Notes under the pieces: generated by a model | Databases searched by the model: none | Told to the model about the DNA's origin: nothing | What the model saw: only the letters and a program-made list of their open reading frames with translations | Part shown: piece after piece, positions 1 to 33,809 of the stretch | How the letters are laid out: each line of letters opens with the position of its first letter | How positions within the stretch are numbered: the stretch's first letter is position 1 | Made by a program: the position numbers and the translations under genes | Origin: a virus | IMG/VR virus record: IMGVR_UViG_3300025087_000029 | Span: 1-33,809 of that record | Length of the DNA: 33,809 nt | Direction: 5' to 3' (one strand)

Positions 1-127
1 CGGACATCCTGCTCAGCGGTTTTGGCGAGGAAGACGTCGAAAATCTGATGAGGCCGATCGACATCGACTTCGACGTGGCCTTCGCCAAGATCCCGGACGA
101 CGACGAAACCGAGGAAGGCCAGATGAC
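1..127. repeat. Direct terminal repeat, copy 1 (contig closure)
   Basis: These 127 bases are identical to 33683-33809. A 127-base exact end overlap is what a de Bruijn assembler with k=127 leaves on a circular contig. The unit genome is therefore 33,682 bp, either circular or circularly permuted. The repeat falls inside a coding frame that stays open across the join, which supports artificial overlap rather than a biological terminal repeat. Confidence 0.93.
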
Positions 128-296
128 TTTCAACCTGAGCAGGAGGCAATACAACCGCGTGACCGAGGCCTTGGAAAAGGCGCAGGCGCGCTTCAAGTCG
201 CCGACCGGAAAAAGCGAGGCCGAAACCTGGGGCTTTGCCCTGATAAAGATTTGCCAAAACTATGGAAAACAAAATGACCAAGGTCTCGGAGCTTAG
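1..296 (+). CDS. ParB-like domain protein 1, 3' part (5' part at 33322-33809)
   Basis: This is the C-terminal part of a protein that starts at 33322 and runs through the contig join; codons begin at position 3. The whole protein would be 218 aa. The part visible here follows the ParB-like nuclease/CTPase-type domain and begins with a conserved-looking segment ending SGFGEEDVENLM, also echoed in the next gene (SGFDEVEIQEVI). An acidic stretch rich in D and E follows, then a basic helical tail. The stop codon overlaps the start of the second ParB-like gene by 35 nt, suggesting translational coupling. Phage ParB-like proteins of this sort often sit beside DNA-modifying enzymes. Their exact role is not known from sequence, and a plasmid-type partition function is unlikely for a lone domain without ParA. 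Confidence 0.85.
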   Translation, partial: DILLSGFGEEDVENLMRPIDIDFDVAFAKIPDDDETEEGQMTFNLSRRQYNRVTEALEKAQARFKSPTGKSEAETWGFALIKICQNYGKQNDQGLGA

Positions 297-858
297 GAAG
301 CTGGAGGCCGAATATAACCCGCGCAAGATAACCGAAAAGGCCATGGAAAAACTGAAGGTTAGTATCAAGCGCTTCGGCTTCGTCCTGCCGATCATCGTGA
401 ACAAGCGGACGAACCGGATCGTGGGAGGCCACCAGCGCGTGACAGCTGCCGAGCAACTCGGGATCAAGGAGGTGCCAACATTTTATGTCGACCTAAGCGA
501 AAGCGACGAGATGATTGTCAACTTGGCGCTGAACAAGATCAGGGGGAACTTCGAGGCTGAAAAGCTGAACGCCCTGCTGGACGAATTTATGAAGGAAGGC
601 CTGGACATCGAGGCGTCGGGCTTCGACGAGGTGGAAATCCAGGAAGTGATCGACTCGCTGAAGCTGGACGACGACGAGCCAGCCCCGGACTTCCTGCAGA
701 TTGCCTTCAAGCTAAACGTGCGTGAGCGCAAGAACATTACCGACACCCTGCGCCTGATCAGGAAGACCCAGGACTTGAAACGCTATGAGGACGACAACAG
801 GAATGCGAACGGCAATGCCCTCTTTTTCCTCTGTGATCAATATCTCGAAAGCCTGTAG
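262..858 (+). CDS. ParB-like domain protein 2
   Basis: A 198-aa protein with an N-terminal ParB/sulfiredoxin-like domain. Visible signatures are an NPRKIT segment near residue 20, the motif IVGGHQRVTAAEQLG around residues 53-67, and NLALNKIRGNF near residues 87-97. It is a paralogue of the preceding gene, which has the corresponding NPRTIT, IVGGHQRAEVAQDLG and NLSLNKNGGEF segments. It lacks the CxxC pair of that protein. The first ATG (262) overlaps the upstream gene by 35 nt; a second in-frame ATG at 274 could also serve. It lies 99 nt before the mom-like gene, so the three likely form one modification or regulation operon. ParB-like domains bind DNA and may bind or hydrolyse CTP; the activity here is inferred from the family only. 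Confidence 0.85.
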   Translation: MENKMTKVSELRKLEAEYNPRKITEKAMEKLKVSIKRFGFVLPIIVNKRTNRIVGGHQRVTAAEQLGIKEVPTFYVDLSESDEMIVNLALNKIRGNFEAEKLNALLDEFMKEGLDIEASGFDEVEIQEVIDSLKLDDDEPAPDFLQIAFKLNVRERKNITDTLRLIRKTQDLKRYEDDNRNANGNALFFLCDQYLESL

Positions 859-887
859 AAAAACCCCACCACTCCCCCGCCCCTCCG

Positions 888-943
888 CTTCCCCTCCGCA
901 AAAATGGCCGAAAATTGAGGTTTTGCGAGGCGTAGCAGGGAAG
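888..943 (+). promoter_or_regulatory. Stem-loop in the leader of the mom-like gene
   Basis: Bases 893-903 pair with 921-930 with one bulged base (896). An outer stem, 888-892 with 939-943, extends it across an internal bulge. The structure ends 14 nt before the mom-like ATG at 958. In phage Mu, an mRNA stem-loop controls mom translation through the Com protein. A similar role here is an inference from position only. The segment before it (863-897) is strongly C-rich. Confidence 0.5.
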
Positions 944-957
944 GGAATATAGCAAAT

Positions 958-1767
958 ATGACAAAAGAAAAAAACAATGAGCCGAACACGAGGGGAAAGG
1001 AACGCAACGGTCGCGCCAAGGAATACATCGCGCCGTCCGGACTTTCCGAGGGCGAGAGCGCGAAGGACATGGAGATCAAGACGATCCACGCGAGCATCGC
1101 GAACGAATTCGTGCGCAAGCAACACTACAGCGGAAAAATAGCGGTCAATTCCTGCCTGCACTTCGGCGTCTTTTGGAAAGGCGAGCTGGAAGGCGTCCTG
1201 CAATACGGCAGCTCCCTGGACAAGCGCAAGATCGTGGGGCTGGTAAAGGACACGGGCTGGAACCAATTCCTGGAGCTGAATCGCATGGCATTTTCTCAGG
1301 CGCTTCCAAGAAACTCGGAAAGCCGGGCGCTGGCAATAACAATGAAGCTGATCCGCCGACATCTGCCGAGGATCAAGTGGGTGGTGAGCTTCGCGGACGC
1401 CACGCAATGCGGGAGCGGGACGATTTACCGGGCGTCAGGGTTTGTTTTAACAGGTATTAGGCCAAACTCTAGCATCGTTTATGTTCCAGCAATGAACGAA
1501 GCGTTTACCAAGCTCACCTTCACCACACTAAAAAGCCACGCCGTCTACGATCGAATTAAAAGGGTCATGGGGATCGACATCGTGAAGGAAGCGCGGGGCG
1601 CGGCGAGCATGAAGGCGATCATCGAAAAGCTGGGCGCACAGGTTCTCAAAGGCTACCAAATACGGTATATTTACTTCATAGACCAGACCTATCGGGAAAA
1701 GCTAACGGTTCCTGAGATTCCATTTTCAAGGATTAGGGAATTGAACCTGCCAGACGGGGTGGTCTAA
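958..1767 (+). CDS. mom: Mom-family DNA adenine modification protein
   Basis: A 269-aa protein recognised as Mom-like. Mom of phage Mu converts adenine to the N6-carbamoylmethyl (glycinamide-like) form and protects phage DNA from restriction enzymes. Family segments seen in order are HYSGK (residues 56-60), FGVFWKGELEGVLQYG (69-84), ELNRMAF followed by ALPRNSESRALA (106-126), and FADATQCGSGTIYRASGF (145-162) then LTG. These fit the GNAT-like fold. About 40 N-terminal residues are charged and probably disordered. The start at 958 has no Shine-Dalgarno sequence and follows a stem-loop. The gene ends 5 nt before a tRNA-Gly-like gene, which is unusual. The modification chemistry is inferred from family knowledge, and the donor is not visible from sequence. 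Confidence 0.85.
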   Translation: MTKEKNNEPNTRGKERNGRAKEYIAPSGLSEGESAKDMEIKTIHASIANEFVRKQHYSGKIAVNSCLHFGVFWKGELEGVLQYGSSLDKRKIVGLVKDTGWNQFLELNRMAFSQALPRNSESRALAITMKLIRRHLPRIKWVVSFADATQCGSGTIYRASGFVLTGIRPNSSIVYVPAMNEAFTKLTFTTLKSHAVYDRIKRVMGIDIVKEARGAASMKAIIEKLGAQVLKGYQIRYIYFIDQTYREKLTVPEIPFSRIRELNLPDGVV

Positions 1768-1772
1768 CTGAC

Positions 1773-1847
1773 GGGGCGATCGTTTATCGTTAAGACGGGC
1801 TCCTTCCCGGAGCCACAAGGCGGTTCAACTCCGACCTCGCCCCTCCA
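1773..1847 (+). tRNA. Atypical tRNA-Gly (anticodon UCC) with encoded CCA
   Basis: The acceptor stem is GGGGCGA (1773-1779) with TCGCCCC (1837-1843), 7 perfect pairs, followed by discriminator T (1844) and encoded CCA (1845-1847). The D-stem pairs 1782-1785 with 1793-1796. The anticodon stem GGCTC/GAGCC (1798-1802, 1810-1814) is perfect, and the loop CTTCCCG gives anticodon TCC (1805-1807). The T-stem GGCGG (1819-1823) pairs with CCG and CC (1831-1833, 1835-1836) only if A1834 is bulged; the loop is TTCAACT. The D-loop ATCGTTA lacks the usual GG pair, and base 37 is C rather than a purine. U73, C35 and C36 match known bacterial glycine identity elements. It lies 5 nt after the mom-like stop codon and 8 nt before the small terminase ATG. 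It could read GGA codons, or serve a non-ribosomal role. Confidence 0.78.
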
Positions 1848-1855
1848 AAAAAACT

Positions 1856-2368
1856 ATGCCAGCACCAAAAAGAGTACCCAAGACGACAAAAAAGGAACGC
1901 AAGGATTTGCTGGCCTTTTTTATTGAAACCTTAAAAAAAGAGGGGGTCGACTTCGGCGATAAGAAGGGCAAGGCGACATACGACCGCCTGGGACGCCCGA
2001 CCAAGATGACCGAGGAAACCCTCAAGAAGCTGGAGCAGGCCTACAAGTTTGGCTGCAATAAGACGGAAGCCTGCGAATTCGCGGAGATTTCCTTCGACAC
2101 CCTGAATGATTTTGAACACAAGCACCCAGAGTTTCTCCAACTAATGGACGCATGGAAGGACAACAACGTCATCATTTCGCGCGCGATCATTTCAAAAAAA
2201 CTGGCTACCGAACAAAACGAATCGACGGCCTGGGCTTACCTGAGGGCGAAGCGCAAGTCTGAATTTGCCGAACAGCACAACGTGGCACAGGCCGGGGTTG
2301 TGACGATCGAGGACTTGGAAGCCGCCGCCGAAGGGATCGAGATCGACGAAACGATCGTCGAGGAATAA
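1856..2368 (+). CDS. terS: Terminase small subunit
   Basis: A 170-aa protein placed directly before the large terminase. Residues 1-40 are basic. A helix-turn-helix region follows around residues 42-85, with GRPTKMTEE, then NKTEACEFAEISFDTL, a pattern common in phage small terminases that pick out packaging sites. The segment DNNVIISRAIISKKL and the tail AWAYLRAKRKSEF are typical of the oligomerisation part. The C-terminus is acidic (EGIEIDETIVEE), which often contacts the large subunit. The start codon lies 8 nt after the tRNA CCA end, so tRNA processing and this message's 5' end may be linked. The packaging-site type (cos or pac) cannot be read from the sequence. Confidence 0.8.
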   Translation: MPAPKRVPKTTKKERKDLLAFFIETLKKEGVDFGDKKGKATYDRLGRPTKMTEETLKKLEQAYKFGCNKTEACEFAEISFDTLNDFEHKHPEFLQLMDAWKDNNVIISRAIISKKLATEQNESTAWAYLRAKRKSEFAEQHNVAQAGVVTIEDLEAAAEGIEIDETIVEE

Positions 2369-2375
2369 AAGCTAT

Positions 2376-3914
2376 ATGTTGAGAAAGGTGCATCCAAGGG
2401 ATGCCGCGACCTTTTGGGACAAGCGGTGGCGACTGGAGCATCTTTACAAGATCAAGACCGAGGATCGAAAGCTCAAGGCGCTGGACATGAGGAATCGACC
2501 AGTGCAAGAGATACTTTACTCGTTAGCCGAAGCCAAAAAACACCGTGGCATTAGAATTATCAACCTGAAAGCCCGCAAGGAAGGCGTGACAACCTTCTGG
2601 GGGCTTTATTATTTAGATGACACATTAATCACCCCGAACACCGTCTCGTGTATTTTGGCACACAAAGAAAAGGATGTGCATAAGATTTTTAACATCGTAC
2701 AGACGGCTTATCACAACATGCCAGAAGGGGTGGCACTGCAGAACGGCCGGACTTGGTACAAACCGACGGCAAGTTATGACAACCGCAACGAGCTGGTTTT
2801 TAACAATATAAACTCGATGATTTATGTCGGATTGGAAAGCCGTGGAAACACGAACAACAACCTGCATGTCTCGGAAGCACATCACATACCGAATGCCGAG
2901 GAACGCATGGCGGCCTCTTTAGAATCTGTTCCGAACATCGAAACAGGATCGAACATAACAATTGAAACGACCGGCAATGGAGTGGGTGGTTGGTTTTATG
3001 ATCTATGGCAGGATTCAAAGGCACACAAAAACGAATTCGACCCGCAGTTTTTTCCTTGGTTTTTGAAACCGAGCAACCGTCTGACAATTCCGTCGGACTT
3101 TTACCCGACATCAAAAGAACAAGAGATGGTCGTGCGGGTGGCTGAAACTTACGGAGTAATACTCACACCAGAGCAAATATTCTGGCATCGACAAACCAGT
3201 GCGCGCCAGAAGCGATACATGAATCAAGAACACCCGACATTCGATGACGATGCTTTTCTTTTTTCTGGCTTGCTCGTTTTTGATCCAGAAGTTATTAAAC
3301 GCATACAACCAAAAGAACCCATTCGGATTTTACGAAATGGTACGCGTATTTTTGTAGACCCGAAACACGGCCGGCGTTATGTAGAAGGTGCGGATGTGGC
3401 GGAAGGCATAGGCGGGGATTCAAGCGTGGGCGAGATTTATGACGCCGTTACGCTCGAGCAAGTGGCCGAATATGAATCATCGGCAATAGCACCTGGCGAA
3501 TTTGCTCAGGTTTTGGCGGATAATGGACGACTTTACAACGAAGCACTGATAGCAATCGAACGAAATAACCACGGCCACACGACAATCGACCGGATCAAAA
3601 ACAAATACACAAGACTATTTATGGGGGCGCACTTTGACGAACGAACACAAAAACGGACGGCAAAAATCGGCTGGGAAACCAACTCGCACACACGCGACCT
3701 TATGCTGGATGAAATGCAGGAACTCATAGAGGACGGGACTGTCAAAGTGAATTCTGTTATACTTAAAGGTGAACTAATTACTTTTATCACCAACGAGGAC
3801 GGGAAACGAGAAGCAAAAAGCGGTTTTCACGACGACACAATAATGGCCTCGGCAATCGCAATCAAAGTGGCGAGAATGCCAAAATCTTCATACGGCGTTT
3901 TTGAAATCAACTAA
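2376..3914 (+). CDS. terL: Terminase large subunit (packaging ATPase/nuclease)
   Basis: A 512-aa two-domain motor protein that pumps DNA into the prohead and cuts it. The ATPase half shows a Walker A-like segment KARKEGVTT (residues 65-73) and a Walker B-like segment LHVSEAHHI (about 163-171). The latter uses Ser-Glu in place of the usual Asp-Glu, which is seen in some terminase groups. The RNase H-like nuclease half has GADVAEG with Asp340, IAIERNNHGH in the middle, and FHDDT with Asp486/Asp487. Length is in the normal range (about 420-560 aa). It begins 7 nt after the small subunit stop and ends 5 nt before portal, the usual packaging-portal order. Confidence 0.93.
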   Translation: MLRKVHPRDAATFWDKRWRLEHLYKIKTEDRKLKALDMRNRPVQEILYSLAEAKKHRGIRIINLKARKEGVTTFWGLYYLDDTLITPNTVSCILAHKEKDVHKIFNIVQTAYHNMPEGVALQNGRTWYKPTASYDNRNELVFNNINSMIYVGLESRGNTNNNLHVSEAHHIPNAEERMAASLESVPNIETGSNITIETTGNGVGGWFYDLWQDSKAHKNEFDPQFFPWFLKPSNRLTIPSDFYPTSKEQEMVVRVAETYGVILTPEQIFWHRQTSARQKRYMNQEHPTFDDDAFLFSGLLVFDPEVIKRIQPKEPIRILRNGTRIFVDPKHGRRYVEGADVAEGIGGDSSVGEIYDAVTLEQVAEYESSAIAPGEFAQVLADNGRLYNEALIAIERNNHGHTTIDRIKNKYTRLFMGAHFDERTQKRTAKIGWETNSHTRDLMLDEMQELIEDGTVKVNSVILKGELITFITNEDGKREAKSGFHDDTIMASAIAIKVARMPKSSYGVFEIN

Positions 3915-3919
3915 TAACT

Positions 3920-5317
3920 ATGCCAAACAAAACATACGGATTGATTGACCGAGTAGCTCAATCAATCAAAGCAGGCGTTCTTGCGTGGGGCGGAGCGCAA
4001 ACGAGTAGCACCTCGCTACAATCTGAAATCGCCGCAACACTTATCGGCGGGGTTCCTGTTAGCCAGATCAGACTTTCTACTGATTCGTTATTTACCATTT
4101 GGCGCAACCATGGTGATGTTTATGGCGCAGTACGAGAACTGACGCAATCGGTCGGGGTTGCCGGCTGGTATTGGGAAAATGTGGCTGATCCTGAAAAAGA
4201 CCCAAACTCGGCCAGTGTCAAAAAAGCCGAGGAAATACTTGGTAAAAACCAAACAATACGGCAATGGCTAAAAGAGATGATCACCGACGCCAATGTCGGC
4301 GGTAACGCCTATTATCATATCGACAAAAGCATCGGAAACGGTCAGCCACTTGGATTGACACGCATTGATCCGCGAATGATTACGGCCGTGACCGATGAAT
4401 ATGGCACGCTCGTGCGTTGGATACAAAACGCCTTCGGATCGGACATGGTGACTTTCAAGCCGGAGGAAGTCGTCCATTTTATCCTGACAAAAGACCCGAA
4501 TAGCCCAGTCTTCGGTCTTAGCCCACTGGAGCCTATCCTTTGGGATGTACGCACCGATTTAGCTGCAATGGTGAGCAACTACGCCCTATTTATGAACGAC
4601 GCTCAGCCGGCGTCGATGTATGTTTTCGAGGAAGCGATGACCGATGAGGAAATCGAACGAGCGGTAAAGAAACTGCAAGACAAACTGAAAGGAGCTGAGA
4701 ACCGCCACAAGTCGCTCGGAATGAAAGGGCTCAAGGAAATTAAGACCATCTCGATTACAAACAAAGATATGGAATTCTCGGCATTGCGCAAGCTCTCGAC
4801 CGAGAAGGTTTGTGCGGCCTATGGCGTCCCGAAATCAATCCTCGGATATACCGAGGATATAAACCTCGCGAACGGTGAAGAACAGACAAAGAAGTTTTGG
4901 GAAGGCACAATCGAACCATTACAAGAGAGCGTGCAAGAATTGATCAATCGCGTTTTACTTCCTGTGCTTGGTATTACCGACATCAAGTTTGTCTTTGAAA
5001 GCCGCAAGTTTGACAATCGCGAATGGAACGAAGCCTCGACACGAGCTGACCTGCAACTTGGCGTGTTGACAATCAACGAGGTGCGCGAAGCTCGTGGATA
5101 TGTTCCGTACGAGGAAGGCGCATTCGGCGAATTGGTAAAGACTCCGATTATTTTCGGAGGCCTCGGGGCGCGACCTCTCGATGACATCGGCATAGACAAC
5201 GATGACGGCATACCGTCAATCGTCGATGAGGAAGGCGCGGAAAAGGCACTGCATCGAATTGAGGCATTGGCTAATCGTTACGCTTCTTATGGGAAAAATA
5301 AAGACTCTAAACATTGA
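3920..5317 (+). CDS. Portal protein (HK97-like family)
   Basis: A 465-aa protein that would form the dodecameric ring at one capsid vertex, through which DNA enters and leaves. Portal-like segments include VYGAVRELTQSVGVAGW (about residues 68-84), NAYYHIDKS and the strand pattern LTRIDPRMITAV (about 145-156), FKPEEVVHF, and PVFGLSPLEPI. The clip/stem-type region LRKLSTEKVCAAYGVPKSILGY and the segment ANGEEQTKKFWEGTIEP (about 314-330) are also typical. Its length fits HK97-type portals. The 3' end overlaps the next gene by 29 nt. The C-terminus contains an acidic stretch (DDIGIDNDDG) likely exposed inside the head. Confidence 0.92.
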   Translation: MPNKTYGLIDRVAQSIKAGVLAWGGAQTSSTSLQSEIAATLIGGVPVSQIRLSTDSLFTIWRNHGDVYGAVRELTQSVGVAGWYWENVADPEKDPNSASVKKAEEILGKNQTIRQWLKEMITDANVGGNAYYHIDKSIGNGQPLGLTRIDPRMITAVTDEYGTLVRWIQNAFGSDMVTFKPEEVVHFILTKDPNSPVFGLSPLEPILWDVRTDLAAMVSNYALFMNDAQPASMYVFEEAMTDEEIERAVKKLQDKLKGAENRHKSLGMKGLKEIKTISITNKDMEFSALRKLSTEKVCAAYGVPKSILGYTEDINLANGEEQTKKFWEGTIEPLQESVQELINRVLLPVLGITDIKFVFESRKFDNREWNEASTRADLQLGVLTINEVREARGYVPYEEGAFGELVKTPIIFGGLGARPLDDIGIDNDDGIPSIVDEEGAEKALHRIEALANRYASYGKNKDSKH

Positions 5318-6155
5318 AGGCATAAAGGCATACATAGAACACAAGGCCGGGGCATTGCGCCGGCCTTTCGGCAAATATCTGGCTAAGCAAGAAGCCCGGC
5401 TCATCAAGAAACTCGCACGCAAATTCAAACAACAACTGCGTTGGATTTTGGCCGAGGCAAAACAACTGGATTTTTTCGGCGAAAAAAAAGGGTTGGTGAT
5501 TCTTGATAAAAAAACTTACTACGATGAAATAGACAAGCTCGTCGATGGTATACCATACAACACCGAAATCGTTGACAATATCGTAGCCACGGCTAAGCCA
5601 GTCTATAAAAAAGGCGTTGCTAAAGGAATAGAGGAATTAGAACTTGGTCGTTATGGCGTAACCTTTGATCTCGTAAACGACCAAGCTGTCGAATATTTGG
5701 AAAAACTGAAAACACTCCAACTCTCGAACTTTAAAGGATCAATCAGCCGGACGACTAAAGACAAAATTCGGCGGATACTTGTCGAGAGCGCTGAGACAGG
5801 GCGGAGTTATACTGAGACATCGAAGCTGATCCAAGCACAAGGCGATGAGGGAGTCTTCTCGCGTGCGCGCGGGGAGCTGATCGCAGTCAATCAGATAGGC
5901 CGGGCGTACGGTCAGGGCAACTACGATATCGTGGACGCCTTCCGAAAAGATACCAACAGCATTATTCAGAAGTACTGGCAGACTGTAGAAGACGATCAGG
6001 TGACCGAGGAATGCGCAGCCAACCAAGATCAAGGGTGGATCGGATATGATGAGGCATTTCCGAGTGGCGATGAACAAGCTCCGCGCGAAAGCAATCCGCG
6101 GTGCCGATGCGTGACGGCTTACAGGACTGTGGATAAACAAGGTAATCCAGATTAA
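5289..6155 (+). CDS. Minor head (morphogenesis) protein, SPP1 gp7/Mu F-like
   Basis: A protein of about 288 aa when started at ATG 5289, where the MGKIK start has the same ttATG context used elsewhere. An upstream in-frame ATG at 5202 would add 29 residues wholly inside the portal gene and is less likely. The C-terminal half has the family signature: VNQIGRAYGQGN, then YWQTVEDDQVTEECAANQ, FPSGDEQAP and NPRCRC near the end, resembling the 'W-D-C-...-P-CRC' pattern of the Mu F/SPP1 gp7 family. The N-terminal third is basic and helical. These proteins sit inside the head, attached to portal. A perfect DnaA box (6128-6136) lies in its last codons. Confidence 0.87.
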   Translation: MGKIKTLNIEGIKAYIEHKAGALRRPFGKYLAKQEARLIKKLARKFKQQLRWILAEAKQLDFFGEKKGLVILDKKTYYDEIDKLVDGIPYNTEIVDNIVATAKPVYKKGVAKGIEELELGRYGVTFDLVNDQAVEYLEKLKTLQLSNFKGSISRTTKDKIRRILVESAETGRSYTETSKLIQAQGDEGVFSRARGELIAVNQIGRAYGQGNYDIVDAFRKDTNSIIQKYWQTVEDDQVTEECAANQDQGWIGYDEAFPSGDEQAPRESNPRCRCVTAYRTVDKQGNPD

Positions 6156-6192
6156 AAATTGTTGACAATTAAAAAGCGTGTTAAAATATAAC
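6128..6192 (+). promoter_or_regulatory. DnaA box plus candidate promoter before the protease gene
   Basis: TGTGGATAA (6128-6136) is a perfect DnaA box. A consensus TTGACA follows at 6162-6167. The -10 is ambiguous: TAAAAT at 6182-6187 carries an upstream TGt (extended -10) but the spacer is only 14; TATAAC at 6187-6192 gives a spacer of 19. The 75-nt gap between genes here is longer than usual in this packed operon, so a promoter for the protease and capsid genes is plausible. Confidence 0.45.
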
Positions 6193-6230
6193 AAAGGCCG
6201 CCGCAACCTATATTTTTATTTAGAAACTCT

Positions 6231-7559
6231 ATGAATAAAAAACCATTTTATTTTCAAATGGCGGTCAAAGAAGTCGTTACTGATGAAGCCGGCGCGGTGC
6301 GTATTCGTGGATACGCCTCGACACCGGATCTTGATCGCTACCGTGACATTGTGGAACCGACGGCTTTTAAGGATGCCCTCGGAATGTATTTAAAAAATCC
6401 TGTCCTGCTCCGCTCACATAATCCAGACAAGCCGGTCGGCTTAGTGGATGTGGCGACCATAACAGAAAAAGGATTGTGGGTTGAAGGAATAATCAAAGAC
6501 AAAGAGATGGCCGACGAAATCAATGCCGGTCTTTTTCGTACCCTTTCGATTGGTTATATGGCCAATCGTACCGAACTCCAACATGAAGACGGGACAGCGT
6601 TTGATCCAGCAAAAGATGATCCGTGGGATAATTCACTTGTGCGAGTTATTAAAGAGCTCGACCTCGTCGAAATCTCAATCGTGGCCACCCCGGCCAATGG
6701 CAATGCCCTGTTTACATTAGCAAAATCGCTCAAGTCACTAACCCGCCAGCTCGCACTCAAGAGCTTTGGCTTGGAAGCGAAAGATGAAGGAAACCACGAT
6801 GAAGGTGATCCCGAAGGTGAAAAAGAACCAGAAACTCCAACTACCGAGGAATCCTCGGAAACTGAAACACCAGCAGAAGCAGAAGGCGAAAAAGCCACCG
6901 AGGAAAAACCGGAATGCACAACAGATGACGGAAAGCCCGGCCATATGGTGGACGGTGAATGCGTTGCTAAAAAAGAAGATGAAAAGCAAAGCGAACCGGA
7001 AAAAAAGGAAGAACCAGAAGCTCCGTCAGAACCTGCAGGCGAGGCCATACAATCAGATGAACAACCAGAAGGCAAAACCGAAGGCGAACAAACCGAGGAA
7101 GCTGAGAAGGCGGGTGAAACCCCTGCCGCCGAAAGTGGTGAAGGCGTAACAGCCGAGGAACCAGTAACGGAAGCGACACCGGCAAGCGAGCCAGAGGCCG
7201 CGCCAGAAGGCGATCAAAGCGAGAAGGCAATCGTCCTGACTAAGGACTTGGCCGACAAACTCCCAGCCCTAAAGACCGTCGGAGCAATCCGCGAGCAAGA
7301 AGGCGGGGAAAAGACAGCCGAGCTGACGAAGGCGACGATGATCCTACTCGTTAAGCTCCACGACGCGCTTGTGAACGAAAACAAGCGTGCTAACGAGCTA
7401 CAGGAAACATTGGACAACACACCCGAGAAAAAAGTGCTGTCCCCGCATAAACAGTTTGCGGCCGAAGAACCGGCCAAGGATGAGACCAAAGAAGCCGAAA
7501 GGCGGCCGAAGTCTCAAACCAGTCAATTCTTCATGAATTTATTCACCCCTAAAAGTTAA
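6231..7559 (+). CDS. HK97-family prohead protease with long acidic scaffold-like tail
   Basis: A 442-aa protein. Residues 1-170 form the U35-type prohead protease, with a likely catalytic His63 in RSHNPDKPVG and Ser106 in RTLSIGY, plus the segment EISIVATPANGNAL (about 151-164). Residues about 185-330 are extremely rich in E, P, A, K and T with loose repeats (EPEAP, EGEQTEEAEK, SEPEA) and few hydrophobics. Residues 345-420 become helical again. HK97-type capsids need a scaffold, which may be a separate protein, the capsid delta domain, or a fusion to the protease. No separate scaffold gene is seen, and the capsid protein seems to lack a long leader, so a protease-scaffold fusion is inferred. 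The low-complexity part could also simply be a linker. Confidence 0.9.
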   Translation: MNKKPFYFQMAVKEVVTDEAGAVRIRGYASTPDLDRYRDIVEPTAFKDALGMYLKNPVLLRSHNPDKPVGLVDVATITEKGLWVEGIIKDKEMADEINAGLFRTLSIGYMANRTELQHEDGTAFDPAKDDPWDNSLVRVIKELDLVEISIVATPANGNALFTLAKSLKSLTRQLALKSFGLEAKDEGNHDEGDPEGEKEPETPTTEESSETETPAEAEGEKATEEKPECTTDDGKPGHMVDGECVAKKEDEKQSEPEKKEEPEAPSEPAGEAIQSDEQPEGKTEGEQTEEAEKAGETPAAESGEGVTAEEPVTEATPASEPEAAPEGDQSEKAIVLTKDLADKLPALKTVGAIREQEGGEKTAELTKATMILLVKLHDALVNENKRANELQETLDNTPEKKVLSPHKQFAAEEPAKDETKEAERRPKSQTSQFFMNLFTPKS

Positions 7560-7564
7560 TCCAT

Positions 7565-8668
7565 ATGGACTTAACAGAACTTTTGAAACAAGCCGGGGTG
7601 GGCAAAGATTTGGAAAAGAAGGCCAACGAGGTGATGCATACCACCAACACTGGCTACGGTGCGGAATTTATCCCTGATGAGGTTTTTGCGAGCGAGATCT
7701 TCGATCTTATCCCGCAACGCGCCCGCCTTCTTCCATTGCTTCCCGGCAACCACGGCACAAAACTGCCGAAGATTTATACTGCTCCGGTTATTGGCCTTTC
7801 AGTAGGCGACCTCTTGTTCCAAGGTAAGAACGAATGGACAACTGGCACAGCCAGCCAAACCGAAGACGACCACAGCCAAAGCAAAGCTGCCACCCAACAG
7901 GTTACACTTACACAAGTGCCTTTTATTTGCGAAGTGGATATCTCCGATGCACAGCTTAAATACAATGCGGTTAATACCGAGGAGTATGTGAAGCGTCGCA
8001 TCGCCGAAGGTATGGCCTATACTGTCGACTCCGTGATTATCAACGGCGATAGCGAATCTGGTGGAACAGGCAATGTCAACTCTGATGACCAAGCCCCAGC
8101 CACCACATACGCAGCTTACGGTGCCGCTTTGTACCATGCCACAATGATCGATCACGGTATCCGAGAGAGAGCTATCAACGGAACATATACTTCCGACCTC
8201 GGAACCTTGGCCGCTGATGACTACTCAACATTGCTCGGTATCCTTGGCGAATATGCGGAACGACCAGAGGACTGCTTGTTCATTCAACCAGCATCCGTTA
8301 CAGCCAAAACACGCACATTGGATGAATTCGAGGATGCCCAAAAATATGGCAACAACAATTTGATTGCCAAAGGCATTATCCCGACACCATACGGCGTGGA
8401 TATTCTCCAACACCGCGCGGTACCTAAAACCGAAGCTGACGGTAAGAAATCAGCAACGGCCGGAAACAACACCAAGGGTCAAATCTTGGCTTTGTACAAA
8501 CCAGCCATTCAGTACGGATTCGGTCAAGACTTTTTCTTGGAAGTCGTTCGCAATCCTGGTTACGGCTGGCGCTTAGTGGCTACCTTCGACTTCGCATTTA
8601 CGATCGTCGATTCAGGAGCCTCTCTGACCGATCCAACCGTTGCCGCTGGTATCAATGTGACCGTTTAG
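7565..8668 (+). CDS. Major capsid protein (HK97 fold)
   Basis: A 367-aa protein directly after the protease, in the standard HK97 order. Supporting segments are AEFIPDEVFASEIFDLIPQR near residues 33-52, where the mature subunit usually begins, then TQVPFICEVDISDAQLKYN, IAEGMAYTVDSVIINGD and the C-terminal domain ending in ATFDFAFTIVDSGASL. The N-terminus (first 25 residues) is short and helical, so any delta domain is small. This fits a scaffold supplied elsewhere, for example by the protease tail. Translation should be very strong, yet no Shine-Dalgarno sequence is present before ATG 7565 (taatccatATG). A GC-rich hairpin follows the stop. Confidence 0.88.
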   Translation: MDLTELLKQAGVGKDLEKKANEVMHTTNTGYGAEFIPDEVFASEIFDLIPQRARLLPLLPGNHGTKLPKIYTAPVIGLSVGDLLFQGKNEWTTGTASQTEDDHSQSKAATQQVTLTQVPFICEVDISDAQLKYNAVNTEEYVKRRIAEGMAYTVDSVIINGDSESGGTGNVNSDDQAPATTYAAYGAALYHATMIDHGIRERAINGTYTSDLGTLAADDYSTLLGILGEYAERPEDCLFIQPASVTAKTRTLDEFEDAQKYGNNNLIAKGIIPTPYGVDILQHRAVPKTEADGKKSATAGNNTKGQILALYKPAIQYGFGQDFFLEVVRNPGYGWRLVATFDFAFTIVDSGASLTDPTVAAGINVTV

Positions 8669-8684
8669 ACTTTCGATTATTGAT

Positions 8685-8709
8685 AACCCCTGACTTTAAG
8701 TCGGGGGTT
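8685..8709 (+). terminator. Hairpin after the major capsid gene
   Basis: Bases 8685-8695 pair with 8699-8709 (11 pairs including one G-T) around a three-base loop, 17 nt after the capsid stop codon. There is no T-run after it. It is therefore more likely an mRNA 3'-end stabiliser or partial terminator that raises capsid message above downstream genes than a full stop. Confidence 0.55.
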
Positions 8710-8742
8710 GGACTATAACCGAAACAATAACCAAAACTTTAT

Positions 8743-9252
8743 ATGCAATACGATACAAAAAAATTCGAGAAGAAACAGACGATCGAAGTAGTCTGGCACG
8801 GTGATGACACTCGTCTTTTGTTAGACGGCATGAACGAAAAAATAGTCGTTAAAAAAGGCGACAAATTAAAAGTCTGTTTAACTCAAGCGATCCGTTTGTT
8901 TAAATATTCAGATCTATGGACAGCGGCCGGCGATGAGCCAGTAAAACAACCGTGGCGCGAAGCAATGGCCAAAGCGAACGAAATGGAAGCGGCAAAAGCG
9001 CGAGCCGTTGAAGTGAAAGAAAAAAAGACTAATAAAACTACTACAGAAAAAGAACCGGTAAAGGAAACTCCGGTCGTTGCTTTGACTTCTGCGGATGTTG
9101 AAGTTATGGAAACCAAAGAAGCTGTTGTGTTAGCGTTAACAGCTCGCGGGGTTAAGGTTAACGAAAACGCCAGTACGGAAGAACTGAAAGCAGTTTTGAT
9201 TGAATCTTTAGAACCAAAAAAAGAACCGGTAAAGGAAACAACAAAAAAGTAA
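8743..9252 (+). CDS. Virion-associated protein with a C-terminal SAP/HeH-like motif
   Basis: A 169-aa protein not recognised as a whole. Residues 1-65 look like a small beta-rich domain (IEVVWHGDDTRLLLDG). Residues 75-115 are a lysine/glutamate-rich linker. Residues about 121-155 (VMETKEAVVLALTARGV, then STEELKAVLIE) resemble the short helix-extension-helix motifs found in phage proteins that touch nucleic acid. The peptide KEPVKET occurs twice, encoded by an exact 22-nt direct repeat (9047-9068 and 9218-9239). Its place directly after the capsid protein suggests a decoration or head-completion role. That is an inference. Confidence 0.6.
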   Translation: MQYDTKKFEKKQTIEVVWHGDDTRLLLDGMNEKIVVKKGDKLKVCLTQAIRLFKYSDLWTAAGDEPVKQPWREAMAKANEMEAAKARAVEVKEKKTNKTTTEKEPVKETPVVALTSADVEVMETKEAVVLALTARGVKVNENASTEELKAVLIESLEPKKEPVKETTKK

Positions 9253-9271
9253 AAGGTAATCCAAACCCAAT

Positions 9272-10699
9272 ATGAATGACTTCAATAAACAATATCAACT
9301 GCTTCGACAATACGCGCAAGGAACGATCACATACGGGGTACCTGTTGTTGGCGATACCGTCATTGTTAACGGTGCAACCTTTACTTATGTGGCCGCCGCG
9401 CCGGGAGCAAACGAATTTTCGAGTATAGCCGAACTTGAAATATTGGTAGAAGCGGAAGCGAGTATCAATTCATCGCAAGCCGATGGAGTAGTCACAATTA
9501 ATGCCGACGCCATAGGAACTGCCGGCAATGCAATCACTTTGGCGGTTGGCGTAGGCAATACAGGAACTATGGCGGTTTCTGGTGCGACACTAACCGGAGG
9601 TGTAGATCAGACATACACAGACTGGTACGAACTCGAAGATGAAGCTGAGGCTGTTTATTCGGTTGCCTATGTTGACGCTGTCGCTGGAACCGCGCCGACA
9701 ATCGATATCACTTCGCAGATTTCTATTGATCAAGAATCAGTAACCGACGGGGACGCCTTCGCTCAATTTATTACAACAGGAAACAAGCAATTAACAGTCA
9801 TGCCTGTTAAGCGTTTTTTCCGTTTTAAGATTGTGCTTGGTGGAACATCGCCGTTGGCTACAATCCGTCTGCATAGCGAACCGCGCGAAGTGGACACTGA
9901 CGACGCCGCAACAGTGGCGATTTTAACTGATATTGATACTCAAGTTACGGCCATTAAAGTCTCGGGACAGATAATAGATGATTGGGATGAATCGGATCGC
10001 GCCAAAGTTAACCCAATAGCCGGACAAGCAGGAGTAGCCGCTGGAGCCGGTGCAGTTTCAGCCCTAACGCAAAGAACAACACTCGCCTCTGACGATCCAG
10101 CAGTAGCCTCGCTCGGCATAATGGACGATTGGGATAACACCGCCAGCGACGGAGCGAGCGTATCAGGCGATGTCGCTCACGATGCCGTAGACGCAGGCGA
10201 ACCAATAAAGACAGGCGGTAAGGCCAGAACAGCACGACCTGCCGCAGTATCAGACGGCGATCGGGTTAACGCTTACTACAACGAATACGGTGATCTCAAT
10301 GTTTCGCTTGATACAGGACTAAACGAGACAGACGATAAGGTTGCGGCTATGGTTTCAGCCAGCGCAACTGTGCCGGGCTTTAGCACCCTCTGGGACGCTG
10401 ACGGCGACAATACTGCCCAAGCGGTGAAAGTAACAGCCGGAAACTTATACCATTTACACATTTACAATCCGAACGCAGCCGGAGTTTTCGTTCAGCTTTT
10501 TGACTTGGCTACCGGCTCAATTACAGTCGGAACCACTGCTCCGAAGTTTGTACTTTTTGTGCCGGCAAGCGGAAACACGATCGCTGATTTCGATGTTCCG
10601 ATGTCTTTTTTAACAGCGATTTCTTACGCTTGTACAACAACACCAACAGGAAACGGCGACCCGACAACAGGGCTCTCGCTTTCTTGGGGTTATAAGTAA
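9272..10699 (+). CDS. Beta-rich virion structural protein (unknown)
   Basis: A 475-aa protein with no clear catalytic motif. Residues about 20-110 match a beta domain common in phage structural proteins: VVGDTVIVNGATFTYV, then DAIGTAGNAITLAVG and SGATLTGGVDQ. A related domain is inserted in the head-tail connector at 12782-13648. The middle (about 170-330) is rich in A, D, T and S. The C-terminal part (about 365-475), with LYHLHIYNPNAAGVFVQLFD, looks like a small jelly-roll-like domain often seen in fibre or decoration proteins. It sits between capsid and connector genes. Head decoration or a head fibre is likely, but this is inference. Confidence 0.7.
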   Translation: MNDFNKQYQLLRQYAQGTITYGVPVVGDTVIVNGATFTYVAAAPGANEFSSIAELEILVEAEASINSSQADGVVTINADAIGTAGNAITLAVGVGNTGTMAVSGATLTGGVDQTYTDWYELEDEAEAVYSVAYVDAVAGTAPTIDITSQISIDQESVTDGDAFAQFITTGNKQLTVMPVKRFFRFKIVLGGTSPLATIRLHSEPREVDTDDAATVAILTDIDTQVTAIKVSGQIIDDWDESDRAKVNPIAGQAGVAAGAGAVSALTQRTTLASDDPAVASLGIMDDWDNTASDGASVSGDVAHDAVDAGEPIKTGGKARTARPAAVSDGDRVNAYYNEYGDLNVSLDTGLNETDDKVAAMVSASATVPGFSTLWDADGDNTAQAVKVTAGNLYHLHIYNPNAAGVFVQLFDLATGSITVGTTAPKFVLFVPASGNTIADFDVPMSFLTAISYACTTTPTGNGDPTTGLSLSWGYK

Positions 10700-10716
10700 T
10701 TTAACTTCTTAAAAAT

Positions 10717-11706
10717 ATGAGCGGATCATTTGGTGAACCAATCGTCCCAACAGAAGACACGAATGCCGATGTCTTCGCAAAGGATGTTATTGGAAAAAAA
10801 AGCGACACAACAGCCGGCACATCTTTAATGTCTAAAATAAAAAGTGCCTTATTAAAATTAGAAGCACCACCAATAGACACAGCAGGAGGTCTTGATATGA
10901 GAGAAGTGGTTGGTAATAAAAGCGATACAGTAGCAGGCACATCTATCGTTGGACTTTCAAAAGCAGTTAAAGCTAAAACAGATGCCTTACCAACCGACCC
11001 TGCCGACCAGTCTGCAGTCGAGAGTGCCATTACTGCTGCTCATTCAACCACTAACGGAAAGATTGACGTGGTTGACGGTTTTCATGATATCCCTACGGCA
11101 GATTCAGCAAACAATGCTCAAATGCGAGATGTCATTGGAAACAAAAGTGATACAGGTGCAGGTACATCGATAATGGCAGCGTGTAGGGCAGTGACAGAGG
11201 CTCTTTTTGGAATGGGAATTCCTTTTTTTCCTCCAGCTTCACAGGCAGGCGATGGTGTAAGCTTCGCAGAAGTTATTAGATACATTAGCGACCATCAATT
11301 AACACACACGGTTATCAAAGCTATTCCGAACATGGCAGGTTATGATTCGGCGGCAATCTTTTCCGTTAGTGGAAGTGTCATGGTTAGAGTAATTGGAATG
11401 GTTGGCGCATCGGCTGTGACTTGTACTTCCGCAACAACCACATTATCGGTTGGGATACAAGACGACACTGATATTCTTTTACCAGCGACAACGATTGATA
11501 ATGCTACGAAATTCGGAATTGGGAATGTGTGGACAAGTGATATCGCTCAAACCAGAGCGGGACTTGTTGTGGCTACTCCGTGGGTGGCAATCAACAACGC
11601 TTCGATTTATTTAACAAGAAGCGTTGATGATATTACGGCAGGGGAAATGGAATTTGTCTGTGAATGGAAAAGGATAACTTCTAACGGAAGCGTAACACCA
11701 GCTTAA
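10717..11706 (+). CDS. Virion protein with three GNKSDT repeats
   Basis: A 329-aa protein of unknown function. Three near-identical short repeats occur: VIGKKSDTTAGTSLM (about residues 24-38), VVGNKSDTVAGTSIV (about 65-79) and VIGNKSDTGAGTSIM (about 139-153), each followed by a helix-like segment. The spacer includes KAKTDALPTDPADQ, a phrase often seen in phage fibre-like repeats. The C-terminal half (about 190-329) is a beta-rich domain that may bind a surface or the capsid. Base composition is more AT-rich than the preceding gene, hinting at recent exchange. It is likely a head or neck fibre; no enzymatic motif is visible. Confidence 0.65.
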   Translation: MSGSFGEPIVPTEDTNADVFAKDVIGKKSDTTAGTSLMSKIKSALLKLEAPPIDTAGGLDMREVVGNKSDTVAGTSIVGLSKAVKAKTDALPTDPADQSAVESAITAAHSTTNGKIDVVDGFHDIPTADSANNAQMRDVIGNKSDTGAGTSIMAACRAVTEALFGMGIPFFPPASQAGDGVSFAEVIRYISDHQLTHTVIKAIPNMAGYDSAAIFSVSGSVMVRVIGMVGASAVTCTSATTTLSVGIQDDTDILLPATTIDNATKFGIGNVWTSDIAQTRAGLVVATPWVAINNASIYLTRSVDDITAGEMEFVCEWKRITSNGSVTPA

Positions 11707-11707
11707 T

Positions 11708-12010
11708 ATGGAACGAGAATACAATTTCAAAAGCTCACAGATTTTATTAAACGATATCCGCAAGGAAGAAAATGGATATAGTTTTTATGGCTTTTCGGTT
11801 GTGTTCAAAAAAGGTGGTGGTTATAGTTTTCCTGAAGGCAAAATTAATCAAGAGTTTGTCGATGAAAACTCCAAGCTGAACGAGGAAGAAATTCTGGAAT
11901 TGTTTTTTGAAAACTTGGCACAATCCTATGAAGCGAGAGAAAAAAAAGATTTGGAAACTCTGAATTCTTGTTATAAGAAACTGACACTTAAAGAAGTTAA
12001 AAAAATCTAA
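11708..12010 (+). CDS. Small acidic/basic protein, unknown
   Basis: A 100-aa protein starting 1 nt after the previous stop (ttaatATG). No family is recognised. The N-terminal half is rich in aromatic residues with alternating strands (YSFYGFSVVFKKGGGYSF). The C-terminal half is a charged helix pair (LNEEEILELFFENLAQSY, then KKLTLKEVKK). It is sandwiched between two likely fibre-type proteins. Its size and position would suit a chaperone or a linker for those proteins, similar to small fibre-assembly proteins. This is speculation from context. Confidence 0.6.
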   Translation: MEREYNFKSSQILLNDIRKEENGYSFYGFSVVFKKGGGYSFPEGKINQEFVDENSKLNEEEILELFFENLAQSYEAREKKDLETLNSCYKKLTLKEVKKI

Positions 12011-12012
12011 AT

Positions 12013-12780
12013 ATGGCAAGATTAGCCGTAAGGCCATATACAAACTCTGTTCATGTAAATGGAACAGGCGCACAAAGCGTTGCTATTTCTAATTTCGAGC
12101 CAAGCGGCGGAGCTGGGGCAACATTAAGTGTGTTTCAGTGGATCAGAGTGCCGAGCAATTTTATAGCAGGCTGTTCGTTTTCAAAGTTTGACTATGGCGT
12201 GACAAAACGAGCTTGGACAATACTTTTGAATAACTACAAATTACGCATTATCGTTTCACAAGACGGTGGAATTACGAATTGGAAAACTTATGATAGCCCG
12301 AACAGAATGGATGATGGTATCTGGCATTTGGTCGGTTTTACTTGGAACTCGGGGGTATTAAAACTTTATATCGACGGTGCGGAAATTGTGCCGACTAAGG
12401 TAGTGGACGCTGTTATTACAACAATTCACCAGAACGATCGACGGGTAATGATAGGTTGTCAACTTGCCACCAATAATCCCGTAACAAACTGGTCTGGAAA
12501 AATTGCCGCTTCGTGGCTGTGGAGTGATGTGCTGACAACTCAAGAGATTGCTGATTTGTACTGGGACGGTGTAGTGCCGGCGGATAACAAACAGGGCGAA
12601 TGGTTATTCTCGGAAGGAAGCGGAGCCACGGTAGCCGACACGAGCGGTAACGGACGAAACGGGACGATTTCCGGAGCGACATGGACAACCGACTCGCCAT
12701 TCAAAGCGCGATCGTTAAAGACATTAAAAGATTTGGCAACTGCCAGAATTTTATCAGTGGCCAGATCATTGATTTCGTAG
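12013..12780 (+). CDS. LamG-like (concanavalin-fold) virion protein
   Basis: A 255-aa protein with a clear LamG/concanavalin-like jelly-roll over about residues 25-200. Signature strands are SVFQWIRVPSNF, DDGIWHLVGFTWNSGVLKLY, IDGAEI, and the late helix TTQEIADLYWDG. The following GEWLFSEGSGATVADTSGNG segment is typical of bacterial LamG proteins, where it often begins a second LamG unit. Such domains bind sugars or proteins. In tailed phages they are usually capsid decorations or fibres that help the particle stick to cells or polymers. It lies just before the head-tail connector genes. No signal peptide is present, so it acts on the virion. Confidence 0.82.
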   Translation: MARLAVRPYTNSVHVNGTGAQSVAISNFEPSGGAGATLSVFQWIRVPSNFIAGCSFSKFDYGVTKRAWTILLNNYKLRIIVSQDGGITNWKTYDSPNRMDDGIWHLVGFTWNSGVLKLYIDGAEIVPTKVVDAVITTIHQNDRRVMIGCQLATNNPVTNWSGKIAASWLWSDVLTTQEIADLYWDGVVPADNKQGEWLFSEGSGATVADTSGNGRNGTISGATWTTDSPFKARSLKTLKDLATARILSVARSLIS

Positions 12781-12781
12781 T

Positions 12782-13648
12782 ATGAATCTTTATGTCACAT
12801 CGGCGGAATTGAAGACATATCTCGGCATTTCCTCAAGCACTCACGATACCGTGCTGGCGATGCTAAATAAGTTTGCCACTGATGATCTCAATGGCATTCT
12901 TTCGGTTTCAGATTTAGCCCTCCACAAAGTAACTGACGAAATACACGACGGCGGAGTGGACGAATTGGATTTGTTCGATTTGAATGTTCAAGAGATTGGC
13001 ACGATCATGGAAGACACAACCGAATATACCCAAGACGACGCCTACGATATCGATAATTATATTTTACATTTGGATGACGGCCTGCTCGGTGGCGAGCGTG
13101 AAATAACGGTTGATTATGTGGCTGGTTGGAACGCCGGAGGATACGCGACAATCACGATCACCAACTACGCGCTTATTACGCCATTGATGACGATCACAAT
13201 CGCACTGGGCGGCTCAGGCGGGGTTGTTTTGACCGAAGGGACGAATTGGTACGACGACACCAGCAACGAGGCCGTAGCAATCAGTATAGCGGCAGCAATC
13301 AATGCTAACGCAACATTAAGTGCCGACGGCGGAGTTTCAGCCTTCACGATAGGCGCTAAGGTTTATATTGCCGACAGGACAGCCCAGAGAGCCATCACGA
13401 CTTGTGTTTTATCAGCCACCACCGGAATGACACTCTCGGGTAGCCCACTGGCTGGCGTTAACTTCCCGGAAGGATTAAGGAATGCTGTCATGCTTCTCGT
13501 GGCCGGACGCTTTGCTAAACGCAAAAACGCCAGAGTTAAAAACTATACAATCGGAACTAAAAGCGTCAGTTTTGGAAGCGATGAGGATGCCTCGGAATTT
13601 AGCCGTATAGTTTCACAATACAAACGGGCGAAAGTTTTTGTTTTATGA
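12782..13648 (+). CDS. Head-tail connector (gp6-like) with an inserted beta domain
   Basis: A 288-aa protein. The N-terminal part (VTSAELKTYLGISSSTHD, then LNKFATDDLNGIL) and the C-terminal part (FPEGLRNAVMLLVAGRFAKR, then SRIVSQYKRAKVFV) match the all-helical gp6-type adaptor that docks under portal. Typical members are about 100-200 aa. Here about 95 residues (about 120-215) are inserted, rich in T, I, A and G, ending CVLSATTGMTLSGSPLAGVN. This insert resembles the first domain of the protein at 9272-10699. The insert is predicted to be displayed outward at the neck. The stop overlaps the next start by 4 nt, indicating coupling. Confidence 0.78.
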   Translation: MNLYVTSAELKTYLGISSSTHDTVLAMLNKFATDDLNGILSVSDLALHKVTDEIHDGGVDELDLFDLNVQEIGTIMEDTTEYTQDDAYDIDNYILHLDDGLLGGEREITVDYVAGWNAGGYATITITNYALITPLMTITIALGGSGGVVLTEGTNWYDDTSNEAVAISIAAAINANATLSADGGVSAFTIGAKVYIADRTAQRAITTCVLSATTGMTLSGSPLAGVNFPEGLRNAVMLLVAGRFAKRKNARVKNYTIGTKSVSFGSDEDASEFSRIVSQYKRAKVFVL

Positions 13649-13977
13649 TTAACGGAGCCAATACCACAATAACTACCTACAGGCTTGTTGACGCTTCGAA
13701 TGTGACCTCGTTTTCGGCATCAGCGACGATTACAGGGGCTCCAGCATACATCGAGGCCTTAGACGCCCAGCTGACGGCCGTTTTGGGCGAACAGCCGGGC
13801 ATTGAGAGCTTCGATTGTTATGTGGAACCTGACAATTACCGAGTCGGTGACAAGGTTGTGGATAACTCCAGCGTTGAGTATAGAATTTCAGGCATTGAAC
13901 GCCACGAAAACAACGAGGACACCGACGATGTTTATCGATTGAGATTAACCAAACAGGCGGTTTTCTATAACGACTAA
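13645..13977 (+). CDS. Head closure/stopper-like protein
   Basis: A 110-aa protein whose start overlaps the connector stop (ATGA). It is beta-rich, with strands such as DNYRVGDKVVDNSSVEYRISG and a C-terminal DVYRLRLTKQAVF. Size and position (second after the gp6-like adaptor, before the gp10-like protein) fit the head-closure or stopper protein. That protein holds DNA in the filled head and binds the tail. The sequence match is weak, so the call rests mainly on gene order. A perfect DnaA box (13857-13865) lies inside the coding frame and may be chance. Confidence 0.62.
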   Translation: MINGANTTITTYRLVDASNVTSFSASATITGAPAYIEALDAQLTAVLGEQPGIESFDCYVEPDNYRVGDKVVDNSSVEYRISGIERHENNEDTDDVYRLRLTKQAVFYND

Positions 13978-13980
13978 AAT

Positions 13981-14370
13981 ATGAAACTCAAAATCACCTT
14001 TGACCAAAACAGATTCGACAAGATGATCAAAGAGGTTGAGAGTGCTCCGGCCACAATCCAAAAGGAAATGAAGAACGCAATCGGTTCGTCTGTTATGCAG
14101 GTTCATGCTACCTCTGTTCAACCGGGTTTTGTACCAAAAAAAACAGGAGATCTCAGTCGTTCATTAACCTTTAAGATTGACGAAAGTGTGGGAAAAGTTA
14201 TCGGTGCGGTTGGTAGCAATAAGGACTATGCCTCCATTCAAGAATTTGGGGGAATGGCCGGCAGGAACCACGCCTCCAAGATTACAGGCAAAAAATATCT
14301 TACAAGGTCAGTCGAGGAAAACCGAGAAGCGATCATAGATAGATTCAGAAAACTGCAAATTCTTAAATAA
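13981..14370 (+). CDS. HK97 gp10-like neck/tail-completion protein
   Basis: A 129-aa protein with the classical gp10 pattern: a basic N-terminus (FDKMIKEVE), PKKTGDLSRSLTFKID at about residues 52-67, VIGAVGSNKDYASIQEFGG at about 74-92 and a helical C-terminus (KKYLTRSVEENREAIIDRF). The family joins the head to the tail terminator in siphoviruses. Spacing to neighbours is 3 nt on each side. Confidence 0.85.
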   Translation: MKLKITFDQNRFDKMIKEVESAPATIQKEMKNAIGSSVMQVHATSVQPGFVPKKTGDLSRSLTFKIDESVGKVIGAVGSNKDYASIQEFGGMAGRNHASKITGKKYLTRSVEENREAIIDRFRKLQILK

Positions 14371-14373
14371 AAT

Positions 14374-14799
14374 ATGAGTACCAGAGCGACAATCCACGAT
14401 AAGATTTGCGATATCATTGACACGATTTCGGCGACGATTGTACCAGTAAAATATCGCTATCCAGAAAGCAAGCCATCGTCATTTCCAGCAACGATGACTT
14501 TATTTATTGGCGATGAGGAAAAAATGGTTGATTCGGCGAACAATCTGACCAGCTATCATTTCCTCGTGCGGACGGTTTATCCGATAGACGAAAGCGCAAC
14601 TGGATATCAAAAATGGCTGACTTTATACGATACGATAACGGCTGAACTGCGAAAGGATGATCACGAAACCCTGACAGGAAGTGCGGTAAAATTCATGATC
14701 GAATCGGATGGCCAGCCGGCATTTTCCGAACAATACAGCCAACCGGTCGCCGTGCTGGATATCCGAGTTACCGCAGAAGTGTTACAATCAATAATATAA
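14374..14799 (+). CDS. Tail terminator/completion protein
   Basis: A 141-aa protein between the gp10-like protein and the tail tube gene, the usual place for the tail terminator (lambda gpU-like). It has an N-terminal helix (IHDKICDIIDTISA), a strand pattern FPATMTLFIGDEE, and the segment YHFLVRTVYPIDESATGYQ that resembles small tail-completion proteins. The C-terminal VAVLDIRVTAEV is a final strand. The call relies on size, fold-like pattern and order; direct sequence identity to a named protein is not claimed. Confidence 0.7.
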   Translation: MSTRATIHDKICDIIDTISATIVPVKYRYPESKPSSFPATMTLFIGDEEKMVDSANNLTSYHFLVRTVYPIDESATGYQKWLTLYDTITAELRKDDHETLTGSAVKFMIESDGQPAFSEQYSQPVAVLDIRVTAEVLQSII

Positions 14800-14805
14800 A
14801 ACCCT

Positions 14806-15015
14806 ATGAATAAAAAAATATCTGACCACGAGGAAATGGAAGTGGTCGAAAAAAAAGCACAAAGGTGTTATTACTTTCCGACCAAAAGAAACGGCATGAC
14901 AATCTGGGCGGACAGTTTGGAAGAAGCCGAAGCAAAGCTAAAAGAGATGATTGGATCGGTCGAGAATACCGAAGCGGTCGAACAAAACGAACAAAAAGAA
15001 ATTAACAATAACTAA
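14806..15015 (+). CDS. Small charged protein before tail tube, unknown
   Basis: A 69-aa protein. The core YYFPTKRNGMTIWADSLEEAEAKL (split by a turn) looks like a tiny strand-strand-helix unit, similar to small proteins encoded beside tail tube genes. The last 20 residues are low-complexity E, Q and N. It starts 6 nt after the tail terminator stop, and the tail tube gene begins 5 nt after its end. Function unknown; a virion or assembly role is inferred from position. Confidence 0.6.
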   Translation: MNKKISDHEEMEVVEKKAQRCYYFPTKRNGMTIWADSLEEAEAKLKEMIGSVENTEAVEQNEQKEINNN

Positions 15016-15020
15016 ACCCT

Positions 15021-16190
15021 ATGGCCAATGAACATATCGGCCGCCTGCAGAAGGTAGGCCTTGGAAAAGAAACCGTCGCTGGTACGGCGGTCGCGGCGTC
15101 CGTATGGATTCCGAAAGTGTCCGGCGTTTTTCGACCGGAATTTGTATCAGCTAAAGACACCGGAGCATACGGCAACATTGACGAACTCCGTGACTCCCAG
15201 ACTGTAAAACAAACAACGGTCTTGGAATTGGAAGCGATCGCACGCGATATCTATCTTGGCCATTTCTTAAACGCAGCCTTGGGAACAGATACAGCGGCCA
15301 TTCGCATGACAATGGGAAGCTTAACAGGGACTTTTGTACGCGGCGAAAATGTAACACAAGCTGTCTCTGGAGCAACCGGCGTCGTTCAAGATGTTGACAG
15401 CACAAGCGTCATTTTTATTTCGGTGACAACCGGAACATTTACGAGCGGATCAAACATCGTGACAGGTGCGACTTCTGCCGCAACAATGGTGCCGACATTT
15501 GATAATACGCTCAGGACGCATGTATTTACACGCCTAAACAACAACACCCATCCAAGCTATACACTACACGGAAGCGATCCAGTCGGAACCTTCCGCGCGG
15601 CCTATGGCATGCTGGACACTTTAGATCTTGAAGTGGCCGTTGGTGATTACTTGAAAATGACAAGTACATGGCTGGCTAAAAAAGAATCCACGACAACCGG
15701 CACACCAACCTTCGTAACAGAAAACGAATTTTTGGCGGCACACGCCAATGTATACTTTGCTGATACAATGGAAGGACTGGATATAGCTACAGCAACCGCA
15801 ATGGAACGAGTGAAAATGACAATCCAAAAAAATGTCGAGGACTATCAAGCTTTTGGTTCGGTCGATGTCGCCTCAATTCACAACAAACAATTTTCGGTCG
15901 TTGGTGATTTAACCGCGCTTTTTAATGCGACAACCCTAAAAGATTATGTGGTCGACTCGACAAAAAAGTGTATGCGGATTGAATTGATCAACACCGATGT
16001 CACAATAGGATCAGCCGGCCGCCCGACACTCCGCGTCGATTTGCCGTCGGTTTCGTTTACGGCTTGGGATCGCGACTCGGACAATGATTCACTGGCCAAA
16101 CAGACCCTTGGATTTGAGGCGGAATTCTCGGTGGCCAACTCAGAAACACTTCACATTCTTCTACAAAATACACAAGTTACCGCCTACTAA
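15021..16190 (+). CDS. Major tail (tube) protein with inserted beta domain
   Basis: A 389-aa protein with the start typical of tail tube proteins (GRLQKVGLGKETVAGTAVAA). The tube domain continues with TVLELEAIARDIYLGHFLNA and DTLDLEVAVGDYLKMTSTW, ending in LGFEAEFSVANSETLHILLQ. At about residues 107-165 a small domain is inserted: GTFVRGENVTQAVSGATGVV and TGTFTSGSNIVTGATSAAT. This is a duplicated beta unit common in phage particles and likely exposed on the tail surface. An average tube protein is about 200-300 aa, so the insert explains the extra length. A structured intergenic RNA follows. Confidence 0.85.
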   Translation: MANEHIGRLQKVGLGKETVAGTAVAASVWIPKVSGVFRPEFVSAKDTGAYGNIDELRDSQTVKQTTVLELEAIARDIYLGHFLNAALGTDTAAIRMTMGSLTGTFVRGENVTQAVSGATGVVQDVDSTSVIFISVTTGTFTSGSNIVTGATSAATMVPTFDNTLRTHVFTRLNNNTHPSYTLHGSDPVGTFRAAYGMLDTLDLEVAVGDYLKMTSTWLAKKESTTTGTPTFVTENEFLAAHANVYFADTMEGLDIATATAMERVKMTIQKNVEDYQAFGSVDVASIHNKQFSVVGDLTALFNATTLKDYVVDSTKKCMRIELINTDVTIGSAGRPTLRVDLPSVSFTAWDRDSDNDSLAKQTLGFEAEFSVANSETLHILLQNTQVTAY

Positions 16191-16214
16191 AAAGAAGGCA
16201 ATCGCCCCCGTCGA

Positions 16215-16318
16215 TGCAGGGCGCGTGGGCGACGAAAGCGAACAAGGGGGCGTACCTGCGCGTGAGTCGGTACGCCTCCTTTTCGTCAGCCCTGCAGAGA
16301 TAAATAACTAACCCTGCA
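16215..16318 (+). other. Nested intergenic RNA structure, possible switch before tail chaperone
   Basis: Three nested stems are seen: 16215-16222 with 16289-16296 (8 perfect pairs), 16231-16237 with 16281-16287 (7 pairs) and 16246-16256 with 16269-16279 (11 pairs, one G-T). A second copy of CCCTGCA (16312-16318), 3 nt before the next ATG, can compete for the same left arm. The structure may limit expression of the chaperones after the abundant tube message or hide the start codon. This 131-nt gap holds no gene. Confidence 0.6.
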
Positions 16319-16321
16319 AAT

Positions 16322-16654
16322 ATGCAAATTATCAATTACAGCCGGGGACGCTTCGAACTGCGAGATTTCGTCACCCGAAAAATGTCACGCGAATACTTGG
16401 AAATCCTTCACGATACAGCCAACACCGGACAAGACGGCAGTCAGAAACTCACACTTAAAGGAAGCGACGCCGCCAGCGAATATCTTGTGAGAGCAATGAT
16501 CGAGCGAGTGGTGGAAATCGGCGACGACAATGTGGAAAAGCAAATCGAAACTACACGCGACTGGATGGATAACCTCGCCGAGACCGATTACTTGCCACTG
16601 CAAACTTATGTGCTAAAGAAGTTTGCCGACGCTCGCGAGAACTCAAAAAAATAG
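16322..16654 (+). CDS. Tail assembly chaperone (gpG-like)
   Basis: A 110-aa protein in the classical G position between the tail tube and the tape measure. The N-terminus is beta (INYSRGRFELRDFVTRKMS) and the rest helical (YLVRAMIERVVEIGDDNVEKQ). The gene ends TCA AAA AAA TAG. The A7 run (16645-16651) is a classical -1 slip site exactly at the stop. In lambda and many siphoviruses, a small share of ribosomes slips here to make the longer GT protein that coats the tape measure during tail assembly. Confidence 0.82.
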   Translation: MQIINYSRGRFELRDFVTRKMSREYLEILHDTANTGQDGSQKLTLKGSDAASEYLVRAMIERVVEIGDDNVEKQIETTRDWMDNLAETDYLPLQTYVLKKFADARENSKK

Positions 16655-16881
16655 CAGAGCGCGTGCAGAAATGTCTTGATATCGGAAACAGTAAAGAAAT
16701 GCCGCGCGAATGGACTGATTTTATTCTGATGCGCGATATTTATCACTGTACGCCAGAGGAAATGGATAAACAGGATGATACAACCATAGACATGCACGCG
16801 CAGTTTGTGAATATGCTGGCAGAACACGCTCAACTCACGGAGCGTCGAAGTACCCAGCGAGCCAAACATAGAAAACTCTGA
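16651..16881 (+). CDS. Tail chaperone T-like part, made by -1 frameshift
   Basis: This reading frame lies in -1 relative to the gpG-like gene and is open from the slip site (codon ATA at 16651) to the stop at 16881, with no ATG near its start (the first available start is GTG 16663). The fused product would be about 186 aa (16322-16651, then 16651-16881, the last A read twice). The T-part contains PREWTDFILMRDIYHCTPEEMDK, a helical segment, and ends in a basic tail (RRSTQRAKHRKL). The gene directly precedes the tape measure, the partner of the GT protein. The frameshift itself is inferred from the sequence and family precedent. Confidence 0.8.
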   Translation: MAERVQKCLDIGNSKEMPREWTDFILMRDIYHCTPEEMDKQDDTTIDMHAQFVNMLAEHAQLTERRSTQRAKHRKL

Positions 16882-16891
16882 GGGAACTTTT

Positions 16892-19216
16892 ATGGCAATG
16901 TTTGAAAATATCGAATGGAGTCTGACCGCCGAGGATAAAGCCTCGTCGACTTTTAAGAAAGTGGCTGAATCGCAAAAGGAAGTATCAGACGCCAGTAAAA
17001 AAATGACAGCGGAAAATCAAACCGCTTCTTCTTCGTGGAAAAACATTGCCATGGGAGTCTTCGCAGGTGGCCTCGCTTTAGATGCCGCAAAAAAAGCAAT
17101 GGGCTTTTTGACCGACCAAATAAAAGATGGCATAGCCGAGGCCTCGGAATACCAAAGGGTGCAAAGCCAACTTAATGCCGTGTTGGAATCGACAGACGGC
17201 GCAGCCGGAATGTCGCTACAAGCTCTTAACGATTTAGCGGATAAATACTCGGACTTGGCGGTAGGCGGCGCAGAATCAATAACCTCACTCGAAACCCGTC
17301 TGCTTGCTTTTTCAAGCATTACACAAAAAAACTTCGAGCAAGTAACACAGACCACGCTCGACATGGCAACCTCGATCAACAATGGCGTTCTTCCGACAGC
17401 CGAGCAATTAACGACGGTAGCCGGAAAACTCGGCAAAGCCCTAAACGATCCGGCCAATGCTTCACGGGTATTAAAAGAGGCCGGCATAGTTTTGAACGAC
17501 CAACAACAAGAGGAAATCGACACCTTCGAGGAATTAGGAAAAAGAACAGAGTCGCAAAATTATCTTCTGACTGAATTATCAAACACATACGAAGGCCGAG
17601 CCTTAGCAGCATCAAATACTTTCGAGGGGCAAATGGTTAAACTGAACAACACTCTCGACGATACAAAACAAATCATCGGGGAAGTTTTGCTTCCTACGCT
17701 TTCACTTTTGGCCGGTGATATAGTAGACGAAACTGGGAAGGTAAAAGTGAACGACGAACAGATGAAAAAGTGGCAACTGCGTATTTATCAAGTGGCCATG
17801 GTGATGAAAGGCGCGATAGGCACGGTTATTAATTTTGGAAAAACTATTTTGGCTTTTGGAAAACTGGTCTGGGAAGTCGGTGAAATTCAAAATAAGGCGT
17901 GGCAAGGAGTATGGGAATCAATCAAGAATTTTGGCGATCTCACGCAGACGGTTTTTAAGGCAGTCAAAGAGGCTTTCGCGGGAGATTTTGACGCCGCATT
18001 AAATACAATGAAAGAAGCCATGTCTAAAAACTTTTCAGCCGCCATTGGCAATTTTGACGATCTATCAACCGCCGCAAAAGATTTTGGAACGGCTATGCTG
18101 ACCAATTTCGATCCAATGGACGAAGCCTTGGCCAAGATAGCTGACCCGACCGAATTTAATAAAATGGCCGATGGGTTGAAAGAAGTCTCAAAAGAATTTA
18201 ATAATCTTGGTGGTGGCAATGGCATTGGCGGTGGGGCAACAGGAGCGGCCGAGGATGTCGAGGAAGCTCAAAAGAAAATCAACGAAGCGGTGCAAAAAAT
18301 AGCCGACGATTACGAAGGGGCGCGGGCGGACATTGCCGACGCCTTGCTCGAACTTGAAGAAGCCCATACCGAAAGCGTGAGCGAGATTGTTATTAAACTC
18401 GAAGAATTGGACGCCAAGTTAAAAGAAACGGCCTCAGAATATCAAAAGACAATGGCTGAGATGAACAAAACAGAAGCCGAAAGGGTAGTCGAACAGGAGC
18501 AAACCATCGCCGACTTAACCAAACAGATCGCCGAGATACAAACAGGAATCGATCTGACTGAAGGTATAACATCGTCGGAAGCAAGCCAAATAGCCGAGCT
18601 GGAAGCCCAGCTGGCCAAAGAAACGGCCGCCTACAGCGCGTACATTGCCATACGCACAGGATTAGATGCTGAGATGACTGAAGCGCGCCGTAGGGCTTCC
18701 CTGACTGATTTCGAGAGGTTTATAGAAGACCTAAATACTAAACGGACAGAGGAACAAGCCGCATATGATGAAAGGATAGCTCTATTACAGTCTGAACTTG
18801 TAGAACAACAGATAGCATTGGATGCAGAAAACTTAATCTATGAACAAAAAAAGGCGATGTATGCCGAGGTTGACTTAGCTTTCCAAGTTTTCCACGATAA
18901 CTATTTGGCAAACCTCGAAAGTATGAAAACCTATACCGAAGAAACCGTGGGAGTAATGACGACCGAACTCGCCCGCATTGTTTCGCTTTTTCAAGAGATA
19001 CAAGCCGTCCGGTCATCGGCAGGATTGGCTGGTATTTCATTGGGGGCGGCGGAATCTGGCGCAACCGGAACGACAGGGACTTCCACAAGCTCAAATATTA
19101 CCCAACAAGTAACGATCAATGTTACCAGCCAAGGCGAAAGTGCCTCGGCCACGGCAGCCGAGATTGTATCCGAAATTCAACGACAACTGGAACTGGCAGG
19201 ATTAGCCAGCCAATAA
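16892..19216 (+). CDS. Tape measure protein
   Basis: A 774-aa protein, the longest in the window, placed after the chaperones. It is mostly helical. Residues about 55-75 (MGVFAGGLALDAAKKAMGFL) and about 300-325 (KGAIGTVINFGKTILAFGK) are hydrophobic helices typical of tape measures and may enter the host membrane. A conserved early part has SLETRLLAFSSI and GRALAASNTFEGQMVKLNN. Residues about 455-640 form a long charged coiled coil. The last 60 residues are rich in S, T and G. With the usual rule of about 0.15 nm per residue, the tail would be near 115 nm. No peptidase or lysozyme domain is seen inside it. Confidence 0.92.
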   Translation: MAMFENIEWSLTAEDKASSTFKKVAESQKEVSDASKKMTAENQTASSSWKNIAMGVFAGGLALDAAKKAMGFLTDQIKDGIAEASEYQRVQSQLNAVLESTDGAAGMSLQALNDLADKYSDLAVGGAESITSLETRLLAFSSITQKNFEQVTQTTLDMATSINNGVLPTAEQLTTVAGKLGKALNDPANASRVLKEAGIVLNDQQQEEIDTFEELGKRTESQNYLLTELSNTYEGRALAASNTFEGQMVKLNNTLDDTKQIIGEVLLPTLSLLAGDIVDETGKVKVNDEQMKKWQLRIYQVAMVMKGAIGTVINFGKTILAFGKLVWEVGEIQNKAWQGVWESIKNFGDLTQTVFKAVKEAFAGDFDAALNTMKEAMSKNFSAAIGNFDDLSTAAKDFGTAMLTNFDPMDEALAKIADPTEFNKMADGLKEVSKEFNNLGGGNGIGGGATGAAEDVEEAQKKINEAVQKIADDYEGARADIADALLELEEAHTESVSEIVIKLEELDAKLKETASEYQKTMAEMNKTEAERVVEQEQTIADLTKQIAEIQTGIDLTEGITSSEASQIAELEAQLAKETAAYSAYIAIRTGLDAEMTEARRRASLTDFERFIEDLNTKRTEEQAAYDERIALLQSELVEQQIALDAENLIYEQKKAMYAEVDLAFQVFHDNYLANLESMKTYTEETVGVMTTELARIVSLFQEIQAVRSSAGLAGISLGAAESGATGTTGTSTSSNITQQVTINVTSQGESASATAAEIVSEIQRQLELAGLASQ

Positions 19217-19220
19217 ACTT

Positions 19221-20069
19221 ATGCTTGACCGTCTGATACTTAACACAGCCGAACTGAACTCCGGCACGCCACTGTCCGAGGCGATAACTGCCGCGGATTT
19301 TGATGACTTGGAATTCAATGGATATTCACTACAAGACACCGCGCACATCAGCTCAATCATTGAAGCCTTTAGCGCGCCTACACGCGAGCTGGTGACTTAT
19401 AAAGCACCAAGAACCGATGGCGGGGGCTGGAACGGTGATTACTTCCGCGAACGCAGGATTAAAGTCAGTGGTATAATAGAGAAAAGCACCAGCGCATTAT
19501 TGGAAACCGAACTTGATACATTTAAGAGATACATGGCTCAATCAGAGGGGAATCTTGATTTGAAAGTGAATAGTGAGATACGGCGCATTGTTGCTACGCT
19601 GGAAAATCCACAAGATATGTTCAGCCGGCGCGAGGGTTTCCATATCAGCTTCACTCCGTTTGATTTGACTTTCTTGGCACTCGAACCGATGTGGCACGCC
19701 TTGGAATATACCTCAAACACCTTCGAGGACATCGCCCTCCTTTCCTACCCGACCGAGGTCGAGGTAACAGGAAGCTATAAAGCCCAACCCGTCGTGATCA
19801 TTATCCTGCAGACAGCGTCATCGGTCACAAAAATCAATTTCAAAAACGACACGAACGATGACGAGGTGGAGATTTCTGCGACTTATGTGGCTGGCGATGT
19901 ACTGATGATTGATAGCGAAAATAAGAGCATTACGATCAACGGAACAGAAGTAGACTATGACGGTATTTTTCCTGAACTGAATATTGGAACTAATGAATTA
20001 ACAATCACGGTGACCGGCTCGTCCGTTCAATATACGGCGACGGTGAAATACCGAGACACCTATCTCTAA
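19221..20069 (+). CDS. Distal tail protein (Dit)-like
   Basis: A 282-aa protein directly after the tape measure, where Dit proteins are found. The N-terminal half resembles Dit with the strands YKAPRTDGGGWNGDYFRERR (about residues 59-78) followed by IKVSGIIEKSTSALLETELD and DLKVNSEIRRIVATLENPQ. The C-terminal half (about 180-282) is a beta domain, with strands SYKAQPVVIIILQ and KSITINGTEVDYDGIF. It would form the hexameric ring at the tail tip and connect tube and hub. The size (282 aa) is normal. Confidence 0.84.
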   Translation: MLDRLILNTAELNSGTPLSEAITAADFDDLEFNGYSLQDTAHISSIIEAFSAPTRELVTYKAPRTDGGGWNGDYFRERRIKVSGIIEKSTSALLETELDTFKRYMAQSEGNLDLKVNSEIRRIVATLENPQDMFSRREGFHISFTPFDLTFLALEPMWHALEYTSNTFEDIALLSYPTEVEVTGSYKAQPVVIIILQTASSVTKINFKNDTNDDEVEISATYVAGDVLMIDSENKSITINGTEVDYDGIFPELNIGTNELTITVTGSSVQYTATVKYRDTYL

Positions 20070-20075
20070 AAACTT

Positions 20076-21950
20076 ATGACATTTACACGACACCTTTACA
20101 AACACGAGGACAACGCAGCCGGACAGCTAAACGCCGGCATCAGCGCGGTCACGACCAGCATTCCATTAAAGGCAGGGGAAGGTGCGGAATTTCCGCAACC
20201 AATTACTGCCTCGGCGACATCGGGTGGAACCTCGACAACACTAAACAGCACTGGCATTCAGGCAGCTGGGGTTATTGCCGGCGATGTGATTATTAACTTG
20301 ACTGACGGAAGCTCGGCTGTGGTTAAGAGTGTAACCACAAACGCCGCGGTCACAACACGGCTCAAAGGCGGAAGCGGCAACACATGGGACAACGCAGATG
20401 TTTGGGTTGTGCGTCCTTTTGTTATAACGATGATCCAATACGACACGGACGGGACAACGATTTTGAAAAGAGAAAAAGCACTCATCAAAGCGCGTTCGAC
20501 AGATACTCTGACGGCACATACCCGCGGCTGGGACGGTGACGCAGCTCAATCATTCTTAGCTGATGATTATGTTTATCAATTTTGGACAGCGGGTGCGAGT
20601 GACGGTTTAATCGAAGCACTCGGACAAATAAGCGATGACATCGACGGCCTTGTTTCCATTACAGGAACCGAAATCTACGCCGCAGACGCCGAAGCTAGCG
20701 ACACCTATGTTGTCACCCTAGTGCCAGCACCAATTGCCCTAACCACAGGGATGAGGATTTATTTCAAACCAAACACCGCCAACACCGGTGCGGCCACTTT
20801 GAACGCCAACGGACTGGGAGCAAAGACAATCAAGAAAAACCACGACCAAGACCTTGCGACCGGCGATCTCGAATCAGGACAAATGGTTCTCGTCGTTTAT
20901 GACGGCACAAACTGGCAGATGATGAGCCAACTCGGATCAAGTTTTGCTACTCAAACAGAAGTACAAAATGGAGGGTTAATTTATGCCGCCGACGGTGGTG
21001 GCACTGACGCTTATGCGATTACGCTAACGCCAGCACCGGGATCGTTGACGACAGGAATGGTTGTCAATTTTAAGGCGAATACTGCAAATACAGGAACAGC
21101 GTCGCTCAATGTCAATAGCTTAGGTTCCAAAACAATAAAAAAACATTACAATAAACTTCTGGTTACTGATGATATTTTAGCAAACCAAATAGTGACAGTA
21201 ATTTATGATGGTACTGATTTTCAAATGTTGTCATCCACGGCTCCAATTATGGAACCATTTATGTTGAGAGCAACTGAAATTGTTGACGCAAACTTTAATG
21301 GCACAATAACAGCCACAGGATTTGAAGATATAGCAATTCCAACATTATCGATGAATACATTCAGTACAAATTCATCAATTATTGATTTTGAATACTCTCC
21401 AAGTTTAGTACCTTATTTTTATCAAGCATCAAACTATACTGGGGCGACAAGCGGAGGATGTCTAAAAATAGGATCATCCTTCTGGAGATCGGAAGGAGCA
21501 ACAATTTATAAAGACTCCTCAACTGTAACTATAAGCGGAACTGTACCAGCAGGCGACGCTTCGCTCGGTTATGATTCAGTGAATGGATATCTTCTTGTTC
21601 AAGATTCATCGACAACAGTAAAACGATATAGTGGAATAGCAGGGACGACAATAACCTATGTTGACACAATTACACTCGACAATGCGTCTGATACAGGGAA
21701 AGGATTTATTTATGACAACACAAACAACAGATTCATTTTTATAGATGGAACAGATATACGAAGATTCACATCAGCTGGTGCGACGATTGACACGATTTCT
21801 ATGGGGAGTGTGACACCAAGAAATCTATTGGGTCTATGTTTTGTAAAGGATCGAATCTATACGATTTGTGCTTATCCTCAAGACGCGGGATTGTCTTCAT
21901 CAGACACAAGCCTGTTCATTACATTCAATCCAACAACAATGCTTCGATAG
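20076..21950 (+). CDS. Tail fibre/receptor-binding protein
   Basis: A 624-aa protein. Residues 1-190 are a beta-rich anchor domain (GQLNAGISAVTTSIPLKAG, then RGWDGDAAQSF). Two homologous repeats follow at about 205-290 and 305-390, each with IYAAD, TLxPAP, LTTGM, N-TANTG, LNxNxLGxKTIKK and VYDGTxxQM. They are about 60% alike, and such repeats form fibre shafts. The rest (about 405-624) looks like a propeller-type head (GYDSVNGYLLVQDSSTTVKR and GKGFIYDNTNNRFIFID). From about base 21240 the DNA becomes clearly more AT-rich, suggesting the tip came from another phage. The protein likely decides host range. Confidence 0.82.
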   Translation: MTFTRHLYKHEDNAAGQLNAGISAVTTSIPLKAGEGAEFPQPITASATSGGTSTTLNSTGIQAAGVIAGDVIINLTDGSSAVVKSVTTNAAVTTRLKGGSGNTWDNADVWVVRPFVITMIQYDTDGTTILKREKALIKARSTDTLTAHTRGWDGDAAQSFLADDYVYQFWTAGASDGLIEALGQISDDIDGLVSITGTEIYAADAEASDTYVVTLVPAPIALTTGMRIYFKPNTANTGAATLNANGLGAKTIKKNHDQDLATGDLESGQMVLVVYDGTNWQMMSQLGSSFATQTEVQNGGLIYAADGGGTDAYAITLTPAPGSLTTGMVVNFKANTANTGTASLNVNSLGSKTIKKHYNKLLVTDDILANQIVTVIYDGTDFQMLSSTAPIMEPFMLRATEIVDANFNGTITATGFEDIAIPTLSMNTFSTNSSIIDFEYSPSLVPYFYQASNYTGATSGGCLKIGSSFWRSEGATIYKDSSTVTISGTVPAGDASLGYDSVNGYLLVQDSSTTVKRYSGIAGTTITYVDTITLDNASDTGKGFIYDNTNNRFIFIDGTDIRRFTSAGATIDTISMGSVTPRNLLGLCFVKDRIYTICAYPQDAGLSSSDTSLFITFNPTTMLR

Positions 21951-21955
21951 AAGGC

Positions 21956-22068
21956 GAACCGTGACAAAATGTCACGGTTCCCTTCACTGGGTAAAAAGGA
22001 CAGCGAACAACGATAAGCTCTGCGGCGACCCGTTGTCCGGCGGCCTTTCCTTTTTACCCCATGAAGGG
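21956..22068 (+). other. Paired intergenic hairpins between fibre and hub genes
   Basis: Hairpin 1 is perfect: 21956-21966 with 21970-21980, an 11-bp stem with loop AAA. Stem 2 pairs 21980-22000 with 22048-22068 (21 positions, two mismatches). Its right arm ends 2 nt before the hub ATG at 22071, so it can hide the translation start. The interior (22001-22047) can form smaller stems. There is no T-run, so termination is unlikely. It may control processing or translation. The 120-nt gap holds no gene. Confidence 0.6.
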
Positions 22069-22070
22069 AT

Positions 22071-23156
22071 ATGCGAAAACGATTTGTGCTAAAAACATAT
22101 ACGCTCGCGGGCGTATATCAAAAGACCTTCAACCCTCAAGACCTCATGGGGGATATTAGTTTTTCGGACAAGATCGGTGGTGGACAAGGCGAATGCACAA
22201 TTACACTCAATCTTAAGATCGACGACTTCGGCGAAGGGACGGATGTTGATTATATGAACATCATCAAGGTTTACGAATCGGACGATGTCTACAGCCCGGA
22301 ACCGCGCCTGATTTATACGGGCTTTGTGAGCCAATACACCCCATACTTCAACGAGGGCTCGGAAGGCGTGAAGCTGACATTGCTCGGATTAATTTCTTTA
22401 TTATCGTTTGATTACTACCAAGTCGGCGGGGCTTATTCTTTCACGGTCAATAATGACCCGGCCGATGTTATTAAAAACATCGTGGATGATTTTCAAACAC
22501 GCGCGAGCTACGATTGGATTTTACGAGACGCCGGACAAATAGATACCGTTGGGACGGTGGTCAATTATGATTTTGCTGATATTAAATGGTATGACGCGAT
22601 TAAGAAAATGGCGGAATTTACTGACGAGGATTGGTGGTGGCATGTAGCCGAGGACGGGCAGGTTTGGCTCAAGGATAGGCCGGCGACAGCAACGCATATT
22701 TTAACGCTCGGTAAAGATGTGGAATCAGGCGAGATTAAAAAGAATACAGAAAAGATTATCAATAAGTATCGTCTGACATGGGGAACCGTACCGACAATCA
22801 GCACCTATCAAAACGCGACTTCGCAGACCGATTATTTCATCAGAGGGAAAAACGAAACTGATAGTGAAATAAACAACATGACAACAGCTGACCAGCAAGG
22901 CGATAAATACTTGGCAGACTACAAAGACCCACGGGTCGAAGCGAGGATCAGGGTCAATACGCAATATGATATCGAAAGCATAAAAGTCGGACATACGATT
23001 ACAATTAGGAACGCCAAAAAAGGATCGACGGTCTTCCCTGACAACATGCAGGTAACAGCTCTGCAATATGATCCGAACGGCGTAACCCTGACACTTGAAA
23101 ACGAAATCCCGTCGCTTGCCGATACTTTTGTCTCGGCGGTCGAAGCAATAATTTAA
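22071..23156 (+). CDS. Baseplate hub/tail tip protein (gp27/Tal N-domain-like)
   Basis: A 361-aa protein with the pattern of siphovirus hub proteins: start KRFVLKTYTLAGVYQKTF, IIKVYESDD with RLIYTGFVSQYTPYF (about residues 61-94), the helical part DPADVIKNIVDDFQTRA (about 128-144), then DIKWYDAIKKMAEFTDEDWWW (split motif, about 167-187). The C-terminal part ends with KVGHTITIRNAKKGS and MQVTALQYDPNGVTLTLEN. No endolysin-like domain is attached. It would plug the tail tube below Dit and carry the fibre. The start lies just beyond an RNA stem, so its synthesis may be controlled. Confidence 0.83.
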   Translation: MRKRFVLKTYTLAGVYQKTFNPQDLMGDISFSDKIGGGQGECTITLNLKIDDFGEGTDVDYMNIIKVYESDDVYSPEPRLIYTGFVSQYTPYFNEGSEGVKLTLLGLISLLSFDYYQVGGAYSFTVNNDPADVIKNIVDDFQTRASYDWILRDAGQIDTVGTVVNYDFADIKWYDAIKKMAEFTDEDWWWHVAEDGQVWLKDRPATATHILTLGKDVESGEIKKNTEKIINKYRLTWGTVPTISTYQNATSQTDYFIRGKNETDSEINNMTTADQQGDKYLADYKDPRVEARIRVNTQYDIESIKVGHTITIRNAKKGSTVFPDNMQVTALQYDPNGVTLTLENEIPSLADTFVSAVEAII

Positions 23157-23161
23157 CCTGT

Positions 23162-23530
23162 ATGCCACCTGATGAAGTCAACGACAAACTGATTGGGCGT
23201 CTTGAGAAAGGTGTGGAAGTGTTGGAGGGGGCTTTTAGGAACTTCCAGCTGGATCAGAATATCCGCTTTGAAAACATACTAAAGATAATCCAAAGCAACC
23301 ATTCAGAATTTAGAGACGAGCTCCGAAACTTAAACGATAAGCTCGACACTAATAATCAGATACTGGTAACTCAAATCGAGACCATAAAAGACAACAATGT
23401 GAAGCTCCGGCTCTCGGTGCAGAAGCTCGCCACAACGGTCTCGGTGATTGTCGGGATAGGGATTTATTTGATCAAAGGAGTTTTCGATGTTGCTAAAAAT
23501 GCGATAGCCGGAACTTTCTGGCCGCAATAA
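23162..23530 (+). CDS. Coiled-coil protein with C-terminal membrane segment (XhlA-like)
   Basis: A 122-aa protein. Residues 10-90 form a long coiled coil (LEKGVEVLEGAF, FRDELRNLNDKLDTNN, QIETIKDNNVKLRLSV). Residues about 91-108 (TVSVIVGIGIYLIKGVF) are one membrane helix. This matches the layout of XhlA-type lysis helpers, which dock an endolysin to the membrane. The gene stands between the tail hub and a cysteine peptidase, in the usual place for lysis genes. It could instead be a late tail-associated protein. Confidence 0.68.
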   Translation: MPPDEVNDKLIGRLEKGVEVLEGAFRNFQLDQNIRFENILKIIQSNHSEFRDELRNLNDKLDTNNQILVTQIETIKDNNVKLRLSVQKLATTVSVIVGIGIYLIKGVFDVAKNAIAGTFWPQ

Positions 23531-23536
23531 AAACAT

Positions 23537-23977
23537 ATGAAATATCTAAGCCAACGCGATCCGCTTTGGGCTTCACGAAGGCTCGGGGCAAGCAATTTAA
23601 CAGTCGGAAGATTTGGATGTACGACGACTTGTATCTCGATGATCCTTGATTATTTCAAGCAATACCGATCACCGCTCGAACTTGCCAGCAATGCCAATAA
23701 CTACACCAGTGACGGTCTTGTTCTTTGGAAGAATATCACTTCGCTTTTCGTTTGGCGCGACTATATTGAGAACAACGCAAAGATCAGCCAATATCTAAAA
23801 GACAAGGACAAGGCGGTTATTTTACAAGTCAATAATAAGCAACACTGGATTGTAGCTTTGCGAAAAAGTTTGATCGGAAATGATTATCTTTGTCTTGATC
23901 CGTGGGACGGCAAAAAGTGCTGGGTAAAAAAGAAATATCACAACATTACGGGTGCGGCTTATTTTATGAAAAAGTAA
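23537..23977 (+). CDS. C39-like (papain-type) cysteine peptidase, candidate endolysin
   Basis: A 146-aa protein with a full C39-like catalytic pattern: Cys28 in GRFGCTTTC, His103 in NKQHWIVAL and Asp121 in YLCLDPWDGK. The Gln of the oxyanion hole could be Gln6 (LSQRDPLW). No signal peptide is seen. In bacteria this fold cuts leader peptides or cell-wall peptides. In this position, between a coiled-coil membrane protein and a holin, it may be the endolysin that cuts peptidoglycan cross-links. The substrate is not known. A DnaA box and promoter follow. Confidence 0.82.
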   Translation: MKYLSQRDPLWASRRLGASNLTVGRFGCTTTCISMILDYFKQYRSPLELASNANNYTSDGLVLWKNITSLFVWRDYIENNAKISQYLKDKDKAVILQVNNKQHWIVALRKSLIGNDYLCLDPWDGKKCWVKKKYHNITGAAYFMKK

Positions 23978-23980
23978 CCC

Positions 23981-24014
23981 TGTGGATAAACAAAGTGTGA
24001 CAAAGTGGTATAAT
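23981..24014 (+). promoter_or_regulatory. DnaA box and extended -10 promoter
   Basis: TGTGGATAA (23981-23989) is a perfect DnaA box, 4 nt after the peptidase stop. TATAAT (24009-24014) has an upstream TGg, an extended -10 element. The 15-mer ACAAAGTGGTATAAT is shared exactly with the promoter at 30801-30806. A start about 24021 gives a short leader to the gene at 24046. No good -35 is seen, as expected for extended -10 promoters. Confidence 0.72.
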
Positions 24015-24045
24015 GTTAAAGCTAACTCATAACCCATAAAAAACT

Positions 24046-24393
24046 ATGGACAACTTCTTTTTTATGAAGGACTTAATCGCTAATGGCAATGGCGGTTTTT
24101 ATGTCCGACGCTTTGGCGAAAACACGCCAGAAGCTAACGAGAACCTCCGTAATCAGCTCCTCGCCGCCGAATGGGGTGACGCCACACAAGAGGAATATGA
24201 CAACTTCCAATCAGCCGCCGGTGCGGTTGGCGAAGTCGCTCTCGGTTCAATTGAATACACCAAAATTCAAGATCTCGATGAAGATCAAAAAGTGCTCATC
24301 CGCGGCGCTGTACAAGGCTCGTGGAAACTTGAGCGAGTGGTCGAGTATGTAGATGTTGGCGAAGCAGTCAGCACCGACGAACCGGCCGCCTAA
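24046..24393 (+). CDS. Small acidic protein, unknown (lysis region)
   Basis: A 115-aa protein under its own promoter (TATAAT at 24009). No family recognised. Residues 15-60 look helical (NTPEANENLRNQLLAAEWG). The next part (SIEYTKIQDLDEDQKVLIRGAVQG) has alternating strand/helix, and the tail is acidic (EAVSTDEPAA). There is no membrane segment or signal peptide. Between an endolysin candidate and a holin, it may regulate lysis or be unrelated cargo. An alternative start at residue 7 is possible. Confidence 0.62.
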   Translation: MDNFFFMKDLIANGNGGFYVRRFGENTPEANENLRNQLLAAEWGDATQEEYDNFQSAAGAVGEVALGSIEYTKIQDLDEDQKVLIRGAVQGSWKLERVVEYVDVGEAVSTDEPAA

Positions 24394-24406
24394 CCATTAA
24401 ACACTT

Positions 24407-24658
24407 ATGACTTGGGAAGTTTTTCTTGCCGCAGGTATCGGTATTGTTGCCACATACCTCACTGGCCTCATTCGCAAGCTCAATCCAACTATGGGCGCGC
24501 GCGAAACGCAAGCGATTGTATTCGGGGTTTGTTTCTTTGCGTCGGCTATCGTTTGGCTGGTACAAAGATACGCTCCACCCGAAGTCATCGCTATGCTCGG
24601 CGGGTCTTTCGCGACAGCCGTGGCGTGGTATGAAGTGGTGGTCAAAAAGCACAGTTAA
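24407..24658 (+). CDS. Holin-like small membrane protein
   Basis: An 83-aa protein with two or three predicted membrane helices: VFLAAGIGIVATYLTGLI (residues about 5-22), IVFGVCFFASAIVWLV (about 37-52) and a weaker one at VIAMLGGSFATAVAWY (about 60-75). A basic C-terminus (VVVKKHS) follows. This is the usual shape of a small holin that makes holes in the inner membrane at the end of infection. A strong terminator comes 15 nt after it. The late transcript thus ends with lysis genes. Confidence 0.78.
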   Translation: MTWEVFLAAGIGIVATYLTGLIRKLNPTMGARETQAIVFGVCFFASAIVWLVQRYAPPEVIAMLGGSFATAVAWYEVVVKKHS

Positions 24659-24673
24659 AAGATAACATTTGAG

Positions 24674-24711
24674 AAACAAAAAAGCCCCGTTCGTGCAGGG
24701 CTTTTTTGTTT
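24674..24711 (+). terminator. Strong Rho-independent terminator (bidirectional shape)
   Basis: Bases 24674-24687 pair perfectly with 24698-24711 (14 bp). The GC core GCCC/GGGC is flanked by A6 and T6 runs and a 10-base loop. An outer pair, GATAAC 24661-24666 with GTTATC 24712-24717, extends it. It closes the late (virion and lysis) operon and separates it from the next promoter. Confidence 0.93.
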
Positions 24712-24712
24712 G

Positions 24713-24770
24713 TTATCCACAATTCAGACATTGACACTCTTTGATATACTTTGATATACTTTGAATGTTA
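24713..24770 (+). promoter_or_regulatory. Promoter with DnaA box and tandem 10-bp repeats
   Basis: TTATCCACA (24713-24721) is a perfect DnaA box. TTGACA (24731-24736) and TATACT (24755-24760), spacer 18, form a good sigma70-type promoter. Four consecutive 10-base units start with TTGA: 24731, 24741, 24751 and 24761, two of them identical (TTGATATACT). One unit per helix turn is a layout expected for cooperative protein binding on one DNA face, so this is a candidate operator. It drives the genes from 24791 on. Confidence 0.72.
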
Positions 24771-24790
24771 AGAATTAACCACCCAAAAAT

Positions 24791-24973
24791 ATGCAATGGA
24801 CACAAGACAGACTGGCGCGTTTGGCTATAGTCAATCAAGAGACAAAGATACCGAGATATTTCTCAATTAAAAAACTGGTAGAAAACATTGTCGAAGAAGA
24901 AACCAAAAAGGTCGATAGAGAATACGCGGACAATACAGATCGAGCGATAGACGATTGGAAACTTAAAAGATAA
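24791..24973 (+). CDS. Small charged helical protein, unknown
   Basis: A 60-aa protein first in the operon after the repeat-bearing promoter. It is highly charged and likely all helix (LVENIVEEETKKVDREYADN). No membrane segment, no zinc motif. Phages often place small host-takeover or regulatory proteins first in early operons. Nothing more specific can be claimed. The next gene starts 4 nt later. Confidence 0.6.
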   Translation: MQWTQDRLARLAIVNQETKIPRYFSIKKLVENIVEEETKKVDREYADNTDRAIDDWKLKR

Positions 24974-24977
24974 AAAT

Positions 24978-25457
24978 ATGTATTACCAAAGCGAATACCG
25001 CCGGCAGAGAGACAAGAAGGCACAAACGATCCTAACAATAACAGCTATCATTATTCTTGTTATGGCTTTTGGTTGGTCAGCCCACGGGGAATACGAAGCC
25101 CAAAACGGGGCTGTGCGAGACGATAAGACCGAAACGACACAAGTCACCACAAACGAACCGGAGGCCACACAGCTGGAAGTTTGGCCAGCCAGCGTGCGAG
25201 ATAGAGTGGAACAAGGACTACTCAAACAAGGGTGGAGTGCCGAGGAGGTAGAAGTTGGCCTCAGGATTGCGGAATGTGAGAGCGGACTCGACCAATACGC
25301 CAGCAACACGGACAGCACGGCAAAGGGGGTGTTCATGTTCACGAATACTACATGGAAAGAAATAAATGCTTCAGGGCATCAATATGATTTAGATGAGAGT
25401 ATAAAACAGTTTGCGATTTGGTATTTAGTAAACCCTGATTGGTGGGAATGCCAATAA
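24978..25457 (+). CDS. Membrane-anchored lysozyme/transglycosylase-like protein
   Basis: A 159-aa protein. Residues about 17-33 are a membrane anchor after a basic N-terminus. A flexible T/E-rich linker (about 48-66) follows. The C-terminal domain has RIAECESGLDQYASN (about 96-110), where Glu101 fits the catalytic acid of transglycosylase/Rpf-type lysozyme folds, then GVFMFTNTTWKEI and FAIWYLVNPDWWEC. The fold cuts glycan strands. It could serve as a spanin-like or entry-type wall enzyme, or as the true endolysin with signal-anchor release. It lies after the terminator in a separate operon from the holin, so it may act early rather than in lysis. Confidence 0.8.
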   Translation: MYYQSEYRRQRDKKAQTILTITAIIILVMAFGWSAHGEYEAQNGAVRDDKTETTQVTTNEPEATQLEVWPASVRDRVEQGLLKQGWSAEEVEVGLRIAECESGLDQYASNTDSTAKGVFMFTNTTWKEINASGHQYDLDESIKQFAIWYLVNPDWWECQ

Positions 25458-25463
25458 AACAAT

Positions 25464-26534
25464 ATGAAATACTTCTCAACATTCAGCGGTGTTGGAGGGT
25501 TTGAAATAGGAATACAAAATGCTTATGCAAAGAATTGGCGGATGGAAAATAAAGAAGGATCGGATCTTTGCATGGAACGCACGAGATCCGAAGAAGGGAA
25601 CGGTACAGGAGAGTCTGATTTACGTCCTAAACGCGATAGTGGATTCCCTGACTCGCAATCCCCCTCGTGTATTGGTTTCTCCGAGATCGACAAATATGCC
25701 TCCGCCGTCCTTAAATATCGATTCCCTAACACCCCAAATTATGGCGACATTGAAAAAATCAATTGGAGTGAAATACCCGACTTTGACCTACTCGTCGGTG
25801 GAAGCCCGTGCCAGGATTTCAGCGTGGCTGGAAAACGTAAAGGCATTGGCGGAGCAAGGTCGGGATTATTTTTTGAGTACGTCCGTGCGCTCAAACAAAA
25901 ACGTCCTGACTTTTTTATCTGGGAGAATGTTAAAGGCGTTCTCTCGATCAATCGAGGATTCGATTTTGCAGCAATCCTCTCTGAGTTTTCCGAAGCAGGG
26001 TATTCTCTCTGGTGGCAAGTTCTCAACGCCAAAGATTTCGGTGTCCCTCAAAACCGAGAGCGCATCTTTGTCGTCGGTTCTCGAAACACAAGTGCCAGAG
26101 AAGTATTTTTTGAGCGACAAAATGACAAAATACATTCTATCCAGGATGAAACAGACGGACGATGGCCACAAGCCGAAGTTTGTGGAACTCTCAAAGGATC
26201 AAACATGAAGGCGGATAATACTTTCGTCATCCACAACATCTATGGCGGATTTAAAGAAAAGACCGTCCGAGAATTCCACGACTTCTCTCCAACACTCAGA
26301 ACGCCAAAAGGTGGCGGTCACATTCCAAATCTTACGAACGGAAAAACGATCCGCCGTTTTACTCCGACCGAATGTGAAAGGCTGATGAGCTGGCCAGACG
26401 ACTGGACGAAATACGGAATAGACGAACAAGGCAAAAAAATGGAAATACCAGACGGCCAACGATACAAACTTTGTGGCAATGGGGTGGTGAGCAGGGTGGT
26501 GGCCGAGGTTGTAAAAGCCCATTTATCCACATGA
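25464..26534 (+). CDS. dcm: DNA (cytosine-5) methyltransferase
   Basis: A 356-aa C5-cytosine methyltransferase. Motif I is FSGVGGFE (residues 7-14). The SAM-binding loop is followed by a non-conserved, hydrophilic insert of about 45 residues (about 22-67), then SEIDKYA (about 73-79). Motif IV is GGSPCQDFS with catalytic Cys116, motif VI is WENVKG (Glu154), motif VIII is QNRERIFVVG (from 196), and the C-terminal motifs are RRFTPTECERLMSWP and LCGNGVVSRVVAEVV. The target sequence is not visible. With Mom it gives the phage a second DNA-modifying activity, likely against host restriction. A second reading frame of 229 codons is open inside the gene (25519-26208). The end carries a DnaA box. Confidence 0.94.
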   Translation: MKYFSTFSGVGGFEIGIQNAYAKNWRMENKEGSDLCMERTRSEEGNGTGESDLRPKRDSGFPDSQSPSCIGFSEIDKYASAVLKYRFPNTPNYGDIEKINWSEIPDFDLLVGGSPCQDFSVAGKRKGIGGARSGLFFEYVRALKQKRPDFFIWENVKGVLSINRGFDFAAILSEFSEAGYSLWWQVLNAKDFGVPQNRERIFVVGSRNTSAREVFFERQNDKIHSIQDETDGRWPQAEVCGTLKGSNMKADNTFVIHNIYGGFKEKTVREFHDFSPTLRTPKGGGHIPNLTNGKTIRRFTPTECERLMSWPDDWTKYGIDEQGKKMEIPDGQRYKLCGNGVVSRVVAEVVKAHLST

Positions 26535-26570
26535 CAACACTTTGCTACACTTCGCATAACTTGATAAAAT
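26523..26570 (+). promoter_or_regulatory. DnaA box and candidate promoter before recT
   Basis: TTATCCACA (26523-26531) is a perfect DnaA box overlapping the end of the methyltransferase gene. TTGCTA (26542-26547) and TAAAAT (26565-26570) with a 17-nt spacer make a fair promoter, 31 nt before the recT start. The region again contains ACTTTG-like words at about 10-nt steps (near 26538, 26548 and 26559), as in the other promoters of this phage. Confidence 0.55.
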
Positions 26571-26600
26571 AGAATCACTAAATCATAACGCACAAAAAGT

Positions 26601-27641
26601 ATGGACAACCAACTCCAAGCGACAGTCTACGCGAAGCCGACGACGCAAATGGTACTGCGACCACTGACCGAGGAATTCGGCCTAACCAACGAACAACTGG
26701 CACTCGTCAAGAGCCAGATCGCGGTCGGATCGACCGACGACGAGCTACGGTATTTTCTGACCGTGGCTAAGAAAAGCGGGCTGGACGCCTTCACCAAACA
26801 AATCTACGCGATCAAGCGTAAGGTTTGGAATAAGGACAAGCAGAGCTACGACGAAAAGATCAGCATTCAGACCGGCATCGACGGATACAGAGCGATCGCG
26901 GCCAGGACAAACGAGCTGGCTGGAATCGACGACGCCACCTACGACACCGAGGAAGCCGACCGGCCAAACAAGGCAAGCGTGACGGTTTACCGCAAGGTGC
27001 AGGGCGAACGGGTTCCGTTCTCGGCCAGCGCCCGCTGGGGAGAATACGCGCAAACTTTCTTCAACAAGAAGTCGGGAGCGAACGAGATCTCGGGACTCTG
27101 GGCAAAAATGCCTTACTTAATGCTCGCAAAATGTGCCGAAGCCTTGGCGCTTCGCAAGGCATTCCCGAACGAACTCTCCGGCGTTTACACGGCCGAGGAA
27201 ATGGCACAAGCAGAAAACACCGTAAAGCCTGCGGAGATTGAAAAAGCAAAACTTCCGGTCAAGCTCAACAACGCGATACACGCCACCTGGAAGGAACTGG
27301 CAGACCTGAACGGCTGGGACGAAACCAACTCGGACGGCATCCGCCACAAGACGCTGATGAAATACTACGGCGTCGAAACGAATAACGACCTGACCGAGGA
27401 TCAGGCAAAGGACTTCCTAACCAGGACGACCGAGGCGATCAAGAAGTTTCAGGAAGCCCCAACAACGACCGAGAAAAAACCGGAGCCAGTAAAGGACGAA
27501 CCGAAGGACGGAACCCCGACACTGACACTCTGCCCGGTCTGCGGCCAAGGCTACGAGGACGACGGGAAGGAAACTGGCGACGTGGGAACGATCAACTTCG
27601 TGGGCATGTGCAACAAGTGCATCGGAGCGAGCAAGGAATAG
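26601..27641 (+). CDS. bet: RecT/Bet single-strand annealing protein with zinc-finger tail
   Basis: A 346-aa protein. The N-terminal 200 residues match the phage recombination protein Bet: ELRYFLTVAKKSGLDAFTKQ (near 49-68), IQTGIDGYRAIAARTN, YAQTFFNKKSG and AKCAEALALRKAFPNELSG. It anneals complementary strands during replication and repair. The tail (about 280-346) is acidic/prolyl and ends with CPVCGQGYE and MCNKC, a four-Cys zinc motif not present in every Bet. The gene is GC-richer than its neighbours. It starts a pair with the next nuclease, a lambda-Red-like arrangement. Confidence 0.94.
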   Translation: MDNQLQATVYAKPTTQMVLRPLTEEFGLTNEQLALVKSQIAVGSTDDELRYFLTVAKKSGLDAFTKQIYAIKRKVWNKDKQSYDEKISIQTGIDGYRAIAARTNELAGIDDATYDTEEADRPNKASVTVYRKVQGERVPFSASARWGEYAQTFFNKKSGANEISGLWAKMPYLMLAKCAEALALRKAFPNELSGVYTAEEMAQAENTVKPAEIEKAKLPVKLNNAIHATWKELADLNGWDETNSDGIRHKTLMKYYGVETNNDLTEDQAKDFLTRTTEAIKKFQEAPTTTEKKPEPVKDEPKDGTPTLTLCPVCGQGYEDDGKETGDVGTINFVGMCNKCIGASKE

Positions 27642-27648
27642 GAAGAAT

Positions 27649-28695
27649 ATGAAAGACTTTGACATCGCCCAGACGGGCATAACCCACCTTTCGTTTTCAG
27701 CTGTGCGCGACTACCTGGTCGACCGCCGGAACTTCCGCAAGCGCTGGATCGATCACGACTTCTCACAAGAACCAGAGATCTGCCTGATCGAAGGTTCGGC
27801 CTTCCACGCCGGAGTGGCCAATTACTGGGATCAAATAAAAGCAGGGGCTGAAACCCCGGACATCGAAACGATGAGAGAATGCTCAAAACGGATAATCGAG
27901 ATTGAATACTACAAGACCAAAGAGCCAATCAAAGTGAGGATTGCGAAAGCCGATATTGGCGAGTACGAAAAAATGGGGTGCGAAATTGAGGAAACGGTAA
28001 AGGAAGGCAAAGGCGGACGCAAAACGACCACCTACAAGGCAACCCATACGGTCGATTCGATTCTAAAAGGGGTTGTGGACAACTTGGCAAACTACACCGT
28101 TGAGCGCGACCAATACAGCTACAAGCCGGAACTTATCGAGCAGGCATTTATCGCGACTACCAAAGACCACGAAACTGGAATCGATAACCCGTGGCCGTTA
28201 AAGATGAGGATCGACATGGTAGCTTTGACCAACGAACCGAACAGAGTGATTGTGGATCACAAGTACAACGGAAAAGACCCGGAAGTCGACGAGGAAGGAA
28301 ATGCCAAGGCAACACCGGCGATGATTCTGCAGGCGGCGGCTTATGTAAGCGCCAGCCACGCGATAACCGAGGCCTTAGGACTAAAGGAAACAAAACTAAC
28401 GACGGTAATCTTTGACATTTTCAACAAGAAAACTGGGACAATGACCAAGGTTGAAATAGAGATCGGTGACAAAGAATTGACAGCGTGGTCGAGGATTTAT
28501 TCGACAGTGCAGCGCGAACTTTGGCAGGCCTATTCAGCCGGCGACTTTGATAAAAACTTTCTACCAAACCCTGACGCGATGTTTAACAGTGACGGCTGGA
28601 ACGAATTCATGAAGGACATTGACTACTCGCTGGAAGGGAAAACACGACCAGAAACTGAAAACAAACAAGATGACTTCGAAGCGTATGATTTATAA
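27649..28695 (+). CDS. PD-(D/E)XK (RecB/Cas4-like) nuclease
   Basis: A 348-aa nuclease next to RecT, likely the exonuclease partner that makes single-stranded ends. Fold signs are LSFSAVRDYLVDRRNFRKRW (about residues 14-33, the RecB/Cas4 entry helix), GSAFHAGVANYW (His near 53), and the core RIDMVALTNEPNRVIVDHKY (about 186-205), whose D and D-H-K give the PD-(D/E)XK site. The helix AMILQAAAYVSAS then holds the usual Gln/Tyr. No four-Cys iron-sulphur cluster of true Cas4 is visible. The gene overlaps the start of the next. Confidence 0.88.
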   Translation: MKDFDIAQTGITHLSFSAVRDYLVDRRNFRKRWIDHDFSQEPEICLIEGSAFHAGVANYWDQIKAGAETPDIETMRECSKRIIEIEYYKTKEPIKVRIAKADIGEYEKMGCEIEETVKEGKGGRKTTTYKATHTVDSILKGVVDNLANYTVERDQYSYKPELIEQAFIATTKDHETGIDNPWPLKMRIDMVALTNEPNRVIVDHKYNGKDPEVDEEGNAKATPAMILQAAAYVSASHAITEALGLKETKLTTVIFDIFNKKTGTMTKVEIEIGDKELTAWSRIYSTVQRELWQAYSAGDFDKNFLPNPDAMFNSDGWNEFMKDIDYSLEGKTRPETENKQDDFEAYDL

Positions 28696-28918
28696 ATTCT
28701 TACAATATCTGTGGCGCGTTCTTTTAGGCGCGCCACCACGCCAACCGGAACTGCATTATTTTAAGTGTATGGAAAATGTCGAGGTGGCAATCGACTGGGG
28801 CAAAAGACAACTGACATTCAAAGGCGAAAAGATAGTGCGAGCAACCGACGATCAATCGGTTTGGATAAGGCACACAATAAGGCAAAACCGTGAGAGTGGT
28901 AAAATTCAAAAAGTATGA
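28685..28918 (+). CDS. Small protein of about 77 aa, unknown
   Basis: A start at ATG 28685 gives about 77 aa; 28670 and 28619 are also in frame but lie deep in the nuclease gene. It begins with basic/aromatic residues (MIYKFLQYLWRVLLGAPPRQ), perhaps amphipathic and membrane-touching. A small strand-rich part follows (VEVAIDWGKRQLTFKGEKIV). Its stop overlaps the next start in ATGA. No function can be assigned. It may be a small partner of the recombination proteins. Confidence 0.6.
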   Translation: MIYKFLQYLWRVLLGAPPRQPELHYFKCMENVEVAIDWGKRQLTFKGEKIVRATDDQSVWIRHTIRQNRESGKIQKV

Positions 28919-29511
28919 AAGGATTTGAAATCAAAGACCAAGGAATCAAAACGATGATCGGACTGATTGCTGAGCTCTGGTCAGATCCAGTCGAACAAAC
29001 CAGAATGAGAATGTTGATTAAAGGAAAGCTCGAGCAACACTTTGGTGAGGCGTGGCACGACAAAGAACACTGCCTCAACTGCGGAAGTTTGATGAGGGCT
29101 TACAGCTTTACTCTTTCACCGGCAGTCGCCAGCACCTTAAGGAAGCTGGGAGACGCAGTGCGGAACGAAATGCAAAAAGGCAAGACATTTACCGAGGCCA
29201 ACAAGCTCTACATCAGCGGAATGGACGAACTGACCGCCACGGAATGCGACCGCAAAACAATTCTGAAATACCACGGACTGCTCGCGAAGGTTAAGGACGA
29301 CGGCAAACAAAAAGACGCTGAATGGGCGATCACGACTTGGGGCTGGGCGTTTCTACGGGGCGAGCCAGTGGCAAAGAGTGTTAAAGTGTGGCGAGGTTTG
29401 ATACAATCAAGAAGCGAGGAAACAGTAACAATCGGCGAGATTTTGAAAGATCAATCCGACTGGAATAACGAACCGTTTAATTTTGAAATTCAACAAGGCC
29501 AACTTATATGA
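28915..29511 (+). CDS. Phage DNA-metabolism region protein, unknown
   Basis: A 198-aa protein with no firm family. A Cys pair (HCLNCGSLMRAYSF, residues near 46-59) may bind zinc together with nearby His residues (QHFGEAWHDKEH). The rest is mainly helical (VASTLRKLGDAVRNEM, DRKTILKYHGLLAKV, WGWAFLRGEPVAKSVKVWRG). It overlaps its neighbours by ATGA at both ends (28915-28918 and 29508-29511), so the three genes are translated as one unit. The position after a RecT/nuclease pair suggests a role in recombination or replication. Confidence 0.68.
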   Translation: MKGFEIKDQGIKTMIGLIAELWSDPVEQTRMRMLIKGKLEQHFGEAWHDKEHCLNCGSLMRAYSFTLSPAVASTLRKLGDAVRNEMQKGKTFTEANKLYISGMDELTATECDRKTILKYHGLLAKVKDDGKQKDAEWAITTWGWAFLRGEPVAKSVKVWRGLIQSRSEETVTIGEILKDQSDWNNEPFNFEIQQGQLI

Positions 29512-29792
29512 AACCAAAGCAAAAAAACTTTTACACATTGCGAGAAGTTATTAAAATGAACTTCCTGCCTTTTAAGACAGTGACCACACTTAAAAAGCTG
29601 ATCAAACAGGGCGATATTATGGCAGTGCGTAACCCGACACCACGCGCTTATTTTTACATCAAAGCTGAGGAGGTGGAACGGCTGAAAACCCTAAAACAGT
29701 TTGATATTCAGTATCACAAAATGCAGTCAAAAAAGCCGATTGTTAAGAGTAAAAAACGAGTTATCCACACAACCAAAAAGATGAAAAAATAG
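29508..29792 (+). CDS. Small helix-turn-helix protein (excisionase-like)
   Basis: A 94-aa basic protein. Residues about 9-60 fit a MerR/excisionase-type winged helix: YTLREVIKMNFLPFKTVTTL, then LIKQGDIMAVRNP and RAYFYIKAEEVERL. Such proteins bind DNA as small regulators or structural factors. No integrase is present, so excision is unlikely; transcription or origin control is a better guess. The last 25 residues are very lysine-rich. A perfect DnaA box lies inside its 3' part (29761-29769), and a long inverted repeat follows. Confidence 0.78.
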   Translation: MKPKQKNFYTLREVIKMNFLPFKTVTTLKKLIKQGDIMAVRNPTPRAYFYIKAEEVERLKTLKQFDIQYHKMQSKKPIVKSKKRVIHTTKKMKK

Positions 29793-29800
29793 CTTTGTAG

Positions 29801-29940
29801 TATGATACAAAAAAGGATTAAATTCAGTATTAAAATAAGACCCGCAAAAGAAACGGACGACCGATGGTTTATTCCTCCAAAACCAGAGGGTGGCTCTTAA
29901 TACTGGCCATGATCCGTCCGTTTCTTTTGCGGGTTTTGTA
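29801..29940 (+). ncRNA. Candidate structured RNA or cruciform with 20-bp perfect stem
   Basis: Bases 29840-29859 pair perfectly with 29915-29934 (20 bp), enclosing 55 nt that can form at least one inner hairpin (29865-29870 with 29880-29885) and a short GAG/CTC stem. A TATGAT box (29801-29806) lies about 34 nt before the stem, and TTTTGT follows the right arm, as in a terminator. The RNA could be a small non-coding RNA, an antitermination or attenuator leader, or an origin cruciform. The 161-nt gap has no gene. The left -35 is poor. Confidence 0.62.
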
Positions 29941-29953
29941 ACAAAAAAAGAGT

Positions 29954-30769
29954 ATGGAAAACATCGAGATACGCGACCTTCGCCGCAAGCAATACTTCAT
30001 GGTTGACGACGAATACCTGAACGGTTATGCCCGACTGTGCGGAATAGCGGCAACCGGAGTTTATACCTCACTTTGCCGGCACTCGAATAAAGACCAAAAG
30101 GCGTGGCCGTCGATCCTGCTTATAGCTCAAGAGTTAGCAATTAGCGACCGGACAGTTAAGAGGGCAATCAAGACATTAACCGAATGGGGAATCATAGAAA
30201 CCGAGCGTTCGAGAAACGAAAAAACCAAGTGCTGGAATGTCACAATTTATACTCTAAAAGACAAAGTAAAATGGAAAGCAAAACCTCTCGAAAATAACCG
30301 AATTAAGAGCAAGCCACAGGACACCACGACCTATAGAGCCACAGGACACCACGACGGACACCCACAGGACAAAAACGACAAAAAGCCACAGGACACCACG
30401 ACCTCGAAAGGATACACAGTAGGTACTGAAGGAAACACATATCGTCTTGCGGAAGGCGAAAAAGCAAAACAACAAAAGACACAAAAACCTGAAACGATCG
30501 CGGTTGAAGTGATCCGAGAATTTAAAGAAGCCGGAAACGAAACATTGACTTACGGAAACATAACCCAGAGGACAGCGATCGAACGACTGGCTAAAACTCA
30601 CGGCGAGGATAAGGTGAGGATTGCGACGCGATATGCGATCTCACTCCAAAAGGAAACCTACGCCCCGCACATATCCACACCACTCGAACTCGAACTAAAG
30701 TGGCAAAAGCTTAGAGATTATTATGTGCGAGAAAAAGGCAGAAAAGGAGGGATCGCTTTCGTGAGCTGA
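29954..30769 (+). CDS. Winged-helix replication initiator-like protein
   Basis: A 271-aa protein. Residues about 18-100 form a winged helix: GYARLCGIAATGVYTSLCRH, ILLIAQELAISDRTVKRAIK and LTEWGIIETERSRNEKTKCW. It is like the N-domains of lambda O/DnaD-type initiators. The middle (about 115-160) is low-complexity with Q, D, T and H, and is encoded by DNA repeats (30313-30402). The C-terminal domain (about 170-271), with VIREFKEAGNETLTYGN and AIERLAKTHGEDKVRIATRY, may load a host helicase. No other initiator is present. Gene and repeats together resemble lambda O with its internal origin. The final call is inferred. Confidence 0.78.
   Translation: MENIEIRDLRRKQYFMVDDEYLNGYARLCGIAATGVYTSLCRHSNKDQKAWPSILLIAQELAISDRTVKRAIKTLTEWGIIETERSRNEKTKCWNVTIYTLKDKVKWKAKPLENNRIKSKPQDTTTYRATGHHDGHPQDKNDKKPQDTTTSKGYTVGTEGNTYRLAEGEKAKQQKTQKPETIAVEVIREFKEAGNETLTYGNITQRTAIERLAKTHGEDKVRIATRYAISLQKETYAPHISTPLELELKWQKLRDYYVREKGRKGGIAFVS
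30313..30402. repeat. Iteron-like direct repeats inside the initiator gene (candidate origin)
   Basis: The 18-mer GCCACAGGACACCACGAC occurs exactly at 30313-30330, 30338-30355 and 30385-30402. A degenerate copy is at 30361-30379. Starts are spaced 25, 23 and 24 nt. Copies 1 and 4 are read as PQDTT but copy 2 is in another frame (ATGHHD), so selection acts on DNA, not on protein. An A-rich stretch follows (about 30455-30490). The layout matches lambda ori iterons within gene O. Confidence 0.75.
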
Positions 30770-30773
30770 CAAC

Positions 30774-30806
30774 TTGATAACACTTTGACAAACAAAGTGG
30801 TATAAT
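30774..30806 (+). promoter_or_regulatory. Extended -10 promoter with palindromic operator-like site
   Basis: TATAAT (30801-30806) is preceded by TGg, an extended -10 element. It shares the 15-mer ACAAAGTGGTATAAT with the promoter at 24009. CACTTTG-N5-CAAAGTG (30781-30799) is a perfect inverted repeat ending 1 nt before the -10, where a repressor would block RNA polymerase. It drives the small early genes from 30835 on. Confidence 0.74.
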
Positions 30807-30834
30807 AAAAACAAGAGAAATAATCTTAACCAAT

Positions 30835-31044
30835 ATGAGCGAGAGAAAAAATTGTCAGAATTGTGGCGGCTACTGCAAGTCGGAATTCGAGATGTGCTGG
30901 GATTGCTTCCAAGCGAAAATGGCCAAGGAAGGCCGGATGTGTACCTGCGGAAAATTAAAACAACCGCACTTCGAGGAATGCCGAGAGTGCGGATTTAAGA
31001 AACGCAACCGCACGCCGTATGAAAAACAAGCCTTCAACGAATAA
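30835..31044 (+). CDS. Small zinc-ribbon protein
   Basis: A 69-aa protein with four CxxC-like pairs: CQNC with a further Cys at GGYC, CWDC, CTCG and ECRECG. It should fold around two zinc ions. Such small phage proteins bind RNA, DNA or host proteins. Mu Com, a zinc-finger regulator of mom translation, is of similar size (about 60 aa); whether this protein plays that role for the mom-like gene is a guess. It is first after the repeat-bearing promoter at 30801. Confidence 0.75.
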   Translation: MSERKNCQNCGGYCKSEFEMCWDCFQAKMAKEGRMCTCGKLKQPHFEECRECGFKKRNRTPYEKQAFNE

Positions 31045-31049
31045 AAAAT

Positions 31050-31442
31050 ATGGTACTCCATACAATGAGCGGGGTGGTGATCACCGTAAACGAACAAGAA
31101 GCGGGAATGATTGCCAAGGCGATACAGACCAGAAACAGCCATGTGGTGGTGCGCGGGGCAATGATCCCGACATCGAGCATCGCTCTTTATCCGGACGAAC
31201 TCTGGCCGGAAAATCAAAACCAAGGACGCCTACACGACGGCACGCGGGTTACGCGGAAATTCGGTCACTGGACGGACATCGCGGACAACAAATTAAAACT
31301 TGATCCGACTTATTATCCCGAACTGGAAAAGGACGAAGTGCTTACCGAAATCGAATGGGAACGAGCGAGACTGAACGCGCAAAGCGGAGAAGAGGCTTAT
31401 CAAAAAGCGATCGAGGCACGGAAAGTTAAACAGATTAAATAA
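31050..31442 (+). CDS. Unknown protein, 130 aa
   Basis: The start at 31050 (aaaaaatATG) matches the usual context; ATG 31065 is an alternative. The first 60 residues look like a small strand-helix domain (VVITVNEQEAGMIAKAIQ, HVVVRGAMIPTSSIALY). It resembles small nucleic-acid or virion-accessory folds, but no family is recognised. The C-terminal half is a charged helix (EVLTEIEWERARLNAQ). It lies in the early operon of small genes. Confidence 0.65.
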   Translation: MVLHTMSGVVITVNEQEAGMIAKAIQTRNSHVVVRGAMIPTSSIALYPDELWPENQNQGRLHDGTRVTRKFGHWTDIADNKLKLDPTYYPELEKDEVLTEIEWERARLNAQSGEEAYQKAIEARKVKQIK

Positions 31443-31449
31443 ATAAAAT

Positions 31450-31836
31450 ATGTTCGACAAAATAAAAAAGGCCATGGAAAAACAACCAAAGAAAAGCAAA
31501 GAGCAAAAGGACTACGAGGAAAATCAACACAATCAAAAGAGTGAAATGCAGGCCACCTTTCGCGAATGCGTTAACCGTATGCGCGATATGGGCTGGCAGA
31601 TGCAGCCGGTCTGGCGACACATTAACGATACCATTCCGAACATTGCTGCGGCCGAGATTATGCTGATGCCGATTTCATTTGATCAACACCAACAGATTGA
31701 GGAAGTGCTGGAAAAGCAGAAAGCGGTACAGGAAGGTACAACCAGCACAACACCAGACGAACAAAACCAAGGCACAGTAGTGTCGGAGGAGGCAACTGTG
31801 GAAAATATACCTTCCGAGGACGAAAAGCCCGTATAA
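31450..31836 (+). CDS. Unknown protein, 128 aa, with acidic tail
   Basis: No family recognised. It has a very basic N-terminus (IKKAMEKQPKKSKEQK), a central helical core (FRECVNRMRDMGWQMQPVWR, then NIAAAEIMLMPISF), and an acidic, T/S/E-rich tail. The basic head and acidic tail suggest a small DNA-binding or DNA-mimicking adaptor. Part of the early operon. Confidence 0.62.
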   Translation: MFDKIKKAMEKQPKKSKEQKDYEENQHNQKSEMQATFRECVNRMRDMGWQMQPVWRHINDTIPNIAAAEIMLMPISFDQHQQIEEVLEKQKAVQEGTTSTTPDEQNQGTVVSEEATVENIPSEDEKPV

Positions 31837-31853
31837 CGCAAAATGGAGGCTAT

Positions 31854-32090
31854 ATGACATTCAAGATAATCGACGAAATGGTCGAAGCGATCATGGACTT
31901 AAAAGATTCCAATCCGGCTATGGGCTTTTTGATAAGCACGGTTGAGGCGACGCTCGCCTTTGCCGCGGTAAGCATAATACTCTCTGTGATGATTCCGATT
32001 TTGGTGGTGATTGTTTTGGTGATCGGAAAAACCCTCTTACCGGTTTCGATTCTGATTTACAACACGCTAATTAAAATAATTGGATACTAA
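31854..32090 (+). CDS. Small membrane protein, unknown
   Basis: A 78-aa protein with two membrane helices (about residues 22-45, AMGFLISTVEATLAFAAVSI, and 45-70, VMIPILVVIVLVIGKTLLPV). It is one of the few genes with a good Shine-Dalgarno (GGAGG, 31843-31847, 6 nt before the ATG). The N-terminus is acidic. It could alter the host membrane, block a second phage, or be a second holin-type protein. No direct evidence picks one. Confidence 0.65.
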   Translation: MTFKIIDEMVEAIMDLKDSNPAMGFLISTVEATLAFAAVSIILSVMIPILVVIVLVIGKTLLPVSILIYNTLIKIIGY

Positions 32091-32091
32091 T

Positions 32092-32328
32092 ATGGCGAAA
32101 AACATCCCTTCAAAATATACGGCCGCCGCCCTCGCTATTTTGCTTGGGACGATAGGCCTTCACCAAATCTACTTACGCAACAACTCAACCGGAGCAGTCT
32201 GGTTGATCGTGGCGATTCTGCTTTCATGGACGGTCGTGGTTCCCGTGACTTTAGCCATGATTGGATTACTACAAGGCATCAGTTATCTGTTCTGGAACGA
32301 GGCGGAATGGGAAAAGAGATTCAGTTAA
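32092..32328 (+). CDS. TM2-domain membrane protein
   Basis: The start at ATG 32092 (ctaatATG) gives 78 aa; an in-frame ATG 32080 would overlap the previous gene. The whole protein fits a TM2 domain: KYTAAALAILLGTIGLHQIY, then a turn and a second helix (VWLIVAILLSWTVVVPVTL) and a third hydrophobic part. TM2 proteins are bacterial small membrane proteins of unclear role. In a phage it may be borrowed from the host to modify the membrane during infection. Confidence 0.78.
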   Translation: MAKNIPSKYTAAALAILLGTIGLHQIYLRNNSTGAVWLIVAILLSWTVVVPVTLAMIGLLQGISYLFWNEAEWEKRFS

Positions 32329-32339
32329 AAATAAACAAT

Positions 32340-32924
32340 ATGGGACGAAAGGTTTATATTTGTTTTAGTGTCCCCGGAGGAGTCGGAGTAAACAACAAGG
32401 GTTTGACTTGGCTAGACGAAACCGAACATCCGGTGCCAAAACTAAAAATGACCGGACAGCAAAGTTGGACACCGAAGGCCAAACGATATGTTCGCTGGAA
32501 AGCGCTCGTGGTAGATTCGCTACTAAAAGCTTACATGCTCGAGCAAGACAATAAGGTTTTTACACGACGCGTGGCTCTGGGTGGAAAGCCGATCCCGAAG
32601 TCACAAGTAAAGTCGCACATGGAAATCTATGCGCGATATAAAAACTTTAAGCACCCGGACACCGAGAATGTATTCGGATCGATAGCCGACGCGCTTTTTG
32701 AAAATGACACGGCGCTCTCTGGGAGTTTTGATTTTGTGATCGACAAGGAATTTAATCCGGAAACTTTTGTCCAGTTGATAATCGAGGTCGAGGATGAAAA
32801 AGATAATCTTGTCGCGGTGGTAGAAAAACTACAGGAACTAAACGAAATGAATAAAAAAAGACGCCGGAAACTTCCGGAAGGTGTGGTTATTGCCGGCGAC
32901 GGAAAAACATTGATTCAACTATAA
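32340..32924 (+). CDS. RusA-like Holliday-junction resolvase candidate
   Basis: The start at ATG 32340 (aacaATATG) gives 194 aa; upstream in-frame ATGs lie inside the TM2 gene. The N-terminus VYICFSVPGGVGVNN resembles RusA entry segments. The segment HPDTENVFGSIADALFEND (residues about 105-123) matches the RusA 'PDxDNxxKxxxDAL...DD' active-site pattern. However, the second Asp is Glu109 and the later acidic residue is Asp123. RusA resolves DNA branches before packaging. The Asp-to-Glu change and missing Lys leave some doubt. It may also be a diverged, inactive relative. Confidence 0.6.
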   Translation: MGRKVYICFSVPGGVGVNNKGLTWLDETEHPVPKLKMTGQQSWTPKAKRYVRWKALVVDSLLKAYMLEQDNKVFTRRVALGGKPIPKSQVKSHMEIYARYKNFKHPDTENVFGSIADALFENDTALSGSFDFVIDKEFNPETFVQLIIEVEDEKDNLVAVVEKLQELNEMNKKRRRKLPEGVVIAGDGKTLIQL

Positions 32925-32927
32925 AAT

Positions 32928-33212
32928 ATGTTAAGAATTAAAAAAACTTACGCAAAGACAAAAGTGGCAGGCAAGACCGAATACCAACGAATAGCCAAAG
33001 CCCCGCGCAAAATGAATCTGGACGGCGCGTGGTCGATAATGGAATTAAGAACCGACAAGGCAGGGCGGACACGGTGGGAATTGATAGCTGATTTTTACGA
33101 CGGCGATCCGAGACACGAAAGCACCATGGCGAATATGATCAAACTTTTTCTTGAGCAAGACACTGAAAAACTAAAAGCGAGATTTGGAATTAATGCTTCG
33201 TTCAATGAATAG
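32928..33212 (+). CDS. Unknown protein, 94 aa
   Basis: The last gene before the ParB-like operon. It is basic at first (MLRIKKTYAKTKVAGK), then a beta-type core (AWSIMELRTDKAGRTRWELI) and a helical tail (ANMIKLFLEQDTEKLKARFG). No family is recognised. It is in the early operon 3 nt after the RusA-like gene. A weak terminator and a structured leader follow. Confidence 0.62.
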   Translation: MLRIKKTYAKTKVAGKTEYQRIAKAPRKMNLDGAWSIMELRTDKAGRTRWELIADFYDGDPRHESTMANMIKLFLEQDTEKLKARFGINASFNE

Positions 33213-33321
33213 TGGGTTACACCCCCGCACGAGTGGGCGATTTTTTAACCTTTGGTTCCTCCATACTCCAAAGGTCTCGTCCATTCTTGCTGGAGTGCAA
33301 GCGGTTACTATTTTTGACAAT
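33213..33321 (+). promoter_or_regulatory. Structured leader of the ParB-mom-tRNA operon
   Basis: A small hairpin (33224-33228 with 33233-33237) followed by TTTTTT (33241-33246) forms a weak terminator. A second stem, 33248-33255 with 33268-33275 (8 perfect pairs, 12-nt loop), competes with ACTCCA/TGGAGT (33265-33270 with 33291-33296), so two folds are possible, as in an attenuator. TTGACA at 33315-33320 abuts the ATG and cannot drive this gene. No clear promoter is seen. Confidence 0.5.
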
Positions 33322-33809
33322 ATGCAAACCGAAAAACGACAACTCAAGGATCTGCGCAAGGCGGACTACAACCCAAGGACGATCACGCCCGAAAGCCGGG
33401 AAGCCCTGGCGAAAAACCTGGCGAAGTACGGCCTCCTGGAGCCGATCGTGGTCAACGACCACAAATGCCCGAAATGTGGCGACCGACGGAACGTGATCGT
33501 GGGCGGACACCAACGGGCGGAAGTCGCCCAAGACCTGGGCATAACCGAGGCCGAGGTGTCGCTGGTAAACCTGCACATCGCGTATGAAAAGCTACTCAAC
33601 CTCTCACTGAACAAGAACGGCGGGGAATTCGACACCCCGAAGCTCAAGCGGGTGGTCAAGAAGATCACTGAGGAAGCTCCCGCGGACATCCTGCTCAGCG
33701 GTTTTGGCGAGGAAGACGTCGAAAATCTGATGAGGCCGATCGACATCGACTTCGACGTGGCCTTCGCCAAGATCCCGGACGACGACGAAACCGAGGAAGG
33801 CCAGATGAC
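33322..33809 (+). CDS. ParB-like domain protein 1, 5' part (continues at 1-296)
   Basis: The first 162 codons of a 218-aa protein whose frame continues at position 3 of the window. Visible signatures: LRKADYNPRTITPE (residues 9-22), YGLLEPIVVN (about 36-45), a CxxC pair (KCPKCG, about 48-53), VIVGGHQRAEVAQDLG (about 58-73) and NLSLNKNGG. This is the ParB/sulfiredoxin-like domain. The CxxC within the domain is not shared by the second copy and may bind zinc with other residues. The two paralogues likely act together beside Mom. Confidence 0.87.
   Translation, partial: MQTEKRQLKDLRKADYNPRTITPESREALAKNLAKYGLLEPIVVNDHKCPKCGDRRNVIVGGHQRAEVAQDLGITEAEVSLVNLHIAYEKLLNLSLNKNGGEFDTPKLKRVVKKITEEAPADILLSGFGEEDVENLMRPIDIDFDVAFAKIPDDDETEEGQM
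33683..33809. repeat. Direct terminal repeat, copy 2 (contig closure)
   Basis: Identical to bases 1-127. It marks where the circular genome was cut to make the linear window, so bases 33683-33809 are counted twice. Confidence 0.93.

What the first reader, a model, noticed from the sequence alone, without database searches (positions are those of the whole stretch)
958..1847. Mom-like DNA-modifier gene abutted by a glycine tRNA that looks built to avoid the ribosome
Seen: 5 nt after the mom-like stop is a tRNA with UCC anticodon, U73 and encoded CCA, but with no D-loop GG, a bulged T-stem (A1834) and C37. Known: Mom adds a glycinamide-like group to adenine and has a GNAT-type fold; GNAT-fold Fem ligases of staphylococci use special tRNA-Gly(UCC) species lacking D-loop GG and poor in elongation-factor binding. 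Inference: the phage may encode its own glycyl carrier so that glycyl-tRNA is the donor for adenine modification. A simpler reading is a GGA-codon helper tRNA that happens to sit here. The unusual body and exact adjacency make the donor idea worth testing.
Basis: partly seen in the sequence, partly recalled or inferred. Interest (0 to 1): 0.92.

Follow-up and report, generated by a model that had tools for sequence, protein, structure and literature searches.

The report
Dedicated glycine tRNA beside Mom DNA-modifier
Many phages that carry the DNA-modifying enzyme Mom also carry, next to or inside its gene, a degenerate glycine tRNA that keeps what the glycine-charging enzyme reads but loses much of what the ribosome needs, which suggests that glycine on this tRNA is the raw material for the DNA modification.

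Summary
The window holds a Mom gene (958-1767; Pfam Mom, 168 bits) and, 5 nt on, a tRNA-Gly(UCC) (1773-1847) without D-loop GG, with C37 and a bulged T-stem. A covariance model finds the same RNA at 61 of 74 close Mom relatives (24 of them its seeds) and within 200 nt of Mom at 69 of 80 loci of a second survey. A scan for the bulged T-arm alone gave 120 loci: 112 have Mom within 300 nt on the same strand; the unbulged control motif gave 1 of 123 matches. Stems covary strongly. The six published bacterial glycine identity elements (G1-C72, C2-G71, G3-C70, U73, C35, C36) are nearly invariant, position 34 varies, while U8, U33, D-arm, T-loop and T-stem decay. The RNA lies 3' or 5' of mom, sometimes on the other strand, and in 93 of 141 dereplicated 3' pairs inside mom's reading frame. 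Best reading: a phage-encoded, GlyRS-charged, non-ribosomal tRNA that donates glycine to Mom (about 0.8). Charging and transfer are inferred, not shown. The Mu clade of Mom lacks it. I found no report of it, but most preprints and subscription papers could not be searched.

The parts
958..1767 (+). mom-like gene, 269 aa; R109, S122, D147, Y157 invariant in the alignment; S122 aligns with Mu Mom position 124, the serine changed to alanine in the inactive crystal form 8bv8
   Evidence: AF2 model pLDDT 85.5 best matches 8bv8, Z 22.1 over 203 residues
1773..1847 (+). mom-associated tRNA-Gly(UCC)-like RNA gene with encoded CCA
   Evidence: ARAGORN; covariance model R1 72.6 bits, E 6.4e-15 (the window is one of the 25 seed sequences); fold
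1805..1807 (+). anticodon UCC (C37 follows at 1808)
   Evidence: C35 C36 conservation
1819..1836 (+). T-arm GGCGG-UUCAACU-CCGACC with bulged A1834; basis of the motif used for the scans
1844..1847 (+). discriminator U73 and encoded CCA
   Evidence: U73 in 93 of 97 dereplicated Mom-anchored RNAs
262..858 (+). ParB_N-domain gene upstream of mom; the same ParB - mom - tRNA - terminase order is seen in Psychrobacter phage Y8A
1856..2368 (+). terminase small subunit gene directly downstream of the tRNA
   Evidence: phrog_4102

Best explanation
The RNA at 1773-1847 is a dedicated, non-ribosomal glycine tRNA that belongs to the Mom system. Shown: it is a widespread RNA family with conserved, covarying cloverleaf pairing, linked to Mom genes in many branches of the Mom tree; it keeps the bacterial GlyRS identity set and an NCC anticodon; as a family it loses U33, U8, D-loop GG or the whole D-arm, T55 and a regular T-stem. 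Inferred: host GlyRS charges it; the T-stem bulge, in the stem that EF-Tu grips (recalled), and the damaged core keep Gly-tRNA out of translation; U73 spares it from the deacylase DTD; and Mom, a GNAT-fold enzyme, takes the glycyl group from it to N6 of adenine in phage DNA. Proposed chemistry (inference): acyl transfer gives Ade-NH-CO-CH2-NH2, an isomer of the known Mom product Ade-NH-CH2-CO-NH2 (structure recalled); attack of the glycyl amine on C6 and release of the old N6 (a Smiles-type shift) would convert one into the other without a further reagent. Mom proteins without a phage tRNA, such as Mu's, would use host Gly-tRNA-Gly.
For: Recurrence: 61 of 74 (two of these, L010 and L011, behind a second mom copy) and 69 of 80 Mom loci. 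Reverse test: 112 of 120 T-arm loci have Mom within 300 nt on the same strand, 1 at 1.3 kb, 7 without, 4 of those within 360 nt of an end of the stretch held; control 1 of 123 matches, 0 of the 37 with a pairing acceptor stem; bacterial genomes 14 of 22 matches with a pairing acceptor within 300 nt of Mom, 2 farther, 6 without Mom in the stretch held. Proteins downstream of 5'-placed RNAs are Pfam Mom in 8 of 8 sampled, and so is the L088 protein. Covariation: 98.4% of cells paired, 549 double changes against a mean of 144 in shuffles. Identity: C35 C36 in 90 of 90, U73 88 of 91, G1 and C2 91 of 91, G3 89 of 91 in 91 dereplicated RNAs of the T-arm scan; U73 93 of 97, GCG start 88 of 97 in the Mom-anchored set: the published bacterial set (PMC9976931, passages). 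Decay: U at 33 in 54 of 90 and 28 of 81; T-stem bulged in 89 of 97, D region short in 24 of 97. In trans: other strand at L455, L472, L473, L477, 5' of mom in 32 clusters, a gene-length reading frame between in L088. Mom is GNAT-fold and matches Mu Mom.
Against: No charging, transfer or expression was measured. Mom of Mu, JD024, PAN70, pAEv1818, Liebe, EfaS_159 and TCUEAP3 comes with no R1 hit in the whole genome; PMBT69 and Melnitz-3 have only weak hits (31.7; 42.3 and 37.1 bits) 6 kb, 4.5 kb and 0.9 kb away, in or near the range of ordinary tRNAs; 13 of 74 and 7 of 80 surveyed loci have no hit (2 of the 13 have no sequence beyond mom). P8625 has the RNA but no Pfam Mom in the genome, and L340 has none on either side. 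Some members keep U33, D-loop GG or an unbulged T-stem (6 of 97). The window RNA has 5 of 6 identity elements (G2-C71). Thermus GlyRS also reads G10, U16 and C50-G64, which this family does not keep as such. Apart from Mu Mom, the nearest folds are CoA-type GNATs. Simple glycyl transfer gives an isomer of the reported Mom base, so a rearrangement is needed.
Confidence: 0.8

Rival explanations
1. A codon-helper tRNA: it reads GGA/GGG on phage ribosomes and sits beside mom by chance or by late-gene co-expression.
For: U8, U33 and a UCC anticodon in the window; ARAGORN accepts it; 211 of 635 glycine codons in 28 window ORFs that I chose are GGA.
Against: Linkage to Mom; N34 is U, A or C (G in L060 by reading) and the triplet is always glycine's; U33, U8, D-arm, T55 and T-stem decay across the family while glycine identity holds; GGC is as common as GGA in the window (219 of 635).
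Confidence: 0.04
2. A cis element: a tRNA mimic in mom mRNA that binds GlyRS or RNase P and controls Mom level, with no donor role.
For: In 93 of 141 dereplicated 3' pairs mom's first in-frame stop lies after the RNA, so maturation would cut mom mRNA; Mom is reported toxic when artificially expressed (PMC12707154, passages).
Against: It also occurs on the opposite strand (4 loci), 5' of mom, in tandem (Y8A, L446) and beyond another reading frame (L088); a purely cis element need not keep the glycine identity elements.
Confidence: 0.07
3. The RNA is a substrate or structural cofactor of Mom (Mom modifies or needs it) rather than a glycine carrier.
For: The same linkage; Mom acts on nucleic acid.
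Against: What is held constant is glycine identity, pairing and the T-arm, which points to aminoacylation; a mere scaffold would not need C35, C36 and U73.
Confidence: 0.05
4. A decoy or backup tRNA for anti-phage defence (anticodon nucleases), or an attachment-site relic of integration into a host tRNA gene.
For: Phages do carry tRNAs for both reasons (recalled).
Against: Tied to Mom and to glycine in the sets examined. Linkage to integrases was not tested.
Confidence: 0.03

Closest known systems
Phage Mu Mom and the Mom family (Pfam PF25680; 8bv8 structure)
   Same: The window protein is a Mom by Pfam, PHROGs, fold and conserved serine.
   Different: Mu and its clade have no such tRNA. A 2021 survey gives the donor as an acyl-CoA such as glycyl-CoA (PMC7824862, passages); no tRNA is mentioned in the passages seen.
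Staphylococcal FemX/FemA/FemB with non-proteogenic tRNA-Gly (recalled)
   Same: GNAT-fold enzyme, tRNA-Gly lacking D-loop GG and poor for EF-Tu.
   Different: Acceptor there is a peptidoglycan precursor; here it would be a DNA base. The RNA here goes further (bulged T-stem, lost D-arm, 8-nt anticodon loops), is phage-encoded and is linked to or inside the enzyme gene.
Ordinary phage-encoded tRNAs
   Same: Cloverleaf, sometimes encoded CCA.
   Different: Glycine only, tied to one enzyme gene. ARAGORN reports it at 13 of the 61 first-survey loci where R1 finds it; the authors of Y8A state that no tRNA genes were identified (PMC10434257, passages).
Other aminoacyl-tRNA-dependent transferases (Aat, ATE1, MprF; recalled)
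   Same: Use aminoacyl-tRNA outside translation.
   Different: Acceptors are proteins or lipids, not DNA; they use host elongator tRNAs.

Membership tests
Mom family (PF25680) | Profile match above the curated cut-off | tested here: met
   168 bits against 27.1
Mom family (PF25680) | Mom/GNAT fold and the serine that is mutated in inactive Mu Mom | tested here: met
   8bv8 Z 22.1, 203 aligned, 4.2 A; S122 aligned with position 124 of 8bv8
Mom family (PF25680) | Makes N6-carbamoylmethyl-adenine in DNA | not testable with these tools
   Needs nucleoside mass spectrometry
Bacterial tRNA-Gly (glycine identity) | U73, G1-C72, C2-G71, G3-C70, C35, C36 | tested here: met
   Family: 90 of 90 CC, 88 of 91 U73, 91 of 91 G1 and C2, 89 of 91 G3 (list from PMC9976931). 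The window itself meets 5 of 6: it has G2-C71
Elongator tRNA | U33, U8, D-loop GG, T54-T55, regular 5-bp T-stem | tested here: not met
   Family: U33 54 of 90, U8 38 of 91, T55 40 of 91; T-stem bulged 89 of 97. Window: U8, U33 and T54-T55 kept; no GG, bulged A1834, C37
Fem-type non-proteogenic tRNA-Gly (works like) | Glycylated but poorly bound by EF-Tu, used by a GNAT-fold transferase | not testable with these tools
   Anatomy fits; needs charging and EF-Tu binding assays
Fem-type non-proteogenic tRNA-Gly (membership) | Partner is a Fem ligase and the acceptor is a peptidoglycan precursor | tested here: not met
   Partner is Mom; Mom is the only Pfam match of the window gene at E 0.001. The acceptor was not tested

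The most novel reading that the evidence does not exclude
tRNA-dependent DNA modification: phages have evolved a private tRNA-Gly, often encoded inside the 3' end of the enzyme's own reading frame, that is charged by host GlyRS, hidden from EF-Tu and the ribosome, and spent by Mom to glycylate adenine in DNA. Two further guesses, not included in the odds: a spontaneous or Mom-assisted N-to-N rearrangement gives the known glycinamide base; and cutting the tRNA out of the mom transcript destroys the message, so carrier and toxic enzyme are made at each other's expense.
Probability: 0.6. Interest if true: 0.97.

Novelty: categorically new. Interest (0 to 1): 0.93.

Why it matters
The donor used by Mom, a long-known hypermodifying DNA enzyme, is not established in what I could read; a 2021 survey names glycyl-CoA only as an example. 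A conserved glycine tRNA tied to Mom makes the question directly testable and would be the first aminoacyl-tRNA-dependent modification of DNA that I know of. It would also define a large, overlooked class of non-ribosomal tRNAs: ARAGORN reports 13 of the 61 found in the first survey, and many lie inside mom's reading frame.

Tried and rejected
Rfam: no family reached gathering in the window; only tRNA-Sec at 17.5 bits below threshold. A full-sensitivity R1 search of 11 loci without a hit found no convincing hidden copy (best 17.4 bits, judged chance). Mu, JD024 and further cultured Mom phages: no copy. phiEf11, HGTV-1, JeffCo, LP-114 and E21: no mom-adjacent R1 hit within 1.5 kb; phiEf11's only hit is an ordinary tRNA-Asn. 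blastn with three members against phages found Y8A and P8625, otherwise short or weak matches judged chance. Literature: the ten searches listed no title or abstract start that links Mom with a tRNA; two searches returned 0 papers. Most preprints and subscription papers are not held; the 2020 Mom mechanism paper and a 2009 prediction paper are not held, and I did not see the paper behind 8bv8. Passages searched in PMC6483171 and PMC8670742 gave nothing useful.

I considered whether mom's C-terminal peptide, rather than the RNA, is conserved: the frame differs between lineages (phase 2: 69, phase 1: 45, phase 0: 27 of 141) and the RNA also occurs outside mom, so the RNA is the conserved thing. 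The open-frame excess (105 of 141 against 113 of 282 in the other frames) is confounded by relatedness and absent in phase 0.

Limits of counts. R1 was seeded with 25 RNAs: the window and 24 from L001-L074, so one search is partly circular. Sets overlap: 9 of the 80 second-survey loci repeat contigs of the first, at least seven T-arm-scan contigs recur in the second survey, and L184 is the contig of seed L002. The 74 loci include near-identical contigs (54 distinct downstream stretches). Ordinary tRNAs can reach 37.7 bits with R1 (L050, a tRNA-Asn), so hits of about 30-45 bits rest also on position and the NCC anticodon. In one search I dropped L154, L158, the second L167 hit and L181 before dereplication; its D-loop GG count is crude (30 of 67 with a D-arm against 30 of 37 controls) and several control sequences parse badly (T33 in 20 of 37). 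In 'pairing acceptor' is the only tRNA criterion; L217, just below that cut-off, looks tRNA-like by eye and lies 47 nt from a Mom, so the bulge is not strictly required. In one search my parser placed 81 of 97 anticodons as NCC; the other 16 I read by eye as NCC (CCC, 6-nt loops or shifted stems). The tree includes loci chosen for having the RNA, and many of its splits have low support. For some searches I left out contigs that looked near-duplicate, opposite-strand and 5' cases.

Full report
WHAT IS THERE. The window is one phage genome with a 127-nt terminal direct repeat. Gene order at the left is ParB-like (262-858), mom (958-1767), tRNA (1773-1847), small terminase (1856-2368), large terminase (2376-3914). 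The mom product is a Pfam Mom at 168 bits. Its AF2 model (47 sequences, pLDDT 85.5) matches the Mu Mom crystal structure 8bv8 at Z 22.1 over 203 residues, then CoA-type GNATs at Z about 12-14. The serine mutated in the inactive Mu Mom crystal aligns with S122.

IT RECURS. A protein search brought 74 Mom relatives from IMG/VR. ARAGORN saw a tRNA right behind mom in 13 of 74 (10 called glycine, 3 called undetermined with 'cacc'), and other tRNAs in one locus, L050. A hand scan showed many more that ARAGORN misses. A covariance model R1 built on 25 RNAs finds the RNA in 61 of 74 loci, 24 of them seeds, and in L010 and L011 behind a second mom copy; of the 13 without a hit, two (L050, L065) have no sequence beyond mom. 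A second, alignment-based Mom survey kept 80 loci, 9 of which repeat earlier contigs; 69 of 80 have the RNA within 200 nt of the Mom match, four more have a hit farther away, seven have none.

REVERSE TEST. I scanned IMG/VR for the bulged T-arm alone. Mom lies within 300 nt on the same strand in 112 of 120 (77 upstream, 35 downstream or abutting), at 1.3 kb in one, and is absent in seven (L134, L154, L158, L165, L181, L185, L191); four of these are within 360 nt of an end of the stretch held and two (L181, L191) are the ones without a full R1 match. Eight of eight sampled downstream proteins, and the L088 protein, pass Pfam's Mom cut-off. The control motif without the bulge gave 123 matches in 120 stretches: one (L217) lies within 300 nt of a Mom; none of the 37 with a pairing acceptor stem does. 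In bacterial genomes the bulged motif gave 119 matches: 22 with a pairing acceptor, of which 14 have Mom within 300 nt, two have it farther and six have none in the stretch held (L329, L330 and L347 lie within about 200 nt of the end of the stretch; L416 gives no R1 match); the other 97 have no Mom in the stretch.

WHAT IS CONSERVED. On A2 (101 matches from 100 of the 120 loci) 98.4% of base-pair cells form standard pairs and 549 cells carry double changes against a mean of 144 in shuffles; acceptor (6 of 7 pairs), D (4 of 4) and anticodon (5 of 5) stems have compensatory changes. In 91 dereplicated RNAs of the T-arm scan: G1 91, C2 91, G3 89, C35 and C36 90 of 90, U73 88 of 91; N34 is U 61, A 24, C 4. 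In 97 dereplicated Mom-anchored RNAs: U73 93, GCG start 88, NCC in 81 by parser and the other 16 by eye. These are the six bacterial glycine identity elements listed in PMC9976931 (passages). U73 is also the base that protects Gly-tRNA-Gly from the deacylase DTD (PMC6097841, abstract), which matters for a tRNA that EF-Tu, the other protector (PMC4880308, abstract), would not shield.

WHAT IS LOST. U33 is kept in 54 of 90 or 28 of 81; U8 in 38 of 91; position 55 is G in 51 of 91. The T-stem is bulged in 89 of 97, the bulge being A in 84; the D region is under 16 nt in 24 of 97. Some anticodon loops have 8 nt. Charging could survive this; use by EF-Tu and the ribosome should not (established tRNA biology, recalled).

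IT ACTS IN TRANS. In 223 clusters of Mom sequences the RNA is 3' on the same strand in 147, 5' in 32, 3' on the opposite strand in 3, not found in 37, undecided at an edge in 4 (the sample is partly chosen for the RNA). RNA-bearing groups are found in both halves of the midpoint-rooted tree. A clade of eight tips, seven of them named phages including Mu, has none (Mu is labelled 'edge' there but has no hit in its whole genome). In L088 a gene-length reading frame lies between mom and the RNA. Y8A and L446 carry tandem pairs. These facts argue against a purely cis role.

HIDDEN IN THE GENE. Of 141 dereplicated same-strand 3' pairs, mom's first in-frame stop lies after the RNA in 93, inside it in 27, before it in 21. 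In 70 of the 93 it comes about 6-26 nt after the RNA, and in the 45 tails printed the RNA mostly follows a Mom tail like GAGMYKG. Mom's frame is open through the RNA in 105 of 141, the other frames in 113 of 282; by phase the excess is clear in phases 1 and 2 and absent in phase 0, and relatedness confounds the p-values. This may explain why annotators overlook it and suggests coupling between tRNA maturation and mom mRNA loss (inference).

CULTURED EXAMPLES. Psychrobacter phage vB_PmaS_Y8A has two D-armless copies (7786-7853 and 7858-7926) between its first Mom gene and terminase, and a second Mom gene at its right end without a copy; [quoted passage not shown] Arthrobacter phages BarretLemon and Zartrosa carry one that overlaps the end of mom, with an unbulged T-stem by reading. 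P8625 has one beside a ParB-methyltransferase gene but no Pfam Mom.

MECHANISM. I take the RNA to be a GlyRS-charged, non-ribosomal carrier whose glycyl group Mom transfers to adenine N6. Shown: linkage, structure, glycine identity, loss of ribosomal features, Mom membership. Inferred: charging, EF-Tu avoidance, transfer, rearrangement to the reported base. The assumption stated in the paper I could read is an acyl-CoA such as glycyl-CoA (PMC7824862, passages). Rivals and their odds are given in their own section.

NOVELTY. I found no report of a Mom-associated tRNA; the library lacks most preprints and subscription papers, so prior description cannot be excluded.

Noticed in passing
L010, L011, L006: Two mom genes in tandem; in L010 and L011 the tRNA follows the second copy.
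   Followed up: partly
L516 1995-2070 (Verrucomicrobia phage P8625, NC_029047.1): Orphan mom-type tRNA inside annotated ORF gp04, next to a ParB-N6-methyltransferase gene, with no Pfam Mom in the genome: relic or other partner.
   Followed up: partly
L195 / OQ059336.1 7786-7926: Two unannotated tandem D-armless tRNA-Gly-like genes in cultured phage Y8A, which has two Mom genes.
   Followed up: yes
L543 (Halogranum tailed virus 1, NC_021328.1): An archaeal virus carries a Mom 50.9% identical to that of L117, whose tRNA lies 5' of mom; no R1 hit within 1.5 kb.
   Followed up: partly
L329, L340, L367 (MAG contigs titled Bacillota): Three similar mom-type tRNAs without a Mom in the stretch held; L340 is covered on both sides.
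   Followed up: partly
L217 8731-8747: An unbulged tRNA-like element 47 nt from a Mom gene, found in the control scan.
   Followed up: no
L521 / MZ577098.1 68570-68643 and 74645-74721: Methylophilales phage Melnitz-3 has R1 hits of 37.1 and 42.3 bits 0.9 and 4.5 kb from its Mom gene; ordinary tRNAs or diverged relatives.
   Followed up: no
window 25464-26534: A C5-cytosine DNA methyltransferase gene (Pfam 222 bits): the phage carries a second DNA-modifying enzyme.
   Followed up: no
window 1-127 and 33683-33809: A 127-nt terminal direct repeat suggests a circularly permuted, complete genome; a second, weakly ParB-like ORF (33184-33807, 22 bits, under Pfam's cut-off) runs off the right end.
   Followed up: partly

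Follow-up and report, generated by a model that had tools for sequence, protein, structure and literature searches.

Four iterons lie inside the replication initiator gene of an uncultivated phage, and this array is very probably the phage's theta-type replication origin, placed within its own initiator gene as in lambda and opened by the iteron-bound initiator. The sequence analysed was the IMG/VR virus record IMGVR_UViG_3300025087_000029, positions 1 to 33,809 (33.8 kb, hereafter the window). The repeats are constrained at the level of DNA, they keep a fixed position within the gene across relatives, and their sequence differs from phage to phage, shifting together with the recognition helix of the encoded protein. 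The original prediction had read the array as the phage origin, bound by the winged helix encoded around it. The comparison of relatives supports that reading, and from it we infer both the binding and a start of replication at the array.

Iterons in the linker-coding part of the initiator gene

Profile matches place the window initiator in the O-like/winged-helix initiator class. Pfam HTH_36 is matched with an E-value of 3.4e-11, above the family cut-off, and PHROG families for replication initiation, O-like and DnaD-like helicase loader proteins are matched at E 1.9e-13 to 1.9e-12, among them phrog_391 (O-like, E 3.8e-13) and phrog_270 (E 1.9e-13). In an AlphaFold2 model, built on a thin alignment and with a mean pLDDT of 57, residues 19–101 form a confident winged helix, residues 112–177 have a pLDDT <50 and less certain helices are found within residues 179–262. 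The iterons span codons 120–150, within the predicted disordered linker between the N- and C-domains (Table 1). As a single query the protein retrieved no relatives from IMG/VR or from species genomes; sequence searches gave no close solved structure (all E >0.02), and Foldseek returned generic winged helices only (E >1e-3). The window proteins that were scanned included no recognisable separate helicase loader. Elsewhere in the window, the protein encoded at 958-1767 matches the Mom-like DNA modification family phrog_1384 (E 2e-45), and 25464-26534 encodes a C5 cytosine methyltransferase.

Table 1 Coordinates of the array, its gene and neighbouring elements in the window, and of in-gene arrays at three further loci.
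Feature	Record	Coordinates	Strand	Description and basis
Replication initiator gene	Window	29954..30769	+	271 aa; winged-helix HTH_36 N-domain, disordered linker, helical C-domain (Pfam, PHROG, AlphaFold2)
Predicted recognition helix	Window	30146..30184	+	Codons 65-77; AlphaFold2 helix H65-77; R70 at 30161-30163
Iteron 1	Window	30313..30330	+	Exact 18-mer GCCACAGGACACCACGAC
Iteron 2	Window	30338..30355	+	Exact copy of GCCACAGGACACCACGAC; reading frame differs from other copies
Iteron 3	Window	30362..30379	+	Degenerate copy CCACAGGACAAAAACGAC: core CCACAGGACA intact, then AAAACGAC
Iteron 4	Window	30385..30402	+	Exact copy of GCCACAGGACACCACGAC
Second repeat element	Window	30408..30439	+	AAGGATACACA at 30408-30418, AAGGAAACACA at 30429-30439
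A-rich tract, candidate unwinding region	Window	30460..30499	.	62% A, 33% GC; function inferred from lambda
In-gene array, 10-12 nt period	L006	4085-4134		
In-gene array, 10-12 nt period	L007	3900-4027		
In-gene array, 10-12 nt period	L009	1000-1051		

The three exact 18-mers and the one degenerate copy that had been predicted are all found, and the proposed periodicity of about 24 nt is borne out by core starts stepped 25, 23 and 24 nt. The degenerate copy resembles the iterons CCAGCGGACAAAAACGACC of L157 and CCAAGGGACAAAAACGACC of L160. The spacers are mutually unrelated, while three cores are identical. As inverted repeats the window iterons are poor, with an arguable right half-site that is only partial (CGACC). 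The array has the highest Tandem Repeats Finder score in the window (101 versus 52 for the runner-up), the iteron 17-mer has no further occurrence in the whole record with two mismatches allowed, and an Rfam search gave no match. The lone exact 17-mer match elsewhere in IMG/VR, a single copy on a microvirus-like contig, was set aside as chance. The cumulative GC-skew curve climbs steadily, with no turn near 30.3 kb, and is uninformative on the origin.

Copy 2 is read in a different frame from copies 1 and 4, as predicted, and copy 3 shares the frame of 1 and 4. The corresponding peptides are KPQD, HPQD and KPQD for copies 1, 3 and 4 and ATGH for copy 2, and copies 1 and 4 encode the identical peptide KPQDTTT. 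Since only copy 2 is out of frame, the argument from this single gene that DNA and not peptide is kept rests on one copy; it is real but thin, and the case becomes much stronger once the relatives are included. Out-of-frame exact repeats reach 19 nt in the window gene, compared with at most 16 nt in 1000 recodings in which the protein was kept and synonymous codons were shuffled. Together with the mixed reading frames of the relatives, this upholds the claim that the DNA is what is conserved.

Arrays and recognition helices in related phages

A pattern search of IMG/VR in which CCACAGGAC had to occur twice, spaced like the iterons, found HTH_36 genes in other phages (L022, L064, L082 and L120) amid collagen-like noise, and in these the same core DNA is read as PQDT, HRT or TGH. 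Matches to a relaxed spacing pattern were mostly collagen-like genes plus one structural protein family, and only the HTH_36 genes were kept. With profile searches we recovered 23 loci belonging to the window's family and a further 80 from an actinophage family; the comparison covered 94 distinct genes, with the window initiator and lambda O among them. In 61 of these 94 genes none of 40 synonymous recodings reaches the best out-of-frame self-match, the lags being mostly 19–25 nt or sums thereof, and the repeats of these 61 genes lie mostly at nt 310–430 of the gene, just after the winged helix. Within the window's family the strongest out-of-frame repeat is at gene nt 319–453 in all 20 surveyed relatives and beats every recoding in 16 of them, as expected from the prediction that repeats would be kept though the protein changes.

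The relatives' repeats are read in different frames both within and between phages, with spacings that mix all frames. One contig (L131, the same contig as L148) carries four repeats at the window's spacing of 25/23/24, with the core CCGAGTGCAT / GCCGAGTGCA and not CCACAGGACA, all copies having changed together. Inverted arms were seen by eye in the iterons of L145, L149 and L151, and actinophage iterons are clear palindromes.

Several further arrays were observed alongside this comparison. Three loci of phages with a related RecT (L006, L007 and L009) have in-gene arrays of their own in initiator-like genes; these were excluded because they have no HTH_36 match, and in-gene arrays seem to extend beyond the HTH_36 protein family. 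An actinophage subgroup (L234, L238, L239 and L244) has the helix HPRRVxEAL or HPRRIxEAV and a different array (CACTAG / GTGCTGAAAAC-like), which starts ~450–540 nt into the gene versus ~350 otherwise. Two arrays of the 21-nt unit GCTCTACGCCGAGGGCAACAA, one with 12.7 copies, occur at 7031-7297 and 10377-10544 of L005 and are open in several frames on both strands.

Co-variation was evaluated in 66 actinophage genes by calling the iteron half-site automatically and ranking N-domain columns as its predictors. The top five columns (residues 55, 49, 52, 54 and 51 of L168) all belong to the recognition helix, and residue 55 reaches a z of 11.9 with half-site base 3. When shared ancestry was limited through disjoint pairs of closest relatives, with closeness judged outside the helix, residue 55 again came first of 67 columns (Fisher p 3e-5). 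For the window's family, 16 genes were compared with cores picked by eye, which is a weakness, and among N-domain columns the best predictor is R70 of the window protein, which corresponds by homology to actinophage residue 55. Arginine at position 70 goes with GGACA cores in seven of eight genes (the exception, L162, has CCGTGCATCA), N with GGMAA, and K or D with GTnnA or GTGCA; among actinophages R-N-V-Q-K pairs with TGTCG, and R-S/T-V-Q-R pairs with TGACG. Both families single out one and the same residue, which would be difficult to account for if the helix did not bind the repeats in its own gene, and the comparison gives strong support to such binding.

This co-variation supports binding and is silent on the purpose of binding. 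The repeats could hence be initiator-binding sites that serve mainly in operator or copy control, acting on the initiator's own expression or by self-titration, with replication starting elsewhere; in iteron plasmids such sites serve both control and initiation. We consider this improbable, given that no promoter-like site was recognised beside the array, which lies ~360 nt into the gene, that members of these protein families carry initiator annotations, that the array in the equivalent position in lambda is a proven origin, and that the window has no other comparable repeat array. Selection for a repeated linker peptide, KPQDTTT, of which the DNA repeat is a mere consequence, would fit the frame shared by three of the four copies and the identical peptides of copies 1 and 4, but it is highly implausible: copy 2 is exact yet out of frame, the out-of-frame repeat exceeds that of every one of the 1000 recodings, and relatives read the same core as three different peptides at spacings in all frames. 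A recent, neutral tandem duplication without function in a tolerant linker fares as badly, because although linkers tolerate duplication and exact copies may just be young, the three identical cores are separated by unrelated spacers, arrays sit at the same place in the surveyed relatives, the L131/L148 copies all changed together, and the tracking of the recognition helix by the repeats already contradicts it.

The 3' side of the array and a possible opening mechanism

The motif AAGGATACACA trails the iterons in many relatives with differing iterons and is read in three frames; much of the window's family has AAGGATACACA as its second motif, the actinophages AACCATCC. At least two copies are present in 45 of 72 actinophage genes versus at most 19 in recodings, and in 12 of 21 genes of the window's family versus at most 9, a modest excess; both motifs were first spotted by eye and then tested on the same genes. 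A second repeat that is fixed clade-wide while the iterons change suggests a shared-factor or single-strand-binding site, and not mere AT-richness. Beyond it, ~57 bp from the last iteron, the A-rich tract is the lowest-GC 40-bp segment within 200 bp 3' of the iterons, and the side with the short repeats and the A-rich tract is the likely opening region.

With the array as the origin, initiator dimers would bind the four iterons via their N-terminal winged helix, and the bound initiators would bend and wrap the DNA. The adjacent short-repeat and A-rich stretch would be opened on the 3' side, and the helical C-domain would recruit the host replicative helicase, directly or via a loader. The iterons may sit in linker-coding DNA because the linker peptide tolerates almost any sequence, leaving the DNA free to be maintained as a binding site.

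A 23-bp inverted repeat, near-perfect and with its arms 55 nt apart, lies at 29837-29937, immediately ahead of the initiator start (RNA fold −56.4 kcal/mol, z −9.9). It is probably a terminator, though unusually long. L158 and L164 are among the relatives in which strongly folding stretches, two of them with T-runs, likewise occur upstream of the gene.

The array marks where replication of this uncultivated phage probably begins, but the main value lies in the set of self-paired proteins and DNA sites. Because each gene holds both reader and target, numerous winged helices can be matched to their DNA sites from sequence alone. The chances seem even that the phage winged-helix initiators whose genes contain iterons amount to a large natural library with a recognition code readable from genomes, with the fixed second repeat as a shared-factor or single-strand-binding site. 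The code for the window's family would then assign GGACA to R at the R70 position, GTnnA to K and GGMAA to N, and such a code, as well as the joint change of specificity in initiator and origin, becomes directly testable.

Comparison with known systems

For in-gene origins or iteron–helix co-variation in phages, our literature search found nothing closer than lambda and the Stx phages; most subscription papers lay outside the search, and earlier reports may exist. In Bacillus phage SPP1, oriL is placed within the replisome organizer gene. Its G38P likewise is a phage-encoded origin binder that starts theta replication (PMC5615212), but SPP1 differs in encoding a helicase and a loader itself and in having oriR as a second origin. 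The Arthrobacter phages of the genus Decurrovirus (Toulouse, Decurro and Arielagos) resemble the window in that an in-gene repeat array comes after an HTH_36 domain, in a gene annotated as an HTH protein or an O-like initiator, and a related contig (L022) has the window core CCACAGGACA at steps of 19/24/23. They differ from the window in their high-GC hosts, palindromic iterons, another C-terminal region and the second motif AACCATCC.

Among lambdoid phages, each origin works specifically with its own O protein. The iteron sequence of lambda is unrelated to that of the window, its iterons are imperfect inverted repeats whereas those of the window are weaker palindromes, and the A-rich tract is farther from the last iteron in the window than in lambda. 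Lambda also has a separate P loader beside O, where none was recognised in the window, and the homology of the window initiator to lambda O consists of profile matches, not a direct alignment. In lambda, O dimers bind the iterons (PMC5043065), beside an AT-rich region that is needed for unwinding and not for binding (PMC7466680). This region lies 3' of the lambda iterons, the side on which the window has its A-rich candidate unwinding tract. The lambda record annotates four 18-bp iterons in O, from 349 nt into the gene at steps of 20/24/23 nt, compared with 360 nt and steps of 25/23/24 in the window. The repeats of lambda O likewise exceed all recodings in the out-of-frame test. Given the agreement in number, length and spacing of the iterons, in their place in the initiator gene after the DNA-binding N-domain and in the class of protein, the window array is very probably a further case of the known lambda-type in-gene origins, a design that recurs across distant phages.
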